The notes under the pieces: generated by a model | What the model saw: only the letters and a program-made list of their open reading frames with translations | What the model was told of the DNA's origin: nothing | Databases searched by the model: none | Translations under genes and position numbers: made by a program | Origin: Capsulimonas corticalis | Lineage (GTDB): Bacteria; Armatimonadota; Armatimonadia; Armatimonadales; Capsulimonadaceae | Reading direction: 5' to 3' | NCBI RefSeq assembly: GCF_003574315.2 | Contig: NZ_AP025739.1 | Span: forward strand, 7,564,001-7,628,000 | Length of the DNA: 64,000 nucleotides | Shown here: positions 1-64,000 of the stretch, piece after piece | Numbering within the stretch: position 1 is the first letter of the stretch | Layout of the letters: each line of letters begins with the position of its first letter

Positions 1-2
1 CC

Positions 3-797
3 ATCGAAGCGCTCGCCAGCCGCGTCGCCGCGTACGCCGAATCCGCCGACGCCGAGACGCGCAACACCGCGCTCCGAACGCTGGGACTATTCGCGATCCC
101 GAAACATCGGGACGCCGTGCGTAATGCGACAAGACACGAAGACCTGTCCACGCGCACGGCGGCGCTCCGCGCCCTCGCGGCCATGAACGACGACTCGGCG
201 CGCCCTTGGATCGCCAAGGCGCTGGCGTCGCCCGACGCGCCCGAGCGCCGCGCCGCCGTGGAGGCGGCGACATCGCTGGCGCTTCGCGATCTCCAGGCGG
301 AGATCATCCGCGCCCTCGACGATTCGGACAAAGAGGTCGTCCGCGCCGCGATCATCGCCCTGGCCGAGATCGGCGACGAGGCCGCGCAGGTCACCCTGCG
401 CGGTCTCCTGAAATCGTCCGACCCGGCCACCGTCAAGATCGTCGCGAGCGCGATGTTCGGCGGCAAGCGCGGCCAGAAAAACGTGGTCCACTCCGGACGC
501 GCTCGAAAAGTCGTCGTCCCGCCCTCCGACCGCCCCGGCATGGCGGATCTTATCCGCGGCGGCGCCAAGCCGCCGTTCTACATGTCGCCCGACGCAGCGA
601 TCCTGGCGCTTCCCGAGGATCGCCATTACGGAGAGCTGGAGCTGACCAAGTTCATCAGCCAGCTCTGCAGCGACTATTCGGGAACGCGCCGCTGCCTGGT
701 CTCCGAGCGATTGATGACGCGGCATGCGGGGGTGTACGAGTTTACGGAACGTGGACGGGCGGTGTGGCGGGTGGAGCATTACTTGGCGGAGAGATAG
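3..797 (+). CDS. HEAT-repeat protein, 5' truncated by the window
   Basis: The reading frame is open from the first bases, so the start lies upstream. Residues in the first two thirds form repeated helical pairs rich in Ala, Arg and Glu (for example around STRTAALRALAAM and EVVRAAIIALAEIGDEAA), which is the HEAT/PBS-lyase repeat pattern used for protein-protein scaffolding. The last 80 residues, after a basic linker, are not repeat-like and contain PEDRHYGELELTKF. Partners cannot be told from the sequence. It converges on the minus-strand operon that ends 16 bases away. A membrane or enzymatic domain could exist in the missing N-terminal part. Confidence 0.75.
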   Translation: MEALASRVAAYAESADAETRNTALRTLGLFAIPKHRDAVRNATRHEDLSTRTAALRALAAMNDDSARPWIAKALASPDAPERRAAVEAATSLALRDLQAEIIRALDDSDKEVVRAAIIALAEIGDEAAQVTLRGLLKSSDPATVKIVASAMFGGKRGQKNVVHSGRARKVVVPPSDRPGMADLIRGGAKPPFYMSPDAAILALPEDRHYGELELTKFISQLCSDYSGTRRCLVSERLMTRHAGVYEFTERGRAVWRVEHYLAER

Positions 798-813
798 GCG
801 CTCCATCCCCCGT

Positions 814-1413
814 TCAATCCCGCCGCGCCATCGTCTCCAGCAGCGCCCCCACCCCCATCGCCGTCGCAATCAGCGCTTGCAGCCAGCCGACAAAAGGGAT
901 CACCGAGGCGAAGAACAGCAGCGGGAGACCGACTCGGGCGGCGGCGATAGGATCTTCGGCGTCATTGCCCAGCAGCGAGAGGACGCGGCGGCCGAGGGTG
1001 GCGGCCGAGAGGATCGCGCCCCATCCGATCAGCATCGCGCCGGCGGAGAACAGAAAGAGACCGAGCAGGGCCAAAGGTTTGATATTGATGAGGATCGCGG
1101 TGGCGGTCGCGACGAACAGGGCGCAGAGGATCCCCCAGACGAAGTGCAGCGGGCGGCCGTGGCGCGAGTTTTCCAAGGCGCGTTCGCTGATGTCCGCCAG
1201 CAGAGCGCCTCGGCCAAGGGCGATGGCGAAGAGGCAGAGCACGGCGAAGGCGGCGACGGCGAGCAGCAGCACGAACGGGCCGGCGCCGAGCGCCCTGGCG
1301 AGCGCCCAGGGCTGGCCGGCGCCGTTGTCGGCGTGCGCGGCGGACGCCAGGGTCAGTGAGAGAAGCACGGCGGCGGGCAGCGAGCGTGTCGCCGAGGCGG
1401 GGCGAATATTCAA
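814..1413 (-). CDS. Small multi-spanning membrane protein, last gene of sigma/anti-sigma operon
   Basis: About 199 aa. I chose the TTG start at 1413: it overlaps the anti-sigma stop codon (TTGA) and has GGAGG eight bases upstream. From this start the protein opens with a typical signal or first membrane segment (LPAAVLLSLTLASAAHA), followed by about four hydrophobic helices with the motif PFVGWLQALIATAMGVGAL near the C-terminus. That pattern is also present in the first gene of the operon (5352-5882, PIVGWFVVTPVAALIGIGAA), so the two appear to be paralogues. No catalytic motif is visible. Function unknown; the position suggests it works with, or is sensed by, the sigma/anti-sigma pair. Confidence 0.7.
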   Translation of the reverse strand: MNIRPASATRSLPAAVLLSLTLASAAHADNGAGQPWALARALGAGPFVLLLAVAAFAVLCLFAIALGRGALLADISERALENSRHGRPLHFVWGILCALFVATATAILINIKPLALLGLFLFSAGAMLIGWGAILSAATLGRRVLSLLGNDAEDPIAAARVGLPLLFFASVIPFVGWLQALIATAMGVGALLETMARRD

Positions 1414-1958
1414 GCAGTTCGCCTCCGGGCGTGATGCGCCAAGACGAGGTTCGCGGCCAGAGCAAGAAGGCAGACGGGCAGCACCCAAGCGAACATGGGA
1501 ACGGCGCCCTGGAGGTGCGTGAGCGAACCGGAGAAGCCGCGAGCGCTGTCGAGGAGCCAGCTTGGCGTCGTCTGCAAGACGCGCGGGTCCGGCGCGATAT
1601 CGCCCGTGGTCAGACGGATCCCTTGCAGCGCGGGACGCGCGAACCAAACCACGGCGGCGAGGGAGCCGGCGAATGCCGCTATGGCGGCGGCTTGCAGCCA
1701 CGGCGCGGGGCGTGCGGGGCTGGGCGCGGACGCGCGGGCTTCCACCTGGGCCATAAGCCGCGCGGTGAAGTCGTCGCTGATGGCGGCCGGCTGCTGAACC
1801 CACTGGGTAGCGGCGCGGGAAAGCTGGCGGTATTCGCGCCAGCGGGCGGCGCAGGCGGGGCAGGCGGCGACATGCGCGTCCAGGCTTTCGCGCTCGGCGG
1901 CGGACAGCATCCCGTCCAGCGACTGCTGGATCCAGAGTTCGGCTTGCGTACAGTTCAT
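1410..1958 (-). CDS. Anti-sigma factor with zinc-finger (zf-HC2) domain
   Basis: 182 aa. The N-terminal 45 residues carry C3 and the zinc-binding motif H29-x3-C33-x2-C36 (HVAACPAC), the hallmark of ZAS-type anti-sigma factors. A hydrophobic helix at about 84-105 and a second at about 152-175 suggest an inner-membrane protein with a cytoplasmic sigma-binding domain. The gene lies 16 bases downstream of the ECF sigma gene, the usual arrangement for a cognate pair that holds the sigma factor inactive until a signal arrives. The downstream membrane-protein gene overlaps its stop codon, implying translational coupling. Confidence 0.9.
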   Translation of the reverse strand: MNCTQAELWIQQSLDGMLSAAERESLDAHVAACPACAARWREYRQLSRAATQWVQQPAAISDDFTARLMAQVEARASAPSPARPAPWLQAAAIAAFAGSLAAVVWFARPALQGIRLTTGDIAPDPRVLQTTPSWLLDSARGFSGSLTHLQGAVPMFAWVLPVCLLALAANLVLAHHARRRTA

Positions 1959-1974
1959 GATTCTCAGCGATTCC

Positions 1975-2622
1975 TTACGATTCCCAGTACCCGGACAGCG
2001 CCGTGCGCAGCTGGGCGCGGGCGCGAAACAGATGCGTTTTGACCGTGCCGACCGGAAGCTCCGTCGCGACGGCGATCTCGTCGTAGGTCAGGTCGTCCAG
2101 GTGCCGCAGCAAAAAGACGGCCCGGTACTTCGGCGGCAGCCCGCCGACGGCGGCTTGCAGGCGCTCTTGGAACTCCTCGGTCAGGAGGTGCTGGAGCGGC
2201 GTGTCGGATTGGTCGGCGGGATCGCACACGGCGTCCAGCACCAGGGTCGCGGGGGCGCGGCCGTGGGCGCGCAGCTTGTCCAGACAGCGATTGACCGTGA
2301 TCCGATAGAGCCAGGGACGATAACTGGAGTCCTTGCGATACGTGGCCCGCCGATCGAACGCCGCCAGGAACGCCTCCTGCACGATGTCCTCGGCTTCCTC
2401 CGGCCCCGCGCCGGAGAGCATGCGGCGGGCGAGCGCGAGCAGACGCCCACGGTAGCGCTCAACCAGCAGGGCGAACGCGGCCGTGTCGCCGGACGCGCGG
2501 ACGCGTTCGGCGAGCGCCTCGTCCGTCCACGCGCCGTCCATTGTCCGCGTCTCACCCGACTGCGCCATACGCGCTATCAGCCCCTTCGCGGTCCAGAGTG
2601 GGCGTAAGACCAGCTCACGCAT
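1975..2622 (-). CDS. ECF-type RNA polymerase sigma factor
   Basis: Up to 215 aa. Region 2 is seen in LVERYRGRLLALARRML..EAEDIVQEAFLAAF..YRPWLYRITVNRCLDKLR, and region 4 in LPPKYRAVFLLRHLDDLTYDEIAVATELPVGTVKTHLFRARAQLR (helix-turn-helix). The ATG at 2622 has GGGAG six bases upstream and overlaps the DUF1501 stop by eight bases, but ATG at 2568 or 2541 is also possible because conserved sequence begins only after residue 30. It is co-transcribed with the anti-sigma factor. The promoters it recognises cannot be named, though self-activation of this operon is likely for such pairs. Confidence 0.92.
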   Translation of the reverse strand: MRELVLRPLWTAKGLIARMAQSGETRTMDGAWTDEALAERVRASGDTAAFALLVERYRGRLLALARRMLSGAGPEEAEDIVQEAFLAAFDRRATYRKDSSYRPWLYRITVNRCLDKLRAHGRAPATLVLDAVCDPADQSDTPLQHLLTEEFQERLQAAVGGLPPKYRAVFLLRHLDDLTYDEIAVATELPVGTVKTHLFRARAQLRTALSGYWES

Positions 2623-3883
2623 ACGTCACTCCCATCGGAGTAAATTGCAGGCCCGGGAAGACAGCCCCGACATTGCCGTTGCCGGCGCGCCGCGCCAGCA
2701 CTTCCCCCAGAACATTTCGATAATCGGTCGTCACATGCAAGTCTCCCGGCCCATCGCGCTGATCGGGCGCCAGCCCCGGCCATCGGCCATGGATTCGGCC
2801 GCCCGCGACCCCGTGTCCGCCCAGGATAAACATCACGCCGGCGCGGCCGTGGTCCGTCCCGGCCCCGCTGTTTTCCTCAATGCGCCGTCCGAACTCGGAC
2901 TGCACGACGACCGTGGTGTGCGCCCAGCGCTCCGGCCCCAGATCTTTGGCGAACGCGGCGATGCTCGCGCCAAGGGTCGTCAGCTGCCCCGCGAGAAGCC
3001 CGATCGACCCGCCCTGCGCGACATGCGTGTCGTAGCCGTAGTGGTCCAGACACGCGGCTTCGACCCCGACTCCCTTTTTGATCAGCAGCGCCGTTTGCAT
3101 CAAACCATGCCCAAGATCGTCGGTCGGATAAGCGGCGCCGTTGGACGGATGATAGGGCGCCGCAGCGGCGTCTTCCAGCGTTCGGAGGACGCCGAGCGTC
3201 TCCAATCCCGCCGTCGCCAGCGCGCCACTGTTGGTATTGTACATCGAATGCAGGCATTCGTGAAGCTGTGCGTGCGAAACTGACGCCAGATCGTGCAGAT
3301 TGAGGTCGCCGACATCCTGCAGCGCGCTGGCGCCGGCGGCTCCGCGCAGAGCGTCGGGAACCATCGTCCCCAGCGCCACGGCGCGCAGCGGCGATGGGTT
3401 TCGCCACGGCGCGGACACCAGATGCCGCGCGATCCATCCGCTCGCCGGCCCCTGGGCGCCGTAAAGACCGCGCTCCATCGTCGCCATGGCCTCGAAGTGC
3501 GACCGGGTCTGATCCCCGGAACCGCAGGCGTGAACAATCGCCATCTGTCCCGATTGATAGAGGGGCAGCAGCGGGCGCAGCGCCGGATGCAGGCCGAAGT
3601 AGCCGTCCAGGTCCGCGACGCCCGTCCCGCTTCCCTTCGTGGGCGAAGCGAGCGCCAGAGTCGGCCGGCTGCGGTGATAGTGGTCGTCGGCGTGCGGAAT
3701 GACCAGGCTGAGGCCGTCGGCGCCGCCTCTCAGAAAGATCGTGACAAGGACGTGATCCGGCGCGCGCTGCTCCGTATTGAGCCCGACCGCGCCAAGAGCC
3801 GTGCGCGGCCGCAGAAAGGCGGGAATGGCGGCGAGCGCGGCGCGGCCGAGAAATTGGCGGCGTGCGGGTGAACTGATGGACAT
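2615..3883 (-). CDS. DUF1501 family secreted protein
   Basis: 422 aa with the start at ATG 3883, which has GGAG six bases upstream; an alternative ATG at 3889 overlaps the previous stop as ATGA. The N-terminus SSPARRQFLGRAALAAIPAFL resembles a twin-arginine signal. Family hallmarks are FLRGGADGL near residue 52 and the C-terminal block SEFGRR..GTDHGRAGVMFILGG. DUF1501 proteins belong to the alkaline-phosphatase/sulfatase-like superfamily, are exported, and are nearly always encoded beside DUF1800 partners, as here. Substrate is unknown for the family. Confidence 0.92.
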   Translation of the reverse strand: MSISSPARRQFLGRAALAAIPAFLRPRTALGAVGLNTEQRAPDHVLVTIFLRGGADGLSLVIPHADDHYHRSRPTLALASPTKGSGTGVADLDGYFGLHPALRPLLPLYQSGQMAIVHACGSGDQTRSHFEAMATMERGLYGAQGPASGWIARHLVSAPWRNPSPLRAVALGTMVPDALRGAAGASALQDVGDLNLHDLASVSHAQLHECLHSMYNTNSGALATAGLETLGVLRTLEDAAAAPYHPSNGAAYPTDDLGHGLMQTALLIKKGVGVEAACLDHYGYDTHVAQGGSIGLLAGQLTTLGASIAAFAKDLGPERWAHTTVVVQSEFGRRIEENSGAGTDHGRAGVMFILGGHGVAGGRIHGRWPGLAPDQRDGPGDLHVTTDYRNVLGEVLARRAGNGNVGAVFPGLQFTPMGVTYA

Positions 3884-3885
3884 GG

Positions 3886-5355
3886 TCATCTCCATTGGAA
3901 CTCGGGCGACATCAACAAGCAGGCGGCTTGCGCCGGCGCGTCCATCGCCTTGGGAAAACGCGCGATCAGCTTCTCCGTATCGGGATCGTGCGCGGCGCGG
4001 CCGAAGGTCAAACTTGCAAGCGCTTGGACAGAGTTCAAGCCCGCCGCGCGTCCCGTGGCGACCAGGGCGTCGAACGGCGCTTTGGTGTTCACCATGCGGC
4101 CCTGCGTCAGATCCAGCGCGAAGTTCCAGCGCGGCGGCAGACCGCCCAGCCACGCGCCCTGCTGGGTGGGATAGCCGTTGGGCATCGGCCACCCAAAGAG
4201 CGGCTGTCCCATCTTCTCCAGGTGCTCCTGAACGCCCTCGCCGCCGTCGGTATCCACATCCAGCGCCCGCAGGGCGCTGACGGCGTAATCAAAAGGCCGC
4301 TTGAACAGATAGGCGCTGGTCTGGACTTCGGAGGAATTCAGCACCAAACGCACGAGCGAGGCGATATCGCCGCCGGTGTCTTGGAAGGTCTTCGCGACGG
4401 ACGCCGCCAGCGCATCAGGCGCCGAACCCAGAAAGTACATACAAAGCTTATACGCGATATGGCGCGCCGTCGCGGGATGCGCGGCGACGATGTCCAGAAC
4501 CCGGTCGCCGTCGCGCACGCCGCCGCCGGCGGGGATCGTCACGCCAAGGACGGTCTTGACGCCGTTGTCATGGGCGTCGCTGTCGAACAGGAACGCGCCG
4601 CGTTTCCAATGCCGCTGCGATGTCCAGCCCGTCAGGCAGCGGGCGACTTCCTGGACATCGCGCTGCGTGTAGCCGCCGTGGACGCCCAGCGTATGCAGCT
4701 CCATCAGCTCCCGCGCATAGTTCTCGTTGGGCGCGCCGCGCCGATTGACGCCGTTGTCCAGATAGCCCAGCATCGCCGCCGAGCGCGCGGAGGCGCCGAG
4801 CAGATCGCGAAATTTCCCCAGAACATGCGCGCGGATCGTATCGTGGTCGTCGACGATCTTCAGCTGCGCCCCGTCGTTTTTGTAGGCGTAAATATTGAAG
4901 TGGTCGGACCAGAACTCCGCCATGCGCTCTTGAAGCTGCCGCCGGCTGTAAACGGCCCGCAGGATCGTCGCCTGCCGCAGCGCCGCGATCAACCGCCGAT
5001 TGTCCTCATCGAACAACAACCCCGGATCGGGATTGAGACTGTCGCCGAGCGAACGCAGCCGCCACTTCAGAAACGCCGGCTCCTCTATCGAGTCGGGCTT
5101 GAGCTGCTCTTCCAGATACGCCGCCGCGCCGATGCGCTCCACATACGCGATGTCGCCGGGGCGCGGCCCGAACGCCGCTCGGCTGAGCAAACGCGCCGCT
5201 TCAGAAACCTTGCCCATCGGCCCGGGCGGCAGCGCATCGGAAGGCGGAGGCGGCGGCTTGGCGAAATGGCTTTCCAGACTCTCGCATCCCGACAGGGCCG
5301 CCGCGCCCGCCACGGCGGCGCCCACTCCCAGGAATCGTCGGCGTGTGAGGCTCAT
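3886..5355 (-). CDS. DUF1800 family Tat lipoprotein
   Basis: 489 aa. The ATG at 5355 overlaps the previous stop (ATGA) and is preceded by GGGGAGA. The N-terminus SLTRRRFLGVGAAVAGAAALSGC has a twin-arginine motif and a lipobox (LSGC, Cys24), so the product is probably exported folded and lipid-anchored. A Pro-rich linker follows (residues 33-45). Typical DUF1800 blocks are LLSRAAFGPRPGD, AEFWSDHFN, PNENYARELMELHTLGV and DVQEVARCLTGW. It is the usual partner of DUF1501 proteins; the pair is thought to act together outside the cytoplasm but has no proven biochemical role. Confidence 0.92.
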   Translation of the reverse strand: MSLTRRRFLGVGAAVAGAAALSGCESLESHFAKPPPPPSDALPPGPMGKVSEAARLLSRAAFGPRPGDIAYVERIGAAAYLEEQLKPDSIEEPAFLKWRLRSLGDSLNPDPGLLFDEDNRRLIAALRQATILRAVYSRRQLQERMAEFWSDHFNIYAYKNDGAQLKIVDDHDTIRAHVLGKFRDLLGASARSAAMLGYLDNGVNRRGAPNENYARELMELHTLGVHGGYTQRDVQEVARCLTGWTSQRHWKRGAFLFDSDAHDNGVKTVLGVTIPAGGGVRDGDRVLDIVAAHPATARHIAYKLCMYFLGSAPDALAASVAKTFQDTGGDIASLVRLVLNSSEVQTSAYLFKRPFDYAVSALRALDVDTDGGEGVQEHLEKMGQPLFGWPMPNGYPTQQGAWLGGLPPRWNFALDLTQGRMVNTKAPFDALVATGRAAGLNSVQALASLTFGRAAHDPDTEKLIARFPKAMDAPAQAACLLMSPEFQWR

Positions 5356-5882
5356 CGCACGATCTCCCCAAACACCGGCGTCGCCGCGACAGGCTCGGAT
5401 ACGCGGTCCTGCGCCTTCAGCGCGCTCACGGCGGCCCCGATGCCGATCAGCGCGGCGACGGGAGTCACCACGAACCATCCGACGATCGGCGTCAGCCCGG
5501 CGCCCACAAACAGCGCCACCGCGCGGGTCCGCTGCGCAAACGGCGCCATATGGCTTCCCACATTCCCAATCCGCTCCCCCGCGATCTGCGCGATCGCCGC
5601 GCCGCCCAGCGCCGCCATCAGCGCCAGCGAACCCCACAACGCCCCCGCGATAATCTTGAGCGGCCCCGCCGCGCTCTGCCCGACAATGATGCCAAGCACG
5701 CCCAGCACCACCGCCACGCCCAGCCCCTGCGCGAAGCACCGCCCCGGCCGCTCCACAATCGCCGCCCGCGCCCGCTCCGTCCGCGCCGGACACAGCAAAC
5801 CCACCATCAGCACCAGCGCTCCCCACGCGCCCGCCGTCGCCAATACCGCCGCGATGACCGCCAGAATATCCCCGATCGTCAT
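5352..5882 (-). CDS. Small membrane protein, first gene of the DUF1800/DUF1501/sigma operon
   Basis: 176 aa from ATG 5882, which has GGAGG six bases upstream. Four or five hydrophobic helices are visible: residues 3-25, about 48-70, 73-97 and two near the C-terminus (ALFVGAGLTPIVGWFVVTPVAALIGIGAAVSAL). The C-terminal half resembles that of the last gene of the same operon. The sequence between helices 3 and 4 (AQIAGERIGNVGSHMAPFAQRTRA) is the only sizeable soluble loop. No known catalytic residues. Possibly a polytopic scaffold or sensor for the exported DUF1800/DUF1501 pair. Confidence 0.7.
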   Translation of the reverse strand: MTIGDILAVIAAVLATAGAWGALVLMVGLLCPARTERARAAIVERPGRCFAQGLGVAVVLGVLGIIVGQSAAGPLKIIAGALWGSLALMAALGGAAIAQIAGERIGNVGSHMAPFAQRTRAVALFVGAGLTPIVGWFVVTPVAALIGIGAAVSALKAQDRVSEPVAATPVFGEIVR

Positions 5883-6268
5883 GATCCACCTCCATGGCGG
5901 CCGGTCTGGCCGCGTTCTGCCATCCATTACGACGGGAATGGGGGAAAGTTTCAAAAGTTTTTGCGATCCTGCAAACCCGCTCCCCTCTCTGGCAAACCCA
6001 CCCCCGGCCTTCGGCCGCCCCCCCCCGTCGCCGGGAAGGGTGATTTCAGTGTGTGTGTTCGCAGGTGTCCACCGTAAGAGGCAATCTTACTCACCCTTAC
6101 CGCCCGAGGGAGGGGTCGCGCGAAGCGCGGGGGTGGGTTTGCCAGGGAGCACGCGAAGCGCCGGGCCAGGTCACTCGGGCGAGCGCAAACACAAATCATA
6201 ACCCAATCACACTTTCCGGGTAAAATCCCCAGAATAGTTCGCCATCGCCCCGGACCACGGAGTTGACC
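5883..6268. other. Intergenic region with hairpin repeat copy A
   Basis: A 386-base gap between divergent genes. It holds hairpin repeat A (5991-6143, listed separately), a partial outer repeat of its arm near 5971-5988, and the 5' regions of both flanking genes. No convincing small ORF or promoter hexamer pair was found on either strand, although the divergent arrangement requires promoters for both genes here. Confidence 0.6.
5991..6143. repeat. Dispersed hairpin element, family 1, copy A
   Basis: The ends are a perfect 15-bp inverted repeat (GGCAAACCCACCCCC at 5991-6005 and its complement at 6129-6143). Inside each arm are short self-complementary hairpins (GGCCttcGGCC, GCGCgaagCGCG). The inner arms GGGAAGGGT and ACCCTTACC enclose a 51-base loop that ends with GGCAATCTTACTC. 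The loop has the same length and shares most bases, including the 5' ATTTCAG and 3' GGCAATCTTACTC, with copy B at 25549-25743 read in the opposite orientation. The inner arms are less perfect than in copy B. No ORF or transposase is present. Confidence 0.85.
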
Positions 6269-8671
6269 ATGTCGAAACCTTGGCGGATCGAGCTCCTGGG
6301 GAAACTCCAAGTCCTCCACGGGGATTCGTCATATTCCCATTTCGAGACCCGCAAGACCGCCGCGCTCTTGGCGTACCTCGCCCTGACTCTGCCGAAGGCG
6401 TCCACGCGCGAGCAGTTGGCGGAGATGCTCTGGCCGGAGGAAGACCCGGAGGTGACGCGGACACGGCTGCGCCAGTGCCTTTCCGCGCTGCGCCGGGTGC
6501 TGGAGCCGGCGGGCTCGGAGACGGGGCCGGAGTGCTCCGTTCTCATCACCGACCGCACGAGTATTCGCCTCAATCCCGAAACCGTCACGACCGACGCCGC
6601 CGAGTTCGACGCCTTGCTTCGGACAGCTCGTAAGACAAGCGACTCGGAAGCGAGGCGTACGGCGCTGCAAGGCGCGATCGATCTGTATCAGGGTGAAACG
6701 CTGCCGGGGTTTTATGAAGAGTTCGCGCTGGACGCGCGGCGGCGTTTGTCCGAAGCGCATGGCGGCGCGCTGATGGAGCTGGCCCCGCTGCTCACCGCCA
6801 GGGGCGACCATACGGAGGCGGTCGCGGTAGCGAAGCAGGCGGTCGCCGCCGACTCCAGCGATGAAGCGACGCACCTTTGTTTGATGCGGGCGCTGTCCGC
6901 CGCCGGGCGTACGTCCGACGCGCTAAAACAAGGACGGGAGATGGAGCGCATCCTGCGCCAGGAGTGGGATACGGCGCCGTCGGAAGAAGCGCGCGCCTTC
7001 GTCGAAACGCTGCGATCGACGCCCGTGATGGCCCATGTGGGCGCCCCCAGCTTCCCGCCGCCCCTCGGCGAGCCGGAGCCGCCCGTGCGCGAGGCCGCCG
7101 CGCCCGCCGCTGATCCCCTGCCCTCCGCGACGTTTCCCCCGCAGACCTTGCCGCGAGCAGACCATCGTCGCGCCGTGGCGGCGCTGCTGATTTGCGCGGT
7201 GCTCATTGGCGCGGCGTTCGTTTGGCGGAGCCACCCTCCGAAGCCGGCGCCAGCCCCGGGAGATCGCCGGATCGTCGCCGTGCTGCCGTTCGATATCAGC
7301 AGCAGCGACGGCGCCAGCGACGCTTATTTCGCGGACGGTCTCACCGAGGAAATGACGAATACCCTGGGAAACATCGGGGCGCTGACGGTGATCGGGCGCA
7401 TGTCGGCGGCGCGGATCAAGACCGATCTTGCGTCTGGCGGCGAGCTGGCGCGGGACTGGAACGTCGGAACGCTGATCACGGGGCATGTCAGCAAGGAAGC
7501 TTCGCGGCTGCGCGTGGTGGTGGAGGCGGTGGACGCCCGCAGCCAGCGCGTGATCTGGTCCGAGGAGTACGACAAAAGCTACAAAGCATCCGAGGTGCTG
7601 GAGATCGAGCGGGACGTCGCCCAGCGTGTCGCCGCCTCGCTGCGCCTTCGCCTGTCCAGCGGCGAGCAGGACAAGATCGCCCGCAAATCCACGGACAATT
7701 TCGCCGCCTACGACGATTATCTGCGCGGACGCTATCTCTGGAACCAGCGCACTGAAGACAGTCTCAAGCACGCCATCACGTTTTTCGACCGCGCGATCCT
7801 GCGCGATCCCCATTACGCGCCGGCTTACGTGGGCGAGTCGGACGCCTACAATGTCCTCGGCTATTACGGCTATATCGACTCGGACACGGCGTCCCGAAAG
7901 GCGAGGTTCGCGGCCGCCAAAGCGCTCGAAGAGGCCGGCGGCGACAGCGACGCCATGGCCGCCGCCTGCACGTCGCAGGCGTGGGAAGCGATGGTGTATC
8001 GCCGCGATTGGCGCGCCGCCGACGACAGCTTTACCAGAGCAATCCAGCTCAGCCCGGACTACGCCACCGCGCACCACTGGCGCTCGCTGTATCTGATGCT
8101 GCAAGGACGCGACCGCGAAAGCATGGATGAGATCGGCGTCGCCCTCAAAAAAGACCCGCTCTCGTTTATCATCGAGACCAGCCTGGGCGGTCGTTACTAC
8201 CATGAGCGACGCTACGATCAGGCGCTGCGGCAATACGATGAGGTGCTGAATTTGAATCCCGGCTACACCGTCGCGTATTTCTGGCGAGCGCTGGCCCGGG
8301 AAAAGGCCGGCATGCGCTCGGAGGCTCAGGGCGACCTTCAGCGGGCGGTCGCGGGATCGCATCGCACGCCGTTATTCCTTGCGTTTCTCGCCAAGAACTA
8401 CGCCGAAAGCGGCCGGCGCGATCAAGCGCTGGCGATCCGCGACGAACTGCGCCGCCGCAATGCACGCGAATATGTCTCGCCGTTCTGCATGGCCGTGATC
8501 GACGTGGGTTTAGACGACAAAGACAGCGCCTTTCGATGGCTGCAAACGGCGTATGACGCGCATGATGGCGCGCTGACATTTTTCGGCGAAGCGCCGCCTG
8601 CGTTCGACTCCCTGCGAAGCGATGCGCGCTACGCCCTGCTTCGTCAAAAGATGGGTTTGACCAAAATTTAA
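6269..8671 (+). CDS. SARP/BTAD transcriptional regulator with membrane segment, FlgO-like and TPR domains
   Basis: About 800 aa; the ATG at 6269 has GGAG seven bases upstream. Residues 1-95 form an OmpR/SARP-type winged helix (ETRKTAALLAYLAL..LAEMLWPEEDPEVTRTRLRQCLSALR). Residues 100-240 form the bacterial transcriptional activation domain (LYQGETLPGF..E). A Pro/Ala linker leads to one membrane helix at about 300-320 (AVAALLICAVLIGAAFVW), then a FlgO/TolB-N-like domain (IVAVLPFDISSS..YFADGLTEEMTNTLGNI) and TPR repeats to the C-terminus. This is a CadC/ToxR-like layout: a DNA-binding head in the cytoplasm and a sensing part outside. Targets unknown; the symporter gene lies 90 bases downstream. 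Confidence 0.88.
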   Translation: MSKPWRIELLGKLQVLHGDSSYSHFETRKTAALLAYLALTLPKASTREQLAEMLWPEEDPEVTRTRLRQCLSALRRVLEPAGSETGPECSVLITDRTSIRLNPETVTTDAAEFDALLRTARKTSDSEARRTALQGAIDLYQGETLPGFYEEFALDARRRLSEAHGGALMELAPLLTARGDHTEAVAVAKQAVAADSSDEATHLCLMRALSAAGRTSDALKQGREMERILRQEWDTAPSEEARAFVETLRSTPVMAHVGAPSFPPPLGEPEPPVREAAAPAADPLPSATFPPQTLPRADHRRAVAALLICAVLIGAAFVWRSHPPKPAPAPGDRRIVAVLPFDISSSDGASDAYFADGLTEEMTNTLGNIGALTVIGRMSAARIKTDLASGGELARDWNVGTLITGHVSKEASRLRVVVEAVDARSQRVIWSEEYDKSYKASEVLEIERDVAQRVAASLRLRLSSGEQDKIARKSTDNFAAYDDYLRGRYLWNQRTEDSLKHAITFFDRAILRDPHYAPAYVGESDAYNVLGYYGYIDSDTASRKARFAAAKALEEAGGDSDAMAAACTSQAWEAMVYRRDWRAADDSFTRAIQLSPDYATAHHWRSLYLMLQGRDRESMDEIGVALKKDPLSFIIETSLGGRYYHERRYDQALRQYDEVLNLNPGYTVAYFWRALAREKAGMRSEAQGDLQRAVAGSHRTPLFLAFLAKNYAESGRRDQALAIRDELRRRNAREYVSPFCMAVIDVGLDDKDSAFRWLQTAYDAHDGALTFFGEAPPAFDSLRSDARYALLRQKMGLTKI

Positions 8672-8760
8672 ATTTATTTTTGCGTTTTGCGCGGATTTCA
8701 CGCACATTTCACGGTGGCGTGGGATGATGCTCCATCGACAATACGATGGAGGAGAAGTCC

Positions 8761-10074
8761 ATGTCCAGTCACCAGCCGCCTGCTTCCGACGACCACACTC
8801 CCGCCCGGGGTTTTCTGGGCCTGTATCGACGCACGCCGCTCTATGTCCGCATCATGATTTCTCTCGCCCTGGGTATTGTGGCGGGAGAGCTGCTGGGTCA
8901 CCGGGCGCAGACGTTCAAACCGTTCAGCGACCTGGTGCTGCAAATGCTGCGCCTGCTCGCGACGCCGCTGATCTTTATCGCCGTCGCGCACGCCCTGCTC
9001 AAAGCCGACGTCAACGGACGCACGGCGGGTCGGCTCGCGTATCTGCTGATCAGCAACACAACAGTCGCGATCATCATCGGCCTGATCGTCGTCAACGTCA
9101 TACAGCCCGGCAAGTGGGCGCACCTGCACCCGCCGACGACCACGATCAGCACGCTGCCCTTCGATCCGGCGCGCGATCTGCTGGACAAGATCCCCGCGAA
9201 TCTCATCGATCCGTTCCAGAAAAATGAGATCATCTCGATCATCATCCTCGCCGTCGCGTTCGGCCTCGCCATGCGGATCGTCCGCAAGCGCCAGCAGACC
9301 GAGGGCAAGACGGCCTACTTAGACGTCGAAAGCGCGCTGGACGTCGGCTTTCAGCTCGTCATGGTGATCCTGCACTGGATCTTTGATCTCGTTCCCATCG
9401 CGGTCTTCGCGGTGGTGGCGCGGACGGTTGGGACCTCGGGCATCCAGCCGATCCTCTCGATGGGCGCCTTTGTGATCTGCGTCCTGCTCGCGCTCGCCCT
9501 GCAATCGACCTTCTATCTCATCCGACTGCGTTTCAGCTCGTGGGTTCGTCCCGGCCGCTTCCTGCGCGGCGGCACGGACGCTCTGATGATGGCGTTCTCC
9601 ACCGCCAGCTCCGCCGCGACGCTGCCGATCACGTACGGCTGTGTCAAGGATAAGATGGGCGTGCGCGAAGAATCGGCGGGAGTCGGCGTCATGGTCGGCG
9701 GAACGTTCAACCACGACGGCACGGCGCTTTACGAGGCGATGGTGGCGCTGTTCATCAGTCAGGCTCTCGGGATGCATCTGGGGCTGGGCCAGCAAGTCAT
9801 CGTCGTCTTCATGGCGATCATCGCCTCCGTCGGCGCCGCCGGCATCCCCGAAGCCGGCCTCGTGACCATGCTCGCCGTCTTCGCCGCCGTCCACCTCCCC
9901 GCCGAATACATCCCGCTGCTGCTCCCGATGGACTGGTTCCTCGACCGCTGCCGCACCGCCGTCACGGTAATGGGCGACATGACGGTGACATGTATCCTCG
10001 ACGGCAAAACGCCGCCAGATGCGCCGAAGGCGGCGCCAATTGTTGAGAAGGAGGAGGAGCTTGCGTTGGTTTAG
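8761..10074 (+). CDS. Dicarboxylate/amino acid:cation symporter (DAACS family)
   Basis: 437 aa from ATG 8761, preceded by GGAGGAG at ideal distance; an upstream in-frame ATG at 8746 overlaps that ribosome site. Multiple membrane helices span the protein. Family motifs include the serine-rich re-entrant loop MAFSTASSAATLPIT, the conserved GGTFNHDGTALYEA (normally NMDGTALY), and GIPEAGLVTMLAVF. It should import C4-dicarboxylates or acidic amino acids with Na+ or H+. The N-terminal 30 residues form a hydrophilic extension. It may be in one transcript with the SARP regulator upstream. Confidence 0.93.
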   Translation: MSSHQPPASDDHTPARGFLGLYRRTPLYVRIMISLALGIVAGELLGHRAQTFKPFSDLVLQMLRLLATPLIFIAVAHALLKADVNGRTAGRLAYLLISNTTVAIIIGLIVVNVIQPGKWAHLHPPTTTISTLPFDPARDLLDKIPANLIDPFQKNEIISIIILAVAFGLAMRIVRKRQQTEGKTAYLDVESALDVGFQLVMVILHWIFDLVPIAVFAVVARTVGTSGIQPILSMGAFVICVLLALALQSTFYLIRLRFSSWVRPGRFLRGGTDALMMAFSTASSAATLPITYGCVKDKMGVREESAGVGVMVGGTFNHDGTALYEAMVALFISQALGMHLGLGQQVIVVFMAIIASVGAAGIPEAGLVTMLAVFAAVHLPAEYIPLLLPMDWFLDRCRTAVTVMGDMTVTCILDGKTPPDAPKAAPIVEKEEELALV

Positions 10075-10079
10075 GGGAT

Positions 10080-10108
10080 GCCCCCCGACCCCCACAGGGG
10101 GCCGGGGC
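10080..10108. terminator. Hairpin between convergent genes
   Basis: GCCCC and CCCCC pair with GGGGG and GGGGC around a three-base loop. It sits between the symporter stop (10074) and the methyltransferase stop (10112), so it may end both transcripts, but there is no U-tract on either side. Confidence 0.4.
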
Positions 10109-10111
10109 GTC

Positions 10112-10768
10112 TTACGCCTCTCGCCGTGCGACTGCATAGGCAAACGACGCCATCGTGTCTTCCTGCATGCGATATGTCCAGTACTCCGTGCGGTCCAGCA
10201 GCAGCCAGCCCTCGTGACGCGGGAAGAAGGCGGCGAGGTCGTCGGCCGTCGCCAGATAACGGTCTTCGACCCGCGCGCCCCAGGCAAGCATGGCGGGGCT
10301 GAACACGCCGACCGCGCAAATCCCGCCCGGCTTCGCGCTCGCTTTCAGCCGGGCGATGTGCGCGGGGCCTTCTTCGGGCGTGAGAAATTGGTAGACATTG
10401 GCGGCGAGAGCGATGTCGTATGCGGCGACGGGATAGTGGAATTCGCGTACGTCGCCGAGCGCCGTATCGACTCGTCCTGGGTCGACGCCGCCGCGCTGCA
10501 ATAACGCCCCGAGCTTGGCGAGTCCCGTCGGCGCGATATCACGGGCGGTCACGCGCAGGCCCGCGGCGGCGTAATACGCCGTGTCGCGCCCCTCGCCGCA
10601 GCCAAGGTCCAGGGCGTGCGCGTTTTGAGGATCCCCGCCGAACATTGTGAAAAAGTGGAGGGCGGTGCGGGCGATCTGGCTCGGCTCGTCGCCAAAGACA
10701 TAAGTCTTCGGATTGACGGCGTAGACGGCTTCCCAATCGGTCGGCGGCTGAAACGGTGTGCTGCTCAT
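10112..10768 (-). CDS. Class I SAM-dependent methyltransferase
   Basis: 218 aa. Motif I for SAM binding is ALDLGCGEGRDTAYYAAAGLRVTARDIAP (residues about 52-80), followed by the post-motif LGDVREFHYPVAAYDIALAANVYQFL and the later strand KPGGICAVGVFSP. The overall length and order match small-molecule methyltransferases (methyltransf_25/TehB-like). The substrate is not predictable. The ATG at 10768 has no strong ribosome site. It is divergent from the sugar-isomerase-like gene. Confidence 0.88.
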   Translation of the reverse strand: MSSTPFQPPTDWEAVYAVNPKTYVFGDEPSQIARTALHFFTMFGGDPQNAHALDLGCGEGRDTAYYAAAGLRVTARDIAPTGLAKLGALLQRGGVDPGRVDTALGDVREFHYPVAAYDIALAANVYQFLTPEEGPAHIARLKASAKPGGICAVGVFSPAMLAWGARVEDRYLATADDLAAFFPRHEGWLLLDRTEYWTYRMQEDTMASFAYAVARREA

Positions 10769-10921
10769 GGCGATTTATTCGACGGACGCGATGAATTCTC
10801 TTGCCTAATTCGAGAGACCCCGGATGACATACCCTGGAAAATCGTTTTGCTTCAGGCAGGATATCGCCCCGCGCAAATGGAAGAAGCGCCCCATCGAACA
10901 AATTCTTGTGATGAGGCTTCT

Positions 10922-11677
10922 ATGTCCACTCCCCTTTCCATTCAGTTGTATACGCTGCGCGAAGAAGCGAAGAAGGATTTCTTCGGCGTGCTGGAGATGC
11001 TCGCCGAAACTGGCTACAAAGGCGTTGAGTTCGCCGGCTTGCACGACAAGACCGCGACGGAAGTCGCGGCGAAGCTCGCCGATCTGGGTCTGAAGACCAG
11101 CAGCAGCCATGTCGGCTTCCCGACATCGGAAAATATTCACGAACTGGCCGACACCGAAAAAACGCTGGGCAATTCGCTGCTGATCAGCGGCTTTGGGCCG
11201 GATGATTTTAAAGATTCCGAGGCCCTGACGCAGACGATTGATCGGTTCCAAACCGCCGTCGCGCTGGTGAAGGCCGAAGGGCTGAAGTTCGGAATTCACA
11301 ATCACTGGTGGGAGTTTACGACGATTGACGGGCGCCTTGCCTACGAGACGCTGCTGGAGGCGGTCCCGGATCTCTTCGGTGAGCTGGATGTTTACTGGGT
11401 CGCGGTGGGCGGGCTGAACGTCGCGGACCTGATCGCGCGCAACGCCGCGCGACTGCCGCTGCTGCACATAAAGGATGGTCCGGGAGTCCAGGGCCAGGCG
11501 CATGTCGCGGTGGGCAGCGGAACGCTCGACTTCGCGCCGATTGTCGCCGCCGCCGATCCGAACGTGCTGGAGTGGCTGGTGGTGGAGCTGGACGAATGCG
11601 ACACCGATATGACCGAGGCGGTCAAGCAGAGCTACAAGTTCTTGACAGAAAGCGGGCTGGCGTCGGGAAATAAGTAA
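10922..11677 (+). CDS. Sugar phosphate isomerase/epimerase (xylose isomerase-like TIM barrel)
   Basis: 251 aa from ATG 10922, with GAGG five bases upstream. The sequence follows the AP-endonuclease-2/IolE-like barrel: SIQLYTLREEAKKDFFGVLEMLAETGYKGVEFAGL at the start, GIHNHWWEF (metal-ligand region), LDVYWVAVGG, LLHIKDG and VVELDECD at the end. Asp, His and Glu residues in these strands are the expected divalent-metal ligands. Such enzymes isomerise or epimerise sugars or inositol derivatives. Its 3' end overlaps the convergent LacI-like gene by 46 bases, which hints at a shared sugar pathway but does not prove it. Confidence 0.88.
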   Translation: MSTPLSIQLYTLREEAKKDFFGVLEMLAETGYKGVEFAGLHDKTATEVAAKLADLGLKTSSSHVGFPTSENIHELADTEKTLGNSLLISGFGPDDFKDSEALTQTIDRFQTAVALVKAEGLKFGIHNHWWEFTTIDGRLAYETLLEAVPDLFGELDVYWVAVGGLNVADLIARNAARLPLLHIKDGPGVQGQAHVAVGSGTLDFAPIVAAADPNVLEWLVVELDECDTDMTEAVKQSYKFLTESGLASGNK

Positions 11678-12513
11678 GGCGGCCCGGTGCTTTGCCGAAC
11701 GACCAGATCGGGTGGCGTTAGGACGGTAACCGGCGTGTCTCCCATCAGAATGGAGACCGCTTGCCGGGCCATTTCCGCCACCCGATGCCCCACGGTCGAA
11801 AGCGGGGGCGTCGTCGTCCGGCTGGGCGCGTCGTCATCGAATCCCAGCACCGAGACGCGATCCGGGACTGGGACGCCGTGCTCCGAAAACCATTGCAGCG
11901 CGGCCCACGCGCCGGCGTCCGATGTCGTGAAAATCGCGGTGAACGGAACGTCTTGCGGCCAGATCTCCGGCATCCGGCGATAGACGATCTCTGAAGAGTG
12001 GTCCCAGAACTGCGTCCCGCAGTAAAACTCGCCGCAGCCGGTGAGGCCATGCTCCGCGACGACGGCTTTGAACTCCCGCAGCCGGGCGCGCACCGTTTCC
12101 GCCTCCAAAGGTTCATTGATCAGCAGCAGGATACGCCGATGTCCCAGCGCCATCAGGTGGTCCATGCCGATACGGACGCCCAGCGCGTTGTCGGTTCCGA
12201 CATAAGAGTTGGACGCGCCGGGGACGAGCGTATCGATCGTCAAGCTCCGATAGGTCTTGATCGCCAGCGACGCCGCCAGTTCCCGCGCATTCTGCTGCGG
12301 CTGACCGAGGATTATGATCCGCTCCTCGTCCGGTGACCGCTCCAAATGCCGCAGCGTGTCCGCCGCCCGGTCGCCCTGCTGCGTGCGATACACCCGCATC
12401 CCCAGCGATTCACTCCGGCAGACGCCGGCAAGCGCTTCCAGGAACTCGCTGAGAAACGCCGAGTCGTAATGGGAGACAATGACGCCGATCGTGGTGAGAT
12501 TCGAATGCATCAT
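11632..12513 (-). CDS. LacI-type ligand-binding protein lacking the HTH domain
   Basis: 293 aa. From residue 8 on it matches the periplasmic-binding-protein-like sensor of LacI/GalR repressors: TIGVIVSHYDSAFLSEFLEALAG, YVGTDNALGVRIGMDHLMALGHRRILLL, FTAIFTTSDAGAWAALQWFSEHGVPVPDRVSVLGFDDD, and TPPLSTVGHRVAEMARQAVSIL. The usual 60-residue N-terminal helix-turn-helix is absent, and only 38 bases separate this gene from the aminotransferase stop, so it cannot be hidden upstream. The start is supported by AGGGTGA before the double ATG. No signal peptide is present, so it is probably cytoplasmic. Likely a sugar sensor without direct DNA binding. Confidence 0.85.
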   Translation of the reverse strand: MMHSNLTTIGVIVSHYDSAFLSEFLEALAGVCRSESLGMRVYRTQQGDRAADTLRHLERSPDEERIIILGQPQQNARELAASLAIKTYRSLTIDTLVPGASNSYVGTDNALGVRIGMDHLMALGHRRILLLINEPLEAETVRARLREFKAVVAEHGLTGCGEFYCGTQFWDHSSEIVYRRMPEIWPQDVPFTAIFTTSDAGAWAALQWFSEHGVPVPDRVSVLGFDDDAPSRTTTPPLSTVGHRVAEMARQAVSILMGDTPVTVLTPPDLVVRQSTGPPYLFPDASPLSVKNL

Positions 12514-12551
12514 AATCGGTCACCCTGGGCGCGGGAATGCGAACGCGCCCG

Positions 12552-13829
12552 TCAGTCGTCCAGCAGATCGCCCAGCAGATCCAGCGCCTCGGCGACACCG
12601 GCGGAGAACGCCTCCAGCACCGTGTCGATCTGCGCTTTGGTGATCACGAGCGGCGGCTCGAAGCGGATCACCTTCGGATTGTTGAGCGTATAGGCGGCAA
12701 TCACGCCTCGGTGGATCATGGTTCCGATCACGAGCTTGCCGATGTCGCTGTCCGTGAATTCGACGCCCAGCATCAGTCCCAGCCCGCGCGCTTCGCGCAG
12801 GACGTTGGGAAACTGTGTCTGGACATGGCGCAGGCCCGCCAGGAAATACGCGCCGTTTTCGAGGGCGCGGCCCGGCAGATCCTCTTCCTGGGTGGCTTGG
12901 ATAGCCGCCAGGCCCGCGACGCAGGCCAGCTCGCCGCCGCCGAAGGTGCTGGAGTGCAGGAACGGGTTCTCGCGGAAGACCTTGTCCCAGATCGCCGCCG
13001 TCCCCATCATCGCGCCGATCGGCATCACGCCGCCGCCGAGCGCCTTGGCGAGAGTCATAATATCGGGCGCGACGCCCCAGTGGTCCACGGCGAACATCTT
13101 GCCCGTGCGCCCCAGCCCCGTCTGCACTTCATCCACAATCAATAAGAGATTGCGCTCGTCGCAGATTCGGCGCAGGGCGGGCAGGTAACCGTCGCTCGGC
13201 ATCTGGATGCCGCCCTCGCCCTGGATCGGCTCGATGATCACGGCGGCGGTCTTCTCGGTCACGGCCGCCGCGACGGCGTCGGCGTCGTTCCAGGGGACAT
13301 GATGGAAGCCGGGGACAAGCGGCTCGAAAGGCGCCTTGAACAGATCGCGCCCCGTCGCCGAGAGGGCGCCGAGGGTCTTGCCATGGAACGCGCCGTGGGT
13401 GGCGATAAAGTCCGTCTTGCCGGTCGCCATCCGCGCAGCCTTCAGCGCCGCCTCCATCGCCTCGGTTCCGGAGTTGCAGAGGAACGCGTACTGGAGATCG
13501 CCCGGCGTGATCTCGGCGAGCTTGGCCGAAAGGTCCGCGAGCGGCTTGTTCAAAAATGTCTTCGAGCCCATCGGGATGAAGTCCAATTGGCGCTTGACGG
13601 CGGCCACGACTTTGGGGTGCCGGTGCCCGAGCGAAAAGACTCCATAGCCGCCGAGGCAGTCGATATATGTGTTGCCTTCAAGGTCGGTCAGGGTCGCGCC
13701 TTCGGCCTGATGCTCGATATGGTCGAAGCCGCCGATCTTCAGCAGCGCCACCTGGGTGGGATTGACGTGTTTCTGGTATTTGTCGATCACGTCCTGTGTG
13801 ATCGCTTCGATTTCGGAGGGGGTTTGCAT
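12552..13829 (-). CDS. Class III PLP-dependent aminotransferase (putrescine/ornithine-type)
   Basis: 425 aa from ATG 13829. Motifs of the class III family: CNSGTEAMEAALKAARMATGK, GAFHGKTLGALSATG, IIEPIQGEGG, LLIVDEVQTGLGRTG, and the PLP-lysine block IMTLAKALGGG followed by HSSTFGGGELACVAGLAAI. The N-terminal sequence (ITQDVIDKYQKHVNPTQVALLKIGGFDHIEHQAEGATL) resembles putrescine aminotransferase (PatA/YgjG) more than acetylornithine aminotransferase. It transfers an amino group from a diamine or ornithine to 2-oxoglutarate. It is co-directional with the LacI-like gene 38 bases downstream. Confidence 0.9.
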   Translation of the reverse strand: MQTPSEIEAITQDVIDKYQKHVNPTQVALLKIGGFDHIEHQAEGATLTDLEGNTYIDCLGGYGVFSLGHRHPKVVAAVKRQLDFIPMGSKTFLNKPLADLSAKLAEITPGDLQYAFLCNSGTEAMEAALKAARMATGKTDFIATHGAFHGKTLGALSATGRDLFKAPFEPLVPGFHHVPWNDADAVAAAVTEKTAAVIIEPIQGEGGIQMPSDGYLPALRRICDERNLLLIVDEVQTGLGRTGKMFAVDHWGVAPDIMTLAKALGGGVMPIGAMMGTAAIWDKVFRENPFLHSSTFGGGELACVAGLAAIQATQEEDLPGRALENGAYFLAGLRHVQTQFPNVLREARGLGLMLGVEFTDSDIGKLVIGTMIHRGVIAAYTLNNPKVIRFEPPLVITKAQIDTVLEAFSAGVAEALDLLGDLLDD

Positions 13830-13905
13830 GCGGTTACTGTAACCGACCGGCGCGCGGTTTGTCAACCCGAATTCGCGCGGCGAACCAATTCCCTCCTCAA
13901 TCGCG

Positions 13906-13911
13906 TATAAT
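13906..13911 (+). promoter_or_regulatory. Possible -10 element upstream of the DUF4175-like gene
   Basis: A TATAAT hexamer lies 24 bases before the ATG at 13935. No good -35 is seen at 17 bases. GAGGGA precedes the start codon by seven bases. Confidence 0.35.
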
Positions 13912-13934
13912 AACCCTACAGAGGGAACATAGTC

Positions 13935-15980
13935 ATGGCGACACTCCAGCAGCCCCAAATCCAATCCGGCGCGATCTCCTCCACACTCAGGCAAGTCAAG
14001 GGACGACTGCGCCGCGAGCGCTGGATCCGCCAGGCGTCGCTCGGCGCGCTGGTCGGAGTCGGCCTGTCGCTGATGATCGTCGCCCTCGACAAGTTCGATC
14101 TCGTCCCCGACTGGCTGATGCTGGAGTGGTTCATCCCCTTCGCGATCCTCGTCGGCGTGGGCGTCGCCACCATCACCGCCTTCTCCCAGCCCATCTCCAC
14201 CATGGAGGCCGCGCGCATGGCCGAAGTGCGCCTGGGATTGAAGGAGCGCTTTTCATCCGCGTTGGAGTTCGAGCGGTTTGGCCGCCAGGAGATCGACGCC
14301 GATCAGGCGATGCTGCTGCGCCTTCAGCAGCAGGACGCGCTGGCCCACGCGCGCGGTCTGCGCGCCAGCGACGCCGCGCCGTTTCGGCTGCCCTGGCAGA
14401 CCAAGGCGCTGATCGCCGCCTCGCTCGTCCTGATCGCCGTGATTCTCTTACCGCGCTTTCCCGGCATGACGCCCCCCGGACTGATCGCCGAGCGGGAAGT
14501 CGTCCAAAAAGAGGGCGAAAAGCTAGAGAAGCGCGCGCGTTTGATTGAGAAACAGGCAGAGATGCAGCACCTGGAAGGCACGCGCCACGTCGCCCAGCAA
14601 ATGCGCAAACTCGGTCAGGTCATGGCGCGCGGGCATCTCGACAAACAAAAAGCGCTGAAGCGGTACTCGAAGCTCACCCAGGAGATGTCCGACCTCCAGC
14701 GCAAGCTGCAAGGCCCGCAGGCGTCGGCGAACGGCGGCGGCAAAAGCCTTTCCGAAGCCGGACGCCAGTTAGCCGAAGCGCTCAGCAATCCCGGCGCCGC
14801 CGGACAAAACCCGCAGAATCCCGGAGACAAGCAAGCTGGCGCGTCCAGCGCCGACAAGGGCAAACCGGGCGCGAAGGACGGCAAGGCGGGGAACAAATCG
14901 GGCGACAAGAACGCCTCGAAGAACTTCAACGTCCCCGGCGCGCAGAACGGCCAGTCCGCCGAGGCCGCCGCCGCCCAGGCCGCGAAAAGCCTCCAGACGC
15001 CGGAGATGAAAAAGGCCGCCGAAGGATTGAAGCAGGGCGATTCGAAGTCGCTCAGCGAACAGCTTCGCCAGCTGGCGAAGCGCACGGAGTCGGGGCAGAT
15101 GTCGCCGCAGGACCGCGAAGCGGCCGCGAACGACATGCAGAAGCTCTCCAATGCGCTCCAAGGCACCCCGCTCACCGAGACCCAGAAGCACGCGCAGGCC
15201 GCCGCCGACGCCCTGCGTGAAGGCAACCAGCAAAAGGCCGCAAGCGAAATGCGCCAGGCCGCCGACTCCGCGGAAAAAGAAGGACAGAAGCAGAAGGACG
15301 CGAACGCCATGCAGCACGCGCAGAACGCGCTGCGCAAAAGCCAGGGCGAAATGGCGCGCTCCTCCAGCGCCAGCGAAGTGGACAACTCGCAGAGCAGCGA
15401 TCAGGCCGGAGACAGCTCCGATTCCGAAAGCGACTCCAGCGGAGACCCGAACGGCCAGATGGGCGGCAATTCGTCCGCGCAGCAGCAGGCGATGGACCGC
15501 ATGGCAAGCGGTCAGGGATACGGCAAAGGCAAGGGACAAGGCAAGCAGCCAGGTCAGGGGCAAGGTCAAAGCAGCGAACCGGGCTATGAGAACGGCGGCG
15601 GAAGCGGCTCGGCGAACAAAGCCGGTCAGGGCGGCAAGAAGCAGGCCGGACAGGGCCAGCAGTCCAGCTCGCAGAAGGCGGCGAAGTTCGAAGGCGAAGG
15701 GCGCAAGTTCCAGAGTCTCGACCAGAGCAAGCTCCAGCGCAACACCCGCATCTACCTCGGCAAGCCGGGCGCGGGCAAAGAAGGCATCGGACGCCTCGGT
15801 CCCCTGGTAAAAGCCGCCCCTGGCGCGGGCAACAGCCCCGGCGCGCAAAGCAAGGTGCCCTATTACAACTACGTCGCCCCCGCCAAGCAGTCAGCCGAGA
15901 AGGCAATGGACAACGAAGACATCCCGCCGGCGTACAAAGGCGACGTCCGAAAGTACTTCGATTCGCTGCAAGGCCAATAA
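13935..15980 (+). CDS. DUF4175-like membrane protein with low-complexity Gln/Gly/Lys-rich region
   Basis: 681 aa. Two membrane helices near residues 35-55 and 65-85 are followed by a third at about 155-175, then a long coiled-coil (EKLEKRARLIEKQAEMQHLEGTRHVAQQMRKL) and a hydrophilic low-complexity tract of Gln, Gly, Ser and Lys (residues about 265-600). The C-terminus (VPYYNYVAPAKQSAEKAMDNEDIPPAYKGDVRKYFDSL) is a recurring end motif of proteins encoded next to MoxR ATPases. Layout and neighbour match DUF4175/TIGR02302 proteins; the assignment to that exact family is my inference. Probably an envelope factor served by the MoxR chaperone. Confidence 0.7.
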   Translation: MATLQQPQIQSGAISSTLRQVKGRLRRERWIRQASLGALVGVGLSLMIVALDKFDLVPDWLMLEWFIPFAILVGVGVATITAFSQPISTMEAARMAEVRLGLKERFSSALEFERFGRQEIDADQAMLLRLQQQDALAHARGLRASDAAPFRLPWQTKALIAASLVLIAVILLPRFPGMTPPGLIAEREVVQKEGEKLEKRARLIEKQAEMQHLEGTRHVAQQMRKLGQVMARGHLDKQKALKRYSKLTQEMSDLQRKLQGPQASANGGGKSLSEAGRQLAEALSNPGAAGQNPQNPGDKQAGASSADKGKPGAKDGKAGNKSGDKNASKNFNVPGAQNGQSAEAAAAQAAKSLQTPEMKKAAEGLKQGDSKSLSEQLRQLAKRTESGQMSPQDREAAANDMQKLSNALQGTPLTETQKHAQAAADALREGNQQKAASEMRQAADSAEKEGQKQKDANAMQHAQNALRKSQGEMARSSSASEVDNSQSSDQAGDSSDSESDSSGDPNGQMGGNSSAQQQAMDRMASGQGYGKGKGQGKQPGQGQGQSSEPGYENGGGSGSANKAGQGGKKQAGQGQQSSSQKAAKFEGEGRKFQSLDQSKLQRNTRIYLGKPGAGKEGIGRLGPLVKAAPGAGNSPGAQSKVPYYNYVAPAKQSAEKAMDNEDIPPAYKGDVRKYFDSLQGQ

Positions 15981-16052
15981 GAAATCCGCGACGGTCACCC
16001 CAAGGTGGACGATCGCATCAGAGAAATCGCACTCCAAAGGACACGCGCACAC

Positions 16053-17051
16053 ATGGACGAATCCGCCGTCATCCAGTTTAAGAACAATTTTGGCCGGGTC
16101 CGCGCCGAAGTCGGCAAGGTCATCGTCGGTCATCAGGACATCGTCGACGGCGTCTTGATCTGTCTGCTTTCCGGCGGACACGCGCTGCTGGAGGGTGTGC
16201 CGGGGCTGGGAAAAACGCTGCTGGTGCGCACGCTCGCCGAGGTGCTGGATCTCACGTTCAACCGCGTGCAGTTCACCCCGGATCTGATGCCGGCGGACAT
16301 CACCGGCACGAATATTCTGATGGAGAACGCCGAAGGGCGAAAGATCTTCCAATTTCAGCGCGGGCCGGTATTCGCGCAGATCGTGCTCGCCGACGAAATC
16401 AACCGGGCGACTCCCAAAACGCAGTCAGCCATGCTTGAAGCGATGCAGGAGCACGCCGTGACCGTCGCCGGCGTGCAGCACCGTCTGGAGGAGCCGTTCT
16501 TCGTCCTAGCGACTCAAAACCCGATCGAGATGGAAGGCACCTATCCCCTGCCCGAAGCGCAGATGGACCGGTTCTTATTCAAGCTCATCGTGCCGTCGCC
16601 CACGCTCGCCGAGCTGTCCGCGATTCTGGACCGGACGACCGGGACCGAAACGCCCACGGTCAATAAAGTGCTGACCGGTCCTGAAGTCATGATGATGCGG
16701 CAGGTGGCGCGCGAAGTGCCGGTGGCGTCCCATGTGCGCGAGTACGCCGTGCGGATCATCCTCGCGACCCACCCGCGCTCGGAGACCGCGCCGGACATTA
16801 CGAACCAGTTCGTGCGCTTCGGCGCGTCGCCGCGCGGCGCGCAGGCGCTGATCAAGGCGGCGAAGATTCGGGCGCTGCTCGACGGCCGGTATAACGTCGC
16901 ATTCGACGACATCTCCGCCGTTGCGCCCGCCGCGCTGCGCCACCGCATTATTCTGAACTTCGAAGGCGAAGCCGAGGGCATCGGGACCGACGCCGTCATT
17001 CGCGAGATCCTGAACAAGCTCACGGCGCAAATCGCGCGCGTGCAGGCTTAA
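16053..17051 (+). CDS. MoxR family AAA+ ATPase
   Basis: 332 aa from ATG 16053, the length usual for MoxR. Walker A is GVPGLGKT at residues 48-55, Walker B is QIVLADEINR, sensor 1 is FFVLATQNPIEMEGTYPLPEAQMDRF, and the arginine-finger/sensor 2 region is GASPRGAQALIKAAKIRALLDGR. MoxR ATPases act as chaperones for assembly of secreted or membrane complexes, often with VWA-domain partners; none is encoded here. An in-frame GTG at 16005 would add 16 residues but has no family support. It sits 72 bases after the DUF4175-like gene. Confidence 0.93.
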   Translation: MDESAVIQFKNNFGRVRAEVGKVIVGHQDIVDGVLICLLSGGHALLEGVPGLGKTLLVRTLAEVLDLTFNRVQFTPDLMPADITGTNILMENAEGRKIFQFQRGPVFAQIVLADEINRATPKTQSAMLEAMQEHAVTVAGVQHRLEEPFFVLATQNPIEMEGTYPLPEAQMDRFLFKLIVPSPTLAELSAILDRTTGTETPTVNKVLTGPEVMMMRQVAREVPVASHVREYAVRIILATHPRSETAPDITNQFVRFGASPRGAQALIKAAKIRALLDGRYNVAFDDISAVAPAALRHRIILNFEGEAEGIGTDAVIREILNKLTAQIARVQA

Positions 17052-17061
17052 CCGCCGCCCT

Positions 17062-18339
17062 ATGCGTTTTTCCTCCTGGTGGGTCGCCCTGCTTCTGGTG
17101 ACCCCGCTCCCCGTCGGCGCCGGACAAAAGATCCGGCGCACGCCGTGGGTGACGTACACACTGATCGCGATCAACGTCCTCGTTTACCTCGTGACGCTGC
17201 CCGACCACTCGTCGGATTTCGGAAGCCATCTGTTCCGAGTCTGGGGACTGCTCCCGCTCGCGCCCCGGCCGATCACGCTGGTGACGTCGCTGTTTTTCCA
17301 CGTCTCCCTCGCCCATGTCTTCTGGAACATGGCCTTCCTCTGGCTGTTCGGCCCGCATGTGGAGGACGCCGTCGGCCCCTGGACCTTTCTGATTCTCTAT
17401 CTGGGCGGCGGGATCACCGCCGGCCTGCTGCATATGGCGGTGGTGCTGCTCTTCGCCTCGCATCTGCCCTCCACGCCGGAGCCTCTGGTCGGCGCGAGCG
17501 GAGCGGTCTCGGCGATCTTGGCGCCCTTCGCGATCCGCTATCACCGGGCGCATCTGCGCCTGATCTGGCCGATCGGCTTCCTGATGGGCAACAAATGGGG
17601 AGACCTGGAAGCGCCGGCGCTGGCGGCGCTCGGCGTATGGCTCGCGCAAAACCTCGCCGGCGCGTTCCGGGGTATTCTGGACCCCGCCAGCTGGGGCATC
17701 GCTTACTGGGCGCACCTCGGCGGCTTTGTCTTCGGCCTGCTTACGGCGGAGCTGACCGGGCTTTTCCGAGACGGCCGCCAGGAGTATACGCTGGAGGACG
17801 CGCGCGCGGCCGTAGCGCATGGCCGCGACCGCCACGCCGTCGCGGTCGAGAAGTTCCGGTCGTTTCTGCAGCTCGATCCCGACAACGCCGCCGTGCGCGT
17901 GGAATTGGCGGCGGCTGAGGCGAAGTACGGCAGCGCGGAGGAGCGGCGCGAGGCGGCGCGCGAAATGGCGGGCGCCGTCCGTCTGTTCCAGCGCCAGGGA
18001 CAGCATGTCGACGCAATCCAAACCTGCGCCCAAGCCGTGAGCCTGGGCCTGCCCCTTGCCTTCACCTCACGCGAACGCCTGCGTCTGAGCGGCGCCGCGC
18101 AGGACCAGGGCGACCGCCCCACCGCGATCGTGCTCCTTCAGGATCTGATCGCCGAAACCCCGGACGCCTCGGAAAGCGAGATCGCCCACCTGCGCCTCGG
18201 CCAGCTCCTGCTCAGCGCCGATCCCCAGGCCGCCTACATCATGCTCTCCACCTTCCTAGAACATTACCCGGACAGCGAATGGGCGCGCCGCGCCCGCGAC
18301 CTGCGCGCCGAAGCGGCGCTCCTGGCCGACACGGAATAG
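17062..18339 (+). CDS. Rhomboid family intramembrane serine protease with C-terminal TPR-like region
   Basis: 425 aa. The rhomboid fold occupies residues 1-240: TPWVTYTLIAINVLVYL, the L1-loop motif TSLFFHVSLAHVFWNMAFLWLFG, the catalytic serine in GASGAVSAI (residues about 144-150) and the catalytic histidine in YWAHLGGFVFGLL. The remaining 180 residues are soluble helical repeats like TPRs (AVEKFRSFLQLDPDNAAVRVELAAAE, IVLLQDLIAETPDASESEIAHLRLGQLLL). It cleaves membrane-spanning substrates. It starts 11 bases after moxR, so one transcript with DUF4175-like and MoxR is likely. Confidence 0.92.
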   Translation: MRFSSWWVALLLVTPLPVGAGQKIRRTPWVTYTLIAINVLVYLVTLPDHSSDFGSHLFRVWGLLPLAPRPITLVTSLFFHVSLAHVFWNMAFLWLFGPHVEDAVGPWTFLILYLGGGITAGLLHMAVVLLFASHLPSTPEPLVGASGAVSAILAPFAIRYHRAHLRLIWPIGFLMGNKWGDLEAPALAALGVWLAQNLAGAFRGILDPASWGIAYWAHLGGFVFGLLTAELTGLFRDGRQEYTLEDARAAVAHGRDRHAVAVEKFRSFLQLDPDNAAVRVELAAAEAKYGSAEERREAAREMAGAVRLFQRQGQHVDAIQTCAQAVSLGLPLAFTSRERLRLSGAAQDQGDRPTAIVLLQDLIAETPDASESEIAHLRLGQLLLSADPQAAYIMLSTFLEHYPDSEWARRARDLRAEAALLADTE

Positions 18340-18342
18340 TCC

Positions 18343-18360
18343 CCGTTAAAAAATTAACGG
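18343..18360. promoter_or_regulatory. Inverted repeat upstream of the BlaI-type gene
   Basis: Perfect palindrome CCGTTAA-AAAA-TTAACGG lies immediately 5' of the -35 hexamer. It could be a repressor operator; it has no U-tract of terminator quality. Confidence 0.5.
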
Positions 18361-18365
18361 ATCGC

Positions 18366-18400
18366 TTGACAAAACGCCTCCCGTGTGTTAAATTGTTAAC
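18366..18400 (+). promoter_or_regulatory. Sigma-70-type promoter and operator of the BlaI/BlaR operon
   Basis: TTGACA at 18366-18371 and TAAATT at 18389-18394 are separated by exactly 17 bases. Overlapping the -10 is the repeat GTTAA-att-GTTAAC, which shares its TTAAC half-site with the palindrome at 18343-18360. BlaI-family repressors bind their own promoters, so autoregulation through these half-sites is likely. Confidence 0.75.
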
Positions 18401-18420
18401 AGTACTTTGTGAGGGAAATC

Positions 18421-18855
18421 ATGCCGCGAAAACAAGAAGAGTATCTGACCAAGCGCGAGCAGCAGATCATGGAGATTATCTATCGCCATGGCCGCGCGGA
18501 TGTGGCGGCGGTGATGGACGGTCTGGCGGACGATCTCAGCAATTCGGCGGTGCGGACGCATCTGCGCATTCTGGAGAGCAAGGGGCATCTAACGCACGCC
18601 GAGGAGAACGGCCGGTTTATTTACGCGCCGACGCGGGCGCGCAAGAGCGCGGCGCGCTCGGCGCTGTCCGGGCTGCTTCAGACATTCTTCGACGACTCGG
18701 TGGAACAGGTGATGGCGACGATGCTGTCCGTGCGCGGGAAGAACCTCAAGCCGGAGGAACTGGACCGGCTGAGCGAAATGATCGAGCGAGCGCGGGCCGC
18801 CAAGACGCCCGACGCCGCGCCAGAATCGGAGACGCAATCGGATCGCGAGGACTAA
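18421..18855 (+). CDS. BlaI/MecI/CopY family transcriptional repressor
   Basis: 144 aa from ATG 18421, preceded by GAGGG five bases away. The winged helix is seen in LTKREQQIMEIIYRHGRADVAAVMDGLADDLSNSAVRTHLRILESKGHLTHAEENGRFIYAPT, a close match to the BlaI/MecI family; the C-terminal half (SALSGLLQTFFDDSVEQVMATML) is the dimerisation part. These repressors are inactivated by proteolysis triggered by a BlaR1/MecR1 membrane sensor, which is encoded directly downstream. It probably represses its own operon and perhaps unlinked genes. Confidence 0.93.
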   Translation: MPRKQEEYLTKREQQIMEIIYRHGRADVAAVMDGLADDLSNSAVRTHLRILESKGHLTHAEENGRFIYAPTRARKSAARSALSGLLQTFFDDSVEQVMATMLSVRGKNLKPEELDRLSEMIERARAAKTPDAAPESETQSDRED

Positions 18856-18856
18856 G

Positions 18857-20905
18857 ATGGATACTCTCTCCTGGGCCGCAGGCAATTCGACAGATCCCAC
18901 AACCGCGCTTTGGGCGAGCGTGTCCGTCAAAAGTGTCCTGGTGCTTGCGTTCGCCTTCACGCTGAGCATCGCCCTGCGCCGCGCCTCGGCGGCGTCGCGC
19001 CATACGCTGTGGCTGGCGTCACTGCTCGCGCTGGCCGGCCTACCTCTGCTCAGCCTTTCCGTCCCGAAATTCACGCTCCCGATCCTGCCCGCCGCCGCGC
19101 CCTCCTCCAGCGCTCGTCATTCTGCAATCGCCGCCCAGCGCGATCCAGAGGCCCGCGAGAGCGGCCGTCTCTCGTCCGCAAGTCCTTTCCCTCCAATCGT
19201 CACAGGCGATGTGACGCCGCCATCGATTTCCCGCGCCGCGCCGATGACGGCGGCTCACGCAAAGACGAAAGACTCAGCGCAAAACGCAGCTCCGGCGCTT
19301 GCTCGGCAAAGAACGAGCCCGAGCGCACCCTGGCTTTTGCTCATCTGGATCGCCGGCGTGTGTTTGATGCTGGCGCGAACGCTGCTGGGTTTCGCGGGCG
19401 CGCGGCGCCTGGTCCAGCGCTGCGATGTGATCCTGGGAGGGGCGACATGGGAGCGCGTTCAGGACGCGCGGCGGCGGCTGTCGGTCGCGCGGCGCGTCGT
19501 CCTGCGTGTGGGATCCACCGATCGCACGCTGTCCGTCCCGATGACCTGCGGCGTGCTCCACCCGACGATCCTGCTGCCGCGCAATGCGAGCGAGTGGCCG
19601 GAGGAGCGCCTCCGCGCCGCGATACTGCATGAGACGGCGCACATCCGCCGCCGGGATTGGCTGACGATGGCGCTCACCCAGTTCGTCTGCGCGCTGTACT
19701 GGTGGAATCCGCTCGTGTGGGTCGCCGCTCAGAAGCTGCGCCTGGAGAGCGAGCAGGCGTGCGACGATCTTGTTCTCGGCGCAGGCGTCCCCGCCGCCGA
19801 CTATGCTTCCCATCTGCTGGACGTCGCTCGCGGGCTGACGGCTTCCCGGCAGCCCCTCGCCGCCGTGGCGATGGCGCAGCCGCGCGAGATCGCGCGGCGT
19901 CTGGAATCGATCCTCGCCGAACATCGGGATCGACGCGGCGCCACGCGCGGCGGCTTCGCTCTGGCCGGCGTGCTCCTGGCCGGGTCGGGATCGCTCGCGG
20001 CGATCCATCTGGCGGCGCGCATCCACGCAATCTCCCAGGAATCCCCTTCTCGTTTGAGCGCGGACGCTTCCCCGGGCGCCGTTCAACTCAAATTGGTCCA
20101 GACGCTGAAAACCGATGATAAGGTCAACTGCATCGCCTTTACGCCGGACAGCAAACGCATTCTCGCCGGGAGCTGGAGCACCCTGTGGGATGATTTCCAG
20201 ACTAAATACAGTCACGAAGGCGTGATCGCGTTCTGGAGCGCCGAAACGGGAAAACAACTGTCGAAACGCCGGCTCCCCGCGCCGCTGATCTCGGTGGCCT
20301 ATTCGCCGGATGGGCGGCTTCTCGCGACGGGCTACGCCGGCGGCGACTTGCGGATCTCCGACAGCGCGACGGGGCGAACGCTGCGTCAAACCCATCTGCC
20401 CTCGGACGGGATCGAAGTGCTCCAATTCTCTCCCGACGGCCTGACCCTCGCCTGCGGGACCTTCCAAAGCGGCGAGTGCTCGAGCGGTCCCGGCCCGCTT
20501 TACTTAGTCGATCCCAGCACCGGCAGACAGCGCGACAAGGGATACCACGGCGTCTTCCGCAAGATTCCGCGCCGCTGGGACCGGCAATGGTTCGCGGTGG
20601 GAAACGGACGCCTCGTCACCTGGAGCAACGGCGTCTCGCTGTGGTCGCCCGCGTGGGGCCAGCCGACGATTCATCTCCGCCAATACTTAGCTCGGATATG
20701 CGCGGTCCAGGGGAACCGTGTCGCCATTCTGGAGGACAGTGAGATCCACCTCTGGGACATTCGCGCGCGCCGTGAAGTCGGCGCGGTCAGCGTTGGAGAT
20801 CTGGGAAACGCCGGCTACCCGCATCTCGCCTTTTCGCCCGACGGCCGCTATCTCGCGTACGGAGGATCCGGCGCGATCAAAGTTTGGCGCGTTTCCGGGA
20901 GTTAG
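18857..20905 (+). CDS. BlaR1/MecR1-like M56 metallopeptidase fused to a WD40-type propeller
   Basis: 682 aa; AGGA precedes the ATG, which is one base after the BlaI stop. Membrane helices at about 20-40, 52-70, 155-172 and 372-392 frame an M56 peptidase domain with the zinc motif HETAH at residues 258-262 and the third-ligand region LESEQACDDLVL. In place of the usual penicillin-binding sensor, the last 270 residues are beta-propeller repeats (KVNCIAFTPDSKRILAGSW, ISVAYSPDGRLLATGYAGGDLRI, LAFSPDGRYLAYGGSGAIKVWRV). It probably senses an extracellular ligand or partner through this propeller and cleaves BlaI or a helper. Confidence 0.9.
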   Translation: MDTLSWAAGNSTDPTTALWASVSVKSVLVLAFAFTLSIALRRASAASRHTLWLASLLALAGLPLLSLSVPKFTLPILPAAAPSSSARHSAIAAQRDPEARESGRLSSASPFPPIVTGDVTPPSISRAAPMTAAHAKTKDSAQNAAPALARQRTSPSAPWLLLIWIAGVCLMLARTLLGFAGARRLVQRCDVILGGATWERVQDARRRLSVARRVVLRVGSTDRTLSVPMTCGVLHPTILLPRNASEWPEERLRAAILHETAHIRRRDWLTMALTQFVCALYWWNPLVWVAAQKLRLESEQACDDLVLGAGVPAADYASHLLDVARGLTASRQPLAAVAMAQPREIARRLESILAEHRDRRGATRGGFALAGVLLAGSGSLAAIHLAARIHAISQESPSRLSADASPGAVQLKLVQTLKTDDKVNCIAFTPDSKRILAGSWSTLWDDFQTKYSHEGVIAFWSAETGKQLSKRRLPAPLISVAYSPDGRLLATGYAGGDLRISDSATGRTLRQTHLPSDGIEVLQFSPDGLTLACGTFQSGECSSGPGPLYLVDPSTGRQRDKGYHGVFRKIPRRWDRQWFAVGNGRLVTWSNGVSLWSPAWGQPTIHLRQYLARICAVQGNRVAILEDSEIHLWDIRARREVGAVSVGDLGNAGYPHLAFSPDGRYLAYGGSGAIKVWRVSGS

Positions 20906-20914
20906 AGTTTCGCT

Positions 20915-22711
20915 CTATCGCGCGGCCGCCGCGCCGTTCTCATATTGGGCCGCGAAGAGCTTCGCGTAGCGGCCGCCGGCGGCGAGAAGGGTGTCGTGCG
21001 TTCCGCGTTCGACGATCCGGCCGCTGTCCATCACGAGAATCTGGTCGGCGGCAAGGATGGTGGAGAGACGATGGGCGATGGCGATCGTCGTGCGGCCGCG
21101 CATGAGCGGCGTGAGGGCGGCGTGGATCGCCTGTTCCGAATGGGTGTCAAGCTCGGAGGTTGCTTCGTCGAGAACGAGTATCCGGGGGTTCTTGAGGATG
21201 GCCCGCGCGATGGCGATGCGCTGCTTCTCGCCGCCGGAAAGCTTGTAACCGCGCTCGCCGACGATTGTCTCGTAACGGTCCGGCAGGGTGAGGATGTGAT
21301 CGTGGATCGCGGCGGCTTTGGCGGCTTCGGCGATCTGCTCGTCGGTGGCGTCAGGGTCGCCAAAGCGCAGGTTTTCGCGGATCGTGTCGTGCAGCAGGAA
21401 GGTTTCCTGGGTCACGAAGCCGATGGACGCGCCCAGCGAGGCGAGCGGGATATTGCGGACGTCGGCGCCATCAATTCGCACAGCCCCAGAGCTAACGTCG
21501 TACAAACGCGCGAGCAGATACGTCATGGTGCTCTTGCCGGCGCCGGAATGACCGACGAGGGCGATCAATTGGCCGGGCTGCGCGGAAAAGGACACATCGG
21601 CCAGCGTCGGCTTTTCCTGGCCGGCCTTGTAACGGAACGTAACGCCGTCGAACTCGACCGCGCCGACGATAGGCTGCGCGGCGCCATTGGCGATTTCGGG
21701 CGCGTCGGCGATCTCGGGCTTCAGGTCCAGATACTCGAAGATGCGGTCGAAAAGCGCGAGGGTGCTGGTCAGCTGCACCTGAATGTTCAGCAGAGCGGCG
21801 AGCGGAAAGAAGAGGCGCGACTGCAAGGCGGTGAAGGCGACGATGCCGCCCAGGCTGATCTCCCGCGCGCCGTGGCCGATCATCAGATATCCCGCCATCC
21901 AGTAGACCAGAATCGGCGTGAGCGAGAGTATGACTCCGATCCGGTCGTAGAAGTAGCGAGTCAGCAGCGATTGCTTGATCAGCAGCGTCGTCAGCGCGTC
22001 GTTTTCACGGTCGAACTTCTCCAGCGTCAGCCCCTGGCGCCCAGTCGTCTTCGTCAGCAAAATCCCCGAAACAGAGAGCATTTCCTGCGTCGCCGCCGTC
22101 AGCAAAGCCGTCTGCTCCTGAGCGTCTCGCTTGATCGTCCGGCCAATGCGGCCGACCTTCGCGGCGATCAGCGCGAATAACGGAAGCGTCCCCATGGAAA
22201 ACAGCGTCAGCCGCCAATCCAGCGCCAGCATCGCGCCGACCGTCGATAGCACGATCGCCGTATGGGATAACACCGTCGTGGCCGTGTCGCTCACCACGCC
22301 CTGCACGCCGCCGACATCGCTGGAGATGCGCGACTGGATCTCCCCGGTTCGCGTCTCGGTAAAGAACCGCAGTGGCATCGCCTGCAAGTGCGCGAACAGC
22401 TTACGCCGCAGATCGCGCATGATCTTCTGACCGACCTGGATACTGACGTAGTTGTACAGCATCGTCACGCCCATGCCGGCGAGAACCGCCAGGATGGTGT
22501 ACGCCGAGTACCGGGTCACGACGCTCATATTCCGCGGGAGGATTCCCTGATTGACGATCACCTTGAGAAACAGCGGCGGCAGCAGGCCGAGCGCGGCGGA
22601 GCAGGTGACGCCCGCAACGGTCAGCCAGATCTGGGGACGGTAGGAGGAGAATAAGCCGATCACACGCCGGAGCGTGCGCCGCGTGTCAAAAGCGCCGATG
22701 TCTTGGGTCAT
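20915..22711 (-). CDS. ABC exporter, fused permease and ATP-binding subunit
   Basis: 598 aa from ATG 22711. Residues 1-320 hold six membrane helices of the type I exporter fold (ABC_membrane). The ATPase domain shows Walker A GHSGAGKST, Q-loop FVTQETFL, signature LSGGEKQR, Walker B ILVLDEATSELD and the switch histidine AIAHRLS. This is an MsbA/MDR-type half-transporter that functions as a dimer. The location directly downstream of a glycosyltransferase (8-base gap) suggests export of a glycan or lipid-linked sugar, but drug export cannot be excluded. Confidence 0.93.
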   Translation of the reverse strand: MTQDIGAFDTRRTLRRVIGLFSSYRPQIWLTVAGVTCSAALGLLPPLFLKVIVNQGILPRNMSVVTRYSAYTILAVLAGMGVTMLYNYVSIQVGQKIMRDLRRKLFAHLQAMPLRFFTETRTGEIQSRISSDVGGVQGVVSDTATTVLSHTAIVLSTVGAMLALDWRLTLFSMGTLPLFALIAAKVGRIGRTIKRDAQEQTALLTAATQEMLSVSGILLTKTTGRQGLTLEKFDRENDALTTLLIKQSLLTRYFYDRIGVILSLTPILVYWMAGYLMIGHGAREISLGGIVAFTALQSRLFFPLAALLNIQVQLTSTLALFDRIFEYLDLKPEIADAPEIANGAAQPIVGAVEFDGVTFRYKAGQEKPTLADVSFSAQPGQLIALVGHSGAGKSTMTYLLARLYDVSSGAVRIDGADVRNIPLASLGASIGFVTQETFLLHDTIRENLRFGDPDATDEQIAEAAKAAAIHDHILTLPDRYETIVGERGYKLSGGEKQRIAIARAILKNPRILVLDEATSELDTHSEQAIHAALTPLMRGRTTIAIAHRLSTILAADQILVMDSGRIVERGTHDTLLAAGGRYAKLFAAQYENGAAAAR

Positions 22712-22718
22712 AAGGATA

Positions 22719-23651
22719 CTATTGAGACGGTGAACCGAGACCGCGATCGCGGCGGGATCTCCGGCGGAACTGCTGCGCGCGCCACCGGGCGACATCGCTC
22801 AGCGGCCACCGGCTCCAGAGCGGCGACTGCCCCACGACGTGCTGCAGCGACAGCGCCAGGCGGCGCGCCGACACGCGCACGGGAACTCTGGGATCCCAAT
22901 CTTCCGCCAGGCGAATCGCGATGCCCTGCATTACCTCGTCATACGCCGCTTTCGGGTCGGAACTCATCAAGGCGGCGAAGTGCGCCTGCGGATACCCTTC
23001 CGTGAGCGCATAGGCGCGCCACCACGCGGACGGCCATTTGAGGACGGACAGCGCGGGCAGATGCCGGACCTTCAATCCCGCCTTGTACGCGCGGCCGAGA
23101 TATTCGACATCGATCGGCCGCGACAGCGACGCCGGATCGGCCCAGTAACCAATCACATCCACGATGGACCGGCGATGCAGCCAGCCCGAAGGCGGCGCGT
23201 TAAACGTCCCATACGCTTGCCCCTCCGGCGGTTTGCCGGCCACGCCGCGCACGCCTTCGGGCGCGAGCAGCGCCACAAGGCCATGCACAAAGTCGTCGCC
23301 GCTGCTTTCCAGCGCCTCCGTCATCCCCGAAAGGCGCCAGGGAAACCACAGGTCATCATGACCCAGATACGCAATATACCGCCCCCGCGCCCGGCGCAGC
23401 CCCTCGCTGTTCGGCCCGCTCTGCGACCCCGTGTTGACCGGCAGATTGATCCAGCGGATTCGGGGATCGCCGAACGACGCGACGACTTCGGCGGTGTCGT
23501 CCATACAGGCGTCCCCAATCACCAGCAGCTCAAAGTCCGCGCACGTTTGGCGCAGCACGCTTTCGATCGTCCAGCGCAGCGTCGCGCTGCGGTTATAAGT
23601 GGCGATAATCACGCTCACAAGCGGAGCCGGCGATGCGGTCGTGTCGATCAT
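22719..23651 (-). CDS. Family 2 glycosyltransferase
   Basis: 310 aa. GT-A fold signatures are VSVIIATYNRSATLRWTIESVLRQT at the start, the nucleotide-binding GDACMDDT, and the metal-binding acidic motif GHDDLWFP in place of a simple DxD. The C-terminal 60 residues are basic with no membrane helix. It transfers a sugar from a nucleotide donor to an acceptor on the cytoplasmic side. It is sandwiched between the RmlC-like and ABC genes with 8-base gaps on both sides, so the three probably form one operon for a surface glycan. Confidence 0.9.
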   Translation of the reverse strand: MIDTTASPAPLVSVIIATYNRSATLRWTIESVLRQTCADFELLVIGDACMDDTAEVVASFGDPRIRWINLPVNTGSQSGPNSEGLRRARGRYIAYLGHDDLWFPWRLSGMTEALESSGDDFVHGLVALLAPEGVRGVAGKPPEGQAYGTFNAPPSGWLHRRSIVDVIGYWADPASLSRPIDVEYLGRAYKAGLKVRHLPALSVLKWPSAWWRAYALTEGYPQAHFAALMSSDPKAAYDEVMQGIAIRLAEDWDPRVPVRVSARRLALSLQHVVGQSPLWSRWPLSDVARWRAQQFRRRSRRDRGLGSPSQ

Positions 23652-23659
23652 GGGGACGT

Positions 23660-24187
23660 TTACTGAGGACCAAGGTCGCCGAAATCATAGGGGATCAGAT
23701 CGTTTTGAAACGGCAGGCGGAATTTGTCCGGATCGGCGTGATTGTAAGGCTTCGTCGGCAGGTTGATCATGATGGCGTCTTCGGAGCCGACATTCATCAC
23801 TGCATGGTACACACCCTTGGGAATGACGATCAGCGCGGTGTTCCGTTCGCTGATCGTGATCTTATTGAGCATTCCATGCGTTGGAGAATCCTTGCGGTCG
23901 TCGTAAAACGCCCAGTGCAGCGTTCCCACGCAGTGATGGATCCGGTCATCCTGCTTGGCGTGCACGACCCACCCGCGTCCTTGCCCTCGATTGATCCGGA
24001 CCTGATACGCGTAGACAAGCGGCTCAGGGTGCAAATTCCAAGCGGGGGAGTAAATCTCAACCAATTCGCCGCGCGGATCGACGATATGGGTTTCGGGCCG
24101 CACGATCAGGCCGACGATGCGGTCATCCACCAAACGTCCGTCAGGATAAACCGTCTGAGAAACTTTGACAGGCGCCGAGGCAGACAT
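23660..24187 (-). CDS. dTDP-4-dehydrorhamnose 3,5-epimerase-like cupin
   Basis: 175 aa from ATG 24187, chosen because AGAAGG lies ten bases upstream; an in-frame ATG at 24208 has no ribosome site. The cupin barrel shows IVDPRGELVEIYSP, VYAYQVRINRGQGRGWVVHAKQDDRIHHCVGTLHWAFYDDR, and GVYHAVMNVGSEDAIMINLPTKPYNHADPDKFRLP, in the order seen in RmlC-family epimerases. The typical HxH and Lys active-site context is partly kept (HAKQDD, GVYHAV). It likely epimerises a nucleotide-linked 4-keto sugar for the neighbouring glycosyltransferase. Confidence 0.8.
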   Translation of the reverse strand: MSASAPVKVSQTVYPDGRLVDDRIVGLIVRPETHIVDPRGELVEIYSPAWNLHPEPLVYAYQVRINRGQGRGWVVHAKQDDRIHHCVGTLHWAFYDDRKDSPTHGMLNKITISERNTALIVIPKGVYHAVMNVGSEDAIMINLPTKPYNHADPDKFRLPFQNDLIPYDFGDLGPQ

Positions 24188-24224
24188 ATCGGTAAGTCCT
24201 TCTGACATTGTATTGCGTTGAAGG

Positions 24225-24230
24225 ATTATA
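24225..24230 (-). promoter_or_regulatory. -10 element upstream of the RmlC-like gene
   Basis: A perfect TATAAT on the minus strand lies 38 bases before the chosen ATG. No good -35 is found at the right distance. It supports 24187 rather than 24208 as the start, because the leader before 24208 would be very short. Confidence 0.45.
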
Positions 24231-24278
24231 CACCACGCTCCGGGAGATTAGAACATTCTGAAGATCTGGAAAGCGGGA

Positions 24279-25481
24279 TTACTCTTCACCGTTCGAAAAC
24301 GGAGGCTCCAGCAGATCCTGCGCCCGGCGCAGCGCCGATTCGCCGAAGCGCTCCCGCAGCGCATTCAGCGTGGCGTCCACCTTCTTCGCCTTCGCCGCCT
24401 CCTCCGCCGGGCGCGTGTCCCAGAGATTGAGCTGCAGGGGAACTTCCAGGTTACCAACGCCCACGCCGAGCAGACGCACCGGGCGCCCTTCGGGCCAGAT
24501 TTGATCGAGAAGTTTTAAGGCCAATGGGAGAATGACGGATTCCTGATCGGTGGGGTGGGGCACGGAGAACTGGCGCGTGAGCGTCGTGAAGTCGGACCAG
24601 CGGATCTTGAGCTTCACCGTCCCGCCGCAAACGCCGTCCTTCTTCAGATGCGCGCAAACCTGGCGGACCTGCGCGCGCAGCGTCTGCCGCAGCATGTCGC
24701 CGTCCGTAACATCCCTGGCGAACGTCGTCTCTTTGGACATCGACTTGGCGTCACGCTCGGTGACGATCGGACGGTCGTCGAGTCCCCGGGCATGCCGCGC
24801 CATGAAGTCGCCATGCTTGCCAAATCGCCGGCGCAGATCCGCCTCCGGCCAGCGGGCGATATCGCCGATCGTACGGACGCCCAGCTCCGCGAGCCGCTCG
24901 GATGTCCGCCCGCCGACGCCCCAAAGCGCATCCGCCGGCAAGGGATCGAGAAACGCGGCTTCCCCTCCCGGCGGCGCTTCGCAGATCGCCTGAGGCGACG
25001 CGCCCGTACCGACGCGCATCTTCCCCACATCCGTCGCGATCTTGGCGACGAGCTTATTCGTGGCGATTCCCAGCGAGCACGATAACCCCAGCTCATTCCG
25101 GATCTCATCCTGAAGGCGGCGCGCGATTTGTATCCCCGGCTCCCGCAGCGCCGAGACATCCATAAACGCCTCATCGATCGAGATCTGCTCCACAAGCGGC
25201 GTCACCCCACGCACGCGCGCCATCACCTCCGCGCTCGCCGCCCGGTACGCGGAGAAATCGCACGGCAGACAGAGCAGCCCCGGACACAGCCCCCGCGCCC
25301 GTCCCATCGGCATCGCCGACCGGACGCCATACCGCCGCGCCTCATATGAGCACGACGCCACCACCCCTCGCCCATCCGGCGATCCGCCGACCGCGAACGC
25401 CTTGCCGCGCAGACTGGGATCGCGCCGTTCTTCGACAGCGCAGTAGAATGCGTCGAGATCGAGATGGAGAATGGTTCGCAT
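24279..25481 (-). CDS. dinB: DNA polymerase IV (Y-family translesion polymerase)
   Basis: 400 aa from ATG 25481. Catalytic acidic motifs are ILHLDLDAFYCAVE at the N-terminus and VEQISIDEAFMDV near residue 100. Other family blocks are SCSYEARRYGVRSAMPMGRA, CSLGIATNKLVAKIATDVGKM and the HhH region LWGVGGRTSERLAELGVRTIGDIA, followed by the little-finger domain (MSKETTFARDVTD). It copies past DNA lesions at low fidelity. The frame stays open for 93 further codons upstream through hairpin repeat B, but those residues are not polymerase-like. No C-terminal beta-clamp motif is obvious. Confidence 0.96.
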   Translation of the reverse strand: MRTILHLDLDAFYCAVEERRDPSLRGKAFAVGGSPDGRGVVASCSYEARRYGVRSAMPMGRARGLCPGLLCLPCDFSAYRAASAEVMARVRGVTPLVEQISIDEAFMDVSALREPGIQIARRLQDEIRNELGLSCSLGIATNKLVAKIATDVGKMRVGTGASPQAICEAPPGGEAAFLDPLPADALWGVGGRTSERLAELGVRTIGDIARWPEADLRRRFGKHGDFMARHARGLDDRPIVTERDAKSMSKETTFARDVTDGDMLRQTLRAQVRQVCAHLKKDGVCGGTVKLKIRWSDFTTLTRQFSVPHPTDQESVILPLALKLLDQIWPEGRPVRLLGVGVGNLEVPLQLNLWDTRPAEEAAKAKKVDATLNALRERFGESALRRAQDLLEPPFSNGEE

Positions 25482-25784
25482 GCGATTCAAATACCCGATT
25501 TGCCCACGCGCGGCCTTCGCGTGTCCCCTCGTGCGCAAAGCTATCCCCGGCCTCCGGCCGCCCCTCCAGGGCAAACCCACCCCCGCGCTTCGCGCGACCC
25601 CTCCCGCCGACGGGAAGGGTGAGTAAGATTGCCACTTACGCAAGTCGCCTACGATAACACCCTCTGAAATAACCCTTCCCGTCGGCGGGAGGGGTCGCGC
25701 GAAGCGCGGGGGTGGGTTTGCCCTGGAGGGGCGGCCGGAGGCCGAGGGTAGGTTTGCCAAAGCGCCAGGATAGTCGGAAACAGA
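25482..25784. other. Intergenic region with hairpin repeat copy B
   Basis: A 303-base gap between the dinB start and the GH78 stop. Most of it is hairpin repeat B (25549-25743). The part next to dinB has a short CACGCG/CGCGTG hairpin. No promoter hexamers were recognised for dinB, so its promoter may lie within the repeat or be weak. Confidence 0.6.
25549..25743. repeat. Dispersed hairpin element, family 1, copy B
   Basis: Two 72-bp arms (25549-25620 and 25672-25743) are exact reverse complements by my base-by-base reading, around a 51-base loop (25621-25671). Each arm is itself built of small hairpins: GGCCtccGGCC, GCGCttcGCGC and CCCgccgacGGG. The loop, read in reverse, ends with GGCAATCTTACTC, identical to the loop end of copy A at 5991-6143. 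The arm sequences ggcaaaccca and gggaagggt are shared with copy A. No coding capacity or flanking transposase. It probably forms a large cruciform or RNA hairpin. Confidence 0.9.
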
Positions 25785-28571
25785 TCACCTCGGCGCGCGC
25801 ACGATCACCTCCACGCCTTCCGGCGCCTTGACTCTGATAACAAACGGAGCGCCGTTTGGGTTCTCCCATTGGACATGAATATCGCCAAACGGCGTCGGGA
25901 CGCTGCCTCGGCACCAGGTCAGATCGGCGGGGTGCGGTTCGACCACAACGGAACGATAGCCTGGTGAAAGCGGGCGCACGCCGAGAACATAGGTGGACAG
26001 GAAGTAGGTGGGCGCGGCCGACCAGCCGTGGCAATGACTGCGGGTGAGGCGGCCGGTGCGGCCGGACCACATTTCCCAGAAGGTCGTCGCGCCCATGTCG
26101 ATCATAAATCCCCAGTCGCGGCGGATGGTGTCGACGAAATCCTGCTCGCGCGCTTCCTGCTGGAATGACTCCAGCAGGAAGAATTCAAAGAACGGACTGC
26201 CGGCGCGGACGAAACCTTCGGGCGGCGCGTGGATGATTTCGCGGCAGCGTTCGCCGCGCCCGCCGGACGCGACGCCGGACATGAGGGCGACGGTTTGTGT
26301 CTGCTGGCTGTAGACTTTGCTGTGGGCGCCGTCCCGCAGGCAGTCCGTGTAGGCGGCGCGCTCGTCGTTCCAGAGGTGAGCATTCACGGCGTCGCTGAGG
26401 CTGTCCGCCATCTTGCGCCATACCGCGGCCCGCCCCGCGCCGCCCAGCCATTCGGACAGCTCGGCGGCGTCGCGCAGCGCGAGCACGGCCATGCAGTTCT
26501 GATGAGTCACGACGCCGATATTGGGCGTGTCCATCTCCGCCCAGTCGAAGAGGTTCCAGGAGTGGATATCGAACAGGCCATCGGCGTTAATGTACTGTAA
26601 AATGCCCTCAATATTGCGCGCCGCGAACTTCAAAAGACGCGCCGCGCCGTCCCGATCGCCGGTAAACAGCAGGTACTCGCGGCAGGAGCGCATCCAGAGG
26701 AAGCTCCAGGTGGGGATGATGTTCCGCCAGGCGCTGGGGACCTGCGCCTCGGTCAGCGGCGAGCGATCCAGGCTCTGTCCGACCTGCTCCAAACAGCGAT
26801 ACCAGAGGCGTGGATCGCCGTTGACGACCCAATCGACCAGCGCCTCATTGCGCGCGTCGCCGACCCAGTGGACCTGTTCGTAGCTCGGACAATCGGTGTA
26901 GGTATCCTCGGCGCAGGCGCGCAGAGTGTCCGCGCCGACCTGCCAGATCCGATCCAATTTGGCGTCCGACGACGCGAATGTCCCGCGCCGGCTCTGCGGA
27001 TAGCTGCTGTAGATCGTCTGAAACCCCTTGATGCGCAGTGGCGAGGTTAGATTGCGCAGGATCAGATAGGTGTATTGAAAGCCGCGCCGCAGAAGCGTCC
27101 GATACGACTGCCGTCCCGCGCGGCAGATGTACCGAAAGCTGTTGTTCATCGTCTCGGCGAAGTTATATAATCCGTCCGGCTGGATGAACTCGAAGTTGTG
27201 CGTGTCGAGAATAGTTCCCTCGGCCGCAATGACTTCAAACTGATGCGCGCCGACGATCTCGCGGCCGAAGTCGAGCAGAATACGGATATCGCGGCCTTCG
27301 GGATCGGGCTGGATCGTCGTCCACTCGCTCCCCGACAGCAGGCCGTCCCGATGCTCGGTCCGAACTTCGCCGGCGCACACCTTGTCCGTATACGCCTGCA
27401 CGAAGACGTTTACGCTGGGCAGGTGTTCGGGGCGCACTTCCTGGAAGTATGGCCGGTCCGTCAAACTCGCGACCTGCCCCATCTCCCAAACGCGCTCCCC
27501 TTCCTCGCACGTCGCTTCTTCAACCAGCGGCTCCGCGGAGATGATGCTGAGATCCATGAAGGTCTCGGACTTACGGCGGTCGGCGGCGGTCAGGCCGAAG
27601 GGGCCGACGACGGCCCATGGCGCGCCGCCGGCGTCGCCGCGCGCGCAGAAGCGCAGGCCCGCCGGCCCGTCGAAGCAGATCACATATTCCTGAATGTGGC
27701 TCGCGTGATGGAAGGACGTCAAGAGGTCGTTCCAGCCCGCCTTGAGGTTCGCGCGCCCGTCAGTGACCAGAACGCCGTTGACCTTGACCGGGCCGAACGC
27801 AAAGTGCGAAGGCGTCAGCGCGACGCCGCAGTCCTCGGGCGCCCAGATCTGAGTCGCCGCGAGAACATGGGCGTTGACGTGATTGGACGTGATGTCGCCG
27901 GGAACGAGATAGGGCTTGACGTGGATCGTTGCCCGGTGCGGGATCGACTGGACGGTCTCCAGGCTGACGATCCGCTGCGGCAGGACTGGTTCTTCGGTCA
28001 GGAAGGGAATGGCGCGATCTTGGAAGTTCTGATGCGGTCCCGCGAGCGCTCCGCGCAAGGAAATGGCGCGGGGCCAATCGCGATCGTCGTAATCGGCCGC
28101 CGTCCAATCGTCGCTGAGCCGAGCGTCGTACTGCTCCTCAAAGCCCTGCTGAACGCTGATGCGGGGGGCGGCGCTGACGAACGCGCGGTCGGGGCTCGCG
28201 CGCCAGGCGGTGTCGGAGACAATCGTCTCACCGTCCAGCTCCAGCTGGGCAAGCAGCCCCGGCGGGGACGGGAGATATTGAAAATTGCCTTCCCCATAGT
28301 GCTGGACGCGCACGGCGAGGGTGTTGTCGCCCGCCCGGAGATAAGGGGTCAGATCGTAGGAATCGTACCGCCAGTAGCCGGGCCAGGCGCGCACCGGCCC
28401 CTGCCCCACCCGCTCGCCGTTCACAAATAAGACATAACGGGCGTCGGCCGTCAGAAACAGCGCCGCCGCGCCGCCCTGATAAGCGAAGGTTCGCCGGAAG
28501 CGAACAAAGGCGTTTCGTTTCGGGAGCGCCTCGCCGGACCAGATCCAATCCCCTTGCCATCGAATCGCCAT
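25785..28571 (-). CDS. GH78 alpha-L-rhamnosidase
   Basis: 928 aa. N-terminal beta-sandwich domains (WIWSGEALPKRNAFVRFRRTF, LTADARYVLFVNGERVGQGPVRAWPG) are typical of rhamnosidases. The (alpha/alpha)6 barrel in the second half has the landmark DCPSYEQVHWVGDARNEALVDW, where the GDAR region carries the catalytic acid, and later HCHGWSAAPTYFLSTYVLGVRPLSPG. It removes terminal alpha-L-rhamnose from polysaccharides or glycosides. No signal peptide is seen, so it acts on imported oligosaccharides or is exported by another route. A -10-like TATAAT lies at 28609-28614 on the minus strand. Confidence 0.92.
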   Translation of the reverse strand: MAIRWQGDWIWSGEALPKRNAFVRFRRTFAYQGGAAALFLTADARYVLFVNGERVGQGPVRAWPGYWRYDSYDLTPYLRAGDNTLAVRVQHYGEGNFQYLPSPPGLLAQLELDGETIVSDTAWRASPDRAFVSAAPRISVQQGFEEQYDARLSDDWTAADYDDRDWPRAISLRGALAGPHQNFQDRAIPFLTEEPVLPQRIVSLETVQSIPHRATIHVKPYLVPGDITSNHVNAHVLAATQIWAPEDCGVALTPSHFAFGPVKVNGVLVTDGRANLKAGWNDLLTSFHHASHIQEYVICFDGPAGLRFCARGDAGGAPWAVVGPFGLTAADRRKSETFMDLSIISAEPLVEEATCEEGERVWEMGQVASLTDRPYFQEVRPEHLPSVNVFVQAYTDKVCAGEVRTEHRDGLLSGSEWTTIQPDPEGRDIRILLDFGREIVGAHQFEVIAAEGTILDTHNFEFIQPDGLYNFAETMNNSFRYICRAGRQSYRTLLRRGFQYTYLILRNLTSPLRIKGFQTIYSSYPQSRRGTFASSDAKLDRIWQVGADTLRACAEDTYTDCPSYEQVHWVGDARNEALVDWVVNGDPRLWYRCLEQVGQSLDRSPLTEAQVPSAWRNIIPTWSFLWMRSCREYLLFTGDRDGAARLLKFAARNIEGILQYINADGLFDIHSWNLFDWAEMDTPNIGVVTHQNCMAVLALRDAAELSEWLGGAGRAAVWRKMADSLSDAVNAHLWNDERAAYTDCLRDGAHSKVYSQQTQTVALMSGVASGGRGERCREIIHAPPEGFVRAGSPFFEFFLLESFQQEAREQDFVDTIRRDWGFMIDMGATTFWEMWSGRTGRLTRSHCHGWSAAPTYFLSTYVLGVRPLSPGYRSVVVEPHPADLTWCRGSVPTPFGDIHVQWENPNGAPFVIRVKAPEGVEVIVRAPR

Positions 28572-28640
28572 GATCGCTTGCTCCCGAAGATTCTGTTAGC
28601 TCTGAGGAATTATAGCACACTCCATCCAAAAGCAAACCAA

Positions 28641-28669
28641 AAACGGCCGCGCAGTATGCGCGGCCGTTT
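28641..28669 (-). terminator. Rho-independent terminator after the SGNH hydrolase gene
   Basis: A 13-bp perfect stem (AAACGGCCGCGCA and its complement) with a three-base loop is followed on the minus strand by a run of Ts. It lies 31 bases after the SGNH stop and upstream of the GH78 start, so GH78 has its own promoter. Confidence 0.8.
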
Positions 28670-28699
28670 CGGGAGATTGACGACAGATTTGAGACAATA

Positions 28700-30748
28700 T
28701 TAGAAATAGAGGGTGAAGCCCGCCGTCCCCGCCGGCGGCTCCTGCCCTGTAACCGCCTTGTAGACCGCGCCCGCGATCAGCCGGGCGCCGGCGGCGTTGG
28801 GATGCACGTTGTCCGGGATGAGATCGTCGTGGCCGCTGAGCGCCGCGTGGATATCCACCTCCGTCGCGGCCTCCCGCGCGGCGATGGCGTCGATCATCGG
28901 GATCTCTTCCTGGACGCCCGCTTCGTTGATGCCGTAGTTTCCGGTTTTCGGGACGGGAACGGGGCGGCATAGGAAGATCTTCGGCTTGGTCGGAAGGGCG
29001 GCGAACAGGCGCACCATCTCCGTATAGTTCGCGGAATACTCGTCCTTGTACTTCCAGTTCTGCGACTTGGTGTCGTTGGTCCCGAGCATGATCACGACGA
29101 TGTTCGGCTGGGAATCCATCGCCGCCTTGTAGGCGCCCTGATTCCAATAGGGCGAATCGCCCTTTTTCAGCATCGTCGTTCCGCTGACGCCGAAGTTATA
29201 GACCCGGTAGCGGTCTCCCAGCATCCGGCCAAGAACGGCGGGATAGCTGTTGACGGCGGGGTTATCGATATTCGCGCCCCAGGTGATGCTGTCGCCGACA
29301 CAGGCGACGCGGATCGGCTGGCGCATCGCGTCGATCTGCGGCGTCAGCGCCTGCGCCGCCGTTTCAGCGGCGTCGACGCTGTCGGCGCGCACGGTCTCGC
29401 CGCGCGTGTATCCAACGTAAGCGAGCCATCCGGCGGAGCGCCTCTCGCGCTGGCGCCGGACCAGGTCGTAGAGCGGATCCGCCTCCATCGCCTGGACGTC
29501 CGAAGCCAGGGCGGAGTGGGTCATATCCATTTTGACCGGGACGCCCAGGGCGGTCAGAACCACGTTCGCCATGGCGAGATGCCCGGCGGCGTCGGGATGG
29601 ATGCCGTCGGCGGTGTCCCGAAAGTTTGGATCGGAAATGCGCTCGTTCTTTCGGTATTCCGCCAGCGGCGTATGCAGATCGATCACCCGCATGCCCGGCT
29701 CGTGCAGCCCCATCTCCCAGGCGGCGTACTGAGCGAGCACGTCGTCATAACCTTCGTAGGGATCCGAAAAGCTGAAGTCGGCGGCGTCGGCCTTCTCCAG
29801 ATTGCCGGCGACCTTCGCGTCAAACGGCGGGGGAGTGAGCAGAACCAGCTGCGCGCCGGACGCGCGCACGGCGTCGATCAGCGTCCGCACGCCCTTTTGG
29901 AAGGCGGCGAAGCGTTCGGGGCTTTGCGGATGATAAATCCCGTCGTTCATGCCGTAGCACGCCACCACGACCGAAGGCTTGACCTTGTCCAGCGCGCGCT
30001 TCAGGCGCTCATGGATGTCCGGACGCGGGAACGGGTGGCGCTTCTCCGTCAGTCCCGACGTCGTCTCACTCGCCAGACCAATGCTCACGATATCGAACGT
30101 CTGCCTTGGGTAGCGCTTCTCCAGAGCGTACTGAATGTCCGTGACATACTTGCCGTCCTGGGTGATGCTGTCCCCGAGCCAGAGCACGCGCTTACCGGCC
30201 AGGGTCAGCGGCGAAAGCGCCGCCGCGTCCGCCGGGGCGCTCAGCTTCTTTTGTTTGGCGAGCCGAAGCGTCAGAGATCGCACATTCATGATATATGGGT
30301 GAGGCGCCTTCGACGCCGTCATCACGACATCCACGTCGCCCGCTCGGGCGATCTGCACGTCGCCGGCGGTGACGGTCTGGTAGGTCGTCCAGTCCCCCGT
30401 CGCCGGCGGCGTCGTTTCCACGGATTGATCGCCGACACTGATGCGCAAAGCCGCGCCGTCATTTCCGGTCGGCTGCGCGTACTCCAGCTCCACATGGTAG
30501 ACGCCGGGCTTGGGAATCTGCGCCGTCCAGCGGATCAACGCATGCGGATCGGTCCAGCCGCCGATATCGTCGCCGCCCGCCTTGCGCTCCACAAACGCCC
30601 CGCCTCCCGTCTCCAGCGTCGCGCTGTCCAGGATCTGCGCGGCGCCGGCCGGAAGCGCGACCGTCGTAGGCTTCGCCGCGCCGGCCAGCGCGGCAAACAT
30701 TGGGGCCGCCAGCGCGGCGGCGAGGATCATCGTTGATTTGATTGCCAT
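28700..30748 (-). CDS. Secreted protein with two tandem SGNH/GDSL hydrolase domains
   Basis: 682 aa with a signal peptide (ALAAPMFAALAGAAKP). Residues about 25-165 form a carbohydrate-binding-like beta-sandwich. SGNH domain 1 has GDSITQDG near residue 193, CYGMNDGIYH and the catalytic DGIHPDAAGH. SGNH domain 2 begins at about residue 480 with VACVGDSITWGANIDN, then VIMLGTNDTKS and DNVHPNAAGA. Both Ser and Asp-His pairs are intact, so both domains may be active esterases or acetyl-hydrolases on polysaccharides. Direct fusion of two SGNH units is uncommon. Confidence 0.9.
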   Translation of the reverse strand: MAIKSTMILAAALAAPMFAALAGAAKPTTVALPAGAAQILDSATLETGGGAFVERKAGGDDIGGWTDPHALIRWTAQIPKPGVYHVELEYAQPTGNDGAALRISVGDQSVETTPPATGDWTTYQTVTAGDVQIARAGDVDVVMTASKAPHPYIMNVRSLTLRLAKQKKLSAPADAAALSPLTLAGKRVLWLGDSITQDGKYVTDIQYALEKRYPRQTFDIVSIGLASETTSGLTEKRHPFPRPDIHERLKRALDKVKPSVVVACYGMNDGIYHPQSPERFAAFQKGVRTLIDAVRASGAQLVLLTPPPFDAKVAGNLEKADAADFSFSDPYEGYDDVLAQYAAWEMGLHEPGMRVIDLHTPLAEYRKNERISDPNFRDTADGIHPDAAGHLAMANVVLTALGVPVKMDMTHSALASDVQAMEADPLYDLVRRQRERRSAGWLAYVGYTRGETVRADSVDAAETAAQALTPQIDAMRQPIRVACVGDSITWGANIDNPAVNSYPAVLGRMLGDRYRVYNFGVSGTTMLKKGDSPYWNQGAYKAAMDSQPNIVVIMLGTNDTKSQNWKYKDEYSANYTEMVRLFAALPTKPKIFLCRPVPVPKTGNYGINEAGVQEEIPMIDAIAAREAATEVDIHAALSGHDDLIPDNVHPNAAGARLIAGAVYKAVTGQEPPAGTAGFTLYF

Positions 30749-30812
30749 AGTGTCTCGATTTTATCTCATAGATGCGAAAAATCGTCGATTACGAACGCAA
30801 GACGATCGGCAT

Positions 30813-33800
30813 TCAGACAGTCACCTTCAGCGTTTTAATTTCAAACGCCTTCAAGTACAGCGAAACGCCGCCCTCCGACACTTCCAGCGCGGTTGGATCT
30901 TCCTCCAGCAAGTTGGTCTCGCTGACGGAGGTCACGGGAACGCCGAACTTCACCACGGCGTGCGTTCCCGTGCGTCCGGCTTCGTAGAGGCGCAGGATGA
31001 AGCCGCCGCCGTCTTCGGCCCACTTCACGGACTCGATGATGACGTTCTGGGCGTCCACGCTCGCCAGGCTGAACGACGCGCCCGCCTGGGACGAGAGCGT
31101 GGCGGATGGCGGGAGGTTGAACTCATACGCGGGGCGCACAACGTTTTCGATGCTGAAGCCGCCGGCGTGCGGCAGCAGGGCGTAGGCGAAGCGGTGGCGG
31201 CCTTCGTCGCCGCGCGGATCGGGGTGGCGGCCGGACTTGATCAGGCTGAGGCGATATTCGCCGTCCTTGATCGTGCAGGCGTACTTGCAGTCGTTCAGGA
31301 AGGTGACGCCGAAGCCGTTCTCGCTGATGTCGGTCCACTTGTGCGCGCAGACGTCGAACTGGGCGCGGTCCCAGGTGGTGTTGTCGTGAGCGCTGCGGGT
31401 CACGTGGCCGAACTGGATCTCATGGCGCGCGGTGTCCGCATGGATATCCAGCGCGAAGCCGACCTTCAGGAACTGATACTTCTCTTTCCAGTCGACGGCG
31501 GTGTCGAAGTCCACGCGCGCGGTCGTCGCATGGAAGACGATATCCTGGGTCAACCAGGATTGTCCGCCGATCTGGTGCTTCTGACGGATGCGCAATTGCA
31601 GCGGGCCTTCGGCGATCACCGCGCGCTCCACCAGATCGGTCTGCGGCGCGAGCTTGAGCCGCTGATCGCGGTCGATGTCCCAGTTATCCCAGGCCTGCGG
31701 CACATCCTCGCCCATTAAGAAGGCGTTGAATGCGCCGCCCTTCGTGACCAGTTCACGCCGAGACGCCACGTCATAGAACGAAACGATCCGGCCGTAGTCG
31801 TCAAATCGTACTTTGGCGAACGGCGTCTCCACGGCGTCCTCGGTGACGACAAACGGCGCGCTGGCCGGAGGCGCGGCCAGCGGCGCGAGCGATGCGACCT
31901 GGTAGCCAAGACTCGGCAGATGCAGACCGGTCACCGCGAGCTTCGACACACCGTCGAGGTCCTCGAACTCCTGCCCGACCAGTCCCTCCACGTCAGGCTG
32001 CGCGCCTGTGGGAAGGCCCGTCAGCTCGATCTCGCCGCCGCGCTCCCAGCTCAGGCTATTTGTCAGGAGAACTCCGTCTCCCGTACCCTGCGCCAGCGTC
32101 TCCAAAGCGCGCCGTCCCAGCGCCTGCGTCTCGGTCAGACATTCGGCGAACAAGGTGATCGCTTCGTCGTTGACGCGGGCGATCGACGATCCGGGCAGGA
32201 TATCGTGGAACTGGTTAAGCAGGACTTTCTTCCACTGGGCGAGCAGTTCAGACGCCGGATAGGCCGCGCCGTACTTCAATGCGGCGATCGTGGCGGCAAG
32301 CTCGGCGTCGCGCAGGGCGAACTCGCACTTGCGGTTGCCGCGCTTGATCGGGGCGATCGATGTCAGAGTGCCGCGATGCAGCTCTAAGTAGAGCTCGCCG
32401 GTCCAGGTCGGCAGGTTGGAGATTTCATCGCGCACGCCGGTCATGAACTCGCTGATCGATTGATACTCGGCGCGCGGACTGCCTTCCAGATCTTGAGAAA
32501 GACGCCCCATCTCGATCATCTCGGCCATCGGGCCGCCGCCGCCGTCGCCGTAGCCAAAGGTCAGAAGCCGCCGGTCCTGGACGTCATTGTGCTGCACTTC
32601 CTTCCAGGCGCGGATCAGCGTCTCTGGATCGGGCCAGCAGTGGATCAAGTTAAAGTGGGAAAGGACGGAGCTGCCGTCCATGCCCTTCCAGACAAAGGTG
32701 TCGTAGGGGAAATGGTTGGTGTCGTTCCAGCCGAGCTTCGTGGTGCAGAAGAACTCGACGCCGCTGCCGCGCAGGATCTGCGGGAGGGCGGCGGAGTAGC
32801 CGAAGACATCGGGCTGCCAGAGCGTGTCGGAGGTGACGCCGAACATCTCGCGCGTCGCCCGCTGCCCGACGAGGCACTGGCGCACGAACGATTCCCCCGA
32901 CGGAATGTTGCAGTCGGGCTCGATCCACATCGCGCCGTTGATCTCCCAGCGCCCCTCCTTCACGCGCTGCTGGATGCGTGAGAAGATCTCGGGATACAGC
33001 TCGCGGACCACATCGGCGTGATAGGCGGCGCTCGATGTAAATTTAAAGTCGGGGTACTGATCCATCAAACTCAGGATCGAGGAGAAGGTGCGCGCGAGCT
33101 TGCGGTGCGTCTCGGCGATCGGCCAGAGCCAGGCGGTGTCGATGTGCGAGTGGCCGATGATGCCGAACTTCGGCGTGGTCGGCCCGTTCTTCATCTCCAG
33201 CAACGGGCGCATCACGCGGCGCGCTTCGGCGAGGCCGGCGCGCCAGACATCTTCCTCCACCACTTCCGGCTTGGCGTAGACGGCGGTGAAGACCTGCTGC
33301 ATCGCCGCCAGGATCTTCCCTCGGCGCAGGCTGCTCTCGTCCAGCGCTTCGGAAAGCTGACGCAATGCGCGCAGCTCGAAGAGAAACGCGCTGACATCGG
33401 CGCGCTCGGTCACCAGCTCGACCTTGTCGAACGTGCGCGCGCCCTTGCCGATCGCGATGCCGCTGTCCTGCGGCGCGCCTCCCGCCACCACCAGGGGTTC
33501 ATCAAAGGGCTGTGTTCCGGGGAACGTATGCCCCGAATAGGCTTCCAAGTGGATCTCGTGGACGGCGCCGCCAACCGCCTGAAGCGCGAGAAGGCGCACG
33601 GGATGGTTGACGTCGAAAACGCCCCGGTGCGTCCCGTCGATCAGCAGCATGCACTCACCCGCGCCCGTCGCCGCGCGCAGAAAGACGGGCTGACCGTCCA
33701 GCGCGATCGGGACCTCAACATTTCCCCTCAGCCACGCCGTCATCCAGCTATCGCCCCAGCGATCTCCGGCGGTCACCTTGCGCCACTCCAAACCGGCCTT

Positions 33801-33938
33801 CGCCGGCGGAACGCCGCGGTAATGCTCCAGCGTCTCCGCCAGCTCCATCTCCAGAGGAGCCACGACGGAGTAGCGCAGGGCGGCGTATGTTGTTTCGAGA
33901 ATCGCGATCTTCTTAGGGATCTTTGCATCCAAAAGCAT
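30813..33938 (-). CDS. GH38 alpha-mannosidase
   Basis: 1041 aa. The catalytic domain begins near residue 265 with FGIIGHSHIDTAWLWPIAETHRKLARTF (zinc-binding His and Asp) and continues with the nucleophile block TLWQPDVFGYSAALPQIL and AMWIEPDCNIPSGESFVRQ. The middle helical domain and C-terminal beta domains (PFAKVRFDDYGRIVSFYD, IDRDQRLKLAPQT) follow the family order. The enzyme cleaves alpha-mannosides and needs zinc. There is no signal peptide, so it is probably cytoplasmic. The start codon at 33938 lacks a clear ribosome site. Confidence 0.95.
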   Translation of the reverse strand: MLLDAKIPKKIAILETTYAALRYSVVAPLEMELAETLEHYRGVPPAKAGLEWRKVTAGDRWGDSWMTAWLRGNVEVPIALDGQPVFLRAATGAGECMLLIDGTHRGVFDVNHPVRLLALQAVGGAVHEIHLEAYSGHTFPGTQPFDEPLVVAGGAPQDSGIAIGKGARTFDKVELVTERADVSAFLFELRALRQLSEALDESSLRRGKILAAMQQVFTAVYAKPEVVEEDVWRAGLAEARRVMRPLLEMKNGPTTPKFGIIGHSHIDTAWLWPIAETHRKLARTFSSILSLMDQYPDFKFTSSAAYHADVVRELYPEIFSRIQQRVKEGRWEINGAMWIEPDCNIPSGESFVRQCLVGQRATREMFGVTSDTLWQPDVFGYSAALPQILRGSGVEFFCTTKLGWNDTNHFPYDTFVWKGMDGSSVLSHFNLIHCWPDPETLIRAWKEVQHNDVQDRRLLTFGYGDGGGGPMAEMIEMGRLSQDLEGSPRAEYQSISEFMTGVRDEISNLPTWTGELYLELHRGTLTSIAPIKRGNRKCEFALRDAELAATIAALKYGAAYPASELLAQWKKVLLNQFHDILPGSSIARVNDEAITLFAECLTETQALGRRALETLAQGTGDGVLLTNSLSWERGGEIELTGLPTGAQPDVEGLVGQEFEDLDGVSKLAVTGLHLPSLGYQVASLAPLAAPPASAPFVVTEDAVETPFAKVRFDDYGRIVSFYDVASRRELVTKGGAFNAFLMGEDVPQAWDNWDIDRDQRLKLAPQTDLVERAVIAEGPLQLRIRQKHQIGGQSWLTQDIVFHATTARVDFDTAVDWKEKYQFLKVGFALDIHADTARHEIQFGHVTRSAHDNTTWDRAQFDVCAHKWTDISENGFGVTFLNDCKYACTIKDGEYRLSLIKSGRHPDPRGDEGRHRFAYALLPHAGGFSIENVVRPAYEFNLPPSATLSSQAGASFSLASVDAQNVIIESVKWAEDGGGFILRLYEAGRTGTHAVVKFGVPVTSVSETNLLEEDPTALEVSEGGVSLYLKAFEIKTLKVTV

Positions 33939-34175
33939 GAGGGGTTAACTTTCTGACGCCAGCCGAGGGGCGCTCCGGGAATGGTCTTCCTCACCGGCGC
34001 GGCCTTTGCGCTGCGTGTGTGGTTCACTTAACTGGCTCTGATTTTACCCCGTACGTGGGTATAAACATGTATGCACGGTTCTTTCACACGAAAAACTATA
34101 GGGTATGAAGGTCAAGATTCGTCCAACAGACGGCCGTTTAGATCAAAATCAGCCGCTCGGAACCATGCTCATCAC

Positions 34176-34949
34176 ATGAGCACAGTAAAACGGCGCCTCA
34201 CGGCCGGCCTCATCGTGTGTCTCTTTGCCCTAGTGGTTTTCGTATGGGACTGGAGTCAGGTTCACAATTTCCATGCGGGACCGACTCCGTTCGACCGCGC
34301 CGCGATCGATTGGATCCATCAGCGCCAGGCGCCGTGGCTGACGGATCTGTCGCTGGTTCTCGCGGGCGTCGGCTCGACGGGAATGATGATCGCGATCTCG
34401 ATTTTGGGAGTCATCATCGGCGCGCGCCGGGCGCGGCTGCGGGATATGGCGTGGACGATGCCGATCGCGGCGAGCGGGGCCGGGATCCTTATTCTGACGG
34501 CGAAGGCGTGTTTTCACCGAGCGCGGCCGACCCTCTTCGTCCCCCTCATGCACGCGACCGGGTATTCGTTTCCGTCGGGGCACTCGCTTTTCTCGATGTC
34601 CGTGTATGGGCTGCTGGGTTACTTCGCGGGGACGCTGACGCGCGATAAGACGGATCGTCGATTGATCCATGCGACGACCATCGCCCTGATCGTGATGGTC
34701 GGCCTCTCGCGCGTCTATTTGGGCGTTCACTATCCGACGGATGTGATCGCGGGCTGGTCGGCGGGGCTGCCCTGGCTGGTTGTCTGCATCGTGATTCGGG
34801 AGGCGCTTGGGCGCCGCCTCCACAAACCCAGCGCTCAGGTGTTGGAAACGGGCCGGCGCTCGGCTTCTTCCTTGGGAAGAAAGCGCGCGAAGTCCTTGGG
34901 CTCGATGTCGTCCAGATCGCGGTCCGGGAAGAGACGCACGCCGGCGTGA
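34176..34949 (+). CDS. PAP2 family lipid phosphatase
   Basis: 257 aa from ATG 34176. Six hydrophobic helices are visible. The three phosphatase motifs are KACFHRARP, PSGHS and SRVYLGVHYPTD, with all catalytic residues present. These enzymes dephosphorylate membrane lipids such as phosphatidic acid or undecaprenyl pyrophosphate. The last 40 residues are basic and Ser-rich, and are encoded entirely over the 3' end of the opposing NlpC/P60-like gene (115-base overlap), so this tail may be a late extension. Confidence 0.9.
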   Translation: MSTVKRRLTAGLIVCLFALVVFVWDWSQVHNFHAGPTPFDRAAIDWIHQRQAPWLTDLSLVLAGVGSTGMMIAISILGVIIGARRARLRDMAWTMPIAASGAGILILTAKACFHRARPTLFVPLMHATGYSFPSGHSLFSMSVYGLLGYFAGTLTRDKTDRRLIHATTIALIVMVGLSRVYLGVHYPTDVIAGWSAGLPWLVVCIVIREALGRRLHKPSAQVLETGRRSASSLGRKRAKSLGSMSSRSRSGKRRTPA

Positions 34950-35380
34950 TAAAACGCCGTAGCGGCCAATTCTCCGCACGAATATTTGCCCGACGGCACG
35001 ATGTTGAGCTGGATCTTCACGAAGATATGCTCCAGCAGCACGTGGACCATGTTCCAGCGATCGAAGTTCGCGCCGATCTGAGTCTCCGCCCACGCCAGCG
35101 CCTCCGCGCCTTTGCCGTGCGGCGCGGGCGCGACCACATAGCCGCCCTTGCGATCCGCGAGACTGTTCCGGCCCACGCCCTTTGGACGAGCCTCCAGCAC
35201 ATGGCCGTCGCCCGCATAGATCCCCACATGATAGTACCGCGACAGCGTGAACAGCTTGATCACATAGTCGAGCAGCCGGTGCGGCCGCACGAACAGCAGG
35301 AGATCGCCCGGCTTCGCCGGCGGCGGCGCGCTCGCGCCGGAAGCCGGATATTGGATAAATAAGAGGGATGGAGTGCTCAT
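34835..35380 (-). CDS. Permuted NlpC/P60 (YiiX-like) cysteine hydrolase
   Basis: 181 aa. The order of catalytic motifs is permuted: the histidine comes first in RYYHVGIYAGDGHVLEARPKG and the cysteine later in KYSCGELAATAFYHAG, as in YiiX/YebB-type papain-like proteins. GDLLLFVRP near residue 25 is the usual opening strand. Such proteins hydrolyse amide or ester bonds in cell wall or lipids. The ATG at 35380 overlaps the lipid kinase stop (ATGA), so the two are translationally coupled. Confidence 0.82.
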   Translation of the reverse strand: MSTPSLLFIQYPASGASAPPPAKPGDLLLFVRPHRLLDYVIKLFTLSRYYHVGIYAGDGHVLEARPKGVGRNSLADRKGGYVVAPAPHGKGAEALAWAETQIGANFDRWNMVHVLLEHIFVKIQLNIVPSGKYSCGELAATAFYHAGVRLFPDRDLDDIEPKDFARFLPKEEAERRPVSNT

Positions 35381-36264
35381 AGTTCCTGATCAACCAATAC
35401 TTGCAGCGCGCCCGGCTGCACGGTCACGGTCTGGGGGGTGACGCCGATAATCTGATCGTCGGCGTGGACATTCATCGGACGGCGCGCCTCGATCCGGATT
35501 TCCTTGGCGCGCAGCACCTCGACCTTCGGCAGCCCCAGATGCATCTGGGCGCGCACCGCGCGTAAGTACGCCGGCAGCTCCCGGCGGCGCACATCCCGGA
35601 AAACGACAATGTCCAGAAGTCCGTCGTCGACATCGGCCTTGGGCGCGACCGGCGCGGCCTGCGCGATCCGATAGGTGTTGCAGACCTCGCAGAGCGTGAT
35701 CCGGCCTGAGTGCGCCTCGCCGTCGAGAATCAATTGGATGTCCTGCGCCCGAAAGGCCAGGGAAAGGCGCGTCAGCGCGTAGAGACCGCGCAGAAAGTTC
35801 TTGTTGCTGCCGCGCCCGTACAGCGCCAGCGATTCCGCGAACAGGCCGACGCCCGCCGACTCGGTGAAGTATCGATCGCCGATCTTTCCCAGATCCACCG
35901 CCTTCGGCGTCCCGTCTTTGAGCGTGCGCAGCGCCGCCGGCAGGTTATGGTGCAGGCGCAGGGCGCTCGCGAAGTTGTTGAAGGTCCCTTGAGACAGAAT
36001 CCCCAGCGCCGTCTGCGTGTGCGCCAGTTCCTGCACCGCAAGCCCCACGGTCCCGTCGCCGCCGGCGATCGCCGCCTTTGGCGCCTTCGCCGCAATCAGC
36101 TTTCTCAGCTCGCTTTGAAAATCTTCCTTCGATTGTGTCCGAATGACCTGAATATCCAGACCGATCTCCGCCGCCATGTTTTGTAACTGCTGCTCGCCGG
36201 ATTCGGCGTGCATCGCGCCGGCGCGCGTATTCATCAGTATCGGAATCGGGTCGCCTTGAGACAT
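35377..36264 (-). CDS. Diacylglycerol/lipid kinase (DAGK catalytic domain, YegS/BmrU-like)
   Basis: 295 aa from ATG 36264, preceded by GGAGG. The nucleotide-binding region shows PILMNTRAGAMH and AIAGGDGTVGLAVQELAHTQTALGILSQGTFNNFASAL, matching the GGDGT and GTxN motifs of DAG and sphingosine kinases. The C-terminal beta-sandwich contains DVDDGLLDIVVFRD and NVHADDQIIG. It phosphorylates a membrane lipid. Together with the coupled NlpC-like gene and the opposing PAP2 phosphatase, it may form a lipid phosphorylation/dephosphorylation set. Confidence 0.93.
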   Translation of the reverse strand: MSQGDPIPILMNTRAGAMHAESGEQQLQNMAAEIGLDIQVIRTQSKEDFQSELRKLIAAKAPKAAIAGGDGTVGLAVQELAHTQTALGILSQGTFNNFASALRLHHNLPAALRTLKDGTPKAVDLGKIGDRYFTESAGVGLFAESLALYGRGSNKNFLRGLYALTRLSLAFRAQDIQLILDGEAHSGRITLCEVCNTYRIAQAAPVAPKADVDDGLLDIVVFRDVRRRELPAYLRAVRAQMHLGLPKVEVLRAKEIRIEARRPMNVHADDQIIGVTPQTVTVQPGALQVLVDQEL

Positions 36265-36352
36265 TGGGACATCCTCCATGATGCGAATCTGTCGTCGGCG
36301 TCAATGCTGTGGAATCCTTCCCGAAATCAGGCAGGCTTAATCAGTGTTGTTT

Positions 36353-36380
36353 GGCCGGCGCAAAATATTTTGCGCCGGCC
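36353..36380. repeat. 28-bp perfect palindrome
   Basis: Two 14-base arms GGCCGGCGCAAAAT and its complement abut without a loop. It is followed by TTT on the plus strand only. It lies in the gap between divergent genes, so a terminator role for either neighbour is not obvious; an operator or small-RNA terminator is possible. Confidence 0.7.
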
Positions 36381-36462
36381 TTTCCGGGTTGCCGCTCAGA
36401 CGCGGAGTACCGTTCCATATCAACATTCCGCTGCACGAGAGGCGCAAAGACAGAACCATGAC

Positions 36463-36753
36463 ATGCACACAATGCGAACGCGAAATCGTCCCCCATTTCT
36501 CACATGCCCCCACTGCTCCCCGCCTCCGGCGTCGGAGATATCCCTAAAGCGCGCCCCAAACGCCAAAGCGGCGTTCAAGCCGAATTTCGGCGATCAAATC
36601 ATGCAAGTGCTGACTCTCGGCGCCTTCGTCACCTATCATAGTTTAGGGACCATCGTCGGGATATTCTATTGTCTCGTTGTGCTCGGTTATTTGATGGACG
36701 CCGCCGTTTGGTGCGCGCGGCGGGTCGCGCGTCTGGGAAAGGCAAAATCATGA
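36463..36753 (+). CDS. Small membrane protein, probably a zinc-ribbon protein with a frameshift near its start
   Basis: From ATG 36463 this frame encodes 96 aa with CPHC near residue 15 and one or two membrane helices (LTLGAFVTYHSLGTIVGIFYCLVVLGYLMDAAVW). The overlapping frame starting at ATG 36458 reads MTCTQCEREIVPHFSH and then loses sense. Adding one T between 36505 and 36506 joins the two into MTCTQCEREIVPHFSHCPHC, a complete two-CxxC zinc ribbon. So either the gene has lost a base or the base is missing in the assembly. Its stop overlaps the next start (ATGA). Confidence 0.6.
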   Translation: MHTMRTRNRPPFLTCPHCSPPPASEISLKRAPNAKAAFKPNFGDQIMQVLTLGAFVTYHSLGTIVGIFYCLVVLGYLMDAAVWCARRVARLGKAKS

Positions 36754-37457
36754 GCGATTTTTGGACACTGCACGGCAAGGTATTCATGCAGGAGCCGCAG
36801 ATTTTGGCGGTCATTCTCATCTGGGGCGTCTGGTATATGACGTACAAGCGGCGCGCGGCCCTTCACGAAATCGATCCCAGACGACGCCATGAGCACCGCA
36901 AGAGGGTTGTGATCGGCGGCCTGGCGACGCTTTGGGGATTTGTCGCGCTGCCGGGAATTACGGCGGACTACGAAGCCCAGCAGGTGCGCCAGCAATTGCC
37001 GGAAAACGAGAGCGCTCCCGTAGCGACCGGCCCGGTGATTGCGCCGCTTCCCGACCAGATCGGTGTGGAGACGGTTTATGACACCAACGATTGGTTTTTG
37101 GCGTCGCTTCTCGGCAGCATGAACAGCAATGCCGACGAAGCCGGCGCGTTGATAACGCGTTTCACAGGGCTTAAGGACGGTATGTCCGTGGAATCGGTCG
37201 ACCTCACGAACATTACAAAGCAGGAACAGGAAAAGCACGATGATACGATGTCGATACTGGACCTCATGCGCTGCGTCCCTTACGCCGCGCATGGCTACCG
37301 ATTTCAGCGCACGCTGGTCAATCAGTTCTTCCTGAAGTTCGATTGGTATCACCCCAAGATCGACGATGCGGCCGCCGTGGAGGCAAAATTTACGCCTGCG
37401 GAGCGTAAGAATATACAAATGATCGCCGACTTTGAACGCCGCCATTGGACGCCGTAA
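36750..37457 (+). CDS. YARHG domain membrane protein
   Basis: 235 aa from ATG 36750, overlapping the previous stop by ATGA. There are two membrane helices (residues 16-34 and about 52-70), then an outside region. The C-terminal 80 residues (LDLMRCVPYAAHGYRFQRTLVNQFFLKFDWYHPK..FTPAERKNIQMIADFE) match the YARHG domain, a small extracellular domain of unknown function that usually follows zinc-ribbon and membrane segments. The coupled upstream zinc-ribbon gene fits this: here the two parts are split over two genes. Confidence 0.8.
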   Translation: MSDFWTLHGKVFMQEPQILAVILIWGVWYMTYKRRAALHEIDPRRRHEHRKRVVIGGLATLWGFVALPGITADYEAQQVRQQLPENESAPVATGPVIAPLPDQIGVETVYDTNDWFLASLLGSMNSNADEAGALITRFTGLKDGMSVESVDLTNITKQEQEKHDDTMSILDLMRCVPYAAHGYRFQRTLVNQFFLKFDWYHPKIDDAAAVEAKFTPAERKNIQMIADFERRHWTP

Positions 37458-37543
37458 ATTACGCTCGGGAGGACGAAACCTGGCGAATATGCTCGTTTTC
37501 CGTGGTTCCGGGCTGAGTCCGGGTACACTGAAGGGAACATATT

Positions 37544-40500
37544 ATGCCTAAGAAAAACGATTACAACTCAAAAAGCAGCGGATCCGGCGCCAAAGGCGCT
37601 CACCGCAAGGGGCCGTCGCGCCCCGACGCCGCCGCCCCGGCTCCCAAATCCAAGCCCTGGAAGGACGGTCCCTGGGTCAATGGCGGAAGCGCGGACGCGC
37701 CCGCGCCGCGCCGCCCGGACTCTGCCGGCGGACGTCCTCCGTATCAAGGCCGATCGGACGGACAAGGCCCCGGCGACGGGCGTCCCTCCACCGGCGGCCG
37801 GCCCGGCGCGCCCGGCGGCAAGCCATCTTTCGGCCAGGACCGCCCCTCAGGGCGGCCTCCGTTTGGACAAGGACGTCCCGACGGCCCCGGCGGACGCCCA
37901 CCCTATCAGGGTCGCCCCGACGGTCCCGGCGGACGACCGCCTTACGGACAGGGCAGACCGGACGGCCCCGGCGGGCGACCGCCGTATCAGGGCCGGACGG
38001 ACGGACCGGGCGGACGCCCGCCGTACCAGGGCCGCCCCGATGGACCAAGCCGGCCGCCGTATGGACAGGGACGCCCGGAAGGCGGACGGCCGTCTTATGG
38101 GCAGGATCGACCGTCCTACGGCCAGGACCGGCCTGCGGGCCGTCCTCCCTTCGGACAGGGACGACCGGAAGGCGCCGGCGGACGACCTCCGTACCAGGGC
38201 CGCAACGATGGCCCCGGCGGGCGACCGCCCTATCAGGGTCGGCCGGACGGACCGGGCGGACGCCCGCCGTACCAGGGCCGCCCCGACGGACCGAGTCGGC
38301 CGCCTTACGGTCAGGGTCGCCCCGAGGGTGCGGGCGGACGTCCTTCGTACGGCCAGGATCGGCCCTCGTATGGTCAAGACCGGCCAGGAGGACGACCACC
38401 CTTCGGACAGGGCCGGCCGGACAGCTCCGCCGGCCGCAGCGCATACGGACAGAACGAGCGTCCGGATGTGCGGCCGTCAAAGCTGATGCCCGGGAAACCG
38501 ATGTCTCCCAAGCCAAGCGCTCCGAAAGCCGACACGGAATCGACCGCCGCCGCGCCGAGCGCGCCGAAGCGCACGATTGTCGTTCCGGCCGTTCGCGAAC
38601 CGCTGACGATCGAGCAGATGCGCACTCCCGAGCGCTCTCCGGCGCGCAAGAAAGTCATCGTCGTGATGTCCGGCGCCAAGCGCACCACGCGCCCAGCCGC
38701 CGACCGCGTAGCCGACGAGACGAACGCTGATGAAGAATCGACAGTGATGCACGCCCCGACGTCGGACGACGCCGGCTATGAGTTTTCGGAGACGACGGAC
38801 AACGAGCTCGAAGCCGGCGACGCCGATGAGCTCTTTGAATCCGCATCGTCCGAAGAGTTCGAACCTACGGACGACGGGTCCCTCGTCAGCGATGTAGAAC
38901 TCGCCGCTGAAGAAGAGGAGATTGAGGAGGAAGCGCTGACCTTCGACGCTCCCGAATCGCAAGAGCCGGAGACAGTCGCCGAAGCGCCTCACTCGGACGA
39001 GCAGGCGCCGGCTGTCGAGGCGTCCGCCTCCGACGAATCGGCGAGTGCGCCGGAAGCCGTTGAGGAGCCGAAGCCTTCTCCCAAAAAGACGCCGCCCGCG
39101 CCGAAGGCCGTTCCAATCGCGTCTGAGCCCGTGGATCGCACGCCGCCCGCCGTCAAAGCGCTGAAGGCAAAGAAAGCGGCGCCCGCCGCCGACGCCGTCG
39201 CTGTGGCGGCTCCCGTGGACGCATCCGCCGACGACGCCGAGCCGATCAAATTCTCGGACCTCGGCCTTTCGGAGCAAGTGCTGAAGGCGATCTCCGACCT
39301 GGGCTTCGAAGCGCCGACGGCGATTCAGGCGGGCGCGATTCCGCCGCTGCTTGCCGGGCGCGACTTGATCGGACAGGCGCAGACGGGCACGGGCAAGACC
39401 GCCGCGTTCGCGCTGCCGCTGGTCCAGATGGTCGATCCTAAGTCGAACGCGATCCAGGCGATCATTCTGGAGCCGACGCGCGAACTGGCGATCCAGGTTG
39501 CCGACGGCATCCATAAGTTCGCCAAATACGCCGGCCTGAGCGTCGTCCCCGTGTACGGCGGGCAGCCGCTCGACCGCCAGTTCCGCGCCCTGCGCGCCGG
39601 CGCGCACATCGTCGTCGGAACGCCCGGCCGCGTGCTCGACCACCTCCGGCGCGGCTCGATCGCGCTCGATCAAGTCCGCTTCTGCGTGCTGGACGAAGCC
39701 GATGAGATGCTGGCGCTGGGCTTCCTAGAGGAAGTCGAGACGATCCTGGCCGAACTGCCCGAAGAGCGCCAGACGGCGTTCTTCTCCGCCACCATGGCGC
39801 CGCGCGTGATGGCGCTGACGCAGCAGTTTTTAAAGAACCCGCAGCGCGTCAAGATCGAGTCCAAGCGCCGCACCGTGGACACCACGCGCCAGACCTACTA
39901 CGAAGTGCCGCAGGGCCGCAAGCTCGAAGCGCTCGGCCGCGTGCTGGACATGGAGACGCCCGGCCCGACCATCGTCTTCTGCCGCACCCGACAGCAGTGC
40001 AACGAACTCGCGGAATCCCTGCGCCTGCGTGGGTATCTCGCCGAGCCGCTGCACGGCGAAATGGGACAGCCGGAGCGTGACCGCGTTATGAAGCGGTTCC
40101 GTGAAGGTCTCGCCGACATGCTGATCGCCACCGATGTCGCCGCGCGCGGCCTGGACATCGAGACGGTCACGCACGTCATCAACTACGAGCTGCCCTGGGA
40201 CATCGAGCAGTACATCCACCGCATCGGCCGCACGGGCCGCGCGGGACGCTCCGGCGACGCCATCACCCTTGTCGAAGGCCGCGAACGTCGCCAGCTGCAA
40301 GCCATCGAGAAGATGATCGGCACGCAGATCAAACCCGTCCGCATCCCAAGCGCCGCGGATATCACCGCCCGCCGCCGCGAAGCGCTGGCCGAATCCCTGC
40401 GCGAAACCCTGACGAGCGGCGAGTTCGACGGCCATATGGCGACGGTCGAGTCGCTGACCTCGGAGTACGACGCGAGCGAAATCGCCGCCGCCGCCCTTTA

Positions 40501-40921
40501 TCTGCTTTGGAAAGACCGCCACAGCGCGCCGCCGGACACCGCCGAGGAACTCGCGGCGGACTCCGAGCAGCCCGAAGCCGGCATGGTGCGATTGTTCGTC
40601 AGCCTCGGCCGGCAGGACAACCTGCGACCCGGCGATCTCGTGGGCGCCATCACCAACGAAGCCGGCCTCACCGGCCGCCAGATCGGCGCGATCGACATCA
40701 TGGACCGCACCTCCTTCGTGGAAGTCCCGGCCAACTTCGTCCCCAAAGTCATCGCGGCCCTCAACGCCACCACCCTGCGCGGCAAAAACGTCAGCGCCGG
40801 CGTCGCCCACCCCGACGAAAACCCGCGCGGCAATAACCGCCCCGGCTCTGGCGGCAACCGCCCCAGCTTCGGCGGACGCGGGCCGGGCGGCGGCGGCTTC
40901 AATAAGTTCAACAAGCGGTAG
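37544..40921 (+). CDS. DEAD-box RNA helicase with long repetitive N-terminal extension and DbpA-like C-terminal domain
   Basis: 1125 aa. Residues 1-310 are disordered and built of Gly/Arg/Pro repeats (GRPPYQGRPDGPG and variants). Residues 310-560 are acidic and Ala/Pro-rich. The helicase core starts near residue 565: FSDLGLSEQVLKAISDLGF (Q motif), AQTGTGKT, PTRELA, DEAD, SAT, then HRIGRTGRAG. Residues about 1025-1095 (MVRLFVSLGRQDNLRPGDLVGAITNEAGLTGRQIGAIDIMDRTSFVEVP) match the DbpA/CsdA RNA-binding domain. Usual bacterial members are 450-650 aa. It likely remodels rRNA or mRNA. GGG lies eight bases before the ATG. Confidence 0.95.
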   Translation: MPKKNDYNSKSSGSGAKGAHRKGPSRPDAAAPAPKSKPWKDGPWVNGGSADAPAPRRPDSAGGRPPYQGRSDGQGPGDGRPSTGGRPGAPGGKPSFGQDRPSGRPPFGQGRPDGPGGRPPYQGRPDGPGGRPPYGQGRPDGPGGRPPYQGRTDGPGGRPPYQGRPDGPSRPPYGQGRPEGGRPSYGQDRPSYGQDRPAGRPPFGQGRPEGAGGRPPYQGRNDGPGGRPPYQGRPDGPGGRPPYQGRPDGPSRPPYGQGRPEGAGGRPSYGQDRPSYGQDRPGGRPPFGQGRPDSSAGRSAYGQNERPDVRPSKLMPGKPMSPKPSAPKADTESTAAAPSAPKRTIVVPAVREPLTIEQMRTPERSPARKKVIVVMSGAKRTTRPAADRVADETNADEESTVMHAPTSDDAGYEFSETTDNELEAGDADELFESASSEEFEPTDDGSLVSDVELAAEEEEIEEEALTFDAPESQEPETVAEAPHSDEQAPAVEASASDESASAPEAVEEPKPSPKKTPPAPKAVPIASEPVDRTPPAVKALKAKKAAPAADAVAVAAPVDASADDAEPIKFSDLGLSEQVLKAISDLGFEAPTAIQAGAIPPLLAGRDLIGQAQTGTGKTAAFALPLVQMVDPKSNAIQAIILEPTRELAIQVADGIHKFAKYAGLSVVPVYGGQPLDRQFRALRAGAHIVVGTPGRVLDHLRRGSIALDQVRFCVLDEADEMLALGFLEEVETILAELPEERQTAFFSATMAPRVMALTQQFLKNPQRVKIESKRRTVDTTRQTYYEVPQGRKLEALGRVLDMETPGPTIVFCRTRQQCNELAESLRLRGYLAEPLHGEMGQPERDRVMKRFREGLADMLIATDVAARGLDIETVTHVINYELPWDIEQYIHRIGRTGRAGRSGDAITLVEGRERRQLQAIEKMIGTQIKPVRIPSAADITARRREALAESLRETLTSGEFDGHMATVESLTSEYDASEIAAAALYLLWKDRHSAPPDTAEELAADSEQPEAGMVRLFVSLGRQDNLRPGDLVGAITNEAGLTGRQIGAIDIMDRTSFVEVPANFVPKVIAALNATTLRGKNVSAGVAHPDENPRGNNRPGSGGNRPSFGGRGPGGGGFNKFNKR
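37999..38286 (+). repeat. Internal duplication in the helicase N-terminal region
   Basis: A 42-base stretch at 37999-38040 recurs exactly at 38245-38286, a period of 246 bases (82 codons). The surrounding residues (two GRPPYQGR units, SRPPYGQGRPEG, two SYGQDRP units, GRPPFGQGR) are also repeated in the same order, which suggests a recent in-frame segmental duplication of already repetitive DNA. Confidence 0.85.
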
Positions 40922-40943
40922 AGATACGGATCGAAAACACGAA

Positions 40944-40978
40944 GGCCGCCATGGGTATTATCCCATGGCGGCCTTTTT
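40944..40978 (+). terminator. Rho-independent terminator after the DEAD-box helicase
   Basis: A 12-bp perfect stem GGCCGCCATGGG with its complement around a six-base loop is followed by TTTTT. It begins 23 bases after the helicase stop and ends only six bases before the ATP-grasp start. Confidence 0.9.
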
Positions 40979-40983
40979 CTAGA

Positions 40984-41796
40984 ATGCCAATGCATCAAAC
41001 CACATGGATTCTGCAAGACATTCCATACAATCCCTCGCCCTCGATTGTGACTCTGGAGCGGGTCGTATTGGAGGCTGGGTATCGTTTGGTAAAGACGCCG
41101 GTCGTTCCTTTCAGCGATCGGATGCCGGACATTCCCGATGACATCCCTCTCCCCATTGTGATTTATGGGATGAACACGATGATCCAGACGACATCGCGGC
41201 ATCCCAAATGGCGTCACGGCTTATTTTTTGAGCCGGAGAAGTTCGAGCCCGCCGCTTACACGCAGGCGCTGGGCGACCGGATGCTCAATTCGGACGCCCA
41301 GCTGCTGACATGCGAAGAACTCGCCGAATCGGGACTCAGCCCCACGGAGAAATTCTTTCTCAGACCGAACGACGATAGCAAAACATTTACGGGACAAGTG
41401 ATGGATTTCCGCGAATTTTGGCGATGGTATCATCAAGAGCCCGGCGATGAAGAATATGTCGATTTGCACCCGGACATGCGGGTTCTCTATTCCACGCCAA
41501 AGACGATTAAGGCCGAATATCGAACGTTTATCCTGGATAGAAAAGTCATCGCATTAACGCAATATCTTCCGGAAGCCAGACTGCTCGCGTCGCCGGAAGT
41601 CATTGAGTTCGCCGAAGACATCGCCGCGCGGTACGCCCCATCGGAGGCGTTCGTATGCGACATCGCCGCAACGAACGAAGGATGGAAAGTCATCGAGTTC
41701 AATTGCATCAACGGCAGTGGTTTTTACCTCGCCAATGTGGATGCAATCGTTCGGTCACTCTCCGCCTGGCAAGAGCATCGGGTCACAGAAGCATAA
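40984..41796 (+). CDS. ATP-grasp domain protein (DUF4343-like)
   Basis: 270 aa from ATG 40984. ATP-grasp features include KFFLRPNDDSKTFTGQV (ATP-binding lysine and arginine region), TIKAEYRTFILDRKVIALTQYL, and the metal-binding end VCDIAATNEGWKVIEFNCINGSGFYLANV. The pattern EFNCINGSGFY is typical of the DUF4343 ATP-grasp group, some of which are found near phage or RNA-modification genes. It probably ligates a carboxylate to an amine; the substrate is unknown. No ribosome site precedes ATG 40984 or 40990, and an in-frame ATG at 40951 lies inside the terminator, so the true start is unsure. Confidence 0.78.
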   Translation: MPMHQTTWILQDIPYNPSPSIVTLERVVLEAGYRLVKTPVVPFSDRMPDIPDDIPLPIVIYGMNTMIQTTSRHPKWRHGLFFEPEKFEPAAYTQALGDRMLNSDAQLLTCEELAESGLSPTEKFFLRPNDDSKTFTGQVMDFREFWRWYHQEPGDEEYVDLHPDMRVLYSTPKTIKAEYRTFILDRKVIALTQYLPEARLLASPEVIEFAEDIAARYAPSEAFVCDIAATNEGWKVIEFNCINGSGFYLANVDAIVRSLSAWQEHRVTEA

Positions 41797-41807
41797 AATG
41801 CGAAACA

Positions 41808-41838
41808 GCCTCAGAAATAGAAAACGATCGCTGAGGCT
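41808..41838 (-). terminator. Possible terminator of the discoidin-protein gene
   Basis: On the minus strand CAGCCTCAG pairs with CTGAGGCTG around a loop of about 13 bases, followed by TTTCGCATTTT. It lies 46 bases after the gene's stop at 41885. The long loop and broken T-tract make it a weak candidate. Confidence 0.4.
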
Positions 41839-41884
41839 GATGTGCTGGCAGGATTGTGATTCCCATCCATAACGACGCCAATAT

Positions 41885-44800
41885 TTAGCGGCTTGTGACA
41901 AAACGGACGGCGCTTAACCCAAAGCAGGAACCGCCATAATTCCCATTGACGTCCTCAGCGGCGATGATAATCGACTTCAGCGGCTGACTGGCAAGGACGT
42001 TGGGGATTGAAGTTGGCCCGTCTATCGGAGAACCAGTGGCGCGAGGCAGTTCGATGGTTTCATTCCGTGTCAAAGGACGCCACGTCGCGCCGTCGCTCGA
42101 ACCGTAGATCCGCGCCTTTCGGAACCCGCGATCGGTGAGAGTTGCCTGATTGTGATTCCAGATCAGGATCGCGTCGACTTTTTGCGGCTTGGTGAAATGG
42201 AATTTCACCCACCCAGGCGAGAGGGGTAGACCAGACGCCGGAGCTTTGGCGACTGGGCCGTCCAGCGTATGCCACATCGTTTGAGCCGCTTCCGCATTAT
42301 CGTGCAAAGCTCCTAACATTCCCGAACCATCCACCAAATGTTGCGGGGCTTGCAGGGGGCTATAGACAGAAGAAGCGGTAACAGCAATCATGTCTGCCGG
42401 GAGGACATGAGGCAATCGTGGAACCCCGAATCGAACGGCGCTCAGTCCATAGCAATCCCCGCCATAGTTGCCGCCTTCGACTTCCGCCGCAATAATTACC
42501 GATTTCAAGGGCTGTTCCGGGGAGTCGTTGGGGATAATCGACGGTAGTGCGGAAGGCCCCCCGTTTGCGCGCGGCACCTCAATGACGTTAGAGGACGTAA
42601 GCGAAATCCAAGTCGCGCCGTCGGCGGAGCCATAGATCCGAGTGCGTCGAAATCCCCGATCCGTCAGTGTCGGCTGGTTGTGGTTCCAGATCAGCAATGA
42701 AGCGAACCGCACTGGATGATCGAAATCAAAGCGCACCCATGCCGGCGATGGCGCGAGGCCGGCCACGGGCGATGTCGCTTCGAGATGCAAGGCGGTCTGC
42801 CACATTGTACCAGCGCCTTGCTCGTTGTCGTGAATCACCCCGGTCATACCTGCCCCGTCCACAAGATGCTTTGCTTGCTGAGTCTGGCTATACTCGCTTG
42901 ATCCCTTGACCGTGACCTGATCCGCGGGGATGGAAGGGTTCATGCGTTCCAGTATAGTGGCCGCTGCGACGTCTCCTTGACTTGCGGCGCTGGCGAGGAG
43001 TTCCTGAGCTTTATCGTCGCTCTGCGAAACTCCAGAACCGTCAGAGTATCGCTGTCCCATTCGGAGCTGTCCGTAGGAGTCACCAGCTTCCGCCAATTTC
43101 TGGTCGTAGTCCACGGCGTCCGCATTTGCATGCGCCACATTGTTTTCTGTGAACTTCCCAGCGTAAGATGCAAGGTCGATGGCGGAAATGCCGGGGACGG
43201 TTTTCAGGTAATCGTAGATGCGGCGCCGGTCCTCTTCCCCGTGCGCGGCCGGATGGGACAGGAGGCCAAACTGTGTAACGAACTCCGCCAGTGTCCTCCA
43301 GTATTGGTCGCTCGCGGTGTTCGTCCCGGATTTTGCCGGGAATCCATTGCCGGGATGTCCATCAATGAGGGCTGGGTCCCCTTTCGCAGCCGCCTCGATC
43401 AGCATCAGATCCTGCATCGCATCGGGTGTCTGCTCGGCGAGGCGGTACCAGATCTCCGGGTTGAAAGGGTTCACTTGGAGCGTATTTCGAAGAAGCCTGA
43501 CGCCGAGAGTTCTCTTGGCCTCGGAAGGCATGGCCCGGAAAATATTCGCCGCCATGCGCGTGTCTATATAAGACTTCAGGCCGATATTCATCGCCAGGGC
43601 GACCCCAAGGTGATATTCTGCCCCAGGCCAGTAATAAAGATCTCGAAAATGGATCTGCGTTCCCGGATCTTCGTCAAAATACCACTGAGCGCTGGTCACG
43701 TCCGGCCCTCCGGCAAAGGGCTGCTCAATCTCCGCAGTCCAGGCGCTGTCGACGTATTGGAACGTGATGAGATTGGCGTGCCCAGGCTGCCCGGACCACA
43801 TCGCCGGCTTGTTCAGACCTGAGTATAAATCGACCGTTCCCTTGGAGATAGGAACGCATTCCCCGCCGTGGATGATGCGGTCCGGCCAGGCGTCCCAAAA
43901 CCATTTGGATGGCTTTAGGGAATCGGGCATCACATCGTCATCTCCCCGATAGGGACCGTACGTGTGGTAGCGGTCGGGGCCGTGCTCGCCCTGAAACGCC
44001 TCCCAGATATAGTCCGCCTCACTCAGCGGAATGGGATGCGCCAGAGGCATTAGAAGCGGCCACGGCGCCATATCGATGGGAAACAGCGGCCAGGGCATTG
44101 GCTTGCCGTCTTGATCCGGCGTGGAGGAGGGCGTGCTTGTGTTGAGCGCGGCGAGATGGCTCATCCAGACAATCGTAGACGGTTTTGGATCGCGAGCCGC
44201 CGGACGCTGCCCCAGAAGCACCATCGCATTTTTGAGACACTCTCCGAATGGAACGGATTTGTGGACTTCGTCGATGAATTTGCTGGAAACTTGATGCTGC
44301 CCTAGAAAAACCCGCAGCCGCTCTTGGAGCGACGCGTCCTGATACAGATCGCCGGCCGAAACGTGGGACTCCGTCATGAAATCCGCCAGATAATGAATAA
44401 AATCTCTCTCCTCGGCGGAAGCGGGAGTCTGCAGCGAATCATTGCCCCAAAAACCTGGCTGATAATCGCGTCCAATATTCTTGCTTTCGTCGGATGTTTC
44501 GACTCCCTTAATCCGTTTCGACACCGCCATCGCGATAGCAAGTGAGCGATACTTCGACATCAAATCCGCAGGCAACTGCTCGCGCAGCTGCGCATAGTTC
44601 TGGAGGATGCTGGGGTCCGGTGGAAAAACACTCCCGAACATCGCTGTTCGCACCCCATCATGCTGCTGGACTTCGGCCAGACATTTCGCTGGAACATCCT
44701 GGTTATTTCGACGCAATTCCTGGACGACAGTTTTTTGCGCCCAGTTCAGATAGGCGCTCCGCACCTCTGGAGTCAATATTCCACCACTCTTTTGAAGCAA

Positions 44801-44929
44801 AGGACCGATCGCGGCGTAACAGTCTTTGCTCACAACTGTGGCGTCCGGCATCGTGTTCGCCGCAGGACTTGCCAAAGCCGCTGATGAAAGTCCCAGAACC
44901 GCAAAAATCGCGAGTATCGATCGGATCAT
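41885..44929 (-). CDS. Secreted transglutaminase-like protein with Sel1 repeats and two discoidin domains
   Basis: 1014 aa with a signal peptide (ILAIFAVLGLSSAALA) and GGGAGA before the ATG. The middle (residues about 350-400) has GGECVPISKGTVDLYSGLNKPAMWSGQPGHANLITFQY, which resembles the Cys-then-His layout of transglutaminase/papain-like proteins. Sel1-like helices follow (YGQLRMGQRYSDGSGVSQSDDKAQELLASAASQGDVAAA). Two tandem F5/8-type C (discoidin) domains complete the C-terminus (KHLVDGAGMTGVIHDN..WVRFDFDHPVRFASLLIWNHN and QHLVDGSGMLGALHDN..WVKFHFTKPQKVDAILIWNHN). Probably binds or modifies a surface glycan or protein. Confidence 0.75.
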   Translation of the reverse strand: MIRSILAIFAVLGLSSAALASPAANTMPDATVVSKDCYAAIGPLLQKSGGILTPEVRSAYLNWAQKTVVQELRRNNQDVPAKCLAEVQQHDGVRTAMFGSVFPPDPSILQNYAQLREQLPADLMSKYRSLAIAMAVSKRIKGVETSDESKNIGRDYQPGFWGNDSLQTPASAEERDFIHYLADFMTESHVSAGDLYQDASLQERLRVFLGQHQVSSKFIDEVHKSVPFGECLKNAMVLLGQRPAARDPKPSTIVWMSHLAALNTSTPSSTPDQDGKPMPWPLFPIDMAPWPLLMPLAHPIPLSEADYIWEAFQGEHGPDRYHTYGPYRGDDDVMPDSLKPSKWFWDAWPDRIIHGGECVPISKGTVDLYSGLNKPAMWSGQPGHANLITFQYVDSAWTAEIEQPFAGGPDVTSAQWYFDEDPGTQIHFRDLYYWPGAEYHLGVALAMNIGLKSYIDTRMAANIFRAMPSEAKRTLGVRLLRNTLQVNPFNPEIWYRLAEQTPDAMQDLMLIEAAAKGDPALIDGHPGNGFPAKSGTNTASDQYWRTLAEFVTQFGLLSHPAAHGEEDRRRIYDYLKTVPGISAIDLASYAGKFTENNVAHANADAVDYDQKLAEAGDSYGQLRMGQRYSDGSGVSQSDDKAQELLASAASQGDVAAATILERMNPSIPADQVTVKGSSEYSQTQQAKHLVDGAGMTGVIHDNEQGAGTMWQTALHLEATSPVAGLAPSPAWVRFDFDHPVRFASLLIWNHNQPTLTDRGFRRTRIYGSADGATWISLTSSNVIEVPRANGGPSALPSIIPNDSPEQPLKSVIIAAEVEGGNYGGDCYGLSAVRFGVPRLPHVLPADMIAVTASSVYSPLQAPQHLVDGSGMLGALHDNAEAAQTMWHTLDGPVAKAPASGLPLSPGWVKFHFTKPQKVDAILIWNHNQATLTDRGFRKARIYGSSDGATWRPLTRNETIELPRATGSPIDGPTSIPNVLASQPLKSIIIAAEDVNGNYGGSCFGLSAVRFVTSR

Positions 44930-45019
44930 AATGTCTCCCGTGGATAGATGACCAAGAATATTCCTTTTCTTATGGTATTCTCACACTTGCAGCAATTGCC
45001 AGACAAGGAGAGCTCATTT

Positions 45020-46705
45020 ATGTCGGCTTGTGCAGGGACGAACGGTATTAATATACCGTTTCAACGCCGTATTCGTATGGAGAACTTCGATGATGGCGGG
45101 CTTTCGACGGGACCGAGACGAATCGAGATCTATCTGCCCGAAAATTACGAGGAAACCGACGAGCGTTATCCTGTCATCTATTTCAGTGACGGTGGCAATG
45201 CATTCTCCCGTCCCGGCGCGACAATGGCTGTAGATGCGGCGTACGATCAGCTCATTGATGACGGGCTGATTAACCCAGGGATATTCGTCGCCATCGGCTT
45301 GGCAAGTGTGGCGAGCCGGCTCGAATCCTTCACGCCGACGACACACAGGAGCGGCGGTGGCCTGGGAGGATATTACCGATTCATCTCCGAACGGCTCAAA
45401 CCCTACATCGATACCCACTACCGAACCAAGCCGGAACCAGCTTCCACAGGGATCGCCGGATACTCTTCGAGTGGATCGGCAGCCTTTATCATGGCTTATA
45501 CTCACCCGGAAACATTCGGTCTCGCCGGCTGCATGTCGCCAAGCTTGTGGTCGGATCATCGATACTCTCTCAAGCTGCTGACGGAGGGGAACGGCGCAAA
45601 GAGACCGGTTCGATTCTGGCTTGATGCGGGAGGCGGAGAATACGAGATGTGGGGAGACGTTACAAGCGCGAGCCATCTGCTGGAGCAGCATGGCTGGATC
45701 CCCGGCGACGATCTGGCCGCCTACTTCGATTATCCCGCCGATCACAACTTTGAAGCCGGCGCAGGGCGAATGCGCCAAATGCTCCACTTTCTGCTGCGGA
45801 ACTCTCCCTATGAATTGGAACGATACCAGCTTGTGTCTGCAACAAACCTGGAGGCAGAGAAAATTGATCTTAGCTCTGGGGTTCGAGGCATTGTCGGCGC
45901 GGAAGCCTGGTATACCAATGGGTTTCGCCTGACGGTCCCTCACCCGAATCTCACCCTCGCGGACACAGCGATTGCAGTCCTGGATACACACGACCCAATT
46001 CGGCTTCACGGTGTCTCACAAGGCGAAACGACGATCTCATCGACTTACCACGGCTATATGGCGTCATTGCCCATCATCGGCTGCGATCCGGACAATCTCG
46101 TGAATTATTTGCCGTGTCCTCAATCGGATATCGTCCCCAATGCGTCGGGTAGCCTTACCGAAACCTTCGCCCTGCCCTACTCGATCGACGACACGCAGCA
46201 GAAAACACTGGCCCGCTTCGGCGTCTCGTATGACGAAGCGCATGTTCATATTGCCGTTCATGTCTTGGACAGCACAGTCATCATCGAACCAGGCAAACTG
46301 CCCTGGGAGCAGGATGCAGTCGAGATCAATATAGACATACGGCCGGAAGAAGACATACGAACCGTGATCAGTTCGTATACAAATTCTCTGGCGTTTTACT
46401 TAGTTCCAAGAAGCCCCGACGGATTGATCTGTATCTACGATCCAGAAACGTGTGGATGGACCGACGCCCTGCCGCCCGGCATCCATGGCTCATGCGCCGC
46501 CGCGCCCGGTGGCTACAATGCCGTACTCTCGATCCCCGCCAGCGAATGGCGCAGCCGCCAGGGCGATCCCTGGAAGACCTTCCGCCTGAATATTCGCATC
46601 AACAGTGTCGATGTCATCGGCGGTCCAGCGACGGAGACATGCTGGCAAATAGCTTGGGAGAAATTTTTGAGCCCGATTGGAACGGGAGTATTTCGAAGAC
46701 AGTAA
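45020..46705 (+). CDS. Esterase (enterochelin esterase/esterase D-like) with C-terminal CBM9-like domain
   Basis: 561 aa from ATG 45020, with AGGAG nine bases upstream; the frame extends to 44948 without support. The alpha/beta-hydrolase domain shows RRIEIYLPENYEETDERYPVIYFSDGG, the nucleophile elbow GIAGYSSSGSAAF and a late histidine in YPADHNFEAGAGRM. The C-terminal 190 residues (LPYSIDDTQQKTLARFGVSYDEAHVHIAVHVLDSTVI..WEQDAVEINIDIRPEED) resemble family 9 carbohydrate-binding/DOMON-like sandwiches. No signal peptide is obvious. It may deacetylate or deferuloylate plant polysaccharides. It is divergent from the discoidin-domain gene. Confidence 0.82.
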   Translation: MSACAGTNGINIPFQRRIRMENFDDGGLSTGPRRIEIYLPENYEETDERYPVIYFSDGGNAFSRPGATMAVDAAYDQLIDDGLINPGIFVAIGLASVASRLESFTPTTHRSGGGLGGYYRFISERLKPYIDTHYRTKPEPASTGIAGYSSSGSAAFIMAYTHPETFGLAGCMSPSLWSDHRYSLKLLTEGNGAKRPVRFWLDAGGGEYEMWGDVTSASHLLEQHGWIPGDDLAAYFDYPADHNFEAGAGRMRQMLHFLLRNSPYELERYQLVSATNLEAEKIDLSSGVRGIVGAEAWYTNGFRLTVPHPNLTLADTAIAVLDTHDPIRLHGVSQGETTISSTYHGYMASLPIIGCDPDNLVNYLPCPQSDIVPNASGSLTETFALPYSIDDTQQKTLARFGVSYDEAHVHIAVHVLDSTVIIEPGKLPWEQDAVEINIDIRPEEDIRTVISSYTNSLAFYLVPRSPDGLICIYDPETCGWTDALPPGIHGSCAAAPGGYNAVLSIPASEWRSRQGDPWKTFRLNIRINSVDVIGGPATETCWQIAWEKFLSPIGTGVFRRQ

Positions 46706-46744
46706 AGAGATCGCCCAAATTTGAGCGCGACTCAAAATGCAGGG

Positions 46745-46780
46745 CGGCCGCCAAAGGAAATTCCTTCGGCGGCCGTTTTT
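46745..46780 (+). terminator. Rho-independent terminator after the CBM9 esterase
   Basis: CGGCCGCC pairs with GGCGGCCG, with an inner GGAA/TTCC helix, followed by TTTTT. It lies 40 bases after the esterase stop and 23 bases before the end of the opposing Uma2 gene. Confidence 0.85.
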
Positions 46781-46802
46781 GCGCGCCGCTGATTTTGCGA
46801 AT

Positions 46803-47411
46803 TTATGGAAGTATTTCGTCCACCGCAATACTTCGTCCAGGCGTCAATAGCGGCTCAACGCTGTCGCCGGCGCGGTGGGCCGTAATCTCAACATACCCTG
46901 TCTCCGTCGGCTGGCGATAAACCTCAATCTGTGTGTCCACAAGGTTGACAATCCAGTATTCTGGAATATGGGCGTCGGAATAGAGCCGGGCTTTAATGGT
47001 GCGGTCGTAGGTAAGTGTGCTATCGGAAATCTCGACGATGAGCTGGATGTCGTGCTGGTTAGGATGCCATGTCAGATATTCGCGCCATGAGCCTGTGGCG
47101 ACGACGACATCCGGCTCCGGCTCGCTGGGATTGGTCGCGTCTCCGAGCGTCATGGGGACTTGTGTCCTGATAGTAAATCCGATGCCGAATGCAGATTCTA
47201 AAAGCGCCGCAAGGGGATTCGTCAGCGCAGCGTGCGGCGGACTTGCTGGAGCCATTTCGATGATTGCTCCTTCGATCATCTCAACACGCTGGTCGCGAAA
47301 GATGCCAATGTCGCCCATCGTGTAGTAGTCATCGCGACTAAAGAGATGTCGATGCAGCCCGCTCAATCCAGCGCCATTGGCGGAACGAATCTCGTGCTCC
47401 AGAATCGCCAT
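46803..47411 (-). CDS. Uma2 family restriction-endonuclease-like protein (DUF820)
   Basis: 202 aa from ATG 47411, preceded by GGAGG. The PD-(D/E)xK-type core is seen in RVEMIEGAIIEMAPASPPHAALTNPLAALLE, PSEPEPDVVVATGSWREY, DIQLIVEISDSTLTYDRTIKARLYSDAHIPEYWIVNLVDTQIEVYRQP, with the catalytic Asp, Glu and Lys-adjacent residues in the PDVVV and LIVEISD blocks. Uma2 proteins are abundant in cyanobacteria and Armatimonadota; their role is unproven and may include DNA degradation or repair. Confidence 0.9.
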   Translation of the reverse strand: MAILEHEIRSANGAGLSGLHRHLFSRDDYYTMGDIGIFRDQRVEMIEGAIIEMAPASPPHAALTNPLAALLESAFGIGFTIRTQVPMTLGDATNPSEPEPDVVVATGSWREYLTWHPNQHDIQLIVEISDSTLTYDRTIKARLYSDAHIPEYWIVNLVDTQIEVYRQPTETGYVEITAHRAGDSVEPLLTPGRSIAVDEILP

Positions 47412-47505
47412 GACATCCTCCAATCACATAACATCTCGAAAATTTATTGTACCTGGATGACGCTGGGATTATTGGTCCTTTGCCAGACCGGATCGCTTTG
47501 AGGCT

Positions 47506-49227
47506 TTATCTCCCAAACGCCGGCACATCGCTCCATCGGTTTGGGATTCCATCGGCCGCCAGCTCGCTTTGAAACGCCGACAGCAGCGCGGGGTCGGCGC
47601 GGACTTGGTGTGGCTCAACATGGTGTTCCAGGCAGAAGGCTGCGAGGCGGCCGGCGATTTCTCCGATGAGCCAGGCTTGGGGATGGACGCGGAGGGATGC
47701 GGCGGCGAGGCGGCTGGCGCCGATGTTTTTGGAGGCGGGGAGGACGTTGCTGGGGCCGGATCGGGCGATGAAGGCGCCGAGCGGGATTTCGTATGGCAGG
47801 GCGGACTTCAGCAGCGGCGGTTCGTTCCGGCTGGGGTGGATGTCGATCGCGTACAGGCCGATGCCGACGGAGTCGAAGAATTCGGTTCCGGCCGCTGCGT
47901 CCGGGTTTTCTTCGGTCGGCAGCATGTCGTTTTCGCGGATGACATATTCGGACAGCAGACGGCGGGATTCCCGGATGTAGGGCAGCACGCCAAAGCCGTC
48001 GCCGCCAAGTACGTCTCCGGCGGCCTGCATCTCGGGGTAGCCGGTTCCGCCGTCGTCGCGTGGGCACTCGGTTTGCAGCCAGTAAAGGAATCCCTGCGCG
48101 AACGCCTTGGCGCGAATCAGGATGCGAAGCTGTTCCTGAGGCGCCTTGCCGATGAAGCTTTCCAGATGAAAGTCGTTCCCGCTCCAGTTGATCAGAGCGA
48201 TGTCCTGGGCGTACTGCGGGTTCCGGTCGAAGCTGGACGCCGCGACGAGGCGCCGGTATGTCCAGAACGGTCCGGCGGCCCCGGGAGCCTTTTCGAAGAC
48301 TTTGTAGGGGACGGGGCCGCGTGGTTCGGGATACTTGTAGATAAGAGAGTATTCGCCCAGCGATTTGAAGTATTCATATTCGTCTGGTTTCGACGCCGTG
48401 GGCAGGACGGCGTCCGGGTTCCAGCGCACATCGAACGAATAGGTGAAGCTCTGGATCCAGTCGGGGTGGGCTTGCGACGGCGCGTCCGGCTCGTGATAGG
48501 CGCCCTGCGCCTCCTGCCCCAGCGTCCACGGCGCGCCCGAGAGGTTGAGGACATCGCCCAGTTCGCCCGCGTCCAGCACATACTGCGCGCCGATCCGGAT
48601 AATCTTTCCCGTGTCCAGATTGACAAAATCCAAATAGCTCACTTTTCCGTTGCCGGGATAACGCTGGACGGCGACGAGCTGATGGCGCAGCAGAACGCGT
48701 CGAATCCCAGATGGCCCCATCCATGGCTTCAGTCGATCCCAGAGGGCGGCTTCCCAAACGTTCGGCTCGCCCGAAGTCGTTCCGACCCAGCACTGGCCGA
48801 CATTCTTTTGGCGAGGCGCCTGGATGCCGGAAAGCTGGGCGTAATGGTCCCATACTTGCCGGCGCAGCGCCCGGTAGTGCGGCGTCCCCGGTCCGGGGAT
48901 TTGATCGATAAACCGGTTCTCATCCGGGGTGCTGACGCCCTGAGTCGTTAGTTGTCCGCCAAGGTGCGATGTCAGCTCCACCAGGATCACGGAGATTCCT
49001 CGCCGCGCCAGATCCTCCGCCGCTGCGGACCCGCCCAAGCCGCCGCCGACAATGAGCGCCTGGCATGTCGGCACATCGGTGGGGAACCGGCCGACGGGCG
49101 ACAGACACAGACGCTCAGGGTCGAGCGCCACGCGCGGCGCGGCGTGGGCGATTGCGGGGGAGATCAGGAAACACGCGGCGGCGCAAAGCCGCCAGGAGAA
49201 GGAGGGTCGGGGCATACGGGATCTCAT
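47506..49227 (-). CDS. Secreted FAD-dependent oxidoreductase
   Basis: 573 aa with a signal peptide (RLCAAACFLISPAIAHA). The dinucleotide-binding motif is CQALIVGGGLGGSAAAEDLARRGISVILVELTSHLGGQ (residues about 55-92). The later region YVLDAGELGDVLNLSGAPWTLGQEAQ and the C-terminal NIGASRLAAASLRVHPQAWLIGEIAGRLAAF match the FAD_oxidored (PF12831) family, which often occurs beside polysaccharide-degradation genes. Substrate unknown. It lies close to the beta-helix protein gene (49292-50998) in the same direction (64-base gap), so they may share a transcript. Confidence 0.85.
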   Translation of the reverse strand: MRSRMPRPSFSWRLCAAACFLISPAIAHAAPRVALDPERLCLSPVGRFPTDVPTCQALIVGGGLGGSAAAEDLARRGISVILVELTSHLGGQLTTQGVSTPDENRFIDQIPGPGTPHYRALRRQVWDHYAQLSGIQAPRQKNVGQCWVGTTSGEPNVWEAALWDRLKPWMGPSGIRRVLLRHQLVAVQRYPGNGKVSYLDFVNLDTGKIIRIGAQYVLDAGELGDVLNLSGAPWTLGQEAQGAYHEPDAPSQAHPDWIQSFTYSFDVRWNPDAVLPTASKPDEYEYFKSLGEYSLIYKYPEPRGPVPYKVFEKAPGAAGPFWTYRRLVAASSFDRNPQYAQDIALINWSGNDFHLESFIGKAPQEQLRILIRAKAFAQGFLYWLQTECPRDDGGTGYPEMQAAGDVLGGDGFGVLPYIRESRRLLSEYVIRENDMLPTEENPDAAAGTEFFDSVGIGLYAIDIHPSRNEPPLLKSALPYEIPLGAFIARSGPSNVLPASKNIGASRLAAASLRVHPQAWLIGEIAGRLAAFCLEHHVEPHQVRADPALLSAFQSELAADGIPNRWSDVPAFGR

Positions 49228-49291
49228 TCACGTCGACGATTGGCTGGATCGCTCCGTGAATAAGATACCCGTTTTGACGACGGCGCGGCGT

Positions 49292-50998
49292 TCAGCGAAT
49301 GATGTTGCCCTTGTTTGTCACATTGTCACAGTCCGTTGTGACAATGGCGTCGTCCTTTTGCCGCTCGGCGAGCCAGCGGATATAATCGGCGTTCTTGGAC
49401 GCGGTCGCTCGAATCGTGACATTGTTCGTGATCGCCAGCCGATCCGTGGAGGTGATCTTCAGCGACGGCAGCACCGAGCCGATGACTTTGTTTCCGGAGA
49501 TTGTGATGTGGCGATGCGCGCCCGCCGGCGCGACCGCGCCGGTTCCTCCGGTGGCCGTGACGGTGATCGCGGAGCGGCGGCAGTTGACGATGGTGTTGTT
49601 CTTAATGACGACATTGTTTGAGCTGCCCGACTCCAGCCACCAGTACTCCGGAGTCACCAGGATCGCCTCCATCCAGGAACCGGTAATCGTATTCCCGGAC
49701 ACCTCGCCGTCGCTCGCCTTGATCAGAATGCCGCGCGAGCGATTGAACCCAAAATCGCAGTTCTTCACGGCGAAGCCGTTGCCGGTGCGCCGGGCCGAGC
49801 AGATCAGCGATCCCATCGGCAGATCGGCGTCACGATCGATCGTCACTTTGTAGGCGTCGGGGGTCCATTGCGTGCGCAGGCCAGCGTCCATCTGCTGCTT
49901 GCTCAGAAACTCCCGCTCGGCGTCCGTGATCTTGCCGTCGGGCTCGACCTTGGTGACCACGGCGTCGGGCAGACGCGCGCCGGAATAAGTCAGCAGCTCC
50001 ACTGGCTCGCCCGGTGCGTAGATGTCATCCTTCACCAGAACGCGCAGCACATTCCCCTGCCGCGACGTGATCATATTGTAGCTGCCGTGGATGTTGACAC
50101 AGTCGTCGCCCATAAATTTGGCGCTGCATCCCAGGTAGGACGGCCCCTTGGCGGCGCCGCCGCTATGGTAAGCATCGGCGTCCAGGGAACGCATGCGCGG
50201 GTCCGCGCGATGGACGATATCCTCGGCCGGCGGACACCGATCGATCCGGCAGTGGGAATAGATGCTAGCGCTGCACCCGAATTCGATAAATCCAAAGCAG
50301 TTGGAGGCGTAGACCGTGATGTTCTCCAGCTTCGTTCCGACGCTATGATCCAGCGTCACCGCATGCGGCGCGCTCCCATCCGGCGCGTGCTCCGCGCCGA
50401 TCACAATGATATCGCCGATCTGCTCCGGATCGTTCGCGCTTCCCGAGCCCTTGGTCACGCGCAGGTGACTCGCATCGACCGCTTCGATCTTGGAGACATC
50501 GCAGTCGTCACGCCGCAGCGTACGAGTATCGGGCCGAAAGACTTCATACTTGAAATTGGTCGCCTGGTCCGCCGCCGGATATCCGGCGAACAGCTCGATG
50601 TCAGTGACCTTTTTGTCCGCGCTCAGCGCCGTGATCTTCCCTTGCGTGAAGGGCAAGGGATCGTAGTCGATCTTCAGCCCGCGCACGGTCAGCCCATCGC
50701 ATCGATCAATCGAGAGAGCGCGCGTTGTCTGCGTGCAGATCATTTCGACGCCATCGGCAACGATCGTCACGCCGTGCAGATCCGCCAGCCGTAAATGCTC
50801 CGCGTGATGCGGCGTCACGCGATACATCCCCGGCGGAATGACGATCCGCTTCTGACCCGCCTGCACGGCCTTATCCACATACCCCTGAATATCGAAGTCT
50901 TTTCCCATCGGCGCCGCCATGGCGCCGACCGGCAAAAAAGCGCCGGCGGCGACAAACGCTCCGGCGGCCACGACAGCAATGGCGTCTTTCAATTGCAT
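49292..50998 (-). CDS. Secreted right-handed beta-helix protein, possibly GH110-like
   Basis: 568 aa with a signal peptide (AVVAAGAFVAAGAFLPVGAMA). Repeating beta-helix rungs cover residues 90-540 (GFIEFGCSASIYSHCRID, NGFAVKNCDFGFNRSRGILIKASDGEVSGNTITGSW, ITISGNKVIGSVLPSLKITSTDRLAITNNV). The central motif SLDADAYHSGGAAKGPSYLGCSAKFMGDDCVNIHGSYN resembles the catalytic MGDDxxNxHG region of GH110 alpha-1,3-galactosidases. It could instead be a pectate-lyase-like or sulfated-glycan enzyme. Acidic residues for catalysis are plausible but not confirmed. Confidence 0.75.
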   Translation of the reverse strand: MQLKDAIAVVAAGAFVAAGAFLPVGAMAAPMGKDFDIQGYVDKAVQAGQKRIVIPPGMYRVTPHHAEHLRLADLHGVTIVADGVEMICTQTTRALSIDRCDGLTVRGLKIDYDPLPFTQGKITALSADKKVTDIELFAGYPAADQATNFKYEVFRPDTRTLRRDDCDVSKIEAVDASHLRVTKGSGSANDPEQIGDIIVIGAEHAPDGSAPHAVTLDHSVGTKLENITVYASNCFGFIEFGCSASIYSHCRIDRCPPAEDIVHRADPRMRSLDADAYHSGGAAKGPSYLGCSAKFMGDDCVNIHGSYNMITSRQGNVLRVLVKDDIYAPGEPVELLTYSGARLPDAVVTKVEPDGKITDAEREFLSKQQMDAGLRTQWTPDAYKVTIDRDADLPMGSLICSARRTGNGFAVKNCDFGFNRSRGILIKASDGEVSGNTITGSWMEAILVTPEYWWLESGSSNNVVIKNNTIVNCRRSAITVTATGGTGAVAPAGAHRHITISGNKVIGSVLPSLKITSTDRLAITNNVTIRATASKNADYIRWLAERQKDDAIVTTDCDNVTNKGNIIR

Positions 50999-51094
50999 AA
51001 TGTTCTCATCAATCCATCGATCGAATTATTCTCTGGTTGATTATTATAACAATATGACATTGATTTGTACAGAGGCTATTTTCCGATGGCGCCC

Positions 51095-51119
51095 GGCCCC
51101 CTAGCGGGAGCCGGACGCC
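51095..51119. terminator. Weak hairpin after the DUF899 gene
   Basis: GGCGCCCGGC near 51089 pairs with GCCGGACGCC near 51110 with one mismatch. It lies about ten bases past the DUF899 stop. There is no U-tract, so termination is uncertain. Confidence 0.3.
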
Positions 51120-51128
51120 GTATTCTTC

Positions 51129-51857
51129 TTAGCCGTAAGTTGGCTTTTGCGGCCATCCGGGAGGCGAGTCTTCAAAGTCCTCCTGGCGGCCGTACGGAGT
51201 GACATCAAGGATATTGTAAGAGTCGGTGATGTCTTCCACTCCTCGCTCGAAGGTGGAGTAGGTGTGAAACACATCGTCGCCGACGCGGAAGAAGACGCTC
51301 AAGCCCGGAGTTTCTCCGGGGGTAATGGGCCGCCCGTTCTTTTCTTCAATCTCCGCTTTGCTGCGATAGTTATACTCGATGGGCGCAACGCTTTCGTCGA
51401 GCGTCGCATGGAAGTCGTAATTGAAATCGCTTCCAAAGGACGAATACCAGGAAATATCCCATCCCTTGCTCGCCTTGTACGCCTCCAGTTTCGCCAGAGG
51501 AGCGCGGGAAATCACGGCGAAGGCTGTGTCGCGCTCGGCCAGCATGGACAGATCGCCGATGGCGTCCACAAAGCCTGTACACCCCATGCAGCCCTTTTCC
51601 CATTCGGGATCGAACATGAAGTGGTAGATCACCAACTGATGGCGGCCTTCGAATAAGTCGACCAGGGTCTTCTTTCCCTGGGGAGTATCGAAAATGTATT
51701 GTTTCTCCAGCCTGACCATGGGAAGCCGGCGGCGCTCGGCGTTCACGCGGTCACGCTGCCTTGTGAATTCCTTCTCATTCGTCAGAAGCTTTTTGCGCTC
51801 GACGAGCCATTCGTCTTGCGATACGATCTTTGGAATTGCGGTCTCCGTAACAGTCAT
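51129..51857 (-). CDS. DUF899 family thioredoxin-like protein
   Basis: 242 aa from ATG 51857, preceded by AAAGGA. The sequence matches the DUF899 family: [79 protein letters not shown], and [26 protein letters not shown]. The CMGC site is in the position of the thioredoxin CxxC. The enzyme activity is not established. It lies 44 bases downstream of the VOC gene and shares its direction. Confidence 0.92.
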
Positions 51858-51901
51858 GGAACTAATCCTTTCGACGACGGCCGGCGGCCCGGCCATCTTG
51901 G

Positions 51902-52315
51902 TTATTTCGCGGCCTTCTCGTAGTTGAGTCCCCACCGGATTTCGAATTTGTCGGTGAGGTGACCAAATTTCGAGCCCCAGAAGGAGTCGCCCAGCGGGCA
52001 CATGATGCTTCCTCCTTCGGAGAGTTTGGCGAATAATCGATCGATCTCTTCCTCGCTTTCGCACGTCACCATCAGCGACATATTGTTCCCTGTCACAAGC
52101 CCATCCAACACCATGTCGGACGCCATCAGGAGAACGCCGCCGTTTGTCAGGGCTGAGTGCAGCACGCCTTGGCGCGCTTCCGGCGGCATATGCTCCTCGA
52201 TGGGAGAGCCGGCGATCGTCTGAATCTCCAGGTCACCGCCAAAGCATTCTTGATAGAACGCCATCGCCTCACGGGTGTTGCCTTTGAAGTGGATGTAACC
52301 GTTGATCAGAGTCAT
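51902..52315 (-). CDS. PhnB-like VOC family protein
   Basis: 137 aa, preceded by AAGGA. The vicinal-oxygen-chelate fold of the PhnB/3-demethylubiquinone methyltransferase-like group is shown by [43 protein letters not shown] and [27 protein letters not shown]. Small-molecule binding or metal-dependent chemistry is likely but not specified. Such proteins commonly sit with AHSA1 and YCII genes, as in this cluster. Confidence 0.9.
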
Positions 52316-52371
52316 GTTCCGTTTCCTTTCCTGAGATTGTTCTGGTCATTGAAATCGCGGGACGCGGGCCG

Positions 52372-53580
52372 TCAATCGTCGATCGCCTGATAGGCCAGCG
52401 TCCAGAAGTCCTGATATGTGCAAATATCGTCGGCGCTCATCATAATGCGCTGAGTCAACAGGGCGCCCGCCAGATTCTCGCGCGGATCGGCGCGCCAGGT
52501 TACGCCAAAGCCGCCGTCCCAGCCGTAGGTTCCCGGGCTCCAGGCGACGCCGTCGCGCCGTGTCGTCACGCTCATGCCAAGCCCCCAGCCCTGGTTATCC
52601 CAAAAGCCGGGATAGAACGGGGACACCGCCTTTTGCTCCGGCGTGATCTGATCGGTCGTCATGAGCTCGATGGCGGGACGCGAGAGAATTCGGCGCGCGC
52701 CATAGCGCCCCATGCCAAGCATCATCTGGCTGAAGGCGCACAGGTCGTCGGCGGTCGAGACCAGGCCGCCGCCCCCGGATTCGAACGGCGGCGGCTGCGA
52801 CCAGCGGCCGCCGCGCGCGGAATCGAAGACCGTGAGTCCGCCGGACGCCGCATCAGGATGATAAGGCGTCGCCAGCCGGTCCAGCTTGGATTCGGGAACA
52901 GAGAATCCCGTATCCCTCATGCCGAGCGGCTCGAAGATCCGCTCCTCTAAGAGCTGGCCCAGGCTGACGCCGGCGACACGGGCGATCAGCACCCCAAGCA
53001 CATCGGCGCCGGTGTGATACATCCAGCGCTCGCCCGGCTGATGCGCCAGCGGCAGGGAGCCGAGACGCTCGATCCAGAGATCGGGTGAGAGTGTCGGCGG
53101 ATTTGGACCGGGAGACATTCCCGCCTCCTCAATCGCCGTCTGGACGGGATACTGTCCGGGAGGCGCCGCCACATACCCATAGCCGAGCCGGAATGTGAGC
53201 AGGTCGCGCAGCGTGATCGGGCGAGCGGCCGGCACGGTGTCGTCCATTGCGCTGTCGATCGCACGGAGGACCTTTCGGTCCGCAAGCTCCGGAAGCCAGG
53301 GGTCCACGGGATCGTCAAGCCGCAGCTTGGTTTCTTCCACGAGGGTCATCGCCGCCGCCGCGACAATCGGCTTGGAGACGGACGCGATTCGAAAAATCGT
53401 GTCGCGCCGCATCGGCGCCCGGCTTTCCAAATCCTGCACGCCATGCGTCGTGACGTGAACCTCACCCTCGCGATAGAGCAGCGCAACCAGGCCGGGCAAG
53501 TAACCGCGATCGACATAATCGCCCAGCAAAGCGGACATACGTTCGATTCTCAGCGCCGAGAATTCCCTCGATTTTGACAT
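52372..53580 (-). CDS. Serine beta-lactamase-like hydrolase (class C/esterase fold)
   Basis: 402 aa, start supported by GAGGGAG. The SxxK motif is SVSK at residues 67-70, the tyrosine motif is YHTG near residue 190 (YxN is not kept), and RPITLRDLLTFRLGYGY and IFEPLGMRDTGFSVPESKL are family landmarks. No signal peptide is present, so it is likely a cytoplasmic esterase or peptidase rather than an antibiotic-resistance beta-lactamase. Substrate unknown. It belongs to the minus-strand cluster with DoxX upstream. Confidence 0.9.
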   Translation of the reverse strand: MSKSREFSALRIERMSALLGDYVDRGYLPGLVALLYREGEVHVTTHGVQDLESRAPMRRDTIFRIASVSKPIVAAAAMTLVEETKLRLDDPVDPWLPELADRKVLRAIDSAMDDTVPAARPITLRDLLTFRLGYGYVAAPPGQYPVQTAIEEAGMSPGPNPPTLSPDLWIERLGSLPLAHQPGERWMYHTGADVLGVLIARVAGVSLGQLLEERIFEPLGMRDTGFSVPESKLDRLATPYHPDAASGGLTVFDSARGGRWSQPPPFESGGGGLVSTADDLCAFSQMMLGMGRYGARRILSRPAIELMTTDQITPEQKAVSPFYPGFWDNQGWGLGMSVTTRRDGVAWSPGTYGWDGGFGVTWRADPRENLAGALLTQRIMMSADDICTYQDFWTLAYQAIDD

Positions 53581-53619
53581 TCGACTCCCTCTGTTGCGTT
53601 TTACTTGGATTTTCGTCTC

Positions 53620-54030
53620 TTAGCTGCGGATCGGCAGCAGCGCGCGCAGGCGACTGTCGCGCAGAAACAATCCGCCCCAGATCAAGGCGCCCATTATGCC
53701 GGGAAACAGAACCGGAAAGATGTCGGCGCCGACGCGCACATGGCTCGCGGTCGCGCCGCCCAGATAGCCAGTCAGAAGGATCGCGCCCAGCACGGCGGTT
53801 TGAGGGATCGCATACAGGATCGTACAGACCAGCAGCAGGATCCCAATGCCAAGAGTCAGGCCATCCGGGTAGCCAAGTTTGGTCATCGCATCGACAACGG
53901 GCGCGGGAGTCGGGTGCATCAACTTCATGATGCTGTCCATCAGCAGCATCAGCACCGTCAGCCCGCTCAAAACACGTCCGATCCAGAGCATCTTATTCGA
54001 GACAGGCACAGCTTGCGCGGTCGTTTCCAT
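53620..54030 (-). CDS. DoxX-like small membrane protein
   Basis: 136 aa from ATG 54030, preceded by AAGGA. It has four membrane helices; the first is KMLWIGRVLSGLTVLMLLMDSIMKLMHP, followed by GYPDGLTLGIGILLLVCTILYAIPQTAVLGAILLTGYLGGATASHVRVG, which is the DoxX_2 family pattern. Members occur widely beside AHSA1/SRPBCC and YCII genes. Function is not defined, although some act in redox-linked membrane complexes. Confidence 0.9.
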   Translation of the reverse strand: METTAQAVPVSNKMLWIGRVLSGLTVLMLLMDSIMKLMHPTPAPVVDAMTKLGYPDGLTLGIGILLLVCTILYAIPQTAVLGAILLTGYLGGATASHVRVGADIFPVLFPGIMGALIWGGLFLRDSRLRALLPIRS

Positions 54031-54076
54031 AGATTTTTCCTTCCGACGTTCTGCCATTGCGCCTTTCCCACGAGCT

Positions 54077-54439
54077 TCACTCGTGGGAAAGGGGTAAGCC
54101 CGAGATTTCCATGACCGGACGAACCTCGACGGTCCCCTTCTTCGCCATTGGGATCTGCTCGGCGACGGCGATCGCGGCGTCCAAGCCTTCGGCGTCGATG
54201 AGGAAGTATCCCCCGAGCTGCTCGCGCGTTTCGGCGAATGGGCCGTCCGTGACCAGGCTCTTGCCGTCGCGCACCCGGACGCTGCTCGCGGACGATGTCA
54301 GGTGCAGCGGTGAGGCGTCGAGATATTGCCCCGCCGATTGCAGCCGATGCGCAAGCTTCGCGGAGTCGCTGTAGCACTGTTCGCGCTCGGTCTTACTCAG
54401 GGCCAGTTCGTCGCCGTAAATCAGCAGCATATATTTCAC
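54077..54439 (-). CDS. YCII-related (DGPF) domain protein
   Basis: 120 aa with a GTG start at 54439 (VKYMLLIYGDELAL), preceded by GGAGA; an internal ATG is at 54430. The YCII fold includes SSASSVRVRDGKSLVTDGPFAETREQLGGYFLIDAEGLDAAIAVAEQIPMAKKGTVEVRPV, with the DGPF motif. DGPF proteins are encoded with ECF42-type sigma factors; such a sigma factor lies at 60747-62051. The activity is unknown. A second paralogue is at 57073-57429. Confidence 0.92.
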   Translation of the reverse strand: MKYMLLIYGDELALSKTEREQCYSDSAKLAHRLQSAGQYLDASPLHLTSSASSVRVRDGKSLVTDGPFAETREQLGGYFLIDAEGLDAAIAVAEQIPMAKKGTVEVRPVMEISGLPLSHE

Positions 54440-54483
54440 GAAGTTGTCTCCATTTGTGTTTGCGTTGTGTCCGGAGGCCGGCG

Positions 54484-54780
54484 TTACCCTCCCGCCATGG
54501 CCCCAATAATGAGAAACGGCTCCCTGCCCTGCCCGACGGCGTCGGGCAGGGGCGCATCCGGCGATTCGTGCGATAGATCCTGGCCGCAGGCGAAGAACCG
54601 CAGAAATGGGCGGCGCTTCTGCGTGGCGTGATCGCGGATCGTGCCGCGCAGGGCCGGATAGCCGGTTTCCAGGGCGTCCAGCACCGAGCGCTGAGTTACC
54701 GGCCCGTCGACTTCGATCTCCACCTCGCCATCGACACGCGCCAGGGTTCTGAGATGCGCCGGCAAAACGACGACGATCAT
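54484..54780 (-). CDS. MoaD/ThiS-like ubiquitin-fold protein
   Basis: 98 aa. It begins [48 protein letters not shown], a MoaD/ThiS beta-grasp pattern, and ends at AMAGG, the C-terminal Gly-Gly required for thiocarboxylation or conjugation. Family members carry sulfur for molybdopterin or thiamine synthesis, but neither pathway is encoded nearby. Its start overlaps the stop of the BNR propeller gene by ATGA, so the two are coupled. Confidence 0.82.
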
Positions 54781-55892
54781 GGCAGTGTCTGCACCTCGAC
54801 GGACAGAACGGCCGGCAAGTCCCGGACAATCGCCGTCCAGGTATCGCCGCTGTCAGGCGAGACGTACACCTGGCCGCCGGTCGTGCCGAAGTACACGCCG
54901 CACGAGGGCAGCGAGTCGATCGCCATGGCGTCACGCAACACGTTCACATAGCAGTCGCTTTGCGGCAGGCCGTTCGTCAGCGCCTCCCACTCATCGCCGC
55001 CGGTCCGGCTTCGGTAAACGCGCAGCTTGCCGTCCGGCGGAAAGTGATGTGAATCACTCGTGATCGGCACGACATAGATCGTCTCCGGCTCGTGCGCGTG
55101 GACTTCGATGGGAAACCCGAAGTCGCTCGGCAAGTTGCCGCTGACCTCACGCCAGCTGTCGCCGGAATCGTCGCTGCGCATGACGTCCCAATGCTTCTGC
55201 ATAAACAGCACGTTCGGGCGCGACGGGTGCATCGCGATGCTGTGGACGCAGTGGCCGACATCGGCGGCGGGGTCCGGAAGTTCGAACTCGGACCGCAGCC
55301 CCTTGTTGATCGGAAGCCAGGTCTGGCCGGCGTCATCGCTGCGGAACGCGCCCGCCGCCGAGATCGCGACGAAGATCCGATTGGGATCGGCGGGATCCAG
55401 CAGGATCGTGTGCAGGCACATTCCGCCGGCGCCCGGCTGCCAGAGCGGCCCCTTGGCGTCGCGCAGGCCGCACAGCTCGTTCCAGGTCTTCCCGCCGTCG
55501 TCCGACCGGAACAGGGCGGCGTCCTCCGCTCCCGCGTAGACCACATCCGGATCGGTCAGTGACGGCTCCAGGTGCCAGATCCGCTTGAACTCCCACGGAT
55601 GCTGCGTGCCGTCATACCATTGGTGCGTGCCGGGAACGCCCTCGTAGCAGAATTCGTTGCCTTTGGGATCCCAGGTCTGGCCGCCGTCGTCCGAACGCTG
55701 GATCAGCTGGCCGAACCAGCCGCTGGACTGCGAGACATAGATCCGGTTTGGGTCCGCCGGCGAGCCTTTGAGATGATAGATCTCCCATCCTGGGAAGTGC
55801 GGCCCGCTGACATTCCATTCCCGCCGCTCTTCATCCGAGGTAAGAATAAAAGCGCCCTTGCGCGTGCCGACCAGAACCCGAACTCCGCTCAT
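54777..55892 (-). CDS. BNR-repeat beta-propeller protein
   Basis: 371 aa, start supported by GGAAGGAG six bases upstream. Asp-box repeats occur throughout: [64 protein letters not shown]. The family is the sialidase/VPS10-like seven-bladed propeller without a signal peptide. A catalytic role is not shown by sequence; ligand binding is likely. It is translationally coupled to the MoaD-like gene. A TATAAT on the minus strand at 56012-56017 could be its -10, about 120 bases upstream. Confidence 0.88.
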
Positions 55893-56026
55893 GCATGGCT
55901 CCTTCCGAGTCTCTCGCCGGCGCTCATTTTCGACCGTTCCTATGACTTAGTCGAATACGGCGCCGGCGAATCGACATTCCGACAGAATTATTTTTTCGCG
56001 CTGCCGAGTCGATTATATCGGACTTT

Positions 56027-56536
56027 TTACAAGGACGCCAGATATGTCTCCAGTTGATCGAAGGTTCCGGCAAAGCCCTGCTGCATGCTGCCGAACATGC
56101 CTTCAAACGCCGCCTGCTCGGCCTCGGTCGCGTTGATCGGTCCGCCGCGCAGCGTCATCGTCGTCTTGCCGTCCTGCTCGGTGAATGTCACCACATTCAG
56201 CACCTCCAGCGGCCATGTGTCGCTGAAGAAAGCGCGCGTGATCTCGCCCTCGGGATTCGAAAAGGAGGTGACGAACACGAGCCGCTCCGGGGCTTCGATC
56301 TCGCGATAGACGAATTTGCCCCACATCTCCTGACCTTGCGCCGATGTCATGCTGTAATGAAATACGCCGCCCGGCCGAAATTCGAGGGTGGCGACGCCCA
56401 GCGTGAAGCCCTTCGGCCCCCACCAGTGCGCCAGACGCTCGGCCTCGCCCCAGGCTTTGAAAACCAGCTCGCGCGGCGCATTAAAGATGCGTGTGATCAC
56501 CAGTTCTTTCTCCGTAACGTTATCGATTGTTTCCAT
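56027..56536 (-). CDS. SRPBCC/AHSA1 family protein
   Basis: 169 aa from ATG 56536, six to seven bases after GGAGA; ATG 56542 is also possible. The START-like fold is seen in ELVITRIFNAPRELVFKAWGEAERLAHWWGPKGFTLGVATLEFRPGGVFHYSM and the C-terminal helix FEGMFGSMQQGFAGTFDQLETYL. AHSA1 proteins bind hydrophobic ligands. It sits 46 bases after an ArsR-type repressor, the widespread ArsR-SRPBCC pair. Confidence 0.94.
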   Translation of the reverse strand: METIDNVTEKELVITRIFNAPRELVFKAWGEAERLAHWWGPKGFTLGVATLEFRPGGVFHYSMTSAQGQEMWGKFVYREIEAPERLVFVTSFSNPEGEITRAFFSDTWPLEVLNVVTFTEQDGKTTMTLRGGPINATEAEQAAFEGMFGSMQQGFAGTFDQLETYLASL

Positions 56537-56582
56537 GGTCATTCTCCTTTTTGTAGTATTCCGCACACGATCATCTTCGACA

Positions 56583-56933
56583 TTATTCGCTGCGCTCATT
56601 TCCCTTCTCCTGTCCCTGCACTTCGCGAAGATAGACATCCAGACGATCAAAGCTTTCCTCCCAAAATCGATGGTATTGCTCCACCCAATCGGAGACGTCC
56701 CGAAGCGGCCTGGCTTCGAGCCGACAGGGCCGCCACTGCGCGTGACGCCCACGGGTGATGAGACCGGCGCGCTCCAGCACCTTGAGGTGCTTGGTGACGG
56801 CGGGCGCGCTGATGGAGAACGGCTCGGAGAGATCCTTGACCGACGCTTCACCGGAGGCGAGGCGCGCGAGGATCGCGCGGCGGGTCGGGTCGGCAAGAGC
56901 CGCGAAGGTGGCGCTGAGTTGATCGTGAGACAT
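56583..56933 (-). CDS. ArsR family transcriptional repressor
   Basis: 116 aa from ATG 56933; ATG 56951 is an alternative but would leave only a 12-base leader. The winged helix is LSATFAALADPTRRAILARLASGEASVKDLSEPFSISAPAVTKHLKVLERAGLITRGRHAQWRPCRL. No metal-binding cysteines of the ArsR/SmtB type are seen, as usual for members paired with SRPBCC genes. It probably represses its own promoter through the inverted repeat at 56979-56996. Confidence 0.93.
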   Translation of the reverse strand: MSHDQLSATFAALADPTRRAILARLASGEASVKDLSEPFSISAPAVTKHLKVLERAGLITRGRHAQWRPCRLEARPLRDVSDWVEQYHRFWEESFDRLDVYLREVQGQEKGNERSE

Positions 56934-56969
56934 CTTAAATACCCTGTTCATTAATTAACCGAACGGTGA

Positions 56970-56998
56970 ATTATAAAAGACAAATGGACGTTTGTCAA
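56970..56998 (-). promoter_or_regulatory. Promoter and operator of the ArsR/AHSA1 genes
   Basis: On the minus strand TTGACA (56993-56998) and TATAAT (56970-56975) are both consensus and 17 bases apart. Between them lies a perfect inverted repeat GACAAA-N6-TTTGTC (56979-56996), the expected place for an ArsR-type operator. Confidence 0.85.
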
Positions 56999-57072
56999 AT
57001 ATTTTTTTCTGACCGCTCTCGGATCCCGGTGGACGCCGCCTTGGGATCGAGCAGTCCTCGATCCCAGGACGG

Positions 57073-57429
57073 TTATTCCGGCCTTAACTCATTGACCGGC
57101 CGGACCTCAACGCCCCCGATACGCGCCGACGGGATCTTGGACGCCAGACGGATCGCGTCGTTCAGGTCCGTCGCTTCGATCAGATAGTAGCCGCCCAGCT
57201 GCTCCTTCGTCTCCACAAACGGACCGTCCGTGATGGAGACGCTCCCATGACGCACCCGTATGCTGGTGGCCGTTTTGACGGATTGCAGCGCATTCGCGGA
57301 AAGGCCGCGCCCGGTGCTTTCGAGCTCGGCTTTATAAGCCAGAGCGTCGTCCACCAGCGCGTCGTACTCGGCCTGCGTGAGAGCCTCCAGCGATCCTTCT
57401 TCATGGTAGACCAGGCACAGATATTTCAT
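57073..57429 (-). CDS. YCII-related (DGPF) domain protein
   Basis: 118 aa, preceded by GGGGGGAG. It begins MKYLCLVYHEEGSLEALTQAEYDALVDDALAYKAELESTGR and contains SIRVRHGSVSITDGPFVETKEQLGGYYLIEATDLNDAIRLASKIPSARIGGVEVRPV, the DGPF/YCII fold. A paralogue of the 54077-54439 gene. The likely partner is the ECF42-type sigma factor at 60747-62051, now separated by two glycoside hydrolase genes. Confidence 0.93.
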   Translation of the reverse strand: MKYLCLVYHEEGSLEALTQAEYDALVDDALAYKAELESTGRGLSANALQSVKTATSIRVRHGSVSITDGPFVETKEQLGGYYLIEATDLNDAIRLASKIPSARIGGVEVRPVNELRPE

Positions 57430-57559
57430 GCTCCCCCCATTTTCCTCCGGCGCGCCCGCCGTGGATTGCTCTTACACGGATTAGTCGCGCGGCGAAGCCC
57501 CAAATCGACAATTGTTTTGAAAATCGCAAAAAATATTTTTTGAGCCGTTTCCAATACGC

Positions 57560-57589
57560 AAAAAAGCCCGCGCCAAATGAGGCGCGGGC
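57560..57589 (-). terminator. Rho-independent terminator after the first GH5 gene
   Basis: On the minus strand GCCCGCGCC pairs with GGCGCGGGC around a six-base loop and is followed by six Ts. It lies 32 bases after the GH5 stop at 57622. Confidence 0.9.
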
Positions 57590-57621
57590 GAGTGACCGAT
57601 GTCGTTGTGCGTGTCCGGGTG

Positions 57622-58632
57622 TTAAAGGCCCCAGATGCCGCCATAGTAGCTCATATTCCACAGGGTGTTCGTATTTTGCAGCGAGAACGAACTGCCGGGA
57701 ACGTACGACCAGGCGAGCATTCCGTAGTAGCCCTTGTTGTTGGCGTCGTTGCAGAAGTTGTCCACGAAGCTTTGATCCTGAGCCGCCGAATAGTTGGCCC
57801 AGCCGCTCCCCGCGTTCGGACCGTACTCGCCCATAAAGAGCGGCGCGTTGCCGACATTCGCCGGCGTCACCGTAATCGGGATCGTGTTCGTGCTGTAGAC
57901 ATGGCAGTCGTAGAAGTCGAAGCCAAGGCCGCCCAGCGTTGTCCAGAAGTTGTAGATCAGCGCGTTGGGCTGATCCGTGCTCATGGTGACCCAATTCCCG
58001 GAAATGCTGTGCAGCGCGACACGGCCGTCGTTGCCGAAGTTGCGGAGATCGGGCCAGCTCAGGCCCGAATAGTTGCATTCGTTCATCAGGTCGAAGCAGC
58101 AGAGATACGGCTGGAGCGCCCGCGCCACCGGCAGCAGCGCATTGTTGATGAACTGCGATCGGTAAACGGTGGCGATATTGGGATGTTTTTGCACGTCTCC
58201 CGGCGCCAGGAACGTCACATAGACGTTGATGCCGTGATTGTTCGCGCGGCGGACAAAGTCCACCAGGTTGTTGATGAAGACCTGAGAAACGCCGGTGCAG
58301 GGGTTATCGCAGTTGTTTCCCTGGAACGACAGCCCGCAGAAATCCTCCATGGTCCAGATCCGCACAATGTTCATGTGCTTGCTCTGGATATCGGCGAAGT
58401 AGCCTTCCACCGTGGAGGCGTTGTAGTTCGGGCCGTAACCAGGATAGAAAAAATCCATCCCGAAGTCCGCGCCGTAGGCCATCCACGGCATATTGACTCC
58501 AAACCAGCCGGGGCTGGCCTGCGCCTGCTTGGGAGTGCCGACCGTCATTGCAAGAATTGCAATAGTTGCAATTAAAAACAGTCGTGCGGCATTCTTGACG
58601 CGATGCGACAGCGCAATCGTGTGTTCGTTCAT
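57622..58632 (-). CDS. Secreted GH5-type glycoside hydrolase
   Basis: 336 aa with a signal peptide (LFLIATIAILAMTVGTPKQAQA). The clan GH-A barrel begins SPGWFGVNMPWMAYGADFG and shows the acid/base block CCFDLMNECNYSGLSWPD and the nucleophile block APLFMGEYGPNAGSGW. It probably cleaves a beta-glucan or mannan. Several cysteines (CGLSFQGNNCDNPC) suggest disulfides. It has a strong promoter (58742-58770) and shares an operator-like palindrome with the neighbouring GH5 gene upstream. Confidence 0.85.
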   Translation of the reverse strand: MNEHTIALSHRVKNAARLFLIATIAILAMTVGTPKQAQASPGWFGVNMPWMAYGADFGMDFFYPGYGPNYNASTVEGYFADIQSKHMNIVRIWTMEDFCGLSFQGNNCDNPCTGVSQVFINNLVDFVRRANNHGINVYVTFLAPGDVQKHPNIATVYRSQFINNALLPVARALQPYLCCFDLMNECNYSGLSWPDLRNFGNDGRVALHSISGNWVTMSTDQPNALIYNFWTTLGGLGFDFYDCHVYSTNTIPITVTPANVGNAPLFMGEYGPNAGSGWANYSAAQDQSFVDNFCNDANNKGYYGMLAWSYVPGSSFSLQNTNTLWNMSYYGGIWGL

Positions 58633-58720
58633 TCGTTCCCCTATCCAGGCGATATCATCGCCGGCAAATACATCTGTTCAACAACTGTATCTTTAGAAAC
58701 AATTATCTTTACGCCTGAAA

Positions 58721-58733
58721 GAAACAGAGTTTC
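58721..58733. promoter_or_regulatory. Operator-like palindrome of the first GH5 gene
   Basis: GAAAC-AGA-GTTTC lies about nine bases downstream of the -10 hexamer. The same core (GAAAC-N3-GTTTC) lies ten bases past the -10 of the other GH5 gene. Confidence 0.6.
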
Positions 58734-58741
58734 CAAGTACA

Positions 58742-58770
58742 AATATAGCATACCTCCGTTCATCTGTCAA
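58742..58770 (-). promoter_or_regulatory. Promoter of the first GH5 gene
   Basis: On the minus strand TTGACA (58765-58770) and TATATT (58742-58747) are 17 bases apart. Transcription would start near 58735, giving a leader of about 100 bases with a GGCGAT/ATCGCC hairpin. Confidence 0.75.
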
Positions 58771-58809
58771 TCAATTATTTCCCTCAGCAAGTAAATTCTC
58801 CCGCTCCTG

Positions 58810-60435
58810 CTAATTCGCCGGAATGAAGCGCCACTGCTGCTGGCAGCCGCCTCCGCCCCAGCTCCACAGGATCACTCGCGTTCCGTCGGCGCCGGAGCAC
58901 CCATTGCCGTCCAGAACGTCGTACGAGCCGTCGGATTTCGCCTGAGCCGTGCTGATGGAATAGGCTCCGCCCCCAGTCGGGTTAATGCGCCACGCCTGGC
59001 AGGGGCCGCCCCAGTAGTCCCAGAGTTCGAGCTGGGTTCCATCGCCGGGCGAACAGCCAGTGCAGTCGAGCGAGCGGCCGACACTGCCGTCGGGGTTGAT
59101 GGTGCGGATGGCGTATGTGCCGTCGCCATTGCCGTGAACGCTCCAGCGCTGGCTGTTCGTGTTCCAGGAGCCCCAGAGCTGAACGATCGTCCCATTCGTG
59201 TTGGCGGTATTGTAGCAGTCCAGCACGTCGCCGGTGGTCTGGGCCGCGATCTTATAGGTTCCGTCCGAGAGAGTTTGCGACGCGCCGGAGCCGATCAGCG
59301 GAGCGAGCAGCGGCTGGAGCACGCTCTGCTTGTTTGTATTGACCGTGTTCCAGTCGTCCTGAAGAATGCCGCCGGTGTCGCCCGAGTTGGGATTCCAGCA
59401 CCAATAGGTAAAGCTGAGCTGATTGGCGGCGATGTAGCTGGCGATGGAGGAGAACCACTGCTGATCCGACGTCGTTTGATCCAGCGTTCCGAATTCGCCG
59501 ATCCACACCGGCGCGATGTTTTGCTTGGCGATATATCCCCAATGCTTGTCCCAGACACCAGGCAGATTGCTCGGATAGCTGGGATCGCTGAACCAGGGCT
59601 GCGAGCCGACGGTGCTGGGATAGTCATGCACGGAGTAGACAAGCTGGTTCGCGACATTCAGCTGCACCGGAGCCGACGCCACGCCTTCCAGGTTGCCGCC
59701 CCACCAGTAGCCATCTCCATTGAACTGTTCGATCCCTTCCACAAAGATCAGCAAATGCGGATTGATCGCCTGGATCGCGTCGCCGCACCGCTGCGCCGCC
59801 AATCGCCAATCCGTGGTTTGACTGCCGTCGCCCCATGTCGATGGGCTGTGCGGCTCATTGTGCAGATCGCAGCCGATCACCGTGTCGTTGCCGTGATATC
59901 GGCCGGCGAGCATCTGCCAGTCGCTGATCCAGCGCTGCTCGGAATACTGGCTGGTGTACCAGAGCGCGGACTGCGCGTTCGAGTCCGGCCGATGCCGATC
60001 CAGAATGACCTTGAGACCCCGCGCCTGACAGTCGGCGATCAGCTTGTCTAAAATTTGGATCGGCGTCAGCCCCTGCAAGTCCGGGTTCTGTCCGAAGTCG
60101 ATCCCATTGGGCGCGCTGCCGGCGTCAAACATCTGACTGCAAAACGGCACGCGCAGCGTATTATATCCCAGTCCCTTGATCTGATCCAGCATGGACGACA
60201 TCGACCGCGCCCAAAGCCCATGGGGACAGTAGTTGGTGGTCTCAAAGCCAAACCAGTTGATGCCGGTGATCCGAACAGCGTTGCCCTGAGAATCCAGGAT
60301 CCGGGCTCCGCTGGTGTGCAGATAATTCTGCGCATGGGCGGCGGGAGAGCCCAGAATAGCAATTCCAGCGATAGCAACGACAGGCAATAGACCCGAGCGG
60401 AGCTTACGTGACGGAGGGAGGTGAGTGAGCATCAT
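58810..60435 (-). CDS. Secreted GH5 endoglucanase-like enzyme with ricin-B lectin domain
   Basis: 541 aa from the first of two ATGs (60435), after AAAGGA. A signal peptide (LLPVVAIAGIAILGSPAAHA) precedes a GH5 barrel: ITGINWFGFETTNYCPHGLW, NTLRVPFCSQMF, the acid/base in VIGCDLHNEPHSP and the nucleophile in APVWIGEFGTLDQ. Residues about 410-541 form a ricin-type beta-trefoil (YKIAAQTTGDVLDCYNTANTNGTIVQLWGSWNTNSQRW and two further repeats with QxW motifs) that should bind sugars. It likely attacks cellulose or a related beta-glucan. Confidence 0.92.
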   Translation of the reverse strand: MMLTHLPPSRKLRSGLLPVVAIAGIAILGSPAAHAQNYLHTSGARILDSQGNAVRITGINWFGFETTNYCPHGLWARSMSSMLDQIKGLGYNTLRVPFCSQMFDAGSAPNGIDFGQNPDLQGLTPIQILDKLIADCQARGLKVILDRHRPDSNAQSALWYTSQYSEQRWISDWQMLAGRYHGNDTVIGCDLHNEPHSPSTWGDGSQTTDWRLAAQRCGDAIQAINPHLLIFVEGIEQFNGDGYWWGGNLEGVASAPVQLNVANQLVYSVHDYPSTVGSQPWFSDPSYPSNLPGVWDKHWGYIAKQNIAPVWIGEFGTLDQTTSDQQWFSSIASYIAANQLSFTYWCWNPNSGDTGGILQDDWNTVNTNKQSVLQPLLAPLIGSGASQTLSDGTYKIAAQTTGDVLDCYNTANTNGTIVQLWGSWNTNSQRWSVHGNGDGTYAIRTINPDGSVGRSLDCTGCSPGDGTQLELWDYWGGPCQAWRINPTGGGAYSISTAQAKSDGSYDVLDGNGCSGADGTRVILWSWGGGGCQQQWRFIPAN

Positions 60436-60484
60436 TGTTCCTTTCACGGAGCGGGAGAGATCAAGATCGCAATAGTCTCAACAA

Positions 60485-60505
60485 ATCAGAAACTGTGTTT
60501 CTGAT
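60485..60505. promoter_or_regulatory. Operator-like palindrome of the second GH5 gene
   Basis: Nine-base arms ATCAGAAAC and GTTTCTGAT are perfectly complementary around a three-base centre. It starts about ten bases downstream of the -10. The inner core GAAAC-N3-GTTTC is shared with 58721-58733. Confidence 0.65.
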
Positions 60506-60514
60506 CACTTTCCC

Positions 60515-60543
60515 ATTATAGTGATCGATGGGGCATCCGTCAA
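60515..60543 (-). promoter_or_regulatory. Promoter of the second GH5 gene
   Basis: On the minus strand TTGACG (60538-60543) and TATAAT (60515-60520) are 17 bases apart. An additional repeat GATCAC-N12-GTGATC flanks the -10. Confidence 0.8.
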
Positions 60544-60570
60544 CAAGCAAGCGCGGTGGGTTATTGATCA

Positions 60571-60716
60571 CCGGGCAATGAATTACCCGGCTGGGGGCGC
60601 TTCGCGCCGACCGTCCGTACCGGACGGAAGAGATAAGAAACGCAAGCGATCACACTCTTCCGTCCGGTACGGACGGTCGGCGCGAAGCGCCCCCAGCCCC
60701 GTATTTCAATGCGGGG
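60571..60716. repeat. Dispersed hairpin element, family 2
   Basis: Two exact 44-bp inverted arms (60589-60632 and 60655-60698) enclose a 22-base loop. Each arm contains inner hairpins GGCGCttcGCGCC and CCGTCC-N5-GGACGG. At the two ends are small terminal hairpins with related loops, CCGGG-N10-CCCGG (60571-60590) and CCCCG-N10-CGGGG (60697-60716), whose loops both read CAWTGAAWTA on one strand. Stem bases differ between the ends but keep pairing. The architecture resembles family 1 but the sequence differs. No coding capacity. Confidence 0.85.
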
Positions 60717-60746
60717 TCAAAAAAGCCCTCGTCCCCCTATGAATCG

Positions 60747-62051
60747 CTACACGAGCGACTCACCCTCACTCAACAAACGCAACTTTTCTTCGAGAAATCG
60801 CCGTTCCGGCCCTTGTTGCGTCAGTTTCAGCGCGCGTTCGTAGGCCCCCCGGGCGTCGGCGGTTCTTCCCAATCGCCGGCAGAGCTCCGCGCGGGCGGAG
60901 TGCGCCAGGTAGTAGTCGTCGAGGTCGCCGCGTTCCAGAATGGCGTCGATCAGCGCCAGGCCGGCCTCCGGGCCGCTGCGCATCGCGACGGCGACGGCGC
61001 GGTTGAGGTCGATGATGGGCGAGGGGGTAACGCGCGCCAGAATGTCATAGAGAGCGACGATCTGGACCCAATCCGTTTCGGCGGCGGAGCGCGCCTCGGC
61101 GTGCACCGCCGAGATCGCGGCCTGGAGGGTGTAAGGTCCGAAACGCCGGGACATCAGCGCCTGCTCCACCAGCGCGCCGCCCTCGGCGATGCACTCTTTG
61201 TCCCAGAGCGAGCGGTCCTGGTCTTCCAGCAAGATCAGGTCGCCCTGCTCGGACGTGCGGGCGGCGCGGCGCGACTCGTGCAGCAGCATCAGCGCGAGCA
61301 GCCCCAGGACCTCCGGCTCCGGCAGAAGGTCTTTGATCAGGCGGGCGAGACGGATCGCCTCCCCCGAAAGATCGGCGCGCGTCAGCGACTCGCCGGACGA
61401 GGCGGAGTAGCCCTCGTTGAAGACCAAATAGATGACGTGGAGCACGACATCGAGCCGCTCGGGCAGGTCTTCGGGCGACGGCCCCTGGTAGGGGATCTTC
61501 GCGTCGCGGATCTTGGCCTTGGCGCGCACGATCCGCTGGGCGACGGTCGTGGGCGCGGTGAGAAAGGCGCGGGCGATCTCTTCGGTCGTCAGGCCGCAGA
61601 CTTCGCGCAAGGTCAGCGCCGCGCGGGCGTCCGGCGCCAGGGCGGGATGGCAGCAGGTGAAGATGAGACGCAGCCGGTCGTCCTCAACACCCTCCTCTTC
61701 CCACACGATCGCGGTCGCCTGCGTGTCGGCCTCGACCCGTTCGGCGAGCGCCGCCAGCGAGGCGTCGAACCGCGTGCGGCGGCGCATCGCGTCGATCGCT
61801 TTGAAGCGGCCGGTGGTGACAAGCCATGCCCTCGGGTTTGCCGGAATCCCGTCGCGCGGCCACTGCTCCAGCGCCGCCGCGAAGGCGTCCTGCACCGCTT
61901 CCTCGGCAAGGTCGAAATCGCCGATCAATCGAATCAGAGTCGCAAAGACGCGGCGCGAATCGGATCGATGGATCTCCCCCACCGTCCCCCGAATCTGCCG
62001 GATGATCTCTTCGCTGACGAACGGCGATTCCTCGCCTGAGGCGCGTTTCAC
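60747..62051 (-). CDS. ECF42-type RNA polymerase sigma factor with C-terminal helical extension
   Basis: 434 aa with a GTG start that overlaps the DUF2277 stop (GTGA). Sigma region 2 is FATLIRLIGDFDLAEEAVQDAFAAALEQWPRDGIPANPRAWLVTTGRFKAIDAMRRR; region 4 is HPALAPDARAALTLREVCGLTTEEIARAFLTAPTTVAQRIVRAKAKIR. The 220-residue C-terminal part (VLHVIYLVFNEGYSASSGESLTRADLSGEAIRLARLI..) is TPR-like and typical of the ECF42 group, in which it replaces an anti-sigma factor as the control element. ECF42 sigma factors act on DGPF genes; two are 3-6 kb away. Confidence 0.93.
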   Translation of the reverse strand: MKRASGEESPFVSEEIIRQIRGTVGEIHRSDSRRVFATLIRLIGDFDLAEEAVQDAFAAALEQWPRDGIPANPRAWLVTTGRFKAIDAMRRRTRFDASLAALAERVEADTQATAIVWEEEGVEDDRLRLIFTCCHPALAPDARAALTLREVCGLTTEEIARAFLTAPTTVAQRIVRAKAKIRDAKIPYQGPSPEDLPERLDVVLHVIYLVFNEGYSASSGESLTRADLSGEAIRLARLIKDLLPEPEVLGLLALMLLHESRRAARTSEQGDLILLEDQDRSLWDKECIAEGGALVEQALMSRRFGPYTLQAAISAVHAEARSAAETDWVQIVALYDILARVTPSPIIDLNRAVAVAMRSGPEAGLALIDAILERGDLDDYYLAHSARAELCRRLGRTADARGAYERALKLTQQGPERRFLEEKLRLLSEGESLV

Positions 62052-62317
62052 TTGGCGTACCTTTCCGCGGCGCGCGCCTTCGCCTTGACTGCCTCTTCCT
62101 CCCGGTTCTTCGGCGGCGCATTCGATTCCAGAGCGGCCAGAAGCTGCGCGGAAACCCGGGCGATCTCCCCCACCGCCGCCTCAAACGCGGCCTCATTGGC
62201 TTTGGACGGCTTCGAAAATCCGCTGATCTTGCGGACATACTGAATCGACGCCGCCTCGATCTCATCCGGGGTCACCGGCGGTTCAAAGTTAAACAAAGTC
62301 CGAATATTTCGACACAT
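62048..62317 (-). CDS. DUF2277 family protein
   Basis: 89 aa from ATG 62317, preceded by AGG. It begins MCRNIRTLFNFEPPVTPDEIEAASIQYVRKISGFSKPSKANEAAFEAAVGEIARVSAQLLAALESNAPPKNREEEAVKAKARAAERYAK, of which the opening MCRNIRTLFNFEPP is the conserved signature of the family. Function unknown. It is translationally coupled to the sigma factor gene (GTGA overlap). Confidence 0.92.
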   Translation of the reverse strand: MCRNIRTLFNFEPPVTPDEIEAASIQYVRKISGFSKPSKANEAAFEAAVGEIARVSAQLLAALESNAPPKNREEEAVKAKARAAERYAK

Positions 62318-62620
62318 TCCGCGCAGCCTCCATTCGACGCTCAAATACGGCCAAAAGCACAACCGTACATAAGTTCGATACAAGGGCTTCTGTCTCCTTG
62401 TTTTGCAGCAAAAAAAATTTCTCGTGAAACGCACGGCTTTCGGTCCCACAGCTGAAGTAGCGGGACCGGCTTGGGAAACGCAAATCCGCCATACCTTCAT
62501 CGCGGGACATTCAGGAGAAAGCATGGAAAGCGGCTTGACGAAAACTCGCTTCGCCACTATAATAAGTTTACCGTTGCAATTTTGATAAAACCGATCAAAT
62601 TCATTCCGAGGATCTTCGCC
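62318..62620. other. Divergent intergenic region
   Basis: A 303-base gap between the DUF2277 and GH51-like starts. It holds the GH51 promoter (62535-62563), an inverted repeat CGGTCCC/GGGACCG (62441-62468) and an A-tract near 62411. A 20-codon ORF at 62523-62585 has GGAGA before its ATG but overlaps the promoter and has no family support. Confidence 0.6.
62535..62563 (+). promoter_or_regulatory. Promoter of the GH51-like gene
   Basis: TTGACG (62535-62540) and TATAAT (62558-62563) are exactly 17 bases apart. Transcription would start near 62570, about 50 bases before the TTG start codon. Confidence 0.8.
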
Positions 62621-64000
62621 TTGCCCATTATCGTCACCTCTCAAGAGGTCACAGCCACGCCAATCAGCGACCGCCTGTACGGACACTTTATCGAGCTGGG
62701 CTATGGCGTTCAGGTCGAGCCGATGTGGTCGGAGATGTTCTTCAACCGCAGCTTTGAGCCGTTCACGCCGTATAAGTGGATCAACAAGGAGTGGTACGAT
62801 CTCTGGCTCGATCCCAAACACCCGGAGAAGGGCTACAAGACCGATTGGAGTCAGGAAGACTGGCATCACTCAGGTTACGAGCACAATCCCTGGTTCGCCG
62901 TTCCCGGCGATGAGGGGCCGTTGGAGATCACGGACGAATCCACGTTTATTCTCCCGCGTTCGGCAACTCTTGATATTGAAATCGGATTGACGAGTGAAGG
63001 CGCGCGCCATGGCGAGACGTGTTTGAAGGTCGTGAATGGAGAAAGCGAGGCGTGGGGCGGCTTCGCACAGGCTGGGAAAGTCATTCAGAAAGAAGCGGGA
63101 TACAAGTTTCGCGGCTTTCTCAAATCGGATACTCCCGGAGCGCATGCCGAGGTTCGGATCTACGCACAGGGCGACTGGGCCGCTCCCCTCTTCACCGCGC
63201 CGGTCGGCCCGATTGGCGAGGAGTGGGAGGAGTTCTCCTGCACGTTCCACAACAAGGTCTATGAAGGGCGTGCGGTCTTCAGCCTCTGGATCGCTCCCGG
63301 CGCAACCGTCTATACCGACTGTTTTTCGCTCATGCCAACGAACACCCGGCATGGCTGGCGGCCGGAGGTGGTGGAAGCGGCGGCCCGCATCAACCCCAAG
63401 GTCATTCGATGGCCCGGCGGCTGCTTCGCCTCGTTTTACAACTGGCGCGATGGGATCGGACCATACGATCAGCGCAAGCCTCAGCCCTCTTATTTCTGGG
63501 GAGGGCAGAACGCCAACGATGTGGGGACGGCGGAGCTTGCGACCTTCGCGAAGATGCTCGGCGCGGATTCCATGATCTGCGTCAACCTCCACCACCCCAC
63601 GAAACAGTTCTATGAAGTCTACTGGAATGACGAATCCAAAGGACCGCATGGCTTCGACTTCCCCCACTTCGCCGATCCCGCGCAGGGCGCGCGCGAAGCG
63701 GCGGACTGGGTGGCGTACTGCAACCTGCCCGTCGGCGCGCATCCGATGGCGGATCAGCGCGCGGAGCACGGCTATCCGGAGCCGTTTGGCGTGCGCTTCT
63801 GGGAGATGGACAACGAGTCACTTCGCTGGTTCACCCCAACAGCTTATGCCGAGGCCGTCGCCGCATATTCGCAGGCGATGAAAGCCGTCGATCCCAGCAT
63901 TCAGATCGGCCTGATCACCTATGGCGAGGAGTACAAAAAGCAGATCCCCGAGATGCTCGCCATTGCCGGCGCACATGTCGATTTTCTCGCCGACCGCGCC
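62621..64000 (+). CDS. GH51-like alpha-L-arabinofuranosidase, 3' truncated by the window
   Basis: The first 460 residues are present. I chose the TTG at 62621, with GAGG about nine bases upstream, because no ATG or GTG in frame precedes ISDRLYGHFIELGYGVQVEPMWSEMFFNRSFEP, the conserved N-terminal block. A beta-sandwich insert follows (GETCLKVVNGESEAWGGF..). The barrel shows NPKVIRWPGGCFASFYNWRDGIGP near residue 262 and the acid/base region RFWEMDNESLRWF near residue 397. The nucleophile should be in the missing part. No signal peptide is seen. It releases arabinose from hemicellulose or pectin side chains. Confidence 0.88.
   Translation, partial: MPIIVTSQEVTATPISDRLYGHFIELGYGVQVEPMWSEMFFNRSFEPFTPYKWINKEWYDLWLDPKHPEKGYKTDWSQEDWHHSGYEHNPWFAVPGDEGPLEITDESTFILPRSATLDIEIGLTSEGARHGETCLKVVNGESEAWGGFAQAGKVIQKEAGYKFRGFLKSDTPGAHAEVRIYAQGDWAAPLFTAPVGPIGEEWEEFSCTFHNKVYEGRAVFSLWIAPGATVYTDCFSLMPTNTRHGWRPEVVEAAARINPKVIRWPGGCFASFYNWRDGIGPYDQRKPQPSYFWGGQNANDVGTAELATFAKMLGADSMICVNLHHPTKQFYEVYWNDESKGPHGFDFPHFADPAQGAREAADWVAYCNLPVGAHPMADQRAEHGYPEPFGVRFWEMDNESLRWFTPTAYAEAVAAYSQAMKAVDPSIQIGLITYGEEYKKQIPEMLAIAGAHVDFLADRA

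Follow-up and report, generated by a model that had tools for sequence, protein, structure and literature searches.

What purpose is served by a palindrome of the form GAAAC-N3-GTTTC that recurs in the leaders of two neighboring genes of Capsulimonas corticalis (genome G000), and which regulator might read it? The two genes, hereafter GHa and GHb, are tandem neighbors on the minus strand of the window (the whole 64,000-nt stretch of DNA analyzed here), with GHa lying 177 bp downstream of GHb, and in both leaders the palindrome is exact and placed past an 11/12 sigma-70 promoter (Table 1). The original prediction was correct in assigning strong TTGAC(A/G)-17 promoters to both genes and palindromes of 13 and 21 bp (the second perfect over its full length), but it described the leaders as unlinked, which their tandem arrangement contradicts, and the geometry as identical, when it is merely similar (8 nt from the -10 to the palindrome core in GHa, 13 nt in GHb, or 9 nt to the extended GHb palindrome). 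Nothing besides these promoter and operator signals can be aligned between the two leaders, hence the shared element was not simply copied along with a recently duplicated leader. Just upstream of the GHb promoter lies a 63-nt inverted repeat (60570-60717, 90% complementary, 22-nt loop), which may be a small mobile element, a REP-like sequence or a bidirectional terminator.

Both genes had been taken for GH5 enzymes, an assignment that is confirmed for GHb only: when PF00150 (GH5) was tested on both, only GHb matched (E=3.4e-56). GHb additionally matches RicinB_lectin_2 (E=1.3e-18) and PDB 1ece (E=4.5e-142), and likely starts at an ATG near 60435. GHa has no match in Pfam or PDB, none above cut-off in NCBIfam and none in a search of plasmids; its NE and GEYG motifs resemble clan-A catalytic residues, and its only match (23%) is a further secreted G000 protein, likewise devoid of a Pfam hit. 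A GHa structure model built without an alignment (pLDDT 37) was too poor for use.

Table 1. Features of the window locus, candidate regulators and putative targets (window positions for the first seven rows, G000 positions thereafter).
Feature	Position	Strand	Details
GHa, secreted protein, 336 aa	57622..58632	-	ORF; clan GH-A-like motifs DLMNECNY, FMGEYGPN
GHa operator copy (candidate), GAAACTCTGTTTC as read on the - strand	58721..58733		8 nt past -10
GHa promoter, TTGACA-17-TATATT, TG preceding -10	58742..58770	-	11/12 sigma-70 score
GHb, GH5 endoglucanase (A. cellulolyticus E1-like) with C-terminal ricin-B beta-trefoil	58810..60447	-	Pfam, PDB
GHb operator copy (candidate), perfect 21-bp palindrome ATCAGAAAC-N3-GTTTCTGAT	60485..60505		core 60489-60501
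GHb promoter, TTGACG-17-TATAAT	60515..60543	-	11/12 sigma-70 score
Terminator-like hairpin after GHa	57566..57589	-	9 GC pairs, then TTTTTT
LacI-1, LacI-family protein	292423-293478	-	PF00356 E=1.1e-16, PF13377 E=1.4e-35
LacI-1 promoter, near-exact copy			AAAAC-N3-GTTTT
LacI-2	293735-294805	+	exact copy in promoter/leader; gene start about 293735
GHa and GHb, exact copies	window		promoter/leader
SASA-type esterase, exact copy	3872182		promoter/leader
Ricin-B protein beside GH26, GH43 and GDSL-esterase genes, exact copy	3884027		promoter/leader
DUF1559 prepilin-type genes, exact copies	6823901 and 7632818		promoter/leader
GH43-ricin-B gene, near-exact copy	6047204		13 nt past -10 of TTGACA-17-TAGAAT
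GH92 gene, near-exact copy			3 nt past -10 of TTGACG-17-TATGAT
DUF1559 gene, near-exact copy	2541753-2542568		copy 348 bp upstream
DUF1559 gene, near-exact copy	282007

Judging from sequence, we consider it likely that a local LacI-family repressor, LacI-1, uses the palindrome as its operator and governs carbohydrate enzymes, DUF1559 genes and lacI-1 itself. LacI-1 carries the N-terminal helix-turn-helix and C-terminal periplasmic-binding-protein-like domain of its family. We found 56 LacI genes in G000 and read 55, among which an exact copy occurs in a single upstream region (the LacI-1/LacI-2 intergenic DNA) and the recognition helix SVGTASK is present in LacI-1 only. The palindrome stands at the regulator's promoter as well as at those of its putative targets, the LacI-1 copy being imperfect in G000 and of the form GAAAC-N3-GTTTY in its orthologs.

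These orthologs (46-48% identity, in G010, an order-mate of C. corticalis, and in G007 and G025) carry the palindrome once or twice in the stretch from the -10 to the start of lacI: two GAAACATAGTTTT in G010, GAAACATAGTTTT and GAAACAAAGTTTT in G007, and GAAACTAAGTTTC in G025. The spacing is also similar, the copy lying 3 nt past TAGAAT in G000 and the first copy 3-4 nt past it in G007 and G010. A DUF1559 gene directly follows lacI in two of the three orthologs (after 14 bp in G010 and 52 bp in G025), and G007 has a copy ahead of a DUF1559 gene at another locus; the closest relative of the G010 operon pilin among 63 sampled G000 DUF1559 proteins adjoins the copy at 2542917. For the other test proposed beforehand, conservation upstream of orthologous genes, a search of 60 relatives yielded no ortholog of the GH genes similar enough for footprinting, and those distant GHb orthologs that were inspected have no motif close to the gene start; it is rather the promoter of the regulator itself, together with DUF1559 genes, that shows conservation (gene starts were assigned by eye or ORF, and the relatives are mostly fragmented assemblies). 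LacI paralogs at 42% identity or less likewise lack the motif near their starts. Counting against LacI-1 are the imperfection of its own G000 copy and a second G010 homolog (L307), which has the same helix and hinge but no copy.

Two further observations concern LacI and DUF1559 genes. A decayed copy of LacI-1 at 283.3-283.7 kb (L198:10360-10780) retains the C-terminal third, with 82% identity across residues 240-350; its reading frame continues from an upstream segment rich in Cys and His that is similar to a UBP-type zinc finger. The adjoining DUF1559 gene has one full and one near-full operator-like copy upstream. More broadly, the genome has at least 150 DUF1559 matches, and 27 of the 56 LacI genes have one within 2.5 kb, as compared with 4.9 expected at random places (5000 draws, maximum 15); the LacI-DUF1559 pairing seems to be a general theme of G000.

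The recognition helix offers a further link between protein and palindrome. Across LacI relatives taken from the phylum and GTDB genomes (other phyla included), GAAAC-N1..3-GTTTC with at most one mismatch lies upstream of 16 of 31 proteins with an SVGTxSK helix and of 10 of 99 others (P=3e-6; as the species sampled lack independence, this and the P values below serve as a guide only). This bears on whether LacI-2, rather than LacI-1, binds the operator, which we regard as unlikely. In favor of LacI-2 stands a 33-bp palindrome that shares the core and surpasses every other copy in length and perfection, placed 47 bp ahead of the gene start, and LacI-family regulators often control their own genes (72%; PMC4052901). 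However, the LacI-2 helix, SPATVSR, falls outside the GAAAC-associated class, no motif occurs upstream of its homologs in relatives (L219-L225, 41-45% identity) or of its paralog at 4332653 (58%), and the copy before LacI-2 is equally readable as LacI-1 acting on its divergent neighbor.

Is the palindrome commoner than chance would allow? The 7.645-Mb genome contains 16 exact copies, while eight other spacers sum to 54 (mean 6.75; Poisson P=0.0017), and dinucleotide shuffles predict 0.02 for the window. Seven of the 16 lie in promoter or leader DNA and nine inside genes, the latter being probably background. A promoter scoring at least 11/12 is found within 45 bp of 4/16 N3 copies and 0/43 other-spacer copies (P=0.004), and a location that is both non-coding and A+T-rich is shared by 6/16 and 0/43, respectively (P=0.0002). 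One-mismatch sites and four-letter arms were surveyed in 1.47 Mb (19% of the genome); there AAAC-N3-GTTT had a promoter of at least 10/12 close by in 9/43 cases, compared with 8/133 for eight control palindromes, figures that are indicative since this sample was partly picked for motif matches. The 14 copies compared have a 3-bp, mostly A/T centre. At members other than GHa and GHb, the position varies from inside the -35/-10 spacer (the copy at 7633786, near a GntR/LacI-type regulator that was also considered as a candidate) to 24 nt past the -10.

That the promoter copies are nonetheless chance palindromes in A+T-rich promoter DNA strikes us as improbable. The intragenic copies do look random, and the relaxed pattern WNAAACNNNGTTTNW is genome-wide no commoner than its reversed control (29 vs 32), but the control palindromes above are seldom at promoters, and copies at LacI-1 ortholog promoters in three lineages would be unexpected by chance. 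Random distribution over the genome, named beforehand as speaking against a regulon, probably describes the intragenic copies and not the promoter-located subset. Counting against the LacI-1 reading, the exact motif is no commoner than its reversed control in the genomes of close family relatives. As a separate observation, GAAACNNNGTTTC is strongly over-represented in G015 (44 vs 6 for the reversed control) and G018 (15 vs 2), two genomes of one genus.

We think it very improbable that the palindromes serve as 5'-leader RNA hairpins (3-nt loop) stabilizing mRNA rather than as protein operators, for although clear hairpins form at two copies (GHb, -10.0 kcal/mol; SASA esterase, z=-2.1), those of GHa and the ricin-B gene show no folding advantage over shuffled sequence (z=0.3 and -0.2), the 7633786 copy sits within the -35/-10 spacer and is untranscribed, enrichment is confined to the 3-bp spacer, and the AAAC letters are invariant in all 28 listed half-sites.

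Returning to LacI-1 as the probable regulator, a dimer would read two GAAAC half-sites flanking the 3-bp A/T-rich centre. Sitting on the start site past the -10, or between -35 and -10 in the case of 7633786, it would obstruct RNA polymerase until a putative sugar-type ligand of the periplasmic-binding-protein-like domain released it. Release would then switch on the secreted carbohydrate-active enzymes, the DUF1559 prepilin-type genes and, by autoregulation, lacI-1. The common repressor originally proposed is well supported, with a promoter-associated motif at several unlinked loci that footprinting ties to one LacI-family regulator. Of nine promoter-linked targets, five have a Pfam domain connected with carbohydrates (GH, esterase or ricin-B), compared with none of 20 arbitrary genes (P=0.001); the term "cellulolytic regulon" is too narrow for a set that takes in GH92, GH43, a SASA esterase, a ricin-B lectin protein, several DUF1559 prepilin-type genes and two LacI genes.

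The LacI protein encoded beside the GH26 cluster was considered as the regulator and rejected, given that its divergent promoter bears TGCAAA-type repeats instead of the GAAAC palindrome. In this LacI/GH26 intergenic DNA (G000 3881.4-3881.8 kb; L022:2521-2939), repeated TGCAAA/TTTGCA-type half-sites surround TTGACA-TATAAT and are probably a separate operator of the GH26-cluster LacI.

The odd centre of the palindrome sets it apart from most operators of the LacI family. A survey of that family (Ravcheev et al, 2014; PMC4052901) found even palindromes for 1251 of 1303 regulators and a central CG for 1173, odd operators being known and rare (4%); in place of this canonical form, the copies compared here have a 3-bp, mostly A/T centre. 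Operator letters have been linked to helix-turn-helix residues 15, 16 and 20, and the central CG to hinge alanine 51 and leucine 54 (PMC2978694). The hinge of LacI-1 and four orthologs reads PNALI(R/C)SLQ, with Ile replacing the usual Ala in all five, while the alanine is kept in 114 of 137 LacI relatives; LacI-1, lacking it, fits a non-CG 3-bp centre. Within the SVGTxSK class, the N3 form accompanies 4/5 non-Ala hinges and 0/26 Ala hinges (P=2e-4), a link to be taken as a lead and not as proof because the four cases come from about two lineages, and one of them (L405) is also readable with a 2-bp centre. We tentatively suggest that a LacI clade of Armatimonadota and some Thermomicrobiales may have lost both the hinge alanine and the central CG, so as to read GAAAC over a free 3-bp centre, and that in Armatimonadota it may co-regulate DUF1559 prepilin-type proteins and extracellular enzymes acting on polysaccharides, which would suggest a concerted action of pilus-like fibres and glycan degradation.

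Among the papers available for searching, none described a LacI regulon of Armatimonadota, and LacI-1 with its palindrome provides a concrete candidate regulator-operator pair for a phylum rich in glycoside hydrolases. It also provides a natural test case for how the LacI hinge helix sets the operator centre, and a functional link for DUF1559 prepilin-type proteins, which are found near LacI genes far above expectation.

Among known systems, the proposed scheme is that of the local sugar repressors of the LacI family (PMC4052901), with a regulator combining helix-turn-helix and periplasmic-binding-like domains, a palindrome near the start, autoregulation and carbohydrate targets; the difference lies in the odd operator with its free A/T-rich 3-bp centre. 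PtxS of Pseudomonas (PMC3402500) is similar in its GAAAC half-site, LacI-family membership and autoregulation, but its operator, TGAAACCGGTTTCA, has a 2-bp CG centre that the 3-bp centre of the window operators does not match, and its targets are 2-ketogluconate genes rather than extracellular polysaccharide enzymes. In actinobacteria, CelR (Thermobifida fusca) and CelR-like cellulase regulators (PMC3377646) likewise belong to the LacI family and control secreted glycoside hydrolases, acting at copies of a single dispersed palindrome. Their sites (e.g., TGGGA(A/T)CG(A/T)TCCCA, TGAGAGCGCTCTCA) have another half-site and a CG centre, such that GAAAC-N3-GTTTC in the window departs from the TGGGA-N4-TCCCA kind, and whereas the usual neighbor of CelR is a cellobiose ABC transporter, that of the LacI-1 type is a DUF1559 prepilin-type gene.
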